Assembly (NCBI RefSeq): GCF_000189635.1
Contig: NW_002476363.1
Coordinates: 620,001-684,000, forward strand
Reading direction: 5' to 3'
DNA length: 64,000 nt
Origin: Tetrahymena thermophila SB210
Lineage: Eukaryota; Ciliophora; Oligohymenophorea; Hymenostomatida; Tetrahymenidae
Part shown: piece after piece, positions 1-64,000 of the stretch
How the letters are laid out: each line of letters begins with the position of its first letter
Numbering within the stretch: position 1 is the stretch's first letter
Program-made: the position numbers and the translations under genes
Notes under the pieces: generated by a model
What the model saw: only the letters and a program-made list of their open reading frames with translations
Told to the model about the DNA's origin: nothing
Databases searched by the model: none

Positions 1-816
1 ATTTAAAAATTTATAACCGCAACCTCTTAAGCTTACTAAGTACCAGAGACAAGTATACAAATACTAAATATAAAAAAGGGATCAGTTAAAGTTCATTACT
101 TCATCAAAGAGAGATTAAATGCTTGTGTAGATAAAATTAAATCAATGCTCTCAGAAACATTTAAAAATATTTCAATTGCTCTAAAATCTTTACTATCTAA
201 TACTGTAATTAAAGATTCATATTTTGATTCGAAATTTAATTATTATTGGGATGAAGGTCATTAAAAAATCAGAGCTTATAGAGGTTCTTTAACTTAAATT
301 GATAAAAAACAAGAACAGAAATTATATTATTTTCCATTGGAATATTTTGGTTTTGCTATTAATGTTTAGAAGATTATTAAAGACAACCCTCAATTGTTAT
401 AAAAGGGACCAGATGCTTGGATTGTACTCTATCATGGAACAAATCTCTTAGGATATTAAGGTATTACTGAATCATATATCAAACCTGGCACTGAAAATTT
501 TTATGGAGATAAAAATTTTAAATGCAGGCTAACAGGCGAACCTATAAAAGGAGGAGAAAGAGCTAATACTTATCTATCAGACCTAGCTACTTTAGGTAAA
601 TATAATGCAACTTTTAGAGACACAGCAGAATATTACAGCCAAAAAAAACCAATTGAGTTTTGTGGTAAAAAGTATTTATTGATGTTTTAATGCAGAGTAA
701 ATCCAAAATATGTAAAGAGTCCTGAAAAGAAAAGCCATTTTTTTACTGTTGAAGCTTAGTATGCAAAGGAAAACATAGTACCTTACAGAGTTTTAGTGAA
801 ATAAGTTTAATACTGA
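1..816 (+). CDS. ADP-ribosyltransferase-fold-like protein, 3' part (5' end outside window)
   Basis: Frame 1 is open from the first base to TGA at 814-816 with TAA/TAG read as Gln, giving the last 271 residues. No start is visible, so the gene begins to the left. The C-terminal half has a recognisable layout: WIVLYHGT (about residue 140), a G-x-x-E-R-A-N-T-Y-L-S segment (about residue 182), and a LLMFQCRVNPKYV strand near the end. I know this order (W-x-V-x-YHGT, then a gly/ser 'YLS' strand, then F-Q-x-R-V-N-P) from many ciliate and fungal proteins with an ADP-ribosyltransferase/PARP-like fold. The His of YHGT and the Tyr/Ser of TYLS sit where NAD-binding residues of that fold lie. Enzyme activity is an inference: I cannot confirm a catalytic Glu. 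The gene is convergent with the channel gene at 1430. Confidence 0.7.
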
Positions 817-1429
817 TCCTTAAATGATAAATGAATTAATTTAGTGAAATTTTTATTAAAAATATGTGAGTATTATTTTTTCAATTCAATATTCTATTAT
901 ATTTTTTTAGTAAAACTTAATAAAAAAAGATTTCTAACTTTTAATTTTTACCAAAACAATCTAAAATTTTATATTAAAATTGGTAGATATATATATATAT
1001 ATTATCAAGATTATTTATTTTTCTAAAAATCATAATTTAGGATAGAGAAGAAATACTATTTAAATTAAAAGAAAACACTTCTATAAATTTTATTATCCTA
1101 TCTCCAAATATAAAAAATCAATCAATTAATCAAACAAATTACTTCAGTTAAGATCTAAAGTATTATTTAAATATTCTTATTAGATCTCTTCCTCACTCAA
1201 GTCAGTTATTATTTAATTGAAATATATTATTTATATTTATTTATTTATTTCTTTTTTCATTTTTTGAGAAAAAAATTTATTAAATTTTAAAAGCAAGAAA
1301 AATAAATTTTAGGTATCTATCTTATTAAATAAAACAAAGTAAAAATTTCTAAAGCTTAAAAAAGAAAGAAATAAATAATATAATTTTGAAACAATATGAA
1401 AAATAAATGAAATATAATAATTTTATTGG
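817..1429. other. AT-rich spacer between convergent genes
   Basis: The spacer holds the 3' flanks of two convergent genes. It is very AT-rich with short T and TA runs. I see no gene or structured RNA in it. Confidence 0.6.
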
Positions 1430-4400
1430 TCAATATATTTTTTTAAATAAAGACCTTCTTTAAGTAAAATTAGATTTTTAAATTCCTTCAATCCATTTTT
1501 TCATGAAATAATTGTGCTTTTTCTTAATCTACTCCATAATGACTGATAAATTGTACTCTGGGAAATATAATTTATATTCTTTGCATCTTTCAAAGTTAGT
1601 TAGGGAAATTTCAAAGTCTTAATTGTTTACAATTGTGCTATTTAACCTATTAAAATTTCTTTTTTTCTTTTTTTTTCTACGAGAAATACTTAAGTTGGAC
1701 ATCGATTAGCTCTATTTATTCATAATATCAAGTACTCCTTTTTAAAAGGTTGAAATATAATTTAATATGCTCATGATTTAATTTTATTAATCGTTTATCA
1801 TTTATGACTATGGTTATATCTAATGTTGTGATTTATTTTCTAAATCTGATTTTTACTCAGTTATATTTAGATTTGAATTATGTTTTCCATCTTGCTGTTA
1901 TTAATTGCTTTTATCACAACTTTGTCTCCTTTTTTATAATTTCAAAATAAATTTTAAACTTAATTAAATAAATAAATAATGTTTAAAGTATGATTTACCT
2001 TGACAAATTTTTTTCTGAAATGGTGTCTCTCATTTTATATGAGTTCTTCTGTATGGTTTTTTATGAATCTCTCTTTTACCTATCTTCGTTTTGATGTTCT
2101 AGAGAAATTTTTTTGTTTGAGCTTTACTTAAACAATTCTTCAATAGTTGTTTAAGAAATCTACTAACTTTCTCTTAGCTTTATAGAATTTAATCTTTACT
2201 TTTTGATAGAAATCTAAGTACTCTTTAAATCATCATCTTTACAACCTATGCTCTGAAGGTCATAATAACTGTTATTTTCCTTTTAAGATTATTCATAATA
2301 TTCACTATCTCCCAAATCATCCTCATCTTCTTCTTCCTCTTCTTCTTCATCTTCATAGTCAATATAGTCACATACATCATATCTAGATTCTCTGACTTAC
2401 TAATCTTACTCATCATCATTCCATCTTACCTTAATCTTTATAGGAAGTCTTTGCATGAATACTTTATCCGTCCATAAAAGTATATGCTCAGTCCATTTTT
2501 GATCTTAAAAAGAGCTTAAATTTTTCTTTTAATCATCGTCTAAATTGTCAAGTCTATATTTTTTAAACATCACTCTTATCTTATGAAGCTCTGAAAGACA
2601 GCAAATCTTAGTAAGTAAGTAATTGAAAAAAAATAAATTAACATTTTAAATGCAAAATGTATAAAAATAGTAATAATAAATAAATAATTTGAAATCATAC
2701 TTTTGATTTAAATCTTTATTTATGAACCTTTTATCTTTTTTGATCCATGCTAAAGGCATGTCTGTTTACGACAATGTCTCTTTGGGGCTAAAACGTAACT
2801 GAGGGACATTATGAAAGGGTATGGTTGAATTACTGGCAAGATTAGCATTGCTCATAGGAAAAGAAAGGATTCGTAAGTTTCTGTTGAATTAAATCTTTTA
2901 TCATGAAGTACTTTTCCTATTTGTTTTTGATTTTATTTGAATTTTAATTAAGCAAATTTTTTTTTCTTCATTTTAAAAATAAAATTACAAAATCTTGTTG
3001 AAACTAACAGAGGAGGTTTTTAAAATCATTAAAATCTATATAAATCAATGTACACATATTTTAGCTCTTAAGAGTTGCTTCGTAGTTTTGTTAGGCAATA
3101 AATCGTTCTATGGATATTATTTAACCGCTCTATAAAATAAATAAATAAATAAAAAAACAAACAAATGTGATTACTTTAATTTAACTTCAATAATAAATTT
3201 TTACTTAAAAACTAGATATTTATTAATCAGTGTCTCCTTCAAAAACATATTCAATAACTCCTTTGAAAATCATATATATTCTTTATATTTACTCTCCTCT
3301 TTTATGAAGAATCTAATTTGGATATAAACTTTTTAGAATGTTTAAAAAATGATTTAAAATTCTGATTTATATCTATCTGTTTTTAGTTTTACATCATTTC
3401 TTTCATATGAAGACTTAGCTTAAACAAAAATTGCTGTGAAAAAATCCTCTTCATGATTACATGATTTTAAATATACTTCAGATATATGTCTTTTTTAACC
3501 TCATTTCTCAAACCTTCTCCAAGTTTACTTATAAGATGTTCTCCTTTTTAAGAGCTTTCTTAATAATTAATATATTCAAGCTATTTAGCCACTTGAGTTT
3601 GAATGTGGTTAGATACACCTCTTAACTTTAAATACTTAAAAATTTCAAGCTGCTGGTTGCTTTTTAGTTACAAAAAAATATATTTATTAGTTAATAATTT
3701 AGTAGATTAATCGAAGAAATAAATAAAAATTGATTGATTGATTACATAACAACCATATTTTCTTGTTCCTTAATTCTGAATATTTCACTCATAACATTTA
3801 TGTAATATCCAAATAGACCACAATTAAATACCATTATAATCATCACAAAAGTTTTTTCAATCAAATTTACAGGAGTTATGTCACCATATCCTACTGTTAT
3901 CATTGTTACTATAGAAAAATATAAGCTATTTATATATATATTTCCCCAACTTTATCCTTACAAACTTTATTTTGCAATCCAATTGTTATTTTAGTCAGTG
4001 TTACTTCCAATCCATATAAAACCACAAGCAAAAAAGTGGGCAGAAAGCAGAAGAATTCCTAACATTTTAGCTAATCTAAAGCTAGGAAATCTCTACCTAT
4101 TTATTATTTTTAATTTAAATTTTTAAAAAATAAATTATTTCATTAAATTGATATTCTAAATCAATAAAAATTTAATTAAAAGCAAGTTAAAAATATTATT
4201 TCAAAGATAAGTTTAATTATATTTATGAAGAAGTTCAATCATATTTGTATTTATAATTTTTTTATACGTTTTGAAAGTTAAATAAAAAAAAGGTTGCTAT
4301 TACTTTATTTGGTAGTTAGAATCTAAGATAGAAAGAAATACAAAAAATTAAGTCACTCTAAAAACAATAAGTAAAAATAAAATAAATGAATGTTATCCTT

Positions 4401-5602
4401 GAGAGCATAGTAGGAATATTGCAGTTGTAAGATCTAAGGGCAGCTGAAAAGACGCATATTGCTTAAAGATAGTAAATTTATCAAATACAATTATTCCTTC
4501 TTAATAAATTGCTGTATTTAAGCTGGCTATCAAGTAAAATATAAATATAAAGAAAGAGAGTATATTAAAATAACTTGATACTTCTAGTTCATAAATTTAA
4601 TCTTCAAACAACATTTGAATTGGGAGCCACCAGCATTAACATATAATTACAGCCAACTATAGCAGTTTAACAACTATGGTAAATGTGTTTTCTGGACGAA
4701 AGGTATCAATAGAAAATTTCTAAAATATTTTGAGTAAGTTTTCAAACTTTCTTAAATATTTATTTTTTTACTTTTTCTTTGAATTTACCTAAGAAGCCTT
4801 ATCATTAATTAAGTAGAAAAACTTCTCGCTTAAGTATTTCAAGCTCTTTTTCAAAACCTTTTAACAAAATAAATAACTTAAATTTTAAAAGAAAATAAAA
4901 TTTTTGATTACATTTTACTTCATTTTTCTATAAAATTTTAGGATGAAAACTAGTCTCTTGAGAAAATTTGGTTTATAATATATTTTATCTTTAAAGAGGC
5001 AGTTACTCAATATATTTTATTTGATTTATTTTATAGATTATTTAAGTAAAATGCTATTATTTTCTATTTAGTGTTGGAATTCTTTAGATAGGTAGGAGCT
5101 ATGCCTTTTAGAATTAGAAGGACTTAGTAGTGAGTGTGCTGCTAATAAATCTTTCAAAAACAAACTATTTTTTTAAAAGCATACCAAAGATGAATAATAT
5201 AATATTACGTGGATTAATGGATAAGATGTTTTTTTAATTTTGTTGATTCCGCTATTGTTTGTTTTCTGATTCAGAAGAGGAAGAGGAGGACTATGAAGAT
5301 GAAGAACTATCAGAAGAAGATTCTGATGTCACTTCTTATTTTTAACTTGGTTCATGAATTTTGATTTGCAAATCTTATTTATTTGTTAATGATTAAAGAG
5401 CCTATTAATTATTATTTTATAAAGAAGACTCTAAGTTTTGCATACTTTGCAACGAGTCATTGCATTCTGTAGTATTTTAAGGATCTTTTTAGTCCATATG
5501 CACTAAATTTATATTTGAAGATCTATATTTTGCTCCTATGAGCAAAGAAGAGTCATTTTCTGTCTTTAAATAAGATGATTATAGATCTTATTAATTTATC
5601 AT
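1430..5602 (-). CDS. Voltage-gated K+ channel with cyclic-nucleotide-binding domain (CNG/HCN/EAG-like)
   Basis: Multi-exon gene for a plasma-membrane or ciliary K+ channel subunit. The N-terminal exon (ATG 5602-5600) is Q/S/N-rich with a serine run near 5300. It is followed by S1-S4-type hydrophobic segments (IDTFRPENTFTIVVK to SILDSNYQ, about 4720-4300). S5 and the pore follow, with the selectivity filter TVGYGD at about 3880-3898 and the S6 helix after it. A C-linker leads into a cyclic-nucleotide-binding domain spread over three exons (PNQILHKRGEQIQRIYMIF, then GQIISIERFIAQQNYEATL, then EKYFMIKDLIQQ). An acidic E/D run (about 2310-2350) and a basic tail end at TGA 1430-1432. Clear introns include 4858-4918, 4720-4788 and those around 3020-3230, 2600-2690 and 1940-2015. 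Splice sites in the N-terminal exon (4919-5602) and between S4 and S5 are uncertain. Large families of such channels are typical of ciliates. Confidence 0.85.
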
Positions 5603-6384
5603 CTCCTTTTGTTGAGATACTTCTACTTATTTATTAACTTAAGCAAATATATGAATTAATAATTATTGAACTCTAACTTTATACTTCCTCTAACTTAAAA
5701 CTTTAAGATTATTTTACTAATTAATAAAAAAACAGTAATTTTAAGAGTTAAAAATTAAATTATTCATCTATCTATCTATCTACTTATCTATTTATCAAAA
5801 TATTTATCTGCTTTGTAATAATCTAACTATTTAACATTTTTATTAAGTTTTGTTTAATCAATTATAAAGATTTAAATTTAAATACAAGTAAATTTTATTA
5901 TATATTATTTAAATTAAAATTAATTGCTTCACACTAAATTAATTGATTCAAAAAATATTTATATAATATTAATTAATACATTTTTAGAACTTCTTTAATT
6001 AAGCTCAATAAAAGTTATTTAGATTAATAAAATGAAAAACCTTGTATTAATTACGATTATAAAAAGAAATATCCTGCAATAACTTAAAAAAAATATAATT
6101 TTATTGATTATAAAAATCATTTTAGAGGAGATTTTATTCTTTTATCTCTTTCATAAACAAAAATATAAAATAAAAAAAAATGTAGAATTTATTAAAGTAA
6201 TTGGTTCAATACATTTATATATTATTTTTTATTTTTTTAGTACTTATGGACGTACACTCAATAAAAGTTTTTGAGATAAATTAAATTTAAAAAATTAGAT
6301 TACTTACTTACTATTATAATTAGAAATATCCAGTAATAAGTTATAAAAAAATATAATTTTATTGATTATAAAAATTAATAAGAG
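5603..6384. other. AT-rich intergenic region upstream of the channel gene
   Basis: Presumed 5' flank of the K+ channel gene. It holds a TCTA microsatellite at about 5767-5800 and a roughly 55-bp direct repeat (listed separately). No coding signal was found. Confidence 0.5.
6066..6376. repeat. Direct repeat of about 53 bp (6066-6117 and 6323-6376)
   Basis: Two diverged copies of a segment beginning GAAATATCC and ending TTTTATTGATTATAAAAAT lie about 260 bp apart. The second copy abuts the pseudogene relic at 6385. Confidence 0.6.
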
Positions 6385-6760
6385 AGAAGAACATACATGT
6401 TCTACAATCTATTTCACTCAAGTTATTTGACATCTAGCACTTGATTATAAATAGTTTAATTTAATTTATTTGGTAATCCTCTGCTACCTATTTATTGTTT
6501 AAAGTTATTCATTAAATTAAATATTTATTTTATATTTTATTAAATAAAAGTATTTTGCTATTTAATTGACTGCTTTTATTATTTTTGCAAGAAAATTATT
6601 GCAAAAATTTTTGTAGATACTTAAATAACTAAACTGCTTCTAATTCTTCTTTTGTTAGAATAAATATCATCGCCTTTTTCAGGAGTATTATGTTTGTTTT
6701 TGTAAAATTTCAAAAAATATAAACTATTATCTACATCTCATTTAAGGAAGTTAAAAAATG
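6385..6760 (-). pseudogene. C-terminal relic of the multi-copy transmembrane protein family
   Basis: Minus-strand translation recovers diverged pieces of the C-terminus of the protein at 9923-12360: LLKKAMIFILTKEELEAV (intact copy: LVKKAMMMILTKDQMAAL), and further on AEDYQINQIKLF followed by NNLSEID. The pieces are in different frames, and the N-terminal ~500 codons are missing because only about 500 bp separate this relic from the next gene. It is therefore a decayed, truncated copy. It occupies the place expected for the partner gene of the first array unit. Confidence 0.75.
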
Positions 6761-7259
6761 TTATAATAGAACTTTATACTCTAAGTATTACAACTAGGCT
6801 TAAATTTTAAACTACAAGTAATTCTTCTTCTTAATAGGTAAAAAACTTGAATAAAACAATTTAGGAGTAATAATAATAATTAATCATAGCTTTTATTTTT
6901 AATTTTTTTTAGAATAAATAATTAAATATAAAATATGGAAAATTAATTAATAAACACATATTGCAAATAGATTAAGTTAAAATTAAATTTTTAATATCAC
7001 AATTTATCATTAAAAAATTTATTTTGAAAAAGACTTTATTTTTTAAATGATAAATTTTGTTTGTTCAAGTTTTAATGTTTAAATTTATTTAAAACTTATA
7101 AATCATATAATTTTAATGAAAAATTAATTATTAATATATAAAGTAATGTATGCATGTATATTTAAGAATTTCAAATACAAAAACATTTAATTACTTAAAA
7201 TTTATGATATTTATTTTATAAGTTTTATATTTTATATTAAATTATTGGATTTTTTATTT

Positions 7260-7937
7260 TCAATAATTTGTTATGTTCTTAATTATAAAATTATAACTTT
7301 TTCTAAATTAAGGGATGTGAGTTTTTTTAATCGTATAGAATGCCTATGCGCATAAAAATGCAAGCAACATAATGGTGCTATTTATTGTGTTGCTATTAAA
7401 GAATTAAATTAAGCACATTGGCAGCATGAAAATGAAATTGAAACTGTAAATTAAAGCATAAAAGCAGTTAAGATAATGATATGATATTGTTTGCCTCAAA
7501 TCTAATGTCCTAAATATATCTCGTAAATTCATAGGGACATTGCAGAAGGTGGCATATCTTAAAATGTAGATATTCTCACACCCAGATTATTTTTCACTTA
7601 AAGCAACAGCTATAAATAACAGTGTTAGTCCATGGTGAATAAATAGCCACCAGTTAAGCTATTTTTTAATGAATTTAGCCACAATATCAAATCCAAAGTA
7701 AGAGCAGGTAAGAACATGGAAATACATCTAAATCTCAGTTAATTCATTTCCAAATACTTTAAATTATACATCTTTATCCAACTCAATAGAAACAATCAGT
7801 TAGAAATAGATAAAAGCAAATAGCCAGTGCACCATTGATAAGATAGAAAAAGCTATTTGAGAGCACATGTATTTACACAATTATCTAAAAGCTTGTATCC
7901 AAAATATTACTAGTAAAGTGAATAGTACGAAAGCCAT
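7260..7937 (-). CDS. TLC-domain (TRAM/LAG1/CLN8-like) multi-pass membrane protein, copy 1
   Basis: Single-exon gene, 225 residues, ATG at 7937-7935 preceded by an A-rich stretch, TGA at 7260-7262. The protein is almost entirely hydrophobic helices. About residues 80-115 read YFHVLTCSYFGFDIVAK, then WWLFIHHGLTLLFIAVALSE. The HH-G-L-T-L block followed by a segment ending in S-E is the hallmark of TLC-domain proteins such as TMEM136/TLCD-type and ceramide-synthase relatives. A later segment with NLRDIFRTLD matches the conserved R/N-rich turn of the fold. The family acts in ER or plasma-membrane lipid metabolism or sensing. The short length and lack of a homeobox argue against a ceramide synthase. 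Two nearly identical copies follow at 13240 and 18690, each upstream of or alternating with a copy of the transmembrane protein family. Confidence 0.8.
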
Positions 7938-9922
7938 TTTTTTTATTTCTTGTATTTTTTTTAATTTTCTAATAAAATGCCAATTTTATTTGTTTTAATT
8001 CAAATTATAAATTTATAAATTTTGTGTTTGGTATTTAAACTAAAATGTTAATCTGCTTTTTTTTGTATGTATGTTCAGAATGAATACATATTAGGAATAA
8101 GAAATAAATGTTTTTTGGGTTTTCAAATAAAAAAAATACTTTTTTTCTGGATAAAGCTATTAAAAATGCAGATAAAAGTATGATCTTAGAATATTTAATA
8201 ATTCAAAAATAAAATTATCTTAGAGAATTTACCCATAATTTTTTAATAGATATATTCTACTTTAGATGATTGAATCAATTATTTGCTTCATTAAATAAAC
8301 TTAAGCTAATATTTTTAAATAAAATAATTTTGGTTTGCTCTTAAATAAAAAAATAAATAGATAAATCAAGAAAAATTAATTAAGAAATTTATTAGTTTTG
8401 TTTGTTTTTTAATTTAGTTAGATTTAATCAGGATAAATATTAACTTAATATAAAAAGTATTTTAATTAAATAAAAATGTTTTTTATTAAAATAAAGTATT
8501 TTTAAATAGACAAAATCAAATAAAAGTATTTCTCATAAAATTATTATTTTATTTAGAAAAAAATATTAATAAAAATAATTAGATTAATATATAATTCCTG
8601 GTTTTAAGATTCAATAAAAGTATTTTTTTTATATCTTAAAAAAAGTATGTATTTTATTTAGTAATTTTTTGATTTTCTTTTTTTAAAAACCTCTCAAATA
8701 TTTGAGCCCATTATACTCTAGCTAGTATTAAAATTTAGATTATTTCTAGCATTAATTTAACAAATTTATATTTAATTTGAATCAGATTTTAATCAAAATA
8801 ATAGAAATTAAGCTTTTAATTAAAAATAATTCTTCAATTTAAAGTGCGAAAAAAAGTTATTTGATTTTCATAGATGATTAATTTGAAAATTTAAAGGAGT
8901 AGTAATTAAAGAAACAAAGAAATCTATAAATATTTCCATAATAATTACTTAATTAAATGGTTAAATCTCTACTGGAGAAATATTAGGAATTTTTAGTTAG
9001 TAATTCCTGCCCTACTAAAAAATGCTTCTATTTTGCTTTAATGCTCCATAACGTCAATGCATAAATTATTAAGGATTTCAATTAAAGCAATTTTTTACTT
9101 CTACTTATGTTTATAGTTGCTAAATATGGCAAATATTAAAATGAAAATTAATAATGATATAAAGTAATATGTGGATTTACGCCCACTTATAAAAAATGAA
9201 AAAATTTTGATCCTTCAGATTCCAATTTTTTTTAAAAATTAAAAGGTTCTTTTTATTTTTAATAAAATTATCAATCAGATAAATTTTCATATATAAACAA
9301 AAAAGCACGAAGAATAGATACTGTTCAATTTTTAAATAAAAACTTATTGAAATTCAGATGGCATGATTGATGTATCCAGTCAGCATAAATTCCAGGATTA
9401 GCTATAAATAAATTCTAACTGCTATTAGTATTCTATTATGCTTTTATTTAATATTTTATTTAAAATGAATACTCCTCTTTGAAAGATAATGATGCTTGCT
9501 CTTGACGTGAAATACCAAAATTGTCTTAAAATTTATTTAGTGTTTATCTATCTAAGACAGCTCTGAAATAAGTTGTTGTCTTATTATTTATTATTTACAA
9601 TTATTGCATATTATATCAATAAAAAACTATAAACTAATTAATAGAGGATGACCACACTTTATTTTAAGAGATAAATTTTACATAAAATATAATATTATTG
9701 GACATTTTCTTAGGGAAACATTACTATATATATAATAGTTTATTAAATTAATCAAGCCAGTACATGTTTATTTTTATGATCTATTAGCCAAACCAACTTA
9801 AAATTAATAAAATTTTATGAGATTGATTAGATTAAAAATATTTGATTACTTTATGAAATACAAGAACATTTAATGACAACAAAGCATAATATATATATAA
9901 TATTATCGTATATAAAAAAATA
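7938..9922. other. Unit 1 spacer, repeated in units 2 and 3
   Basis: Nearly 2 kb without a convincing gene. Most of it aligns with 13924-15362 and 19374-20750. It contains repeated AATAAAAGTATTT words (about 8520 and 8613) and a block conserved in all three units around 8990-9080 (CCTGCCC/CCTATCCC flanked by ATTCCT/AAAAAATG). The conservation between units is explained by recent duplication, so it is not evidence of function. Confidence 0.5.
9229..9828. other. About 600-bp segment present only in unit 1
   Basis: At the equivalent point of unit 2 (about 15270) the sequences on either side (GATTCC-CAATTT and AGATTAAAAATATTTG) are directly joined. Unit 1 has about 600 bp of extra DNA between them. 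I recognise no gene, terminal repeats or clear target duplication. Whether this is an insertion in unit 1 or a deletion in unit 2 cannot be decided here. Confidence 0.7.
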
Positions 9923-12360
9923 TCAAATTATAGAAGAATATATTCTTTAATCTATTTCACTCAAGTTTTCTTGTCCCTAGCACTTTTGTAAAAATAACTT
10001 AATTTAGTTTATTTGGTAATCCTCTGATAATGAAACTGCTATCTATTCTTCAAAGTGATTCATGCTAGATTCATCTAATTAAATTAATTTTTGTTGTGAA
10101 TAAAATAAAATTAAATTAATTAGATGTTTTAAATTACTTAGAGTTTATTATTCTTAACTACAAAATTATTGCAAGAATTCATCTGAACACTTAACTAACT
10201 AAAGAGCAGCCATTTGGTCTTTTGTTAGAATCATCATCATCGCCTTTTTCACGAGTATTAAGTCTTTGAAAAATTTCAAAAAGTCTAAACTGTTATCTAC
10301 CTAGTTGTTTAAGCAATTTAAAATCTATGGATCAAGACCTTTAGACTTTAAATATTCTTTCTTGTTCAAAAGTCTATTTATTAATTTATATAAAATATTA
10401 ATAATATTTTTGTTAAATTATTATCTTAATAAAAAAGTAAAATAAAATTTATTTTATGGATGATTGATTTTTTGGAGTAGAATAAAATTAAAAAGGTATT
10501 TAAAAATATGTTTGCGTAATTAAACAAACAAGTAACTACTGAGCTAATTTATGAATGTATGTAAATTTATTAAATTAGAGAGATATAAGAAACTTTCTTA
10601 TCAAATAAAAAGTCAAAAAATAATGCAATTTACTTAAACTTAAATAAAACATCTTCTAATTTTTTGGCTGTTGTTTAGCTCTAAACGAATTTGAGGTTAG
10701 CTTCAATCTTCTTCAAATCTAAATGCGCTTTATTTAATTTTTTCTATTATTAGGATAGTTTATCATTTTGGATTGTTTTTTTTTTGATATTTTAAACCCC
10801 TAATGCTTAGTTAAAAATAAAATTTTACTTGCTCTACTTTATATTTAAATTTGCGATTGGAGAATTCGTATTTTAAACTTAATAAAGTGATTATTTATCT
10901 TATTATTGTTTATTTTCTAAATTTATCATTGGCTCTGATCTGTCTGAATTCATTTCAAAGGTATTTATCTATTCACTTTGATCTTAGCAACATTAATTTT
11001 TCAAATTTGGTTAATGTTCGTTTTAATAAAGAAATTTATCCTTTTGAAATTATTAGTTTTTTAAAAAAATGTCATCTTCTTCCTTAATTTCATCTTTTTA
11101 GGAAGGATTAATATTGTTCTAATAATCCCTAAGTGTGCTTAAAACTGACTCTCTTGAATTAATTCTAATAGAGCGAACTTAAATTGGACTCTGATTGTCC
11201 TCACTTTCGATTATCTCTTTGCTTTCTGTCAATTCAATTAGTTTATTTTCTTCATTTGACTAATACAACTAATTGACTTTTAATATTTTTTCTAAAGTTC
11301 CTAAATAATAACTTTGCAAAATTGTAATTAATAAACTCTACTTTATTAATTTATTGGCCATATACTTACCTAAAATACCTAAACACATCAAAAGAGATAA
11401 AGTACTATTACATAATGCTAAAACTTCAGGAAATGTAGGGAATTAAATTTGAATGTATTAAGCAGATTCATCAACTAATAACGTAAACTGCATAAAGTGT
11501 TTTCTATTGGTCATTTGTACAAAAGTTTTGTAATCTAAATATTAAGTTGAAGCAGTAATAGAAATAGGAGCAGAGTAAATATTTTATGATTATACAAGCA
11601 AACCATCATTGACTAAAGTTGTTTACTTCTACACCTACATACCTACAAGTTAAATCTATGCCCCTGACATAAATGTGAAAATATTTTTATAATTAACTTG
11701 ATTTTCCTTTGAAGTTATATTGTATTGCTAAGTCAATAGCTTAAATCTAAAGGAGTTGTTTAAATTATTAATATATTTTTCAATATCAATAGGATTAGCA
11801 CAATTTTTAGGAGCTTTAGGCTTGAATACATCTGTGTCTTAGCATCTATAAACTAACAGGGTTAAAGTAGATAGAATATTGTTTTTGTTACCTATTTTTA
11901 TTGAAGCAAACTCTGGGTTTTTAGAGAAATCTAAGCAGTAAAACCCCTTTAGAGATGGATCTTAACATTTTATTATATCAATTTGGGTAGGGATGTAATC
12001 AGTGCTGTTTCTGTAAGAGCGTACAGCTGTGAAAGTTAGGTATGTCTATCCTGATTTATCTTATATTTAATCTAAGGTGATTTTGGTATTAATATCTTAC
12101 ACTTAGAAGGCAATATTATTGTTCTTTAATGGAATTTCTACATCCTCATCTGTAACAAAGGTCTATGATCGAAATTTTGGATCCATTTAATTAGAAAAGT
12201 AAAGAAGAGTTAAATAAATGAAATAGAGGAGAGTTATCAATATTATAGTGATTGATAAAAATGCTCCTACAAATGTTCTCTTCTTCAAACTTTGCTTCGA
12301 TGAGTTGAATTAAAATGGCTAAGAAAAGATATCTAAATTTTTAATGTATTTACTTATCAT
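9923..12360 (-). CDS. Ciliate multi-copy putative transmembrane protein, copy 1 (intact)
   Basis: Two exons: 12360-10634 and 10373-9923. The intron 10374-10633 starts GTAAAT and ends TAG. Total 725 residues, TGA at 9923-9925. The N-terminus (MISKYIKNLDIFSQPFQF, then SLKKRTFVGAFLS leading into a hydrophobic helix at about residues 32-57) is a pattern I recognise from a large Tetrahymena/Paramecium family annotated only as 'transmembrane protein'. Residues 60-310 form a predicted extracytoplasmic region with conserved FYCLDFSK and TFMSGA-type segments. A second helix (STLSLLMCLGILGKYM) lies at about residues 320-336. The rest is a Q/N/K-rich cytoplasmic region ending in a conserved block (LVKKAMMMILTKDQMAAL, then EEQIAVSLSEDYQI). 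The splice was chosen because it joins VLFKFK to LLNKKEYLKSKGLD, as in the family. Molecular function is unknown. Confidence 0.85.
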
Positions 12361-13239
12361 TTCTTAAAAGTTAGTTGTAATTTTTTTACTAATAATTCAA
12401 ACAAACAATTTACCAACAATTACTTTTTTTGGGAATTTTGTTAAAATTTAAATGATATAATTTATTTGGAAATCAAAAAACTTCTATTTAAACTTTATAT
12501 CATTTATTTAATGTGTAAATTCAAATAGCATAGAAAAAAAACTTTGTTTTCAATTGTAACTAGCAAAAGCAGTTATTTTATTTAATTTAAAAAACAGAGA
12601 GATTAGATTGGTTAACTGATTTCGATTTTATTTTCATTATAGCAAATTTAAACATAATTTATTTATTTAGTTATCACAATAACAAAAACTTTTTAAAAAT
12701 TTCAATTATTTTTAGCAAAAATGAAAGAAAACAATAGTTATTTAATATTTAATTAAATTCAAACTTCACTCCTACATAACTAATTTTTGGTAATTAAATA
12801 AATAAGCTTAAATTAATTTGAGACTATAAGAAATTCTTTATAATGTCAATCTATTTTAAATAAAACATTTTTTGAGTAAAAATTATAACTAATCTTAAAT
12901 GATATTATTATTGAAACTTATTACAAAATATATTATTTATTTAAATATTTTATGAATAAAATTAATTAACTCCATACATAAAAATTACAGATTAAATTTA
13001 ATATCATAATTTTTTGATAAAAAACAAATAATGTAAAGGGAAAATATTTTTTATGATCTATTTATTCAAATTTTAATATTTTAAGTTATTTAAAATATAT
13101 GAATCTAATTTGATTAGGTTTGAAAAATTATTTATTAATAAGAATTTCAAATATAAAAACATTTAATTGCTTTAAGTTTATAATATTTATTTATTTTGTT
13201 TATATTTATTTAATCTCGTTTGATTGTTTGATTGGGTTT
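12361..13239. other. Spacer between the transmembrane gene and TLC copy 2
   Basis: AT-rich flank containing the probable promoter of copy 1 of the transmembrane gene and the 3' flank of TLC copy 2. It aligns with 17816-18689. Part of it (about 13010-13239) also aligns with 7020-7259. No gene seen. Confidence 0.5.
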
Positions 13240-13923
13240 TCAATAGTTTCTTATGTTCTTAATTATAAAATTAGAACTTTTTGTAAATTAAGGGATGTGA
13301 GTTTTTTTAATTGTATAGAGTGCCTATGCGCATAAAAATGCAAGCAATATAATGGTGCTATTTATTGTATTGCTATATAAGAATTAAATTAAGCACATTG
13401 GCAGCATGAAAATGAAATTGAAACTGTAAATTAAAGCATAAAGGCAGTTAAGATAATGATATGATATTGTTTGCCTCAAATCTAATGCCCTAAATATATC
13501 TCGTAAATTCATAGGGACATTACAGAAGGTGGCATATCTTAAAATGTAGATATTCTCACACCCAGATTATTTTTCACTTAAAGCAAAAGCTATAAATAAC
13601 AGTGTTAGTCCATGGTGAATAAATAGCCACAAGTTAAGCTATTTTTTAATGAATTTCGCCACAATATCAAATCCAAAGTAAGAGCAGGTAAGAACATGGA
13701 AATACATCTAAATCTCAGTTAATTCATTTCCAAATACTTTAAATTATACATCTTTATCCAACTCAATAGAAACAATCAGTTATAAATAGATAAAAGCAAA
13801 TAGCCAGTGCACCATTGATAAGATAGAAAAAGCTATTTGAGAGCACATGTATTTACACAATTATCTAAAAGCTTGTATCCAAAATATTACAAGTAAAGTG
13901 AATAGTATGTAAGGGAAAGGCAT
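13240..13923 (-). CDS. TLC-domain membrane protein, copy 2
   Basis: Single exon, 227 residues, ATG 13923-13921, TGA 13240-13242. It is nearly identical to the copy at 7260. The N-terminus is MPFPYILFTLLVIFW, two residues longer than in copy 1 (MAFVLFTLL). The HHG motif, the SEKQSG turn and the NLRDIFRTLD block are all kept, so this copy looks functional. Differences from the other copies are scattered point changes, consistent with recent tandem duplication. The presumed role is that of a TLC-domain lipid-related membrane protein, with the substrate unknown. Confidence 0.8.
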
Positions 13924-15362
13924 TTTTTTTATTTCTTGTACTTTTTTTAATTTTCTAATAAAATGTCAATTTTATTTATTTTAATTCAAATTATAAATTT
14001 ATAAATTTTGTGTTTGGTATTTAAAATAAAATATTAATCTGCTTTCTTCTGTATGTTCAGAATACATATTAAGAATAAAAAATAAATGTTTTTTGGGTTT
14101 TCAAATAAAAAAAATACTTTTTTTCTGGATAAAGCTTTTAAAAATGTAGATAAAAGTATTATCTTAGAATATTTAATAATTCAAAAATAAAATTATCTTC
14201 GAAAATTTACCCATAATTTTTTTATAGATATATTCTACTTTAGATGATTGAATCAATTATTTGCTTGATTAAACAAACTTAAGCTGATATTTTTAAAAAA
14301 AATAATTTTGATATGCTTCAAAAAAATAAATAGATATTAAGATAAATCAAGAAAAATTAAGAAATTTATTTATGTTTAGGAAAGTATTTTAATTTAGTTA
14401 GATTTAATCAGGATAGATATTAATTTAATTTAATGAAGAGTATTTTAATTAATTTCAATTCAATTAAACAAAAATGTTATTTATTAAAATAGAATATTTT
14501 TAAGTAGACGAACTCAAATAAAAGTATTTCTGATGAATATTATTTTATTTATAAAAGTCTTTTAGAGAAATATTAATAAAAATAATTAGATAGATGCTGT
14601 TGTAAGATTAAATAAAAGTATTTTTTATAGATCTTAAAAAAAGTATTTTAGTACTTCCCATTTTCTTTTTACATTTTTTTGATTTTCTTTTTTTAAAAAC
14701 CTCTCAAATATTAAAGCCCATTTTTCTCTAGCTAGTATTAAAATTTTGATTATTTCTAGTAATAATTTAACAAATTTTTCTTTAATTTGAATCAGATTTT
14801 AATCAAAATAATAAATTAAGCTTTTAATTCAAAATAATTCTTCAATTTAAAGCGCGAAAAAAAGTTATTTGATTTTCATATATGATTAATTTGATTTTAA
14901 AGGAGTAATAATTAAAGAAACTAACAAACAAACAAACAAACAAACAAACGAAATAACAAAGAAATCTATAAATATTTCCATAATAATTACTTAATTAAAT
15001 GGCTAAATGCCTATAAGAGAAATATTTGGAATTTCTAGTTAGTAATTCCTGCCCTACTAAAAAATGCTCCTATATTGCTTTAATACCCTATAACATTAAT
15101 GCATAAATTATTAAGGATTTCAATTAAAGCCATTTGGTTACTTCTACTTGTGTTTAAAGTTGCTAAATATGTAAAATATTAAAATGAAAATTAATAATGA
15201 TATAAAGTAAAATATGGATTTACACTCACTTTTAAAAAATAATAAAATTTTGATCCTACAGATTCCCAATTTAGATTAAAAATATTTGATTACTATATGA
15301 AATACAAGAACATTTAATGACAAAAAAGCATAATATATAATATTTTCGAATATAAAAAAATA
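13924..15362. other. Unit 2 spacer
   Basis: Aligns with 7938-9922 apart from the missing ~600-bp segment. It has a pure (CAAA)n run at about 14923-14950 that is absent from unit 1 at the same place, and AATAAAAGTATTT words near 14517 and 14613. No gene seen. Confidence 0.5.
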
Positions 15363-17815
15363 TCAAATTATAGAAGAATATATTCTTTAATCTATTTCAT
15401 TCAAGTTTTCTTGTACCTAGCACTTTTGTAAAAATAACTTAATTTAGTTTATTTGGTAATCCTCTGATAATGAAACTGCTATCTATTCTTCAAAGTGATT
15501 CATGCTAGATTCATCTAATTGAATTAATTTTTGTTGTAAATATCATAAAATTAAATTAATTAGATGTTTTAAATTACTTAGCGTTTATTATTCTTAACTA
15601 CAAAACTATTGTAAGAATTCATCTGAACACTTAACTAACTAAAGAGCAGCCATTTGGTCTTTTGTTAGAATCATCATCATCGCCTTTTTCAGGAGTATTA
15701 AGTCTTTGAAAAATTTCAAAAAGTCTAAACTGTTATCTACCTAGTCGTTTAAGCAATTTAAAATCTATGGATCAAGACCTTTAGACTTCAAATATTCTTT
15801 CTTGTTCAAAAGTCTATTTATTTATTTAAAAAAATATTAATAATATTTTTGTTAAATTATTATCTTAATAATTAATTAATAAAAATGAAAAGTAAATAAA
15901 TTTAAATTTATTTTTTATGAAGGATTTTTTGGAGTAGAATAAAATTAAAAAAGTTTTTAAAAATATGTTTGCCTAATTAAACAAACAAGAAACTAATGAG
16001 CTAATTTAAGAATGTAAGTAAATTTATTAAATTAGAGAGATATAAGAAACTTTCTTATCAAATAAAAAGTCAAAAAATAATGCAATTTACTTAAACTTAA
16101 ATAAAACATCTTCTAATTTTTTGGCTGTTGTTTAGCTCTAAACGAATTTGAGGTTAGCTAATCTTCTTCAAATCTAAATGCGCTTTATTTAATTTTTTCT
16201 ATTATTAGGATAGTTTATCATTTTGGATTGTTTTTTTTTTGATATTTTAACCCCCTAATGCTTAGCTAAAAATAAAATTTTACTTGCTCTACTTTATATT
16301 TAAATTTGCGATTGGAGATTTCGTATTTTAAACTTAATAAAGTGATTATTTATCTTATTATTGTTTATATTCTAAATTTATCATTGGTTCTGATCTGTCT
16401 GAATTCATTTCAATGGTATTTATCTATTCACTTTGATCTTAGCAACATTAATTTTTCAAATTTGGTTAATGTTCGTTTTAATAAAGAAATTTATCCTTTT
16501 GAAATTATTAGTTTTTTAAAAAAATGTCATCTTCTTCCTTAATTTCATCTTTTTAGGAAGGATTAATATTGTTCTAATAATCCCTAAGTGTGCTTAAAAC
16601 TGACTCTCTTGAATTAATTCTAATAGAGCGAACTTAAATTGGACTCTGATTGTCCTCACTTTCGATTATCTCTTTGCTTTCTGTCAATTCAATTAGTTTA
16701 TTTTCTTCATTTGACTAATACAACTAATTGACTTTTAATATTTTTTCTAAAGTTCCTTAATAATAACTTTGCAAAATTGTAATTAATAAATTCTACTTTA
16801 TTAATTTATTGGCCATATACTTACCTACAATACCTAAACACATCAAAAGAGATAAAGTACTATTACATAATGCTAAAACTTCAGGAAATGTAGGGAATTA
16901 AATTTGAATGTATTAAGCAGATTCATCAACTGTAAACGAATACTGCATAAAGTATTTTCTATTGGTCGTTTGTACAAAAGTTTAGTAATTTAAATATTAA
17001 GTTCCAGTAGAAATAGAAATAGGAGCAGAGTAAATATTTTATGATTATACAAGCAAACCATCATTGACTAAAGTTGTTTACTTCTACACCTACATACCTA
17101 TAATTGCAAGCTATGCCCCTGACATAAATGTGAAAATATTTTTATAATTAACTTGATTTTCCTTTGAAGTTATATTGTATTGCTAAGTCAATAGCTTAAA
17201 TTTAATGGAGTTGTTTACATTATTAATATATTTTTCAATATCAATAGGATTAGCACAATTTTTAGGAGCTTTAGGCTTGTATACATCTGTGTCTTAGCAT
17301 CTATAAACTAACAGACTTAAAGTAGATAGAATATTGTTATTGTTACCTATTTCTATTGAAGCAGACTCTGGATTTTTAGAGAAATCTAAGCAGTAAAACC
17401 CCTTTAGAGATGGATCTTAACATTATATTATATCAATTTCGGTACGGATGTAATCAGTACTGTTTCTGTAAGAGCGTACAGCTGTGAAAGTTAGGTATAT
17501 CTATCCTGATTTATCTTATATTTAATCTAAGGTGATTTTGCTATTAATATCTTACACTTAGAAGGCAATATTATTGTCCTTTAATGGAATTTCTACATTC
17601 TCATCTGTAACAAAGGTCTATGATCGAAATTTTGGATCCATTTAATTAGAAAAGTAAAGAAGAGTTAAATAAATGAAATAGAGGAGAGTTATCAATATTA
17701 TAGTGATTGATAAAAATGCTCCTACAAATGTTCTCTTCCTCAAACTTTGCTTCGATGAGTTGAATTGAAATGGCTAAGAAAAGATATCTAAATTTTTAAT
17801 GTATTTACTTATCAT
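15363..17815 (-). pseudogene. Multi-copy transmembrane protein, copy 2, with a 2-bp frameshift
   Basis: Near-identical to 9923-12360: start ATG 17815-17813, equivalent intron 15814-16090, equivalent TGA 15363-15365. In the cytoplasmic region near 16155-16165, copy 1 reads GAGGTTAGCTTCAATCTTC and copy 2 reads GAGGTTAGCTAATCTTC, two bases shorter on the plus strand. Exon lengths confirm it: exon 1 is 1727 nt in copy 1 and 1725 here, exon 2 is 451 in both, so the total of 2176 nt is not a multiple of three. Beyond the deletion the conserved C-terminal block falls out of frame, unless a different splice site rescues it. The first ~540 codons remain intact. It could still make a truncated protein, or the deletion could be an assembly error. 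Confidence 0.7.
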
Positions 17816-18689
17816 TTCTCAATGTTTTTTCTAGTTTTTTTACAAATAATTTAAACAAACAACCAACCAACCTACAATTACTTTTTTTGATAATTTTCTC
17901 AAAATTTAAATGATATAATTTATTTGGAAATCAAAAAACTTCTATTTAAACTTTATCTCATTTATGAAATGATAGATTCAAATGACATAGAAAAATAACT
18001 TTGTTTTCAATTTTTACTAGCAAAAGAAGTTATTTTATTGAATTTAACAAACCAAACTGGTAAACTGGTTTTGATTTTATTTTCATTGAAGCAAATTTAA
18101 ACAAAAAAAAACAACATTTATTTATTTATTTATCATAATTACAATTCAATTTTTAAAAAATTCAATTATTTTTAGCAAAAATGAAAGTAAACAATAGATA
18201 TTTAATACTTAATTAAATTCAAACTTCAATCCTACATAACTAATTTGTGGTAATTAAATAAATAAGCTTAAATTTGAGACTATAAAAAATTCTTTATAAT
18301 GTCAATCTATTTTAAATAAAACAATTTTTGAGTAAAAATAATAACTAATATTAAATGCTAATATTATTGAAACTTATTACAAAAATATATTTATTTATAT
18401 ATTTGATGAATAATATTAATTAACTCCATACATAAAAATTACAGATTAAATTTAATATCATAATTTTTTGATAAAAAAGAAATAATGTAAAGGTAAAATA
18501 TTTTTTATGATCTATTTATTCAAATTTTAATATTTTAAGTTATTTAAAATATATGAATCTTATTTGATTCGGTTTGAAAAATTATATATTAATAAGAATT
18601 TCAAATACAAAAACATTTAATTACTTTAAATTTATAATATTTATTTATTTATTTTGTTTATATTTATTTTATCTTGTTTGATTGGATTT
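17816..18689. other. Spacer between transmembrane copy 2 and TLC copy 3
   Basis: Aligns with 12361-13239 and differs by small indels. AT-rich, with no gene seen. Confidence 0.5.
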
Positions 18690-19373
18690 TCAATAGTTTC
18701 TTATGTTCTTAATTATAAAATTAGAACTTTTTGTAAATTGAGGGATGTGAGTTTTTTTAATCGTATAGAGTGCTTATGCGCATAAAAATGCAAGCAATAT
18801 AATGGTGCTATTTATTGTATTGCTATATAAGAATTAAATTAAGCACATTGGCAGCATGAAAATGAAATTGAAACTGTAAATTATAGCATAAAGGCAGTTA
18901 AGATAATGATATGATATTGTTTGCCTCAAATCTAATGCCCTAAATATATCTCGTAAATTCATAGGGACATTGCAGAAGGTGGCATATCTTAAAATGTAGA
19001 TATTCTCACACCCAGATTATTTTTCACTTAAAGCAACAGCTATAAATAACAGTGTTAGTCCATGGTGAATAAATAGCCACAAGTTAAGCTATTTTTTAAT
19101 GAATTTAGCCACAATATCAAATCCAAAGTAAGAGCAGGTAAGAACATGGAAATACATCTAAATCTCAGTTAGTTCATTTCCAAATACTTTAAATTATACA
19201 TCTTTATCCAACTCAATAGAAACAATCAGTTAGAAATAGATAAAAGCAAATAGCCAGTGCACCATTGATAAGATAGAAAAAGCTATTTGAGAGCACACGT
19301 ATTTACACAACTATCTAAAAGCTTGTATCCAAAATATTACTAGTAAAGTGAATAGTATGTAAGGGAAAGGCAT
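18690..19373 (-). CDS. TLC-domain membrane protein, copy 3
   Basis: Single exon, 227 residues, ATG 19373-19371, TGA 18690-18692, with the same start region as copy 2. All recognisable TLC features (paired His before G-L-T-L, the SEKQSG turn, NLRDIFRTLD) are preserved. It is the last array gene. Its upstream flank aligns with the other units to about 20750 and then homology ends, so the next partner transmembrane gene is missing. Function is inferred only from the TLC family, as for the other copies. Confidence 0.8.
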
Positions 19374-21218
19374 TTTTTTTATTTCTTGTACTTTTTTTAA
19401 TTTTCTAATAAAATGTCAATTTTAATTGTTTTAATTCATTATAAATTCAAACCTAAGTGCTAATCTGCTTTTTTATTTTCAAAATTCCTAGTAAGAATAA
19501 AAAATAAATTAAAATTGTTTTTCGGATTTTCAAATATAAAAAAAAATACTTTTTTTCTGGATAAAGCTTTTAAAAATGCAAATAAAAGTATTATCTTAGA
19601 ATATTTAATAATTCAAAAATAAAATTATCTTAGAGAATTTACCCATAATTTTTTTGTAGATAAAATCTACTTTAGATGATTGAATAAATTATTTGCTTCA
19701 TTAAACAAACTTATTCTGATATTTTTCAAAAATAATTTTGAGAAACTCTTTAAAAAATAAATAGATAAATCATAACAGAAATGAGCAACTTTATTTATGT
19801 TTTAGAAAATTGAGAATCAATCAATCAGATCTTTAGATCTTAATTAATTTTATGAAAAGTATTTTAATAAATTTCAAATGAAAATATTCTTTAGTAAAAT
19901 AGAATATTTATTGACGCTTTTATAAATTAAATAAAAGTATTTCTTCTTATGAATATCATTTTATTTAAGAAGTCTTTTTAGAAAAATAGTGATAATAATA
20001 ATAATAATAATTAGATGCCGTTGTAAGATTCAATAAAAGTATTTTTTTTAGGTCTTAAAAAAAGTATTTTTTAATACTTCACATTTTATTTTTTTATTTT
20101 CCTTTTTTTAAAACCTCTCAAAAATTTTAAGCCTCTCATATTTTAATCAAATATTTAAGTCCCTCATATTTTAATCAAATATTAAATTAAATGATTAAGC
20201 TCTTTTTATATCACTTACATAACAGAGGTTCACACATAAAAAGCACTAAATTTTGTATCTAAATTGACTATAAAATTTAATAATACAATATATTTAGATA
20301 AGAAATTGATCAAAATAATTATTTTACTTTTATAATTTATATATGAAAATATTAGAGTTTTTTAAGAATCTATGATTTAGCTTTTGATTAATTCCTCAAT
20401 TTAAAATGTAAAAAAAATTCAAAAAGTGCCTATTTTAGATAATTATTTGATTTAAATAAATATATAGCTTGATAATTAATTTGAAGGAGTAATAAATATT
20501 TCAAATCTATGAATATTAATTTATTTATTTATGATAATTATTTTCATAAAAATTACTTCTTTAATATGTTAAATTTCTACTGATGAAATATTTGGAACTC
20601 TTAATTACTAATGCCTATCCCGTTAAAAAAATTTCCTATCTTGGTATAATTCTATTAATGCATAAATTATTCTAAGAAATTCTATTAAAACCATTTGAAT
20701 CTTCTACTTGTTATTAAAATGAATCTAATAATTTCAAAAATTTAAAGCGGAGGGATGAATTAAATTTTATCCTCCAAAAAATGCCTTTTATGTATTGAAA
20801 ATAATTTATCTAATTTTCTTTTAATTAAATATTCATTAGTTTTGATAGCCTATCCTAAATTAAAAAGGCATTTAACTCTATCTAAATCATTCATTCAATT
20901 CTTTAAATTTTCATCATCATAATAGAATTTAAGGAAAATTATAAAAAAATTGAAGCTAAGAAATTATTCAATTTTAGCAAATATTAGAAACGATTCATTT
21001 TAAATTTACTTTTAATATCATTCTTACTGCTTTGAAGTAGATATTTTGATATAAATTTGAATGGAATTAGTTGATTGATTAAATTGATGTTTTAAAATTT
21101 TGTATTTAAAAGATTTTAAAAGGAAATATTTTAATAGATGATTATTTATTATTAATAAACATAAAAATTTTAATACTTGTTATTTTATTAAAATTAACAA
21201 AATTATGTAATAGTTAAT
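19374..21218. other. Unit 3 spacer fading into unique AT-rich DNA
   Basis: The first ~1.4 kb is a diverged copy of the other unit spacers, including AATAAAAGTATTT words at about 19930 and 20031 and a (TAA)n run near 19995. From about 20750 on, the DNA is unique to this window. No gene found. Confidence 0.5.
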
Positions 21219-23875
21219 TCATTATTGATTAGGTTCATCATATTATTCTTAGATTATTGCCTATTTTATAATTTGCTTTTTGTCAAAATCAAGCTAAGAA
21301 TTTTTTTAATTAATACAACACATTTATAGAGCATTCCTTAGACTATATTTTGTATTTATTTTTTTAGGAGTTTTAGTTTTAGTTGAAGTACTTTAATATT
21401 ATTATTATTAAGATTATTCTTTCATGTTGCTTCCAAACATTTCTGAATCTATATTGTTATTAGGTTCTTTGCTCGAAGTTAAAGAAGAGCTTTCACGAAA
21501 AGTCTCACCTTTAGCTTTGGCATTATATCGTTCATATGTTGTTTAGTTTAAAAAGAGATTATTAATCTATACAAAGCAGAGAACAGATAACATACAGAAA
21601 AATGGAAGAGTAATTGCAACTATCAAAGCAGCAGCAACATATTTAGTAATCAAAAGAGAATGTAGAGTGTTTTCAGATAAATTCTTGAACCAATTCAATA
21701 TAAATGTATCTTCATCATCGTATTATGTCAACAAATGAAGGAAAGTTAAAACAAGTAGCGTTAATTTATTTAACCATAATAAAATTATGAATGAAATAAA
21801 ATATTTATAATTATTAGCTCCAACACAATTATTTACCCAAGGACAATGATGGTCATAAACTTTGATACATTTTTTACAAATTTCACAATGCTTTGAGCGC
21901 AAGGGTCTTATAATTTAGCAGTCTAAGCATATAGTTTCAATAGGGTGTGATTTTAAAAGCAATATAAGCTCATCTTTTTATATTATTTGATTCTATGCTA
22001 AAAGTGGTTCTTCAAGCTAGCCTTTACTCTCATCAAGTATTCTAACTGATTAAGGTTTCTTTGATTCAATAATAGAATCTAAATTTTCTCCTTGTTCATG
22101 ATTTTATGCAGATGTTAACTTATTATAACCATTTTATCGAATAGAATACTTATTTAATGATTCAGTAGCAGACGAACTAACACAACTAAATTAATTTAAA
22201 TTTTATATTTAACGCTAAATTACTAATGTCTCCTTATTATTAATTCCAGTAACCTCACCAGGATTAACATTCCAAACTATAATTTACATGATCAGTGTGA
22301 TACAGGATAACGATGCCCAAATGCTAAACTAAATAAACTATTCATCTAGACAAGGAATGTAAAAAGTAGCAAATAAAGATTATACAAAAAGAAATAAGAC
22401 GTAAAATATTATGACTTATTTTAAATTCTTATCAATTGGACGAAACGGCTAACGAATGTTGCAATATTCTTCAAAACCATCATCATTATCTATCATGTTA
22501 GCTATGTTTTCATAGCCTTCTTACTATGCAAGTTAACCAGGTGTCTTATCTTTTTTATCTATCAAGTTTCTATTTGCTCCTTTAAGGAGAAGACGTTTTA
22601 CTGCTTTGGCATTTCCACTAATAACAGCTAGGTGTAAAGGTGATAGTCCTTGCTTTTATTTTAAGTAAAAAGAATTAAAAAAAATAATATTTTAATTTTG
22701 ATCATTTTTAAACAGACAAATTTTAGAAATTAAATTGAAAATTTTTTTGCGAATTTATAACAAACAAACAATAAATTTAAATTTTATAAAATAAAAATAA
22801 AAAAGTTAATTCATTCTTTATTTTTCTAGAAAGTAAGTTTTTTTAAATTTATTATTCAAAAAAACCTATTTTTATTATATTTTGGATTTTTAAGATTTAA
22901 TCATCAAAAAATAATTAAAAAGATCAAATTGATCTAGTTAGCACGCACTCAACGTTATTAACAACTAGTAAACAAGTAAGGCTATTAAAGTTTAAAAGTA
23001 GTGCAAAGTGATGAGTTTTAATATAAAAAATTCAATTTATTTTTCTTAGATAAATAAAAGCAAGTAAAAATATTCAAAGCTAAGTAAAAATCTAAGTGCA
23101 TATTTTATATTAGAAGCAATTAATTATGTTTATGAATTTAGATGTATAAAATTTTTGTTCTATAAAATTTTGTTACTGAGTCAGGTTGATTGATATCAAT
23201 TTCAGAGTATGAAGTCAAATAGTTTATTGCATTTTCATTTCCCAAAAAGCAAGCCCAATGAAGGGGATTTCCTTGTTTATAATCTAAATCTAATGCGTTT
23301 AACCCTATTTTTTAAAAATATCTGATCGAAATAGGCTAATCACCCTATGCAGCAATATGCACCGAATTCAATCCTTTACTGTTTCTTGCTTGGATATCAG
23401 CGCCATTATTAATCAAAAATTGTATTATTTTTAAATCTCCTCTATATGAAGCAAAATGAAGAGCTGTAAACCCACCTTCTGTTTTTATATTAAACCAATT
23501 AGCCAAATTTTGTTTAACATCTGCTTCCTATAGTCTATTGCATTTGAAAAACTTTTTTACATAGTCAGTAATCTTTACAAGGTATGTAATATTCTGATTT
23601 AAAACTATTTTATGAGCTAATGTGTAATTTTTTCTATCTACTAAAGTAGTTATATCTAAATTTTAATTCTAGTTTAATAACTTTTCAAGATTTTCGAATT
23701 AGTTATTGTTGAAAAATTAATTAGCTAAGTTCAACTATTATTATGCGCTATATTTTGTTAAATCAGTTTGATTGAAGTTAAAGTTTTCAAATTTATCTTC
23801 TTGGCTACTCTAGAAAAACTAAGATGAATTCATATCACCTTCGCTATTAGCTCCATTTTCATCTATTCTCTCCAT
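21219..23875 (-). CDS. Ankyrin-repeat DHHC palmitoyltransferase, paralogue 1
   Basis: Two exons, 23875-23177 and 22652-21219. The intron 22653-23176 starts GTAACA and ends AAAAG. Total 710 residues, TGA 21219-21221. Residues about 130-330 hold ankyrin repeats ([39 protein letters not shown], and across the splice [17 protein letters not shown]). Four membrane segments surround a Cys-rich domain whose spacing fits the zinc-binding DHHC-CRD: CLDC, C-E-I-C-K-K-C, then [16 protein letters not shown] at about residue 500. Cys of DHHC is the acyl-acceptor nucleophile. The tail is S/T/N/Q-rich. The architecture (ANK then 4 TM with DHHC) is that of Akr1/ZDHHC13/17 enzymes, which S-palmitoylate membrane proteins on Golgi or endosomal membranes. 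A paralogue lies at 30273. Confidence 0.9.
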
Positions 23876-24557
23876 AAATGAAATACCTTTAAATTTTATA
23901 TTCCCTTCACTTTACTAACTATCTAACTAACAGAATTTATTTATTTGTATCTTTAGCTAATTCTATTAACCTAAATCAATTGATATTTTTTAGTTATTCC
24001 TTTTAATATTCTTTTATAAAAATATTAGATAAGCACTTAATAATTAAAATTCATTACTTAATATTTGCTTGCTTGCTTGATTGTTTCTTTTAATTTCCAA
24101 TAACAACATAATATAAAAATTAAAAAGAAATAATTTATTGTATGAAAATATATTTATCTTTTTTAATATTTACTACTATCAATCAATTAATTAATTAAAT
24201 ACCTTGCAATAATTTTATTATTTATTAAAAATCAATTTTTTATTTAAAAAACAAACACTATTTATTCAAAAATAGATACAATGTTAAACAATTTTAAATA
24301 AAATTTATTTAAAATAATTGAATAGTTAAATCTAATAAAATCTCTTCATTTTTGAATGAAAAAAAAATATTTTAAATAAACTTTATAATTTCAAAAATTG
24401 TCAAAAGTTAATTAAACAAACTACTTAATATATAATATGAAACAATATTATTTTTTTTTATTATAATAAATATAAAATCTGCTTTTAAAAAATACTTTAT
24501 TATTCTTACACAGTTTTTAAAATCAATTTTATATTTATGAGTTTTGAAATAAAAATT
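23876..24557. other. AT-rich intergenic spacer
   Basis: 5' flank of the DHHC gene and 3' flank of the Cys-type redox gene. No coding signal. No stem-loop with an ATGA/GA core was found downstream of the Cys paralogue, in contrast to the Sec candidate. Confidence 0.5.
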
Positions 24558-25233
24558 TCAATTTTCTATATTCTAACTATATTTCTAAATAAGATCTAAA
24601 ATTTCTTTGGAACTGCAATGTCCATTTGAGCTATCATCTACAAAGGTGTAAATTATTTTTCCATCTGTTTCAAATATATAAGTTCCTCCTAACTTTTAAT
24701 TTATAGAAGTGCGAATTAAATTAATTTGTTGAATGTGAAATTTTTAATTTTACTTGATAAATGTCTCCTTGCCTTTTCTTAGTAATAATACTGCAAGCAG
24801 TTTTGCATAAACCGCAAAAAGTAGAAGTTTTTGTGTCCTCTGATTTCTTTCCTGATCTTACTTAGGAAATAGTTTCAGCCCTCATCATTCCTAATTTATT
24901 ATAGGTGAAGCGTTAAGTGTCAACATATATAAGTTAACTAGGGAATTTTGTTTCTAATGAAAAATTTTTAATTCCACTTATTTCTCCACACCCAACAACA
25001 TAGAGGTTTATATTTTTTTATTTTAGATCGCCAAAGTTAATATCTTGTGCAAGAGCTCTCACAAAATCTTAGCAAACATAGCAAAAGAAATGACGTATAA
25101 ATACTATAATTGTACGTTTGTCCTCAAAAAGAGTCTTAAATTTTATTCCTTAAGCATTTTCATTGTATACTAGAAAATTTCCCAACTCAGAATCTACTTT
25201 AGTTGGTACTTTCATTAATTTTTTATTATCCAT
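24558..25233 (-). CDS. AhpC/TSA-family thioredoxin-fold protein (PRXL2C/AAED1-like), Cys form
   Basis: Exons 25233-24754 and 24692-24558, intron 24693-24753 (61 bp, GTAAAA...AAAAG). 204 residues, TGA 24558-24560. The N-terminal half has a strand TIIVFIRHFFCYVCQDF in which C51-x-x-C54 is the putative redox pair. This matches the RHFLCYTCKEY-type motif of PRXL2C/AAED1 (AhpC-TSA_2 family), thioredoxin-fold proteins related to selenoprotein U. Later features are NLYVVGCGEISGIKNF and the C-terminal LGGTYIFETDGKIIYTFVD, a typical peroxiredoxin-like strand pair. A second cluster of cysteines (CGLCKTAC) lies near residue 150. The likely role is thiol redox chemistry in the cytosol, with the partner unknown. 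The neighbouring gene at 26257 is a close paralogue with TGA in place of the codon for C51. Confidence 0.85.
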
Positions 25234-26120
25234 AATATTTTAAAATTAATTTATTCTTTTTTATTAATTTTTTTTTCTTCAATTTATTAGATTATAAAAT
25301 AAAATATTGAAAAAATAATTGTAAATTTATACTCAAATATAAAGTATATGTGATAGTCATATTGAGAAAATGGAATTTTTCTGGAATGATTGTAAATAGA
25401 ATGCAAATTTGAAATTTAATTAAATTTTCTGTAATTAACTTTCTGATAAATTCTAATGAGACATTAAAAAATAAAGATTAAAAAATTTATAAAAATGTAA
25501 TTTTTTTAAAGCAGCATTTAAAGTTTCATCAGATTTCAAAAAAAAAAATGTGGTATTTTTAGATTCATTTCATTTATCAAATTAAATCTAGCAAGATACA
25601 AAACAAATTATGTTGTTTGAAAATTTATTTAAAATCTAGTTTATCTCAAAATAAACCAATTAATTAATAATAAAAATATTTATAATTAATTTGTTTAATA
25701 TTCATACAGAAATTACATTTTTATAATAAATCAATTTAATATTCGATTTAATTAAAATATTATTTTGATTTGGTATTTTATTATTTAAATATTAAAAGAA
25801 AATTGAATATTTTTCTATTATTGTATATAAATGAAATTACATAAAATAGATGTCAGTCAAACTATGTTAAATCAAAACTTATTTGATTAAATATCTAATT
25901 ATCTCTATATTTTTATATTTTGAAATCAAATAAAATTATATTTTAAGTCTCTTTGAATTTATTTAATTGTTTTCACAAAAACTTCGTTTTTTAAGTAAAT
26001 AAATTTTGTTTTATTTTATTAAAACTTGTTCAAATAAATTTATTATTTTATTATTTGAATAGAAAATGATAATAAAATTTTTGTTTACTGATAAAAATAC
26101 ATAAATTTAAGTCTTAATAA
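25234..26120. other. AT-rich intergenic spacer beyond the SECIS candidate
   Basis: Lies between the SECIS-like element and the start of the Cys paralogue. Extremely AT-rich, no gene seen. It should contain the promoter of the Cys gene. Confidence 0.5.
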
Positions 26121-26193
26121 TAGAAAAACTATTTTGTTCAAAATATAACCTTCTTTATAGATTTAGATTAAATTTATCATTGCAGTTTTACTA
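26121..26193 (-). promoter_or_regulatory. SECIS-like stem-loop in the 3' flank of the TGA-containing PRXL2-like gene
   Basis: On the minus strand, 64 nt after the stop codon, the sequence can fold into a eukaryotic SECIS shape. The basal helix TAGTAAAACT/AGTTTTTCTA has 9 of 10 pairs and one T-T mismatch. The internal loop is GCA on the 5' side and ACAAAAT on the 3' side. The non-Watson-Crick core would be ATGA (26180-26177) opposite TGA (26140-26138). The helix between them (about 10 pairs, TAAATTTAATC with GGTTATATTTT) ends 12 nt after ATGA at an unpaired AAA in the apical loop. ATGA, AA in the loop, GA, and the 11-13 nt spacing are the diagnostic SECIS features. Folding was judged by eye in very AT-rich DNA, so chance pairing must be excluded. 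Confidence 0.7.
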
Positions 26194-26256
26194 ACTAAAA
26201 ATGACTTTCTTTATATTATTTTTTATATACAAAATAAGTAAATTTTTTTTTCTTTA

Positions 26257-26945
26257 TCAAGCATTCTGGCCATATTTTTCAACTAAATCAGTTATTTCTG
26301 TTGAACTAACATGCCCATTCGAGCTTTCATCCACAAAACTATAAGTAATTTTGCCATCAGTCTCAAAAATATACGTTCCTCCTAACTTTTATATAAATTT
26401 TATTAAATAAAGCTCAAAATAATTTTAAAATAATATTAATAAAGTCATATTTAATTTAGTTTTACTTAATAAACATCTCCTTATTTTTCTTTAGAAATCA
26501 TTTTACAGATAGACCAACATAATCCTCCACAAAATGAAGATTTTGTATCCTTTGATTTCTTTCCTTTACTTATTTAAGATATAGTTTCAGCTCTCATCAT
26601 TCCTAATTTTGTGTAGGTGAAACGCTCAGAATCGACATATAATAATTAACTAGGGAATTTAGTATCTAATGAAAAATTTTTAATACCATTAATCTTTCCA
26701 CATCCAATCACATAGAGATTGATATTCTTTTACTTTAGATCATCAAAGTTTATTTCTTATGCAAGAGCTCTGATGAAATCTTTGCAAACATATCAAAAGA
26801 AATGACGTATAAAAACAATTATAGAGCGTTTCTCCTCATAAAGAGTCTTAAATTATATTGCGTTACCGTTTTCATCATGAATAAGATAACTACCCAGCTT
26901 AGAGTCAACCTAAGAAGGTACTTTTTTTAGTTTATCATTATCCAT
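26257..26945 (-). CDS. Candidate selenoprotein: PRXL2/SelU-like redox protein with in-frame TGA
   Basis: Exons 26945-26466 and 26385-26257, intron 26386-26465 (80 bp, GTAAAA...AAAAG, at the same position and phase as in the paralogue). Including Sec51 it is 202 residues, ending at TGA 26257-26259. The redox strand reads SIIVFIRHFF-[TGA]-YVCKDF: codon 51 (26795-26793) is TGA where the neighbouring paralogue has TGC. All of the remaining ~150 codons stay homologous (NLYVIGCGKINGIKNF, RAETISQISKGKK, LGGTYIFETDGKITYSF), so this is not a decayed tail. UxxC in place of CxxC is known in selenoproteins of thioredoxin-fold families, including SelU relatives. Together with the downstream SECIS-like fold, the simplest reading is Sec incorporation. 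Alternatives are a recent nonsense mutation or a sequence error (one base, TGA versus TGC/TGT). Confidence 0.8.
26793..26795 (-). other. Putative selenocysteine codon (TGA, codon 51)
   Basis: TGA in the first position of the UxxC redox motif. The aligned codon in the paralogue at 25081-25083 is TGC, also codon 51 counted from its ATG. Confidence 0.75.
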
Positions 26946-27623
26946 TCTGTTAATTTAGATTTTGATAATTTACTTTTAATTAATAATTAATTTTTGATCA
27001 TTTGGTGATTTCAATTTTTAAGACAATTTTAATGGCTATCTATATATAGTAGTAGAATATTTACATAAAAGCCAATATGTAATATAGAAATTCTTAGAAG
27101 GATTATGCATAATCAGGTAATTTAAATTTTATTTTTGTTAAATTCTTATGAAATTAAAAATATTACTTAAAATAACATTTAATTCATGCAAAATTCATGA
27201 TTTTTTTACAATAATTTATTGATTAATTAAAAGCATAAATACTTAATATATACCTTTAATTTTGTATTAATAATCGTAACATCAATTATTAAAACTTTTT
27301 TGTTACATAACTAAAAAAAATCCATAAAAATTGACTATTTAATAAAAACAAAAGCTTAATTGCTTGAAAGCTGATTTGTTTCAAACAAAACAATTACTTA
27401 AATATTTCGAAATAGATTTTTTAAAAATAAAATTACTAAGAATGCTCATTAATTTTTTATTTTTAATAGATTTTCAATTTTGTTTTTAACAATAAAATAT
27501 TTAAATAAAGTACCAAATTAAAATTAAATATGAATTTATATGGATATATACAAATTTATTATTAAAGATTTTAGAAATTAAATAATTGTTAATTGATATT
27601 TTGAGTTATAATTTAATTTATTT
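26946..27623. other. AT-rich intergenic spacer
   Basis: 5' flank of the Sec candidate and 3' flank of the leucine-rich protein gene. No coding or RNA signal recognised. Confidence 0.5.
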
Positions 27624-29138
27624 TCAAAAAGTAATCGGAGGAATTATCGTTAGAGTTTCTAAAATAAAGTTAGGAGGAGTATCAATTAGTAGCTTTATAA
27701 AATTTTAGTTGAATTTTTTTTATTGAGATTTTTCTTTTAGGATATCATTTAAGTAAGATTATAAGGTAATTCTTGAGTTTTAAATGGTGAAAAATACTTT
27801 GGAGTTAAGCTTAAAATTAAATTTAATAATTTCTAAATGCAATTGATCTATTTATTTATAAAGAGAGATAAAATACTTCAATAAGTGAGCTGATATTTTA
27901 AAATTTAATTTAATTGAAAATGATTTCATTGTTTTAGGTATTTTAGAAAGCATATTATCATTTATTTAAATTTTATCTAATGTAAACTTTGGTTACTTTA
28001 AAGAAAGCTTAAAATATTTTAATTATTTTGGAAATTAATCAAGATTATCAATTATAAATTAAATGCTTTTATAGTCTGTCTCTTCGTCATTAAGAGTTAA
28101 ACGTAGATGTGTAATATTTTGATTTTAATATAATCTTTTAAAGAAATCTATAATATCATCGTCGCTATTATAATTTTCACTAAAGTCTAAATATACTTTT
28201 TAAAGGTTGTTTAAAGGAAATACTTTTAATGAGTCGTTTGTGTTATAACCAGATACTTAGCAGTAGAATTTTATAAGATTAGTAGGCAAATACTTAATCA
28301 CTATATTTAACGAGTCTTGTGAAATTAAATTTTATGGAAAGAACAATCTAAGTTTTGTTAAGTGAGCAAAATTTTTACTGAGAGCTTGCATAAAATATTG
28401 AATTTCATCATTTGAATATTAAGCAGATTTACATTTAATCTTTATATTATTTATTGAATGAGGCATGCTTTGAAATATTTAATAAAATGGCTCAAGTGAG
28501 CTTATTTCATCTATGACAATATTAATTTTTTGCAGATTTCGTGGTAGTCTACTTAAATTTTGTGCAAAGGTAGCAAACTAAATAGGAGATAGCTAAATGT
28601 TTTTTACGACAAGCTTAAGTCTTTTTAGATTTTAAGGTAGAGTATCAAATTTTTTAGAGAGCTCTAATAAGTTAGAAAATCCGCTGAGGTTCAACTTTAA
28701 TGCTAAGAGTCGAGGGTTAAATCTAGGTAGATTTATAATTAAAAAGCGAGAAACATTATCTTCATTATCGTAGAATACCATCGAAACATGTATGGTAAGT
28801 ATCCCTTTTGGTAAAAATAGAAAATTTTTAAAAAGCAAATCTGCTGTTTCGATATCCATATTATAGGGACTGACATAAAAGTTAGCCTTTTGCAATGTCT
28901 AAGGAAGATTTCTCATATTCTCAAGAATGCTGAATACATTTAGTTTTGTTATATATAAGAAATGTATTTCAACCAAATTTTAATTCTACAAAGCGAGTAA
29001 ATCTTATCCAAGAACTTCATTTAAGTTTGAAGCTTTATAAACTACAGGGTATTGTTCATGAATGTTTTCAAAAAGAAATTCAAAAGATTTATTTTTATCT
29101 TCATTGTGAGAACTGTTAATTACTATTTTATTTTTCAT
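27624..29138 (-). CDS. Leucine-rich, LRR-like protein of unknown function
   Basis: Uninterrupted frame from ATG 29138-29136 (after a run of A) to TGA 27624-27626, 504 residues, no intron needed. From about residue 60 the protein shows irregular repeats of roughly 25-30 residues in which short strands such as LLALKLNLSGF, LKRLKLVVKNI, LQKINIVID, LTKLRLFFPQ, LQKVYLDFSEN, ITHLRLTLND and LKYFKLSLKQ alternate with helical stretches. The pattern L-x-x-L-x-L with P-x-x-L turns is that of divergent leucine-rich repeats, common in ciliate proteins of the kinase/cyclic-LRR type, but no kinase or other domain is present. No signal peptide or transmembrane segment is seen. A scaffolding role is possible but not shown by the sequence. 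Confidence 0.7.
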
Positions 29139-29327
29139 CATTTTTTTTTCTATATAAATTTGAAGTAGATTGAGAAATAAATAGAAATTCTTACTACTTT
29201 TTTTAAAAGTAACAATTTTAGATTGATTGATTAATTTATTAATTAATTATATTTCAAAAGATTAATTTAAGTGCCTAAAACTAAAAATAAATAAATAATA
29301 TTTGACAACTATTTCAGATCATTTTAA

Positions 29328-29684
29328 ATGGATTAAAGTATTTTTGATACAATAAGAAATTGTTATTAGACAGCTTATGAGATTTAAACAGCATTAAGTA
29401 ACAAATTTGATATGGGATTTAAAATTTTGATGGTTCATAGTGTAACAGATGGGTATATATCTGAGTAAGATTTAGCAGCTTCTAGAAAAGATTTTGCCAA
29501 ACATTGCAACAAATTAGCAGAATTACATGACAGACGTACATAAAAATATGTAAGCCAAAGGTTAGAATAGTTTAAAACTTGTGCTGTCTAGGTTAGAAAT
29601 TATACAAAAGAGTACTCATCCCTTTATGAATACTCAACGAACTGTTTCGATGAGTTTAGTGATAAATAATAAGGAAGATTATGA
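29328..29684 (+). CDS. Small hypothetical protein, 118 residues
   Basis: ATG 29328-29330 in an A-rich context, TGA 29682-29684, single exon. It starts MDQSIFDTIRNCYQTAYEI and has a mostly helical, charged composition with four dispersed cysteines. Base composition is clearly less AT-rich than the flanks, which supports coding. It is divergent from the leucine-rich gene, with a 189-bp shared spacer that must hold both promoters. I do not recognise a family. Confidence 0.6.
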
Positions 29685-30272
29685 TAACTCTACTATTTTG
29701 AGATATGCTTAGTTAAATTAAAAAGAATTCTTAAAATGAATGAAAACAAACTAATTATTTTAATTATAAATATCCAAAAAAAGCAAAAAAGCTTATTTTG
29801 AAAATATAAAAATATATCTAAATAAAATTATTATTTAATATGTAAAATCAAGATCTCTATAAAAAATATATAGATAGATATATAGAATAATAATAATAAT
29901 TTATATTTAGATATAAAATAATTTTTAGCAAGTAATTAAAATTGATTCATAAATGTATTTCATTCATAATAAAATAAATTGTATTTTTTTAAATATTTTT
30001 AATATTTATTAAAAAATTATATTCTTTTTATCAAAGGTCAATTTTAATTAAAATAATTAAAATTTAAAATGATATTGATATGATTAATTAATTAATGAAT
30101 AAATAATATAAATTTTTATATAGATTGATAAGAAATACATCAATAAAAAATAATAAACTTATTTATTTATTTATTTGTTTAGATTTAATAAAATTTGAAT
30201 ATTTTGTTAATTTTTTTTTATAATTTATTTTCTGATTCTTTGTTTTTTTGTGTTTAAAAAAATTATTTTTAT
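29685..30272. other. AT-rich spacer between convergent genes
   Basis: Separates the small (+) gene from the second DHHC gene (-). Nothing recognisable beyond T/A-rich simple sequence and TAGA/TAA runs near 29870-29900. Confidence 0.5.
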
Positions 30273-32657
30273 TCAGGGAGATTGCTGTTAGTTGTTGTTG
30301 ATGTTCTTAATTGGAGGGGCGTAGTCGTATTATGGATCTTTAGAATTTTATATACACATTAAATAAGCGTTTTTGAATGAAACTTTTTTTACTCCATACA
30401 CTAGTTTGTTTCTATTTTATTAATTAGAAGTTCTAGAGTTTGATTAAATTATGGAAGGATTTGCATCTGTAGTAGAAGATTATTCACTTTTTTTAGATGA
30501 TACAACATTAGCACCATCTCCATTATTATCTACTTCGTTTCCATGTTATTAATGAGTGTTATATCTTTCAAATGTAGTTTAGTTAAGGAAAAGATTATTC
30601 AATTAAACGAAGCACAAAATAGAATGAAGAACGAAGAAAAAAATAATCAAAAGTGTCACTAAACCTGAAACTACGTACTTTACAATTTAAATTGTGTCTT
30701 GAGTTTAGGCTGATAAATCTGAATACCAATTAAATATCCAGCTGTCTTGAGAAATGTGCTCATCACTGTAGTTTGAAGTTATGTGGAAAAGTATCAAAAG
30801 CAATCCAACTAGCATATTGAACCACATAAAAAGAATAAACATTATGAAGTATTTATAATTATTTGCACCTACACAATTATTAATCCATGGGCAATGATGA
30901 TCATATACTCTAATGCACTTTTTGCAAATTTCGCAATGACGTGATCTCTTAGGCTTTACTATGCAGCACTCCACACAAATTTTGCTTACATCATTATTTT
31001 AATAAAGACTTATTAAAAAATTTAAAGTTTCTACTTCCCTCTACTTGCATGAAGTCTTTTTTTATGAACTCAAATCACTGATTTAATTATTTATGTTAAT
31101 GTCTTAAATGAGATTTTAGTTTAAATCTTAAGCTTCATTCATAGAATTGTTCACGTTAGAGCGAGTAATATGCTCATTTAATCTTGGGGTGGACTGCTAT
31201 GCTTAATCAAATTAGTTTTCATGAGATTATTCATTTTCTGAAATATTTTAACTTTATTCTAACTTATTTTAAACAATTCCATTAACTTCTCCAGGATTTT
31301 TCAACCACGCGAAAAATAAACTAAAGAGAGTTCCAAATAAAAAAAATGCCCAAATTCCTAATTCAATATAATGATAGCTTAGGCAAGGTATAATAAATGC
31401 AATAATTGTTCCCTAAGAGAAAAATAGTAGAAGGAAAAGCACTAAAAGCTGTCTTGGATTTTTATCCATAGGTTTGAAAGGTTATTTTATGTTGCAATAT
31501 TCCTGAAATCCTCCTGTTTTTTCCAGCATTTGCTAAATATTATGAAATTCATTTTCATCAGCTAACTAAGCTGGAGTTTTTTAGTTATTATCTAATGCAT
31601 TTCTGTTAGCTCCTCTTTGCAAAAGCTTTCTTACTACTCTAGCGTTTCCACTTATTACTGCTAAATGCAATGGAGTTAATCCTTCCTATATATTTTGATA
31701 TTTATTTAAACATTTTTATTTGAATTATTTTAATATTAATAGGAGAAATTAATGTAATTCGATTATTGTAAGTTAAAAATTAAATCAATAGATTATATTA
31801 AAATTAAATTCCTTAAAGTCTAAAATTTCTTTATTACTGAGAAAAATAAATTTCAACATCATTAAAATTATTAGAAAAATTGAGTGGTAATCTTATATTT
31901 AAGAGCAAAGTAATCAATCACTCTCACTCACTCACTTCTTTTAAAAATATGATATCCTAAAAAAATTAATAAAAGTTTATCTTACTCCATCTGCGTTGTT
32001 TAATTTATCCTTCATCTTAGATACAAGGTAGTTCACTGCATTTTCGCTTCCAAGGTAACATGCCCAGTGGAGCGCAGTACCGCCTTTGTGATCAGTTAAG
32101 TTAAGATCTACTCCCAAGCTATCAAAGTAGCATATTGATATAGGCTAATCGCCTTATGCAGCAATATGAAGAACATTTAATCCATTTTTATTAACTAATA
32201 ATGCATTACTACCTTACGAAATAAGGTATCTTGTTATTTCTACATCTCCCTTAAAAGAAGCATAATGAAGAGCAGTAAATCCGTCCTCATTTTAAAAATT
32301 TATCCATTTTTTAATAATCTTATTTTTTTATGCTGAGTCTTTCAGATAATCGCAACCATACTAAACTATAAATTTGACTTCATTAATTTTCATATGCAAG
32401 GTCATTCTGTGAATTAGAGTCAAACCTTTTCTATCCCATATTTTAAAAATATTTATATCCTTATTTTACTTCAAAATTTCTATAATATCTAAATATTTAT
32501 TGTCCAAAAGTTTTTCTTCAATCCTTTAAATTATAGCTTTCTTTCCTTCATCATTAAACACATCCTCATTGAGCATTTTTTTTAGCTCTGAAACAAATGA
32601 TTGAGCAGCAAAACTGCTGAACCTTTGACTTTCTGTGTACTAAGATTCATTTCTCAT
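30273..32657 (-). CDS. Ankyrin-repeat DHHC palmitoyltransferase, paralogue 2
   Basis: Exons 32657-31986 and 31685-30273, intron 31686-31985 (GTAAGA...ATATAG), 694 residues, TGA 30273-30275. It has the same domain order and the same intron position as the gene at 21219. Ankyrin repeats ([57 protein letters not shown]) are followed by transmembrane helices, a Q/N-rich insert, and the DHHC Cys-rich domain ([31 protein letters not shown] at about residue 485). Two further helices and an S/N tail follow. DHHC and the zinc-ligand cysteines are intact, so it should be an active protein S-acyltransferase. The pair arose by an older duplication than the array at 7-20 kb, since the spacers no longer align. 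Confidence 0.9.
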
Positions 32658-33416
32658 TTACCTTTCGCCTGGTGGATTTCTTTAAGTATTTTATGAAATT
32701 TTTTTAGAGAGCTAAATAAATTAATTACTTACTATTCCCTAAATAATTCTTGAACAAATTAATAGATTTTTAATTAGAATTATTTATACTATAAGGAACC
32801 TAATTAATATTTCTATTTGTGGAAAAATTCATAAAAAAGATAATCAATAAATAAATAAATATAAAAGAGTTATTTATTCCTAAGTAAATTTGTTATTTAT
32901 GTATGTATATCTAATTACTTATATATTATACTTTTATTTTTACAAGTCATATTAACTATTTGATTCATTAAAAAATGAATCATACATAATATATTAAAAT
33001 TAAATTTTGCAGATAATTTTTTGTGAATATTAATCATTTTATTTTTTCAAAAAAATAAAATTGAACCAACTCTATTTTTATAAAATCTAGAACTAACTAT
33101 TCAAGCTAAGCAATACCATAAAAATCAAATTTAAAAAAATGGATATATAGTTAATAAATATCAAGAAAGATCTCATTTTTATAAGATATTATCAATAAAG
33201 AGTACTTTTTTGTATATTTTTATGTATTTTGAATATTTAACTAATTAATAATTAAATTTGAAGTATTATCTAAGTGATCAAAAACTATTCAAATTATTAA
33301 TAAATTGAAAAGAATAAAAAGTAATTCCTTTTTTGAATAAAAAGATTTAAAGGCATAAATAAATATTGAAGGATTCAAAAAGATATAAGTGTAACGAGCC
33401 TAAAAATAAAAGGGTC
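32658..33416. other. Divergent intergenic region between the DHHC and RCC1 genes
   Basis: Shared 5' flank of two divergently transcribed genes, hence probably two promoters. Very AT-rich with no recognisable element. Confidence 0.5.
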
Positions 33417-36400
33417 ATGCAATTTAATAATCAATAATAGAAAGAAAAAATATTTAACTCTTAAATAGAGTTTGAATAAAATGCTGATTCTAATTAATAG
33501 AATGAGTTTATTAGAAGTGATGAGAATGTATAAGAATAGAATGATGAGTAATTTAATACTAATTAAACTTACCAAACTAATCAAGTAGTTAAATATAATG
33601 AAATATTTGTTTTTGGAAGCAATAAATACGGTTAAATTGGCTTGAGTGAAAAGAATGCTGGTAAAAATTTTTGTATCCCTCGCTTTTGTCATTTTAACAT
33701 AGTCTTTACAAGTGTAAGTTGTGGTTCTCATCACTCAATACTTCTTACACAAGATGGCTACGCTTATTCAATAGGAAGTAACATTTATGGGTAATTAGGT
33801 GCTGACACAAATTAAATTAATTATTCTTACACGCCAACACTTATTTAAAAACTTCAAGACTATATAATTACCAAAGTCGTTTCTGGAGCTTACCATAATA
33901 TAGCTCTGACTAACGAAAATTAGCTTTTTTCTTGGGGAAGAAATAATGAAGGTTAATTAGGACTAGGTAATTTGTAAGCATAGTGTTTGTATTCACCTTA
34001 GCAAATACAATGTAAATTAATTTCTTTTTAAATATTAAATGAGGGGTTTTAAACCTTTTAAATATGATTACAACAATTAATTTCTCATGTTGTTAATTTC
34101 TTTACATAAATTTGCTTGTTTTTTATATAAGCAATGATGAATAAAGCAAAAATTTGATTAAAATTTTGATTAATATTCAAAATTAAAAAACAAAAATAAC
34201 CGTTAAAAAAGACAAAATTTATAATTTGAAGTATTTATTTAAAATAAAGAATATATTAAAAGACTTAAATAGCAGCAACTACAATCATGATAGAATTTAA
34301 TTAAATAAAACAAAATTTCATTTTAAATTTAAATAATTATAAAATAATTTATTTATTTAAGTTATTTATTACTTAGTTTATTTCATTTTTATAATAAAGT
34401 TGATAAAAAGATCGTTAATGTTTTTAGTGGATGGAATCATTCATTTTTTATTACTAAATAAAATGAATTATATTCTTTTGGTAGTGGTTTATATGGTTAA
34501 TTAGGATAAGGAAAATGTGAGAATTCAATCACCCCTGATAAAGTTTTATATCATGAAAAAGATTAGAAAATTATTAAAATTGCTTGTGGAGAAACACATT
34601 CTTTGCTACTTAGTGAATAAGGATAGGTATTTGCTTGTGGAGAAAATCAAAGAGGATAACTTGGACTTGGGAGAAATAAAAAAGTGGTTTTATAACCTTA
34701 ATATTTATCTAATGAAAACTTGTTTGCTTCAGAAAGTATTATAGATATAGCTTGCGGTAGGTTTTCTGTTGCTATTACATAAAAAACATAGTCTTTGTAT
34801 GCTTGGGGTCAGTTCTGTGATACTGATTCTAATCCCATATACACCCCATAATTAGTTTTTTCATTTAATTCTCAAAAAGAAGGCAAAGAGTAGCCAGAGA
34901 AAAATCTTGTTAAGAAAGCTGTTGTAGGTGGAGATAGTTGCATCATTTTAATGAAAAATGGAGATTTGTATAGTTGGGGAAAAAATTAATTTGGTGAATG
35001 CGGATAAGGAGACTTTGAAAATAAATCAGAAACATTTTATCCAATTAATTTTTTGAAAGGAAAGAAAGTTTTAACCTTCCATCTAGGAGAAGCTCATACC
35101 ATAGTTTTAGGTAGAGAGGTTTATTCTAGAAATCTTGCAAAAATGAATAACAGTGACTAGTCTTAATAAATATTTTCTAATTGCAATTCTCATCAGGAAG
35201 TAGCTTTGATAGAAAAATCACAGTCTTTCATATGCAGTGATTATATGATTGATAATAATAATAATAACGAGTCGTCAAATTATTCAGTTTAATCTTCCTA
35301 ATATGCATGTTAAAATAATCCTAATTAAAATCAAAACTTAAATGAAAATCATTAATAAACCAGCTTTATTCACAGCAGATAGCAGTCATTTTAATAGAAT
35401 TAGTCTACTGCATCAGATAAAGATGCTTTAACATCAATTTCATAGCAAAAATTTTAATTTTAATTAGCGAAAACACCTAATTTTTTGAATGAAAACTCTT
35501 CTTAGTTTTCTCAACAATATAATTCAAGATAAAATCATAATAGTAATTAACGAGAAAAGCTATCAATAGTGGTCAGAGAAATAGAAAGAACCCACTCTCC
35601 AACTGAATCATCTACAAGAAATACAAATATTTAACATTATTTTAATTTTGGAATGAATTAAAACAACACTTCATATGGACAAATTTAAAAAAATAAGTAA
35701 GACTTTATGTTATCCCCTAAAAACTAGCTCTTACAAAATAATTAAAAGAAATAAGATAATTAGCAAAATCAAAATAATTTTAAAACGGATTAACAGAATT
35801 TAAGCTTTAATTAAGAAAATTTAAGTTTTAAAGAATCAAATCAAAGCTTTAAAGAAAATAATTAAAGTTTCAAAGAATAAAACCAAAGCTTTAAAGAGTA
35901 AGATTTATATTTTAAAGAATAAAGCAAAAACGTTTATTAAGAACAACTAAATATTAGAGGAGATAAACAAAGTACATAAGATATAAATTAAAGCGAAAGT
36001 GAAGCAAATCTAGATTAGCATCAATTTAATCTTATAAGCGAAAAAAACAATTTTTTTGAAAACTTTTAATAGAGTTTAAAGCAAGTAAATAAATAATAGA
36101 TATCTTATTTTATTTCTGATAAAGCCCCTAATTATTTTGATTAAGAAATAAAGTAAAGTGAATTAAATACTTCTAATGCATTGGTTTAAGATGATAATTT
36201 TGAATAAAATAGATCATTTTAGTAATAAAATACAGGAAATGTAAGATTTTTAACTCCACAACCAACTGCTCAAAGCTCTGCAAATTATGAAACTTTTTCT
36301 TATCAGATTGGCGATTAATTTATAAACTTTCCTCATTTTGTTAACAATACTGAAACAATCAATATCAATAAATAGAGTTAAAAACCACTATCTAACTAAC

Positions 36401-38006
36401 ACCATTCTAGTTAAAGCAATAATAATTTTAGTTAGCAAGTAAACATTTTTAAATAAAATTTTTATTAATTTAAAAAATAATTTAATAGGCTTCAACAATC
36501 AATAATTAGAGCAACTTGAAAGAAACAAATTAGGATAAAATTTATGAGTTACCTTTGTAAATAAAGTAGGTATCTATCAATTAATCCTAAAATAATAGCT
36601 CATAATAATCTCAGTAAACTAGAGTCAATAAGTATCTTGCTAATAATTCAGAAAAGAGTGTTGATACTACTACGTGCTCAACTTAAAATCCTTTAATTCT
36701 ACAAAGTTAAGAATTTAGTGAGAATAAATTATATTTTGACGAAAAACATGGCAATAGTATTTAAGTAAGGAACTAAATAAATCCTTGCGGATAAAAATTT
36801 ATCTTAGAAAATGCCGATATGTAACAACAGTAGCAGAATAATAAAACAAATGAATTCAAATTTTCAAATTTAAATGACAAATTAAATTAAATGAACAGTG
36901 CATTTTAAGGCTTAATTAAAAAATTAGCTCTTGAAAACAATGAAATCAATGAATAAATTTTAAAATCTTTGTCACAAACTTCCACCACATCAAAATAACT
37001 TGATGAACGGAGCAATAACACTTTCACCTCTTCTGGAAAAGTTTTAATTACAAACCCAAGCGATGCTAGCATGGCTATTGTAGAAAATTAGAATTTTTTT
37101 ACACTTGAAACAAATCCTTATACAAATAATCCTAGCTAGAATATAAACAGTCAAAATCAAAACTAAAATTACTAATAAAGCTCTCACTAACATTTTTCAA
37201 GAGACAATATAAATGGGATAGATTTTAATTCATCTTAGTGCTGCTTCTAATAAGAATTAAATGAAATAGAGTTAAGAAACAATTTAATGCATCAATAATT
37301 TGATAAGCAGCAAAAAAGTATATAAGAATATTTATAAAACATGAAGTCATGTGAGTAAAATGAGGTAGAAAAATAAATCATATAATAAAACATTTCAAAT
37401 AATAATGATATAAATTATTTCTAATAAAAAGAGCTAATTGATTAAGAAATATATAGGCAGTAGTAAGAATTATAAGAAATTCTTTTCTAATAAAATAATT
37501 CTATTCTTACTAGTATCAGTAAATTTAAAACTGAATACTAAGAATTGTAAAACGATGTCAATATACGAAATAAAGTTAAAAAACTTGAATAATTATTAGC
37601 TAAAACAGAAGATTCTAATCACTAATAAGAATAAAATCAAAAGAGAAAGTTTTCTGGTTCAGAAAAGGAAAATAGTTAAATTTTTAGTAAATTGAATAAC
37701 TCACATTAAATTCAACCACAATAGTAATAACAAAAATAAATATTACAAACCAAAACAAATTTTGAAGATTAAAAGTTTGATTCTCATATTTAAAACCTTT
37801 CAATATAACTATCATAAAAAGAGAGAGATGTTGCTGATCTACAATTAAATTTAGCAGATAAGGAAGTTTAAATATCAGCACTCTAATTAAAAAATAATAT
37901 CTAATAACTTTAAAACGAATAAATGAAGTAACAGCTTGAAAAGGCATTAAGTATTATTGAAAACTTTTAGCTATTCTCTAACAATTTCGCAAAGTTAAGA
38001 CAATGA
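33417..38006 (+). CDS. RCC1-repeat protein with long Q/N/S-rich coiled-coil tail
   Basis: Three exons: 33417-34011, 34400-36438, 36489-38006. Introns 34012-34399 and 36439-36488 keep the frame. 1383 residues, TGA 38004-38006. After a ~60-residue Q/N-rich start come RCC1-type blades: IFVFGSNKYGQIG, SCGSHHSILLTQDG, AYSIGSNIYGQLG, SGAYHNIALTNENQ, LFSWGRNNEGQLGLG, LYSFGSGLYGQLGQG, ACGETHSLLLS, ACGENQRGQLGLG, LYSWGKNQFGECG (residues about 60-430). This seven-bladed propeller serves as a Ran-GEF or other binding platform. Lacking more context I would not call it a Ran GEF. The tail carries five tandem SFKE-type repeats (about 35810-35920) and ends in a coiled coil. Coding-like sequence continues in frame after the TGA. 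Confidence 0.85.
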
Positions 38007-38450
38007 AAAGCTAAGCAAGCAAAAAATATTTTAGATAATCAGTTAAACAAAATGAAAATTAATTACAAATAATTAGAACAAATACTCATTAAAAAATATA
38101 ATTTTATATTTTAAAATGTTAAATTAAAATTAATTAATTAGTTATTTATCACTCAAATAAATTCATAATTTTAACAAACTTTAATTTAGTTTATTTTTAA
38201 AAGATATATTTCATTTAAATTTTTATTGTTTGTTTATTTGCTTATAATTTTTACTAGTTATTTAAGAAAAAAAATACATCTTTAATTAATAACTTTATCA
38301 AAAGCTGTTTATTAAAATATTTAGGAGAAAAGTAAAATTAATTAAATTTTTACTATAAAAAGAAAGACAGACGGATAGATATTTTTATTATTCGAATTAA
38401 TGCATTTAAACAAAAAATAACCTTTCAAGAAGAAAAAGAAACAGAACAAA
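38007..38450. other. Spacer between convergent genes, with coding-like start
   Basis: The first ~100 bases translate, in frame with the RCC1 gene after its TGA, as KAKQAKNILDNQLNKMKINY and further coiled-coil-like residues. The remainder is AT-rich with no signal. Confidence 0.45.
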
Positions 38451-40366
38451 TCAACTTTTAAATAAGTATTTATATGTCTGATGAGGAACTAAAATAGCAT
38501 ATTTTTTATTAGATTTAAACTAATTAGTGATTATTATTTGATAGTTATTATTTTCAAAAGTAATTTAATTATAATTCTATACAAAAGTTAGCTTTAAATT
38601 TGGTTCTATATTTATGGTTTATTTTTTTTGAATTAGCTTATCAACCTCATTTAAATTTCTTTTTCTTTATTGCTAAATTAAATTATTAAGAAATATTTAT
38701 ATTATCTCAAATATATTTTATGCAGAAACCGATTTTTGAAACAGGTCTTGTATAACATTTCTAACTAAATTATTTTACATTTAAGAGTTCTCCTTAAACA
38801 GATCAATCAATATATCGATTTATTTTTCTAACTACTTCTATTCAAATTATTCTTTTTCTACTAAATTTTTAATATCTTATAGACAATCTCTATTAAATTG
38901 TAAAATAAATTATAATATTAAAGGTGAAAGGATTTCAACAATACTATCACCTATAACAATACATTTATACATTGATTAGTCCACATCACAAACGCCATTT
39001 ATATATCCATATTTTATCAAAAGTTTTTTTATGTTAATAATTTTTTCGATTTTCCTTAATTCTATTGACTTAAAATTGTACTTTTGTATTTCGCTTTATA
39101 TTTGTATATTTTTTTCTTAGTTTACGTTGTTCATATATGAACAAATGTTATTTTATTACTTATGCATTTAGTTGTTTTATTTTTTTTCTATTTTATTGTT
39201 ATGGACTTAAAATTATTTGTTAGAATATTGATCATTTACAAACTGCCTTTGATTTTGACAGTTTTTTAATTAATTTTGCATTTTAATTTGATCATTATCC
39301 TTTGTGATATTTAGTTGATTCTAATTTTTGTTTTACCCAGCAAAATAAATTTATTAATTATTGAATTGATCTTTCTATTCATTTTAAATGATTGACTATT
39401 AAGAATAATCTAATTCTTTTGCTTAAGAATCAATTACTGAAAATGAAAAATTATTTTATATTTATATTAATTCAGTTTATATTTATTTAAAATCAGGTCT
39501 ATTTTTAGGATCTTTTTAAAGGCATCTTATAACCAATTTACTAACATCTTAAAATTTATCTTAAAATAAAAGTTAATCAATTATGTCATTGTAGTGAATG
39601 AGTTAATTAAAGATCTATTTTTAATCACCTTTAAATATTTACTTGCAAGTAAACATTTCATATAAAATTAATCCAAAAGACCAAACGTCTATTTTATCGT
39701 CATATACTGAGCCTTTCTTATAAGCAGATAGTATTTCAGGAGCCATATAATTTGGTGTTCCTACAATTGATTTCAAATCTCTTTATACCTCTTTAGTTAG
39801 TCCATAATCTGATATTTTAGCTATAATTTTTTCTCCATCATTATGGATCAATATATTTTCAGGCTTTAAATCTCTATGCGCTAGGTTTAGTTCTTTTAAT
39901 ATCATCATTCCTTTAGTAATTTAAATTGCAATATCTATAACTTCTAGTGCTTATTCAAATGTCTAAACTTCTTATTATTTTTTAATGTGATAAGTATAGA
40001 GATCCCCTTCATTGCAGTATTCAATTACTATAAATTTCATTTTTTCCTTTTCACTACTTTAGTCATATATTTTGACTAAATTTTCTAAGTTTTCAGAATA
40101 TTTATCTTAAATCTTTTTTAAGACTTCATAATCTACTTAAAAGCCTTTTATTTAAAAGAATAATTTTAGCGTTTACCATAAATCAAGCTACCAAAAAGTA
40201 TAAAAAATGATGTATTACTTGAATCCTTAAAGTATTCTTTAATTACTACCTGCTAATAATTTTTTGAATCAATCGCAAAATATATTTAGGCCTATCCTCC
40301 TTATATTATAGTATTTTTATTTTGTTAGTATTTACTCTTTTATCCTACGAAAATTCTATTTTACAT
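38451..40366 (-). CDS. Serine/threonine protein kinase
   Basis: Exons 40366-40219 and 40144-38451, intron 40145-40218 (74 bp, GTAATA...AAAAG), 613 residues, TGA 38451-38453. The kinase domain fills about residues 20-280: a glycine loop GGQAQIYFAID, lysine strand VVIKEYF, hinge [13 protein letters not shown], catalytic loop HRDLKPEN (about residue 137), metal-binding DYG instead of DFG (about residue 158), GTPNYMAPE at the activation segment, [12 protein letters not shown] and the closing arginine in KDPKNRPDF. All catalytic residues (K, D of HRD, D of DYG) are present, so it is probably active. The C-terminal half is Q/N/K-rich with coiled-coil character and no known domain. Subfamily (CAMK/ULK/NEK-like) cannot be fixed by eye. 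Confidence 0.9.
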
Positions 40367-41239
40367 TTATAATTTGATGGATTTACTATTTTTATTATAT
40401 TTATCTAAATTTAATAATAATAACTTTATTAAACCTCCTCTTTCAAAAAACAAAAAAGGCATCGAATAAATTAATTAATAAATAAATAAATAAAACTATT
40501 TTATATTTAATATGCCAATTTAAATTTGTTTTTCTTGATTATCTTAAATTCATCCACATATTATTGATATCTAATGTAAAATAATTTAATTGTATCTCTT
40601 AAACTAAATATTTTATGTATGTATCAAAGTAATTTATTTGGGTTAAAATATATTTAAATTGTCTTCTGTCCTTTAAAAAAATATTTGATTCTTACCCTCT
40701 AATAAAATAATTAATCATCAAAATAGTTTTTAGAATTCAAAAGAAATATTTTAAAGGAGAGTAAAATGATTAAAATAATCATTAAAAATTTATATGCAAA
40801 TTTGATTTGCAAAGACTAGATAGTTACCTTACATAGGCATGTAATTATTAATAAAATTCTTTTAATTGTAGTTATATTATGTATGTAAATATAATGACTT
40901 TTTCTAAGAAATACAAATACGATAAATCAATAAAAATTTTTTAATTATCTATGGCTTATAGGTAAAATTTGCATAAAGCTAATAAAATAATTTGCATTTT
41001 AAATATACTTAATTATTAAAACTTATTAAATACGAAATTTAATACTTGTTTAGAGAAGATTATTAAATTTTTTATATTCATTGTAAATATTCAAATCTTT
41101 TATTTAATTAATAATTATTTTTAAATCAGTTTTTGTTTTGTTTATAAAATAAATAAATAATAACTTTAGATTATCAATCACTATAAAAGATTTGCAAATA
41201 ATAATATAAAAGAAGCTATAAAAATAGGAATATTAAGTA
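40367..41239. other. Intergenic region upstream of the kinase and the small gene; start of the 11.9-kb unit
   Basis: Divergent 5' flanks. From about 40735 the DNA is duplicated at about 52640 and beyond. The segment about 41035-41239 is also present at 52230-52436. No gene seen. Confidence 0.5.
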
Positions 41240-41816
41240 ATGTCAGCCGAAGTTAAAGCATAATTAGCAGAATCTCTTAATTCTATTCACGATACTTACT
41301 AACTCAAATTAAAGACTTTGTAATTAAGATATCAATCTTCATTTGATGAATTGAGTAAATAATAATATTTAATTCATAATCTATAATGAAATGCCAATAA
41401 ATAAATAATGTTTAAAATTTATGAAAAAGCTAGCTTAAGGTTTTATTAGTGTTATTATGCAATCTTTTGATAATACAATATTTTAATTTTCAGCTTCAAC
41501 TAAACTTTAATTTTCAACAAAGTTAGTTATTTTATTCATCATTAAAATTTATTTTATTTTCAAGAATCAGGCATAGAAAATTTAGAAAAGTAAGTAGAGG
41601 GATATTTGGCTCAAGACAGCAATTCTGGTGATCAAACTAAATCACAATTTAATTTGAACTCTTCATTACAATCTTCATGTAAGTTTATTTTTATAATATA
41701 GAGTTTGTAATTTTTTATTTATAAATAAAATAGCTTTATAATCTACTTAATATATTACCAATTTAGGAAGCACATTAGGTATTTCAAACATAACTACTAC
41801 CTAATAAAATAAATGA
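41240..41816 (+). CDS. Small coiled-coil protein, copy 1
   Basis: Exon 1 is 41240-41354 and starts MSAEVKAQLAESLNSIHD. Intron 41355-41564 (GTAAAT...TCAAG). Exon 2 is 41565-41678, reading SGIENLEKQVEGYLAQDSN, then a Q/S/N-rich stretch. A GTAAGT donor at 41679 then implies a third exon. Splicing to the first AG (41766) creates TGA directly at the junction. Splicing to the AG at 41777-41778 would add CISNITTTQQNK before TGA 41814-41816. The exact end is therefore uncertain. Helical, amphipathic and without a membrane segment, the protein resembles a small coiled-coil subunit, but I do not recognise the family. Copies lie at 52437 (broken) and 53158. Confidence 0.6.
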
Positions 41817-42296
41817 AAATTAAACTTTATACATTTTAAACTATATATTTAAGTTTATATCATTTAAATTTAATTTAATTTAAATGAATTATTAATAAAA
41901 CTATTTAGAAAATTAAAGTTTTAATTCAAAATAGTAGTAGATTTATGAAATGTTTGTTATGTTTCTATTATATTAATTATTTATATATTAATTAATTAAA
42001 TTAAAAAACTAAACCCAAAATGATATTAAATATCAGTATATTTTTGGAAAAAAATAATATAATAAAAACATTTTAATTTTTTTTGTCTTTGAAGTAATAT
42101 TTCATCATGTATTTATTTTAAATTCTATAAATAATATTCTTAAATAAAAATAATTAGTTTTTATTTTACAGAGCAAACAAAGCTTAATATTTAATATAAA
42201 TATATTATTTATAGGGAAAAATGAATTTTAAAATTGATAAATCTTTTTAGTTAAAAACAAAAAATAATATGTATTATTAATATTTAATAATAATTT
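41817..42296. other. AT-rich spacer between convergent genes
   Basis: Duplicated at 53662-54154. No coding signal. Confidence 0.5.
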
Positions 42297-42950
42297 TCAG
42301 ATATTTAAAGTATTATCTATTTTATATTCAGTAAAATAAATTAAATTATTATTTTTATCCACATGGTTAACAGAATTTAATTTTATTTATTCATTAGAGT
42401 TATCCTTTTTATCTATTTAACTCTCTTTCTAATCCATTGCCATATTTAATTCTTCGAATCCTAATAATTAATTAAAAAATTTAATGATTAAAAAAAAATT
42501 ATTATATATATTACATTAAAAAAGAGGAGATTAGTTTATCTCTCTGCTATATACAGTATTTGGGTTATTTTCATTATCTTTATCAATGTAATCGTATTCA
42601 GAGTTTAATTTGTGTTAATTTTCAATAGCTAAGTATTTTTTTTTTAGTTTTATTAATTTATTAGTGTTATCATCTTTATCTTTTTAACTCTCTTTTTAAT
42701 TACTTACTAAATTTAAATCTTCAAATTCTAATTAATATTTAATTAAAAAATTTAATGACTAAAATAAAACAAATAAAAATATTACATAAAAAAATAGGAG
42801 ATTAGTTTGTCTTGCTGGTATATACAGTATTTGGGCTATTCATATTATCTTTACCAAAGTAATAGCTTTCAGAGTTTAATTTTTGTTAATTTTTAGTAGC
42901 TAAGTCATTTAGTTTATTTTATTTAATAGTCTAATTAATCTACTAATCTT
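42297..42950 (-). repeat. Three tandem C-terminal modules in the large membrane gene
   Basis: Blocks at about 42770-42950, 42500-42690 and 42297-42460 are related. Each encodes a variation of QKESQ-x-DK-x-DN-x-N and Q-x-KLNSE/V, and the first two continue with DKDNENNPNTVYS-type sequence and a shared downstream stretch (SPLFQCN, then IIKFFNQ). The frame stays open through the two downstream modules with or without splicing, so they might be alternative or successive terminal exons. The duplicate gene has the same arrangement at 54155-54810. Confidence 0.6.
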
Positions 42951-45900
42951 TAAATAGTCTTTTATGATTTTTACCTATAAATTAAATATATTAAATATAA
43001 CAAATAACAAGAGTTTTAATACTTATTTATATCTTTAAGCCAGAGAATAAAAGATCATACTTTTGTTCATCACTAAGATTTAAAAATTCTTAAAAAATTC
43101 TTTTTATTTTAGCTTTCAATTACGGATTTAATTTTTATTTTTGAAACTTTTGAACAAGCAACTTTGTATAAGAAAATTTTTTTAAAAATGAAATGATAAC
43201 ATTCTTAAATTACATTAAAAGTCCTATAATAACTCTTTTAATTATTACGATAATAAACCAAGCATTGATTGTGATTATAATTATAATAGAAGTGATTACA
43301 TAATAATTGAAGGGATTATTGCTAATGAATAAACAAAGTAATACAGAAACTGCACACACGTTTGTTTGATAGAAATCAACTGTATTGTACCCGTTCAAAC
43401 GATAGGGTTATAAAACACTAGATGCTATCCCATATAAAGAAATCATTATAAAAATTAGCACTCCTTTAATATTAGTATCTTGGGAATAGAAGTTAAGAAT
43501 TATAATGATTAAAATTTTTTCTAAAATTTTCACGAATTCCCAATAATATTTTTGGCTTTTATACTCTTTATATAAAAAGCCATATTTCTTATATACTTAA
43601 ATGTTTTGTAAATCATTTTTATTTTTGTATAGTATATAAAAAAGTCCAATAGGTATAATAAAAGCAAACACTAATAAGCAAGGAGCTACTAAGGTAGAAC
43701 TATAGGTTTAGTGCTGGTTAGTGTTGCATTCATAAGTTATATTATAGAGTATATAACTAGAATCTCCAATTATCCTGCATGAAAGAATAGCTATCATTTA
43801 AGAAACTAAATCAGGCTAAACTAAAATAAATATAAAGATCGCAGCAGTGCAAATAGAATAATAACGAACTTTTATATTTGTAAATACCCTTTATAATATT
43901 AAACTAAGTATAAACACCATTAAATAGCCAATTGGAACACTTAGAGTAAATAGTAGTTTGAGATATATCATTGGTATATCTGTTTATATATCTTTTAATA
44001 TACATTCAGCGGAATTCATTTATTATCTTACAGGTGTTCCTAAATACTATGAAGTATCAAATATATCTTTTGTTGATAAAATTTAAAAAATTATTTTCAT
44101 CTTAAAAAATTTAGTTTATATAAATAAATAATCTTGATAAATTAAATAATTTTAATTTTTTTTACCTGTAGTTAATTTTATATTGAAAGTAATAATTGAT
44201 CCTATTATTTGTAAATAGTTAATGAATACTTTAATATAAACACTAGCTTTTTCTCCATTTCTAGATTTTCTATCTTTTTGGTTATCATATTTGACATTTA
44301 ATTTAGATTAATATTTAGTCTCTTTTAATGAAGTGATTTGATTTATCTTTAATAAGTGGCTTTTCAGAGCTACTTAAAAAGCATTTATTGCTTATTCCTC
44401 TAAGTCTCCTTTTATGGCAAGTCGAATTGAAAATAAAGTCCAGATTACTATTAAGATTGCTTTCCATAATAAAGCACTCAATTCTTTACATTACCCACAT
44501 TAATAAGATCCAACTTTAGAATAGCTTTCTCCCCAATAGCTTCCATAAATCTTATTAATTTTAAATTTATTGTTAAAGTAATATTTAAAAAATTGTATTT
44601 ACATCACATTCTTCACATAGAGGTCCTATGTAACCTTCTAAGCATACTTAATTCCCATAAGTATTTCCAATACAGTTTGAAGGCTTATTTACACATTCTA
44701 CAACAAGAGGACTACTTTCATCTTTTCTCCAGAATCCTTAATTTACATATATAATTCCATTTTAGCATTTTGCTCCAGAAGGACATGAATAACATTATTG
44801 TTTATCGAGAGAGTATTTATCTTATTCACAGACAATACATTCTGTATATGTATTGTAAAAATTATCAATTTCACCATAATTACAACTTCTAAAATAAACT
44901 TCTAATTCATAAGAATAGTTAGACTCAAATTAATTTGTTTATTTATTTAAAATTTTTATAACATCAGATTTGAACTCAATTATTGCTTTTGAATTTGGAA
45001 TCCCTATTAATTACATACCTTAAAAAACAAATTATTTCTATTTTAAATCAACAAATGCTGTAGAATTTCCTCTAATGTAATAATTTGATATATTTTTTGT
45101 CTTGCTGCTAAATTATGCTTAAATTATTATTTTATCAGCATCTAATGGAAATATTGGTTTAGCTGTTTAATCTTTTAGCTAAAAAATTATATCTGGAATT
45201 TAAGCTCCACTTTTAATATTTGATAAAATTAAAGAATTAGTTGACTAATTGAAGTATTTATTTAAATCTGTAGTCATGATCAAACCTAAATGATCAGGAT
45301 ATGAATTGATATTATCTCCATAAAGAGTGGCCTAGTTATTCAATATAATGCTTTAAGAGTCTATAACTGGATTTATACCTAGATTATTAATGCATCCTCC
45401 GATAATTGCATTGTTATTTGATAGATTTGTTTTATAAATTTTGATCTATTACTGTGCTGTTGATTCATTTTCTGAGCTAATAAATAATGCTCCACCACTT
45501 CCATTTAAAGATTGATTGTCAGTAAATTAGCAATTAGACAAAGTTAAAGTAAAAACCTATTAATTGTATGATTAAAAATTTTAAATTATTTAAAAAAATG
45601 AAGTATTACATCATCTTTTTAGGCTTTTAAAAACATAGCTCCTCCATCTGATATGGCAGTATTTCCAATCATTTGAGTGTTTTATATATAATTAAGATTA
45701 GAAACCAAACCATTAACTGAAAGAGCACCACCGATATTGGCCTATTTTTAAATAAATATTTAAATTACATAAAAGATTGTATGATATTAAATTATTTTAA
45801 TCACTTTTGATTCTAAAAACATAGAGTCAGATATAAAAAATTGTGTTTAGTTCAACTAAAGTATAGAGCCAAAGCATAGCATGCAAATTATTTTCTAAAA

Positions 45901-48900
45901 TATTGTTTATTATTAAATTTATAATTTAGATTAATTTAGTGATATAAGTGCTCCTGAATTTATCAGAGAAATCTAGGATTGTAATACTCGTTTTGAGGAT
46001 ATCTAATTTATGTTTATAAATTAAGATTCTTCAATTGTTAGAGATCCTTAATTGACACTAATTAAGTATGTGGAAAACGTAGAGTCTTTAATTATTAATC
46101 TTTAAATTATAATACTCGTATTAATAGCATTAATTAGAAGAGGGGAAGTGTTTTGTAAATTTTTTATTATTAAATTTTAAAATCCACAATCAACAATTGA
46201 AAGGATAGATTTTTAAAGTTAAAAAAATGACACTGATTAGATGTCAGAAAGCAATGTTATTTAATTCAAATAATCAGGATAGGTTTAGTTAAAATTATTA
46301 TTAATATTAAAAAGAGTAACATTAGAATTTTAGGTATTCAAAAAATATGAGCTGGTCTAGCCTAAAATATTGGTTAACTCTCCTTCATAGAATAGAATCT
46401 AACTTAATAAATTCTAATTTTCTGATTATCTGAATATTGATTTAAAAAAAAAATTAATTTTATATTTAATTTTCATTATTTTATGGTAATAATTTTATGT
46501 TAATAAATATTTTTATCGAATCCATTAATTAAATGCGCACCTGGTGCTCATAAAAAAATCAAAATTTATAAAGCACGCATTAGGTGCATAAATTAAAAAT
46601 TTTTAAGTGCCATTTTTTAAATTTTTGATTCGCGCACTAGTACGCATTTATACAAAGTTACCATTTTTATCTTAAATTAAAATAATTTACATTATTGAAA
46701 TTGAGGAAGAATAAGAACTAAGTGTATAGATATTACTAAAGTTAGATGATTTACACACAAAATTTAAATTTGAGTTTTGTGAATTTATGTAAAATGCACC
46801 ACCATCAATCTAAGCATAGCCTTCTACAAATGAAGATTTTTCTATAAAAATATTTGTTTCTGAACTAAGACTCTCTAAGTAAATAAACGAGCCTTAGCTT
46901 GCTGTGGATTGACTAAAATTTGAAGAAAGAATTTATAAATTGTTTGATTTAGCTCTTAAGCAACCTCCTTATTATATTAAAGTTGTTACATTATCTGTGA
47001 TAATAAATGAAGATTGCTTGCAATTAGCGTTAATGATGGTTATATTAAGACCAACTATATATTGAAAATTAAAGATACTACTAGATACTGAATTAATATA
47101 TTGGTTATTAACTAAATATATAGAACCTAATGGATTAATTGCCTGAATTGCAGAAGTTGAATAAGTTTAGGTATTAAGAATTGCATTTAATCTATTTTAG
47201 CTAAAAATTGAGTTGCTAATTGTTATATTAGAAGTATAAGTGGAAGTAATTAAAATTGGATTAGCTTAGGAGCTAGTTTAAGTTTATTCAAAATATGAAC
47301 TTGTAATAACTACTTTTGATAAATTTATTACTGAATTTGTGTAAGCTTAATTTTTTATGACTAAAATAGAATTATTTATTCCTTTAATATAGCTTGATTA
47401 TAGATTAGTTATGCTAATCTTTTTTATTTCATTAAAAATTAAACATCCACCATACCTTCTATTGACTAAATTATCAAAAATTTTTTTTTCATTTAAGCAA
47501 GAAATATTGCTAATTGAAACTAGAGAAGATTAGGATAATTAACAAAATGCTATTTCTTATTAGTTTTTTACTGTAACTTCAGTTATTTAAACTGAAAAAA
47601 TTTGTTCAGTTAGAACTAATTAAGTAATTCCGAGGTAGATATCTGATTAAACTTAAGAAGAGGGAAAGTAAGAATTATCTGTGAAATTTAACTAACTCAT
47701 ATTTAAAGTGTGTTAGGGAAGAGGATTTATTGAATAAATAGCATCAAAAAAGAGATAATTGTGTGTCGTATAAAATGAGTTATTGTACATAGTTATATTC
47801 TAGAACTAAAATGTTTAATTTTTTTGTTTGATTGTGCTCACAGTTGAGAATATCTATAAATTACAAAACTGATTATTGGATATTGTCATATTAGCTACAT
47901 AGAATTCACCAGCTTCAAATAACTAACCAGAGAATTGTGGATAGTAAGTTTAATTTATATCGCATAGATTATTTTAAATTATTAAAGTATCAATAATAAC
48001 ATTAACATCGCTCTCTTAGGTTAATATACTGAATTTTTCACTTAATTTACAACTATCTATTAGAATATTTTAAAGTACAATCTATTTAATATAATAAAAA
48101 TATTTCATTTATTTTAAATTTACATTTTAAAAAATTACCTATTAAGAATTAACGATTGTTATTAAAGTTGATGTATTTGAAAAATCTAAACTTTGTAAGT
48201 TTATATTTTTAATAGTCAACAAAGAATTATTTATTTAAATAAAGAAGCAATCAGATGTATTATCTGTTGAAGATATACTTATGTTATCTATAGTAGCACT
48301 TGAAATAATACCATCGAAATAGACCCCACACTTTTATTAGGAGCTACTAATAATAAAATTAATAAGTATATCATCAATGTTTAGCATAAATAGACCCGAG
48401 AATTGGAGCAACTAATTTACATTAATTTAAGCTAATTGATTATTATTCCAGCTCTAAATTGTTAAATTTGTTTATGCAAAAACATATAAAGTTAGCAGTT
48501 CACTGTAAAATACCATCTAATTTTAGTTGCTCACTAATATATTGACGTTTAGAATTTCAAATCCGTTTATTAATTCGAAATATTATTAAACCTATTTTTA
48601 AATAGAAAAATATTTTGGTAAAATATTTATTTTAAATCTAGAGATTTACTAAAAGTAAAGATGAAATTATACTCAAAGAAGTTGTATAAGGCTATTCAAA
48701 AGAACCTATCCCATATATACTTTTAGTATCAGCAGTTTCAGTAGTATTAAAATAAAACTACATTTAGCATTTCTAAGTACAACTAAGTAAATTTTAAAGA
48801 CATTATCCAATAGGGAAAAATGTATTACTATAGTAATACTAAATAAATAAAACCTAAGTCTTTTCTATATACTGAATATTATTTCCAGCATCTGTTAAAG

Positions 48901-51440
48901 AAGGAGACTGGAAATGCATAAATTATTCAAATTATTAAGTAACTGTATTAAAACTGAATAAATAAACATCTCCGCTACTTTAATCTCCAACTCCAAACAT
49001 ATTAATTGTATTGAATACATTTAAATAGTATGGATTTGACTTTAGTTTCATTAATGGTTTAAATATTTTATTAGAGAAATTATAGCTAATTATATTGTAA
49101 TTACCACAAACTATTATTAGAAATTTATTATTATCAGTATGAAATAATTAACCAATTATTGAGTCAGAACAATTGGACGCTTTTTTTTTTTAAATGAATA
49201 AATAAAATAATTTTAAAAATATTTTTTTATTTTTTTTAAATTAATGAAAAAAAACTTTTAATTTGTTGGGATATGATTTGATATTTCATTAGTTTATTTT
49301 CATCTAAAATAAAATGAAATTAATTCCCATTTTGAATTTTATGTTTGATTTTATTGTAAGATTACCTATTGAGTATTTGAATGAAAGGTCTGTTGAATTC
49401 CAAACAAAAATACTTCCATTAACAGCTATTCCAACGATTTCTTAATCTTCTTAGGAATAAAGGGCATAACTTGTATTTTGATTATTTTCTTCTACTTTAT
49501 CAGAGAGCAATTAAAACTATTATTAAGAGGTAATACTTAAAGCATAAAATAAGAAATTTTCATTATTTTATTTATTAGGTAATCCTACAATAACCCAAAT
49601 AGCTTGATTAATATCTTAGTAGGGATCAATATTGAAGCTTATTGAATCAGTATCAAGATTTATCTAACTTAAATCGTATACCTGTTTTTATATTTATAAT
49701 AACTTTAATATTTTTGATATAGATAGAAAAAAAGAAATAATTACTTAAGGAGTGAATGATGAGTCCATTACTTTATAAAATGCTAAGTATGAAGCCTCAT
49801 GCATAGCAATAAAACAAGTATTACAGTTTTTTACAGCAAAAAATGTATTTTATCTTACTTTGATAATAGAAAAAAGAGGATAAGCAAGGATAGATTTTAG
49901 ATTACTTGGAGAATCTTTAGTGACTAAAATTTGATCATATGTAGCAGCAGCAAAGTATATTTCTTCATTGAGTTAGAAACTAAATGTTTTTGTAAAACCT
50001 ATAGAAGAAAAAGCTTAAGTTTTATAGTATAATGGTTAAAGTAAATTTATTTTTGAAATTTTATTTTTACCAAAACGAGTGAGCTAAGTGCTTGTACTAT
50101 ATGAATAAACAAATATAGCTGATTTTAAATTATAATTACTATAGCTGTATGGTGTTAAAAATTATTGACTTTCTTCCAAATGATACCATTCATAACTTAG
50201 ATCTCCAGGTGGTTAAATAGTAAAAGGTTGATTGATATTAGCAAAGCTAAAAGAATCATATGTATTTGTTTTCTAATTATAGACAAAATTTAAATCTATT
50301 CTATAAATAGACTTCGTGCTACTTAGGTATAAACTGCCTTAATTATTTTTAGAATTTATAAAGGTTAAACTGATTATTTCATCTCCTGATGGACAATTTG
50401 GTAGATCTATTTTTTAAAATTTTAAGAAATTTATAATGAAAATTATTATTATATTTAATCTACAATTATTCTAAATTCTTTTTATCTAATTTGATTATAA
50501 ATTAATGATCTAGTAAGCCCTGATTTGACAATACTCTCCTGCTAAAAATATAATATCATAGCTCTAGTGGAAATCTATTAACCTATAATTATCAACTATA
50601 AAATAAAATAGAGTGAAATATTATTCTTTAAAAGACTTAAAAAATTAGTTATACAATTTATCGAATAATATCCATTGAATGAGAATTCTAAAGTTTTAAA
50701 ATCAATTGACCAAGTATAAGCACCATACTAATCAATTACTGCTATAAAATTCTAACCATTTTAAAGCTAAAGTAACTTTGCAGAAGTAATATAATTACCA
50801 GCATCAGGATTAAAAGGTATAATATTCAAAGATAGAATTTATTTTCCTTCTATAAAGTCAACAACATATAATAAAAAATTTCCACTATTTAAGACACAAT
50901 AATTAGATCCTTTCATGAAATGCATACTTTTTAAATCACTGAAGGGTATTGTTTATTTAGATTCAAGAGTATAAGGATCTGCGTATATTAGCTATTATGA
51001 ATTCAGAGCTAAAATTTGATTTCTTTCTTGTACATACTCCATTTGAAATATAACGTATTTAGCTTTAATAAAATAAAAATTGTTTTAAAAAAGTATAAAC
51101 TATTTATTTAAATTTACTCCTAACCACATTCACAATATTATCAATTTCACTAGAAATATCATTGTAATATACTATACTCTAAGTCTATGCATCGTTTTAA
51201 TAAAGTATAGTGTTTATCAAAAGTATATTAGTGTTAGGTAACTTCAAATAATTAGAAGGAGTATAGCCCTCTAAATATTTAGCCTCTGTTTTTAAAAATT
51301 TATATCATAATGTATTAAAATATTAATTTAATCTTACGGTGCTACCTAGAAAATGCTTAACAAATTTAAGCATTTAAGTTTTGTATTGATTACAATAAGA
51401 TTATGACTGTTAAATTCAAAGTAAAGAATGATTTACTCAT
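42297..51440 (-). CDS. Very large secreted-type/multi-pass membrane protein with Cys-rich domain, copy 1
   Basis: ATG 51440-51438, TGA 42297-42299, at least a dozen short introns (for example 51286-51337, 51063-51117, 50596-50654). The start is a signal peptide, MSKSFFTLNLTVIILLQS followed by a cleavage-like NLNAQ. A ~700-residue N-terminal region follows (with YDIIFLAGEYCQIRAYQ and FVWNSTDLSF), possibly propeller-like. A long middle region (about 45000-48600) is rich in N, S and I with short recurring strands, as in parallel beta-helix/pectin-lyase-like repeats. A cysteine-rich EGF-like block (CIVCEQDKYS, CYSCPSGAKCQNG, GYIGPLCEECD; about 44600-44860) leads into several transmembrane helices (about 44480-43190) and a cytoplasmic tail. 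I recognise this plan from a large ciliate surface-protein family without known function. Exon boundaries outside those listed are approximate. Confidence 0.75.
46518..46670. mobile_element. About 153-bp insertion in an intron of copy 1, flanked by short repeats
   Basis: At the matching place in copy 2 (about 58395) the flanks ATATTTTTAATCTTAAATT are continuous. Copy 1 instead has about 153 bp bounded by TATTTTTAT on the left and ATTTTTAT on the right, like a target-site duplication. Inside are three GC-richer related words (TGCGCACCTGGTGCTC, GCACGCATTAGGTGCAT, GCGCACTAGTACGCAT), some partly palindromic. It encodes nothing. A small non-autonomous element or an eliminated-sequence relic is possible. 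Confidence 0.5.
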
Positions 51441-51990
51441 ATTAATAGATATTTTTTCAACCTTCTATTATTACTATTTTTAATTCAAATATGGGTTTTG
51501 AGATAAGATTATTGAATTATTTAGTGGAGAGTTTTTTGAATAGCTTCAAACGTTTATCGATTATTATTTTTGATGTTTCTTATTCTTTTCTTATACTATT
51601 TTTAATTCAAATATAGGTTTTGAGATAAGATTATTGAATTATTTCGTCGAGAGTTTTTTAAATAACTTCAAATGTTGATTAATTATTATTTTTGATGTTT
51701 CTTATTCTTTTCTTCTTATATCTCAAATTTAGGATTTAAATGTACACTTCTATTATTGAAATTAATCTAAAAAAACTAAAAAATGTTCTTTCAACCTTCT
51801 ATTATTACTATTTTTAATTCAAATATAGGTTTTGAGATGAGATTATTGAATTATTTGGTGGGGAGTTTTTTAAATAACTTCATATGTTGATTAATTATTA
51901 TTTTTGATGTTTCTAATTCTTTTCTTTTATCTACAATATATATCTACAAAGCTACCTCTAATAACAATAAAGTACTATCCTCAAAATTTT
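51441..51990. repeat. Roughly 130-bp tandem repeats upstream of the large gene, copy 1
   Basis: Three copies (starting about 51457, 51594 and 51784) share CTATTTTTAATTCAAATATRGG, then TTTTGAGATAAGATTATTGAATTATTT, then a TTGATGTTTCT box. They lie directly upstream of the start codon. They could form part of the promoter or simply be unstable satellite-like DNA. Confidence 0.75.
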
Positions 51991-51998
51991 TAATATAA

Positions 51999-52050
51999 AA
52001 ACCGGCCCCGGAACAAATCTAAAAAATTTTATGTATGCCCCGTGGGGCAG
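51999..52050. other. GC-rich island with hairpins at the unit junction
   Basis: AACCGGCCCCGGAAC (52000-52014) and GCCCCGTGGGGC (52037-52048, a 5-bp G/C stem with a GT loop) stand out in surroundings of about 85 percent AT. The homologous end of the second unit (about 63950) lacks this sequence. Confidence 0.7.
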
Positions 52051-52193
52051 TTGTCTCATTATATATTATATATTTTTATTCAATTAGATTTAATTACTTT
52101 TTTGAATTTTCTTATTTCTACTTAGCTTAGCTAAGCTAAACAATTAATTAATTAAAAACGAATGTATGTAATTAAATACAATTCACTAATATA

Positions 52194-52209
52194 GTCGTTT
52201 CCAAACGAC
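52194..52209. repeat. Perfect 7-bp inverted repeat
   Basis: GTCGTTT-CC-AAACGAC forms a tight hairpin 29 bp before the start of homology with the upstream region of the small gene. Confidence 0.5.
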
Positions 52210-52436
52210 GAAATTTTTGAATGGCATTTTGCTATACTTGTTTAGAGAAGATTATTAAATTTTTTATATTCTGTATATTCATTGTAAATATTCAAATATT
52301 TTATTTTATAATTTATATTTTTAAAGCAGTTTTTGTTTTGTTTATAAAAATAAATAATAGCTTTAGATTATCAATCACTATTAAAGTTTTGCAAATAGTA
52401 ATATAAAAGAAGCTATATAAATAGGAATATTAAGTA

Positions 52437-52529
52437 ATGTCAGCCGAAGCTAAAGCAAAATTAGCAGAATCTCTTAATTCTATTCACGATACTTACAAAC
52501 TCAAATTAAAGACTTTGTAATTGTATTGA
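52437..52529 (+). pseudogene. Truncated copy of the small coiled-coil gene
   Basis: Starts like the other copies (MSAEAKAKLAESLNSIHD), but after KTLQL the sequence diverges into TYR-TGA, leaving 30 codons. Its upstream ~200 bp match the 5' flanks of the intact copies. The second half of the gene is absent and DNA matching 40735 begins about 100 bp further on. This is a relic of unequal exchange. Confidence 0.8.
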
Positions 52530-53157
52530 CATTTTATTATAAATTAAATTCATAATTTATAAACAAATGCCAAAAAATATTGTTTAAAATTTATGAAAAA
52601 TCTAGCTTAAGGTTGAATTTTTAGGATTCTATAAAAATATTTTAAAGGAGAATAAATTTTTTTTATTTTTTAGCGAATTTAATTTATTAAATTCTTATAT
52701 GCAAATTTGATTTGCAAAGAGTAGATACCTTACATACATATAATTATTAACAAAATTCTTTTAATTTTAGTTATGTCATGTAATAATTGTAAATATAATG
52801 ACTTTTATAAGATATACAAATGACTGGTAGATAAATCAATAAAAGTTATATAATTATCTATAGTTTATTGGTAAAATTTGCATAACACTAATAAAATAAT
52901 TTGCTATTCAAATATACTTAATTATTAAAACTTATTAAATAGGAAATTTAATACATGTTTAGAGAAAATTATTAAATTTTTTATATTCATTATATTCATT
53001 GTAAATATTCAAATATTTTATTTAATTAATATCTATCTATTTTTAAAGCAGTTTTTGTTTTGTTTATAAAAATAAATAATAGCTTTAGATTATCAATCAC
53101 TATTAAAGTTTTGCAAATAAAATATAAAAGAAGCTATATAAATAGGAATATTAAGTA
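52530..53157. other. 5' flank of the second small gene
   Basis: Includes the left end of unit B from about 52640. It is a diverged copy of 40735-41239 with no gene. Confidence 0.5.
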
Positions 53158-53661
53158 ATGTCAGCCGAAGTTAAAGCATAATTAGCAGAATCTCTTAATT
53201 CTATTCATGATACTTACTAACTTAAATTAAAGACTTTGTAATTAAGATATCAATCTTCATTTGATGAATTGAGTAAATTATAATATTGAATTCATAATTT
53301 ATAATCAAATGTCAATAAATAATGTTTAAAATTTATGTAAAAGCTAGCTTAAGGTTTTATTAGTGTTATTATGCAATCTTTTGATAATACAATATTTTAA
53401 TTTTCCGCTTCAACTAAATTTTAATTTTCAACAAAGTTAGTTAGTTTGTTTATTCATCATTAAAATTTATTTTATTTTCAAGAATCAGGCATAGAAAATT
53501 TAGAAAAATAAGTAGAGGGATATTTGGCTCAAGACAGCAATTCTAGAGTTTGTAATTTTTTATTTATAAATAAAATAGCTTTATAATCTACTTAATATAT
53601 TACCAATTTAGGAAGCACATTAGGTATTTCATACATAACTATTACCTAATAAAATAAATGA
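53158..53661 (+). CDS. Small coiled-coil protein, copy 2, with internal deletion
   Basis: Exon 1 53158-53272, intron 53273-53482 (GTAAAT...TCAAG), exon 2 53483-53661, 97 residues, TGA 53659-53661. Relative to copy 1 at 41240, about 75 bp are missing after AQDSNS. The loss removes the Q/S/N-rich stretch and the second splice donor. The former intron and third exon are now read in one frame, giving RVCNFLFINKIALQ, then GSTLGISYIT and a stop at the same place. The N-terminal coiled-coil part is intact. It may be functional with a new C-terminus, or may be decaying. Confidence 0.55.
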
Positions 53662-54154
53662 AAATTAAACTTTATAAATTTTAAACTATATATTTAAGTT
53701 TATATCATTCAAATTTAATTTAATTTTAAATCAATTATTAATAAAACTATTTAGAAAATTAAAGTTTTAATTCAAAATAGTAGTAGATTTATGAAATGTT
53801 TGTTATGTTTCTATTATATTAATTATTTATATATTAAATTAATTAAATTAAAAAACTAAACCCAAAATGATATTAAATATCAGTATATTTGTTGGAAAAA
53901 AATAATATAATAAAAACATTTTAATTTTTTTTGTCTTTGAAGTAATCTTTCATAATGTATTTATTTTAAATTCTATAAATAATATTCTTAAATAAAAATA
54001 ATTAGTTTTTTATTTTACTTACAAAACTAATAAAGCTTAATATTTAATATAAATATATTATTAATAGGAAAAAATGAATTTTAAAATTGATAAATCTTTT
54101 TAGTTAAAAACAAAATATAAAATAATATGTATTATTAATATTTAATAACAATTT
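53662..54154. other. AT-rich spacer, copy of 41817-42296
   Basis: Intergenic DNA between convergent genes in unit B. No coding signal. Confidence 0.5.
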
Positions 54155-57100
54155 TCAGATATTTAAAGTATTATCTATTTCATATTCAGTAAAATAAATT
54201 AAATTGTTATTTTTATCCACCTGGTTAACAGAATTTAATTTTATTTATTCATTAGAGTTATCCTTTTTATATTTTTAACTCTCTTTCAAATCCATTGCCA
54301 TATTTAATTCTTCGAATCCTAATATTTAATTAAAAAAATTAATGATTAAAAATAAACTATTATATATATTACATTAAAAAAGAGGAGATTAGTTTATCTC
54401 TCTGCTATAAACAGTATTTGGGTTATTTTCATTATCTTTATCAAAGTAATCGCATTCAGAGTTTAATTTTCGTTAATTTTTAGTAGCTAAGTATTTTTGT
54501 TTTAATTTTATTAATTTATTAGAGTTATCCTCTTTAACTTTTTAACTCTCTTTCTAATTCCTTACTAAATTTAATTCTTCGAATTCTAATTTTTAATTAA
54601 AAAATTTAATGATTAAAAAAAACTATTAAAAGTATTACATAAAAAAATAGGAGATTAGTTTATCTTGCTGGTAGATACAGTATTTGGGCTACTTATATTA
54701 TCTTTATAAAAGTAATCTCTTTCAGAGTTTATTTTTTGTTAATTTTCAGTAGCTAAGTCATTAAGTTTATTTTATTTAATAGTTTAATTAATCTACTAAT
54801 CTTTAAATAGTCTTTTATGATTTTTACCTATAAATTAAATATATTAAATATAACAAATAACAAGAGTTTTAATACCTATTTATATCTTAACACCAGATAA
54901 TAAAAGATCATACTTTTGCTCTTCACTAAGATTTAAAAATTCTTAAAAAATTCTTTTTATTTTAGCTTTCAATTATGGATTTAATTTTTATTTTTGAAAC
55001 TTTTGAACAAGTGACTTTGTATAAGAAAATTTTTAAAAAAATGAAATGATAACATTCTTAAATTACATTAAAAGTCCTATAATAACTCTTTTAATTATTA
55101 CAATAATAAACCAAGCATTGATTGTGATTATAATTGCAATAGAAGTGATTACTTAATAATTGAAGGGATTATTGTTTATGAATAAACAAAGTAATACAGA
55201 AACTGCACACACGTTTGTTTGATAAAAATCAACTGAATTGTACCCGCTCAAACGATAAGGTTATAAAACAAAAGATGCTATCCCATAGAGAGTAACCACC
55301 ATAAAAATTAGCACTCCTTTAATATTAATTTCTTAGGAATAGAAGTTAAGAACTATAATGATTATCATTTTTTCTAACATTTTTACGAATTCCCAATAAT
55401 ATTTTTTGCTTTTATACTCTCTGTATAAAAAGCCATATTTCTTATATATTTAAATGTTTTGCAAGTTATTTTTATTTCTGTATAGTATATAAAAAAGTCC
55501 AATAGGTATAATAAAAGCAAACACTAATAAGCAAGGAGCTACTAAGATAGAACTATAGGTCTAGTGCTGGCTAGTGTTGCATTCATAAGTTATATTATAG
55601 AGTATATAACTAGAATCTCCAATTATCCTGCATGAAAGAATAGCTATCATTTGAAAAACCAAATCAGATTAAACTAAAATAAATATAAAGATCGCAGCAG
55701 TACAGATAGAATAATAACGAACTTTTATATTTGTAAATAGCCTTTATAAAATTAAACTAAGTATAAACACCATTAAATAGCCAATTGGAACAATTAGAGT
55801 AAATAGTAGTTTAAGATATATCATTGGTATATCTGTTTATATATCTTTTAATATACATTCAACGGAATTCATTTATTATCTTACAGGTGTTCCTAAATAC
55901 TACGAAGTATCAAATATATCTTTTGTTTGATAAAATTTAAAATATTATTTTCATCTTAAAAAATTTAGTTTTTTTAAATAAATAAATAATCTTGATTGAT
56001 AAATTAATAATTTAAAAATTTTTTAATTTTAATTTTTTTTACCTGTAGCTAATTTTATATTGAAAGTAATAACTGATCCTATTATTTGTAAATAGTTAAT
56101 GAATACTTTAATATAAACACTAGCTTTTTCTCCATTTCGAGATTTTCTATCTTTTTGGTTATCATATTTGACATTTAATTTAGATTAATATTTAATCTCT
56201 TTTAAGGATGAGCTTTGATTATTCTTTAATGAGTGTCTTTTCAGAGCTGCTTTAAAAGCAATTATTGTTTATTCCTCTAAGTCTCCTTTTATGGCAATCC
56301 GAATTGAAAATAAAGTCCAGATTACTATTAAGATTGCTTTCCACAATAAAGCACTCAATTCTTTACATTACCCACATTAATAAGATCCAACTTTAGAATA
56401 GCTTTCTCCCCAATAGCTTCCATAAATCTTATTAATTTTAAATTTATTGTTAAAATAATATTTAAAAAGTTGTATTTACATCGCATTCTTCACATAGAGG
56501 TCCTATGTAACCTTCTAAGCATACTTAATTACCATAAGTATTTCCAATACAGTTTTAAGGCTTATTTACACATTCTATAACTAGAGGACTACTTTCATCT
56601 TTTCTCCAGAATCCTTAATTTACATATATAATTCCATTTTTGCATTTTGCTCCAGAAGGACATGAATAACATTATTGTGTATCGAGAGAGTATTTATCTT
56701 ATTCACAGACAACACATTCTGTATATGTATTGTAAAAATTATTAATTTCACCATAATTACAACTTCTAAAATAAACTTCTAATTCATAAGAATAGTTAGA
56801 CTCAAATTAATTTGTTTATTTATTTAAAATTTTTATAACATTAGATTTGAACTCAATTATTGCTTTTGAATTTGGAATCCCTATTAATTACATACCTTAA
56901 AAAACAAATTATTTCTATTTTAAATCAACAAATGCTGTAGAATTTCCTCTAATGTAATAATTTGATATATTTTTTGTCTTGCTGCTAAATTATGCTTAAA
57001 TTATTATTTTATCAGCATCTAATGGAAATATTGGTTTAGCAGTTTAATCTCTTAGCTAAAAGATTATATCTGGAATTTATGCTCCACTTTTAATATTTGA

Positions 57101-60100
57101 TAAAATCAAAGAATTAGTTGACTCATTGAAATATTTATTTAAATCTGTAGTCATGATCAAACCTAAATGATCAGGATATGAATTGATATTATCTCCATAA
57201 AGAGTGGCCTAGTTATTCAATATAATGCTTTAAGAGTCTATAACTGGATTTATACCTAGATTATTAATGCATCCTCCGATAACTGCATTGTTATTTGATA
57301 GATTTGTTTTATAAATTTTGATCTATTACTGTACTGTTGATTCACTTTCTGAGCTAATAAATAATGCCCCACCACTTCCATTTAAAGATTGATTGTCAGT
57401 TATTTAGCAATTAGACAAAGTTAAAGTAAAAACCTATTAATTGTATGATTAAAAATTTTAAATTATTTAAAAAAAAGAAGTATTACATCATCATTTTAGG
57501 CCTTTAAAAACATAGCTCCTCCATCTGATATGGCAGTATTTCCAATCATTTGAGTGTTTTATATATAATTAAGATTAGAAACCAAACCATTAATTGATAT
57601 AGCACCACCGTTATTGGCCTATTTTTAAATAAATATTTAAATTACATAAAAGCTTGTATGATATTAAATTATTTTAAATACTTTTGATTCTAAAAACATA
57701 GAGTCAGATATAAAAAATTGTGTTTAGTTCAACTAAAGTATAGAGCCAAAGCATAGCATGCAAATTATTTTCTAAAATATTGTTTATTATTATATTTATA
57801 ATTTAGATTAAAATAGTGATATAAGTGCTCCTGAATTTATCAGAGAAATCTAGGATTGTAATACTCGTTTTGAGGATATCTAATTTATGTTTATAAATTA
57901 AGATTCTTCAATTGTTAGAGATCCTTAATTGACACTAATTAAGTATGTGGAAAAAGTAGAGTCTTTAATTATTAATCTTTAAATTATAATACTCGTATTA
58001 ATACCATTAATTAAAAGAGGGGAAGTATTTTGTAAATTTTTTATTATTAAATTTTAAAATCCACAATCAACAATCGACAACATAGATTTTTAGAGTTAGA
58101 AAAATGACACTGATTAGATGTCAGATAACTTTGTTATTTGATTCAAATAATCAGGATAAGTTTAGTTAAAATTATTATTATGAATATTAAAAAGAGTAAC
58201 ATTAGAATTTTAGGTATTCAAAAAATATGAGTTGGTCTAGCCTAAAATATTGGTTAACTCTCCTTCATAGAATAGAATCTAGCTTAATAAATTCTAATTT
58301 TCTGATTATCTGAATATTGATTAAAAAAAAATTTAATATTATTTTTAATTTTCATTATTTTATGGTAATAAATTTATGTTAATAAATATTTTTAATCTTA
58401 AATTAAAATAATTTACATTATTGAAATCGAGGAAGAATAAGAACTAAGTGTATAGATATTACTAAAGTTAGATGATTTACACACAAAATTTAAATTTGAG
58501 TTTTGTGAATTTATGTAAAATGCACCACCATCATTCTAAGCATAACCTTCTACAAATGAAGATTTTTCTATAAAAATATTTGTTTCTGAACTAAGACTCT
58601 CGAAGTAAATAAACGAGCCTTAGCTTGCTGTGGATTGACTAAAATTTGAAGAAAGAATTTACAAATTGTTTGATTTAGCTCTTAAGCAACCTCCTTATTA
58701 TATTAAAGTTGTTACATTATCTGTGATATTAAATGAAGATTGCTTGCAATTAGCGTTAATGATGGTTATATTTTGACCAACTATATATTGAAAATTAAAG
58801 ATACTACTAGATACTGAATTAATATATTGGTTATTAACTAAATATATAGAACCTAATGGATTAATTGCCTGAATTGCAGAAGTTGAATAGGTTTAGGTAT
58901 TAGGAATTGCATTTAATCTATTTTAGCTAAAAATTGAGTTGCTTATTGTTATATTAGAAGTAAAAGTGGAAGTAATTAAAATTGGATTAGCTTAGGAGCT
59001 AGCTTAAGTTTATTCAAAATATGAACTTGTGATAACTACTTTTGATAAATTTATTACTGAATTTGTGTAAGCTTAATTTTTTATGACTAAAATAGAATTA
59101 TTTATTCCTTTTATATAGCTTGATTATAGATTAGTTATGCTAATCTTTTTTATTTCATTAAAAATTAAACATCCACCATACTCTCTATTGACTAAATTAT
59201 CAAAAAATTTTTTTTCATTTAAGCAAGAAATATTGCTAATTGAAACTAGAGAAGATTAGGATAATTAACAAAATGCTATTTCTTATTGGTTTTTTACTGT
59301 AACTTCAGTTATTTAAACTGAAAAAATTTGTTCAGTGAGAACTAATTAAGTAATTCCGAGGTAGATATCTGATTAAACTTAAGAAGAGGGAAAGTAAGAA
59401 TTATCAGTGAAATTTAAATAACTCATATTTAAAGTGTGTTAGGGAAGAGGATTTATTGAATAAATAGCATCAAAAAAGAGATAATTGTGTGTTGTATAAA
59501 ATGAGTTATTGTACATAGTTATATTCTAGAACTAAAATGTTTAATTTTTTTGTTAGATTGTGCTGACAGTTGAGAATATCTATAAATTACAAAACTGATT
59601 ATTGGACATAGTCATATTAGCTACATTGAATTAACCAGCTTCAAATAGCTAACCAGAGAATTGTGGATAGTAAATTTAATTTATATCACATAGATTATTT
59701 TAAATTATAAAAGTATCAATAATAACATTAACTTCGCTCTATTAGGTTAATATACTGAATTTTTCACTTAATTTACAACTATCTATTAGAATATTTTAAA
59801 GTACAATCTATTTAATATAATAAAAATATTTCATTTTTAATTTACAGTATAAAAAATTACCTATTAAGAATTAACGATTGTTATTAATGTTGATGTATTT
59901 GAAAAATCTAAACTTTTTATGTTTAAATTTTTAATAATCAAGAAAGAATTATTTATTTAAAAAAAGAAGCAATCAGATGTACTATCTGTTGAAGATATAC
60001 TTATGTTATCTATAGTAGCACTTGAAATAATACCATCGAAATAGACCCCACACTTTTATTAGGAGCTACTAATAATAAAATTAATAAGTATATCATCAAT

Positions 60101-63100
60101 GTTTAGCATAAATAGACCCGAGAATTGGAGCAACTAATTTACATTAATTTAAGCTAATTGATTATCATTCCAGCTCTAAATTGTTAAATTTGTTTATGCA
60201 AAAACTTATAAAGTTAGCAGTTCATTGTAAAATACCATCTAATTTTAGTTGCTCATTAACAAATTAACATTTAGAATTTCAAATCCGTTTATTAATTCGA
60301 AATATTATTAAACCTATTTTTAAATAGAAAAATATTTTGGTAAAATATTTATTTTAATCTAGAGATTTACTAAAAGTAAAGATGAAATTATACTCAAAGA
60401 AGTTGTATAAGGCTATTCAAAAGAACCTATCCCATATATACATTTAGTATCAGCAGTTTCAGTAGTATTAAAATAAAACTACATTTAGCATTTCTAAGTA
60501 CAACTAAGTAAATTTTAAAGACATTATCCAATAGGGAAAAATGTATTACTATAGTAATACTAAATAAATAAAACCTAAGTCTTTTCTATATACTGAATAT
60601 TATTTCCAGCATCTGTTAAAGAAGGAGACTGGAAATGCATAAATTATTCAAATTATTAAGTAACTGTATTAAAACTCCATAAATAAACATCTCCACTCAT
60701 TTAATCTCCAACTCCAAAAATACTAATTTGATTGAATACATTTAAATAGTATGGATTTGACTTTAGCTTCATTAATGGTTAAAATGTTTTTTTAGAGAAA
60801 TTATAGATAATTACACTGTAATCACCACAAACTGTTATTAGAAATTTATTATCATCAGAATGAAATAATTAACCAATTATTGAGCCAGAACAATCGGACG
60901 CTTTTTATCAAAATTAATTTTTTAAATGAATAAATAAATAAAATAATTTTAAAAATATTTTATTATTATTTTTAAATTAATGAAAAAAAACTTTTAACTT
61001 GTTGGGATAGGATTTGATATTTCATTAGTTTATTTTCATCTAAAATAAAATGAAATTAATTCCCATTTTGAATTTTATGTTTGATTTTATTGTAAGATTA
61101 CCTATTGAATATTTGAATGAAAGGTCTGTAGAATTCCAAACAAAAATACTTCCATTAACAGCTATTCCAACGATTTCTTAATCTTCTTAGGAATAGAGAG
61201 CATAACTTGTATTTTGATTATTTTCTTCTACTTTGTCTGAGAGCAATTTAAACTATTATTAAGAGGTAATACTTATTGCATAAAATAAGAAATTTTCATT
61301 TTTTTATTTATTAGGTATTCCTACAATAACCCAAATAGCTTGATTAATATAGTAGGGATCAATATTGAAGCTTATTTAATCTACATTAAGATTTAACTAC
61401 CTTAAATCATATAGCTGTTTTTATAATTATAATAACTTTAATATTTTTGATTAAGATAGAAAGAAAGAAATAATTACTTAAGGAGTGAATGATGAGTCCA
61501 TTACTTTATAAAATCCTAAGTATGTTTAATCATGCATAGCAATAAAACAAGTATTACAGTTTTTTACAGAAAAAAATGTATTTTATCTTGCTTTGATTTA
61601 CTTAATAAGAGGATAAGTAAGGATAGATTTTAGGTTACTTGGAGAATCTTTAGTGACTTAAATTTTATATAATGAAGAAACAACAAAGTATATTTCTTAA
61701 TTGAGTTAGAAACTAAATATTTTTGTAAAACCTGTAGAAATATAAGCTTAATTTTATAGTATAATATAATGGTTAAAGTAAATTTATTTTTGAAATTTTA
61801 TTTTTACTAAAACGAGTGAGCTAAGTGTTTGTACTATATGAATAAACAAATACAGCTGATTATTCAAAGTATCCAGTGTAGTATGGTATTAAAAATTATT
61901 GACTTTCTTCCAAATGATACCATCCATTAGTTGGATTTCCTGGTAGTTAAAGAGTAAAAGGTTTTTTGATATTAGCAAAGCTAAAAGAATCAAATGTATT
62001 TGTATTCTAATTATAGACAAAATTTAAATCTATTCTATAAATAAACCAATAGCTACTTATGTATAAACTGCCTTAATTATTTTAAGAATTTATAAAGCTT
62101 AAACTGACTATATTATCTCCTGAACCAAGCGGTAGACCTATTTTTTTAAATTTTAAGAAATTTATAATGAAAATTATTAATATATTTAATCTACAATCAG
62201 TCTTGATTAATTTTATCTAATTCGATTATAAATTAATGACCTAGAAAGCATTGATTTGACAATAGACTCCTGCTAAAAATATAATATCATAACTCTTGTG
62301 GAAATCTATATAGTTATAATTATAACCTATAAAATAAAATAGAGTGAAATATTATTCTTTAAAAGACTTAAAAAATTAGATATACCTACTTGCGAATAAT
62401 ATCCATTGAATGAGAATTATAAAGTTTTAAAATCAATTGACCAAGTATAAGCACCATAATAATCAATTACTGCTATAAAATTCTAACCATTTGAAAGCTA
62501 AAGTATTTTTGCAGAACAAATATGATTACTAGAGTCAGAATTAAAAGGTAAAATATTCAAAGATAGAATTTATTTTCCTTCTATAAAGTCAACAACATAT
62601 AATAAATATGTTGAACTTTTTAAGACACAATAATTAGATCCTTTCATGAAATGCATACTTTCTAAATTACTGAATGGTAGTGTTTATTAAGATTCAAGAG
62701 TATAAGGATCTGCGTATATTAGCTATTCTGAATTCAGAACTAAAATTTGATTTCTTTGTAGTACATACTCCATTTGAGATATAACGTATTTAGCTTTAAT
62801 AAAATAAAAATTGTTTTAAAAAAGTATAAACTATTTATTTAAATTTACTCTTAATCACATTCACAATATTATCAATTTCACTAGAAAGATCATTGTAATA
62901 TACTATACTCTAAGACTCCTAACCGTTTTAATAAAGTACAGTGTTTATCAAAAGTATATTAGTGTTAGGCAACTTCAAATAACTAGAAACAATATAGTCC
63001 TCAAAAAATCTAGGCTCTGTTTTTAAAAATTTATATCTTAATGAATTAAAATATTAATTTAATCTTACGGTGCTGCCTAGAAAATGCTTAACATATTTAA

Positions 63101-63171
63101 GCATTTAAGTTTTGTATTGATTACAATAAGATTATGACTGTTAAATTCAAAGTAAAGAATGATTTACTCAT
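54155..63171 (-). CDS. Very large secreted-type/multi-pass membrane protein with Cys-rich domain, copy 2
   Basis: Paralogue of 42297-51440: ATG 63171-63169, TGA 54155-54157. The signal peptide is the same, and the first intron donor is again GTAAGA after FSRQH, where codon TAG (Gln) in copy 1 is CAG (Gln) here. That synonymous change directly supports TAG = Gln. The second exon has diverged (PRFFEDYIVSSYLKLPNT versus AKYLEGYTPSNYLKLPNT). The middle region, Cys-rich block (about 56470-56730), transmembrane region and triplicated C-terminal modules are very similar. Divergence is greatest about 61300-62400, in the N-terminal, presumably extracellular part, as expected for a surface antigen-like or adhesion protein, although function is unknown. 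I did not check every exon for integrity. Confidence 0.7.
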
Positions 63172-64000
63172 ACTAATAGATATTTTTTCAACCTTCTATA
63201 ATTACTATTTTTAATTCAAATATAGGTTTTGAGATAAGATTATTGAATTATTTCGTGGAGAGTTTTTTAAATAACTTCAAATGTTGATTAATTATTATTT
63301 TTGATATTTCTTATTCTTTTCTTTTTTTCTTATATCTCAAATTTATGATTTAAATGTACACTTCTATTATTGAAATTAATCTAAAAAAACTAAAAAATAT
63401 TCTTTCAATCTTCTTTTATTCTATTTTTAATTCAAATATAGGTTTTGAGATAAGATTATTGAATTATTTCGTGGGGAGTTCTTTAAATAACTTCAAATGT
63501 TAAATGTTGATTAATTATTATTTTTGATGTTTCTTATACTTTTCTTTTACTATTTTTAATTCAAATAAAGGCTTTGATATAAGATTATTGAATTATTTCG
63601 TGGGGAGTTCTTTAAATAACTTCAAATGTTAAATGCTGATTAATTTTGATTATTGATGTTTCTTATTCTTTTCTTCTTAATCTCAAATTTATGATTTAAA
63701 TGTACACTTCTATTATATAAATTTATCTAAAAAAACTAAAAAATGTTCTTTCAACCTTCTATTATTACTATTTTTAATTCAAATATAGGTTTTGAGATAA
63801 GATTTTATATGAATTATTTCGTCAGAGTTTATTAAATAACTTCAAATGTTTATCTATTATTATTTTTGATGTTTCTTATTCTTTTCTTTTATCTACGATA
63901 TATATCTAGAAAGCTACCTCTAATAACAATAAAGTACTATCCTCAAAATTATTAATATAAAAAATTTAAAGTAATTGTTTTTAAATTACTTAAGTATAAA
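63172..64000. repeat. Roughly 130-bp tandem repeats upstream of the large gene, copy 2
   Basis: At least four repeats (starting about 63186, 63403, 63540 and 63749) of the same type as at 51441-51990, one more than in unit A, so copy number has changed since the duplication. Homology with unit A ends at about 63960. The remaining bases are plain AT-rich DNA. Confidence 0.7.

Follow-up and report, generated by a model that had tools for sequence, protein, structure and literature searches.

What does an in-frame TGA mean in a gene of an organism that has no other stop codon? In Tetrahymena thermophila, TGA is already described as both the sole stop codon and the codon for selenocysteine (Sec) (PMC2612030, PMC7409322), and the 64,000-nucleotide stretch of DNA analyzed here (the window) contains a gene, gene A, that confronts us with this double meaning. 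Under the ciliate code, it reads as 50 codons, a TGA, 151 codons and a terminator TGA. We suggest, with a probability of roughly 0.93, that the product of gene A belongs to the PRXL2 (SELENOU) family and is a selenoprotein, with UGA 51 decoded as Sec by means of a SECIS element in the 3' flank, that a paralog elsewhere in the genome (gene C) behaves alike, and that the tandem neighbor of gene A (gene B) is a derived Cys form.

The features of the three genes, and of two further candidates discussed below, are collected in the Table. In the spliced frame of gene A, TGA occurs at codon 51 and at the terminator, codon 203, and at no other codon. Read in this way under the ciliate code, a preliminary description of this DNA was correct in its coordinates for gene A, in placing the TGA at codon 51 and in counting a single internal TGA. 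It had also described gene A as homologous to its neighbor including the position of the intron, and phase-0 introns are indeed present at the homologous place in genes A and B. GC content is 28% and 34% in the two exons of gene A, 10% in its intron, which contains one in-frame TGA, and 14% in the 300 nt 3' of the stop. The A/B pair is flanked by two frames for DHHC palmitoyltransferases with ankyrin repeats (21222-23180 and 30276-31784, both on the minus strand; Pfam DHHC, 124 and 116 bits), and between the DHHC gene at 30276 and gene A lies an open frame of 564 aa (27627-29318, minus strand) for which Pfam gives no match at E 0.001.

Table. Positions of genes A, B and C and of the SelW-like and SelT-like candidates (window positions unless a contig or locus is named).
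Feature	Position	Strand	Remarks
Gene A, one internal in-frame TGA	26945-26257	minus	Ciliate code, spliced frame
Gene A, exon 1 (480 nt, 160 codons)	26466..26945	minus	PRXL2/AhpC-TSA_2 selenoprotein candidate
Gene A, TGA codon 51, proposed Sec of UxxC	26793..26795	minus	Aligned with TGC of gene B and TGA of gene C
Gene A, codon 54, proposed resolving Cys	26786-26784	minus	
Gene A, intron (80 nt)	26386..26465	minus	GT...AG (GTAAAA...AAAAG), phase 0
Gene A, exon 2 (129 nt)	26257..26385	minus	Terminator TGA at 26259-26257
Gene A, SECIS core	26137..26180	minus	AUGA, 11 nt, UAAA apical loop, 3' arm, UGAA
Gene B, tandem neighbor of gene A	25233-24558	minus	
Gene B, exon 1 (480 nt)	24754..25233	minus	Cys form, TGC at codon 51
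Gene B, intron (61 nt)	24693..24753	minus	Position and phase as in gene A
Gene B, exon 2	24558..24692	minus	
Gene C, on another contig	contig C35:95869-96351		Exon 1 has 48% identity to gene B
SelW-like gene	L001:1142-1420, C334:225399-225677	plus	Rdx 43 bits, TIGR02174 53 bits
SelT-like gene	L019:1501-1923, C4:362832-363254	plus	Best Rdx match in the genome, 48.8 bits; 5' end provisional

To which family do these proteins belong? Scored over exon 1 only and with the TGA read as Cys (gene A as 26942-26466, i.e. 159 of its 160 codons), genes A, B and C match Pfam AhpC-TSA_2 (PF13911) with 48, 53.3 and 35.7 bits, respectively, at a cut-off of 27. This match starts downstream of the motif, from residue 66 on. 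The best match among solved structures is PRXL2B (PDB 9us9; E 2.4e-5 with a three-sequence profile), the CxxC of which aligns to codons 51-54; PRXL2B is the nearest solved structure here and does not amount to a subfamily assignment (PRXL2A, B or C; SelU1-3). We read genes A and C as probable UxxC members and gene B as a probable CxxC member of the PRXL2/SELENOU branch. The preliminary description had proposed a UxxC protein of the PRXL2/SelU type, and this proposal is supported by the Pfam score, the structural alignment, the SECIS and the same-codon TGA in gene C. A model for a SelL-related redox protein (NF040769) was also considered and rejected, with 43.5, 39.3 and 44.5 bits against its cut-off of 120. 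Searches of prokaryotic and viral collections turned up no relatives.

Whole-genome searches covering 101 Mb on 445 contigs, one by protein sequence and one with the PF13911 profile, returned the same three places, genes A, B and C, among their best-scoring candidates. Codon 51, a Cys codon (TGC) in gene B, is TGA in both gene A and gene C. Over exon 1, gene B is 71% and gene C 56% identical to gene A. Residue identity between A and B is 66% over the 50 codons before the TGA and 74% over the 151 codons after it, in line with the about 150 homologous codons previously described; after the TGA, A and C are 56% and B and C 48% identical. Substitution rates tell the same story on both sides of the codon, with a dN of 0.183 and a dS of 0.99 between A and B before the TGA, and a dN of 0.158 and a dS of 1.21 after it. 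Between A and C, dN after the TGA is 0.33 and pS 0.69, with synonymous differences near saturation. In other words, purifying selection on gene A is as strong past TGA 51 as ahead of it. In 2000 lineages simulated under neutrality at the synonymous depth of the A-B pair, the identity kept was 29% on average and 40% at most. The A-B identity is far above these values and, thus, the stretch of gene A after TGA 51 is very probably translated and needed. The number of TGAs is by itself indecisive, because one TGA or none was seen in 11% of the simulated lineages (mean over all lineages 3.7); it is the identity that decides.

If UGA 51 encodes Sec, a SECIS is expected to accompany it, and the preliminary description had held that its absence from a covariance search would speak against a selenoprotein. 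Such a search places a SECIS on the sense strand in the putative 3'UTR of gene A, starting 76 nt past the stop. It scores 38.5 bits (E 1.8e-5, both strands of the 64-kb window) with R1, a covariance model made from five of the six published T. thermophila SECIS elements together with that of the SelW-like gene, with the elements of gene A, gene C and SPS2 left out; the training elements are themselves predictions. The next best of the 19 R1 matches listed in the window has 21.5 bits, and the best of the 42 listed for 200 kb elsewhere in the genome (20 chosen stretches of 10 kb on seven contigs) has 21.4 bits. R1 was built to make up for Rfam, which finds neither SPS2 nor TR3, the two published T. 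thermophila elements on which it was tried; for the same reason, the lack of Rfam matches at gathering score in the window is uninformative. Below its gathering score of 35, Rfam SECIS_1 matches gene A with 20.8 bits at 26189-26125 on the minus strand, and this match includes AUGA, the apical AAA and UGA. A whole-genome Rfam SECIS search lists a single place, the SelW-like gene (23.8 bits), and neither gene A nor the SelT-like element (24.8 bits); having missed the latter, this search is lossy. Judged by minimum free energy, the hairpin of gene A is not significantly more stable than its composition would predict (z -0.84). A hand-written SECIS descriptor, which recovers five of the six published elements as well as those of genes A and C, was set aside as evidence because it is weakly specific: 12 of 3000 shuffles of the respective flank attained the score of gene A (15.5) and 84 of 3000 that of gene C (13.5), and of the 850 overlapping tiles of 300 nt taken from the window, among them that of gene A itself, 7 and 17, respectively, did so.

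The SECIS of gene C is weaker than that of gene A and modest. R1 gives it 20.6 bits in the 3' flank (L004 2446-2490), equal to the score of the published SPS2 element that was left out of the model. By chance, at least 20.6 bits are reached by 2 of the 42 background matches in 200 kb, and by one more match in the window (22513-22470); with two background matches at this score in 200 kb, about 0.002 are expected per 400-nt sense flank. The flank of gene C holds a second R1 match of 17.9 bits. Rfam gives the SECIS of gene C 17.2 bits (E 1.3) if this short stretch alone is searched, and no SECIS match over the whole gene C locus. The elements of gene C, the SelT-like gene and the SelW-like gene start 104, 85 and 88 nt past the stop, respectively. 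In the 504 bases of 3' flank searched for gene B, no SECIS was found, the best R1 score being 12.4 bits. Across six elements (A, C, SelW-like, SelT-like, TR3 and SPS2), eight of the nine pairs of helix II vary on both sides in a compensating manner. The covariation score is 0.844 compared to 0.285 +/- 0.088 in shuffles and lies above all 500 of these, in an alignment that was fitted to R1 and in which two of the six rows (SelW and TR3) had helped to build the model.

The genome also encodes machinery for making Sec and, probably, for delivering it. A tRNA-Sec with a UCA anticodon is present at C396:319831-319916 (68.6 bits at an Rfam cut-off of 47), and a SepSecS gene at C318 (437 bits). ARAGORN reported no tRNA in the window, nor in the locus (L005) where Rfam finds the tRNA-Sec. 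An elongation factor gene at C206, which we take to be eEFSec from its QERGITLDLGFS motif, is a likely candidate for this function: its EF-Tu GTPase domain scores 95.7 bits and its domain 2 29.7 bits at a cut-off of 30.3, while with the selB model it reaches 72 and 69 bits, less than both the cut-off of 242 and the scores of other elongation-factor genes. The tRNA-Sec model also returns eight matches of equal score (44.5 bits, below 47) on C246, C363 and C318, mostly clustered on C246 and C363; these may be genes of other tRNAs that have a long variable arm. A tRNA-Sec, eEFSec, an SBP2-like protein and SPS2 have already been reported for T. thermophila (PMC2612030, PMC7409322), and the published SPS2 SECIS was located in the genome. 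All three of the published 3'UTR segments that were looked for (from Table 2 of PMC2612030) are present, those of TTHERM_00047660 and TTHERM_00486500 being identical over 93 of 93 and 102 of 102 nt, and that of TTHERM_00522580 identical except for an A-run that is two bases shorter; use of the ciliate code is in keeping with this identity of the organism.

Could gene A be a recent pseudogene or a null allele, its TGA being a plain nonsense mutation by which the protein is cut short at the active site? TGC and TGA are one base apart, and the intact Cys paralog next door could make the loss tolerable. However, a gene lost in this way is difficult to reconcile with strong purifying selection past the TGA, with intact splice sites and an intact exon 2, with a TGA at the corresponding codon of the divergent gene C and with a SECIS of 38.5 bits placed 76 nt past the stop, and we consider this explanation very unlikely. 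It is similarly improbable that read-through of UGA 51 inserts an ordinary amino acid, either Cys or that of a near-cognate tRNA. Cys is the residue in gene B, and UGA is known to encode Cys in other ciliates, e.g. Euplotes. In T. thermophila, by contrast, UGA otherwise acts as a stop, as it does at the end of the frames of genes A, B and C, the genome has a tRNA-Sec with a UCA anticodon, and gene A has a SECIS.

Two further explanations would do away with the TGA altogether. A sequencing or assembly error is easily imagined because a single base decides between TGC and TGA; yet, the same miscall would be needed at the homologous codon of two loci on different contigs, both of which then have SECIS-like elements, and this we regard as hardly credible. 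Alternatively, the TGA might be spliced out with an unrecognized short intron, as a 37-nt GT...AG pair can be drawn around it by eye. Such an intron would remove the conserved FIRHF-x-x-YVC that is common to A, B and C; a length of 37 nt is, moreover, not divisible by three, and we regard this intron as scarcely conceivable.

The reading that we favor is, thus, that UGA 51 of gene A specifies Sec. In this model, with the SECIS hairpin just past the terminator of the gene A mRNA, a SECIS-binding protein and eEFSec would bring Sec-tRNA(UCA) to codon 51, a UGA that lies some 530 nt 5' of the hairpin. Judging from the family, Sec 51 would be the nucleophile of the UxxC active site and Cys54 would resolve the selenenylsulfide. 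The second UGA, at codon 203, would still terminate translation. Gene C would work in the same way. Gene A is closer to gene C than gene B is. With gene C as outgroup, the simplest history, drawn from three sequences, would be a Sec ancestor followed by a Sec-to-Cys change in gene B after the tandem duplication from which it most likely arose; its Sec codon would have turned into a Cys codon (TGA to TGC) and its SECIS would have been lost.

How would the cell tell the two UGA codons apart? In genes A and C, the base following UGA is U at both the Sec codon and the terminator, so that in these two genes it cannot tell one from the other. In the SelT-like gene, it is U at the Sec codon and A at the terminator, and in the SelW-like gene G and C, respectively. 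The distance to the SECIS is an obvious candidate for the discriminator: in the spliced mRNA, the Sec codons of genes A and C lie 532 and 569 nt from the SECIS and the terminators 76 and 104 nt. Past its terminator, the frame of gene A stays open for 184 codons (26256-25702, minus strand, ciliate code), through the SECIS, while the next in-frame TGA follows after 24 codons in gene C, 2 in the SelT-like gene and 8 in the SelW-like gene. We speculate that what decides between Sec and stop is how far a UGA lies from the SECIS rather than the base that follows it, and that the A/B pair possibly serves as a selenium-dependent swap of isoforms, a combined proposal that we advance as doubtful.

The two further candidates in the Table have their own in-frame TGA. 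The SelW-like gene has CGG-TGA at the CxxU position and a SECIS at L001:1509-1550. The Rdx gene on C4, to which we presumptively give the name SelT, has CIG-TGA at the motif and a SECIS at L019:2001-2063 (24.8 bits with Rfam and 20.8 with R1). Whole-genome searches for SelM/Sep15 and SelK returned none; the controls were equally empty and, therefore, this is no evidence of absence. The six selenoproteins listed for T. thermophila in Table 2 of PMC2612030 are two GPx, three TrxR and SPS2, whereas PMC7409322 counts five and sets this count against a hypothesis linking aquatic life with large selenoproteomes. Neither the SelW-like nor the SelT-like candidate is on the published list, and the family of gene A is absent from the five or six proteins that these two sources give. 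That further T. thermophila selenoproteins may exist is noted in PMC2612030. If true, the two PRXL2 genes and the SelW-like and SelT-like candidates would raise the count to nine or ten. Gene A was found by aligning TGA with Cys and by a species-specific SECIS model; an annotation in which this TGA counts as a stop would cut the protein off at the active site. In T. thermophila, a standard model organism, the A/B pair offers a natural comparison of Sec and Cys in one genetically tractable cell in which UGA means both Sec and stop.

The Sec forms of SELENOU/PRXL2 are known from fish, birds, invertebrates and many algae (PMC2375036, PMC3316567, PMC7539508, PMC3473315). Among the matches listed from the open-licence PMC literature, mostly titles and the beginnings of abstracts, none names a PRXL2/SelU selenoprotein in a ciliate. 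Thus, both Sec in T. thermophila and Sec forms of PRXL2 elsewhere are known, and gene A very probably adds a PRXL2-type member to the former. The published T. thermophila selenoproteins share with gene A the organism, the tRNA and the style of the SECIS (AUGA, mostly 11-12 nt, an AA-containing loop and UGA), but as listed they belong to other protein families. The closest parallel in structure is the prostamide/prostaglandin F synthase PRXL2B (9us9, 9usa), in which the C-x-x-C aligned with codons 51-54 has Cys where gene A has the proposed Sec, and in which 9usa reads Ser at both positions. AhpC_b of the diatom Thalassiosira oceanica, as described in PMC7539508, resembles gene A in having an AhpC/TSA domain with UxxC; its Sec form is reported there in one diatom, with prokaryotic Cys homologs. 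Like gene A, members of the SELENOU/PRXL2 family (SelU1-3, PF13911) are thioredoxin-fold redox proteins with UxxC or CxxC, and Sec-to-Cys conversions are recurrent among them. What sets the present case apart from SELENOU/PRXL2 elsewhere is that the putative Sec form and the Cys form are paralogs in a tandem pair, in a host whose only stop codon is UGA.
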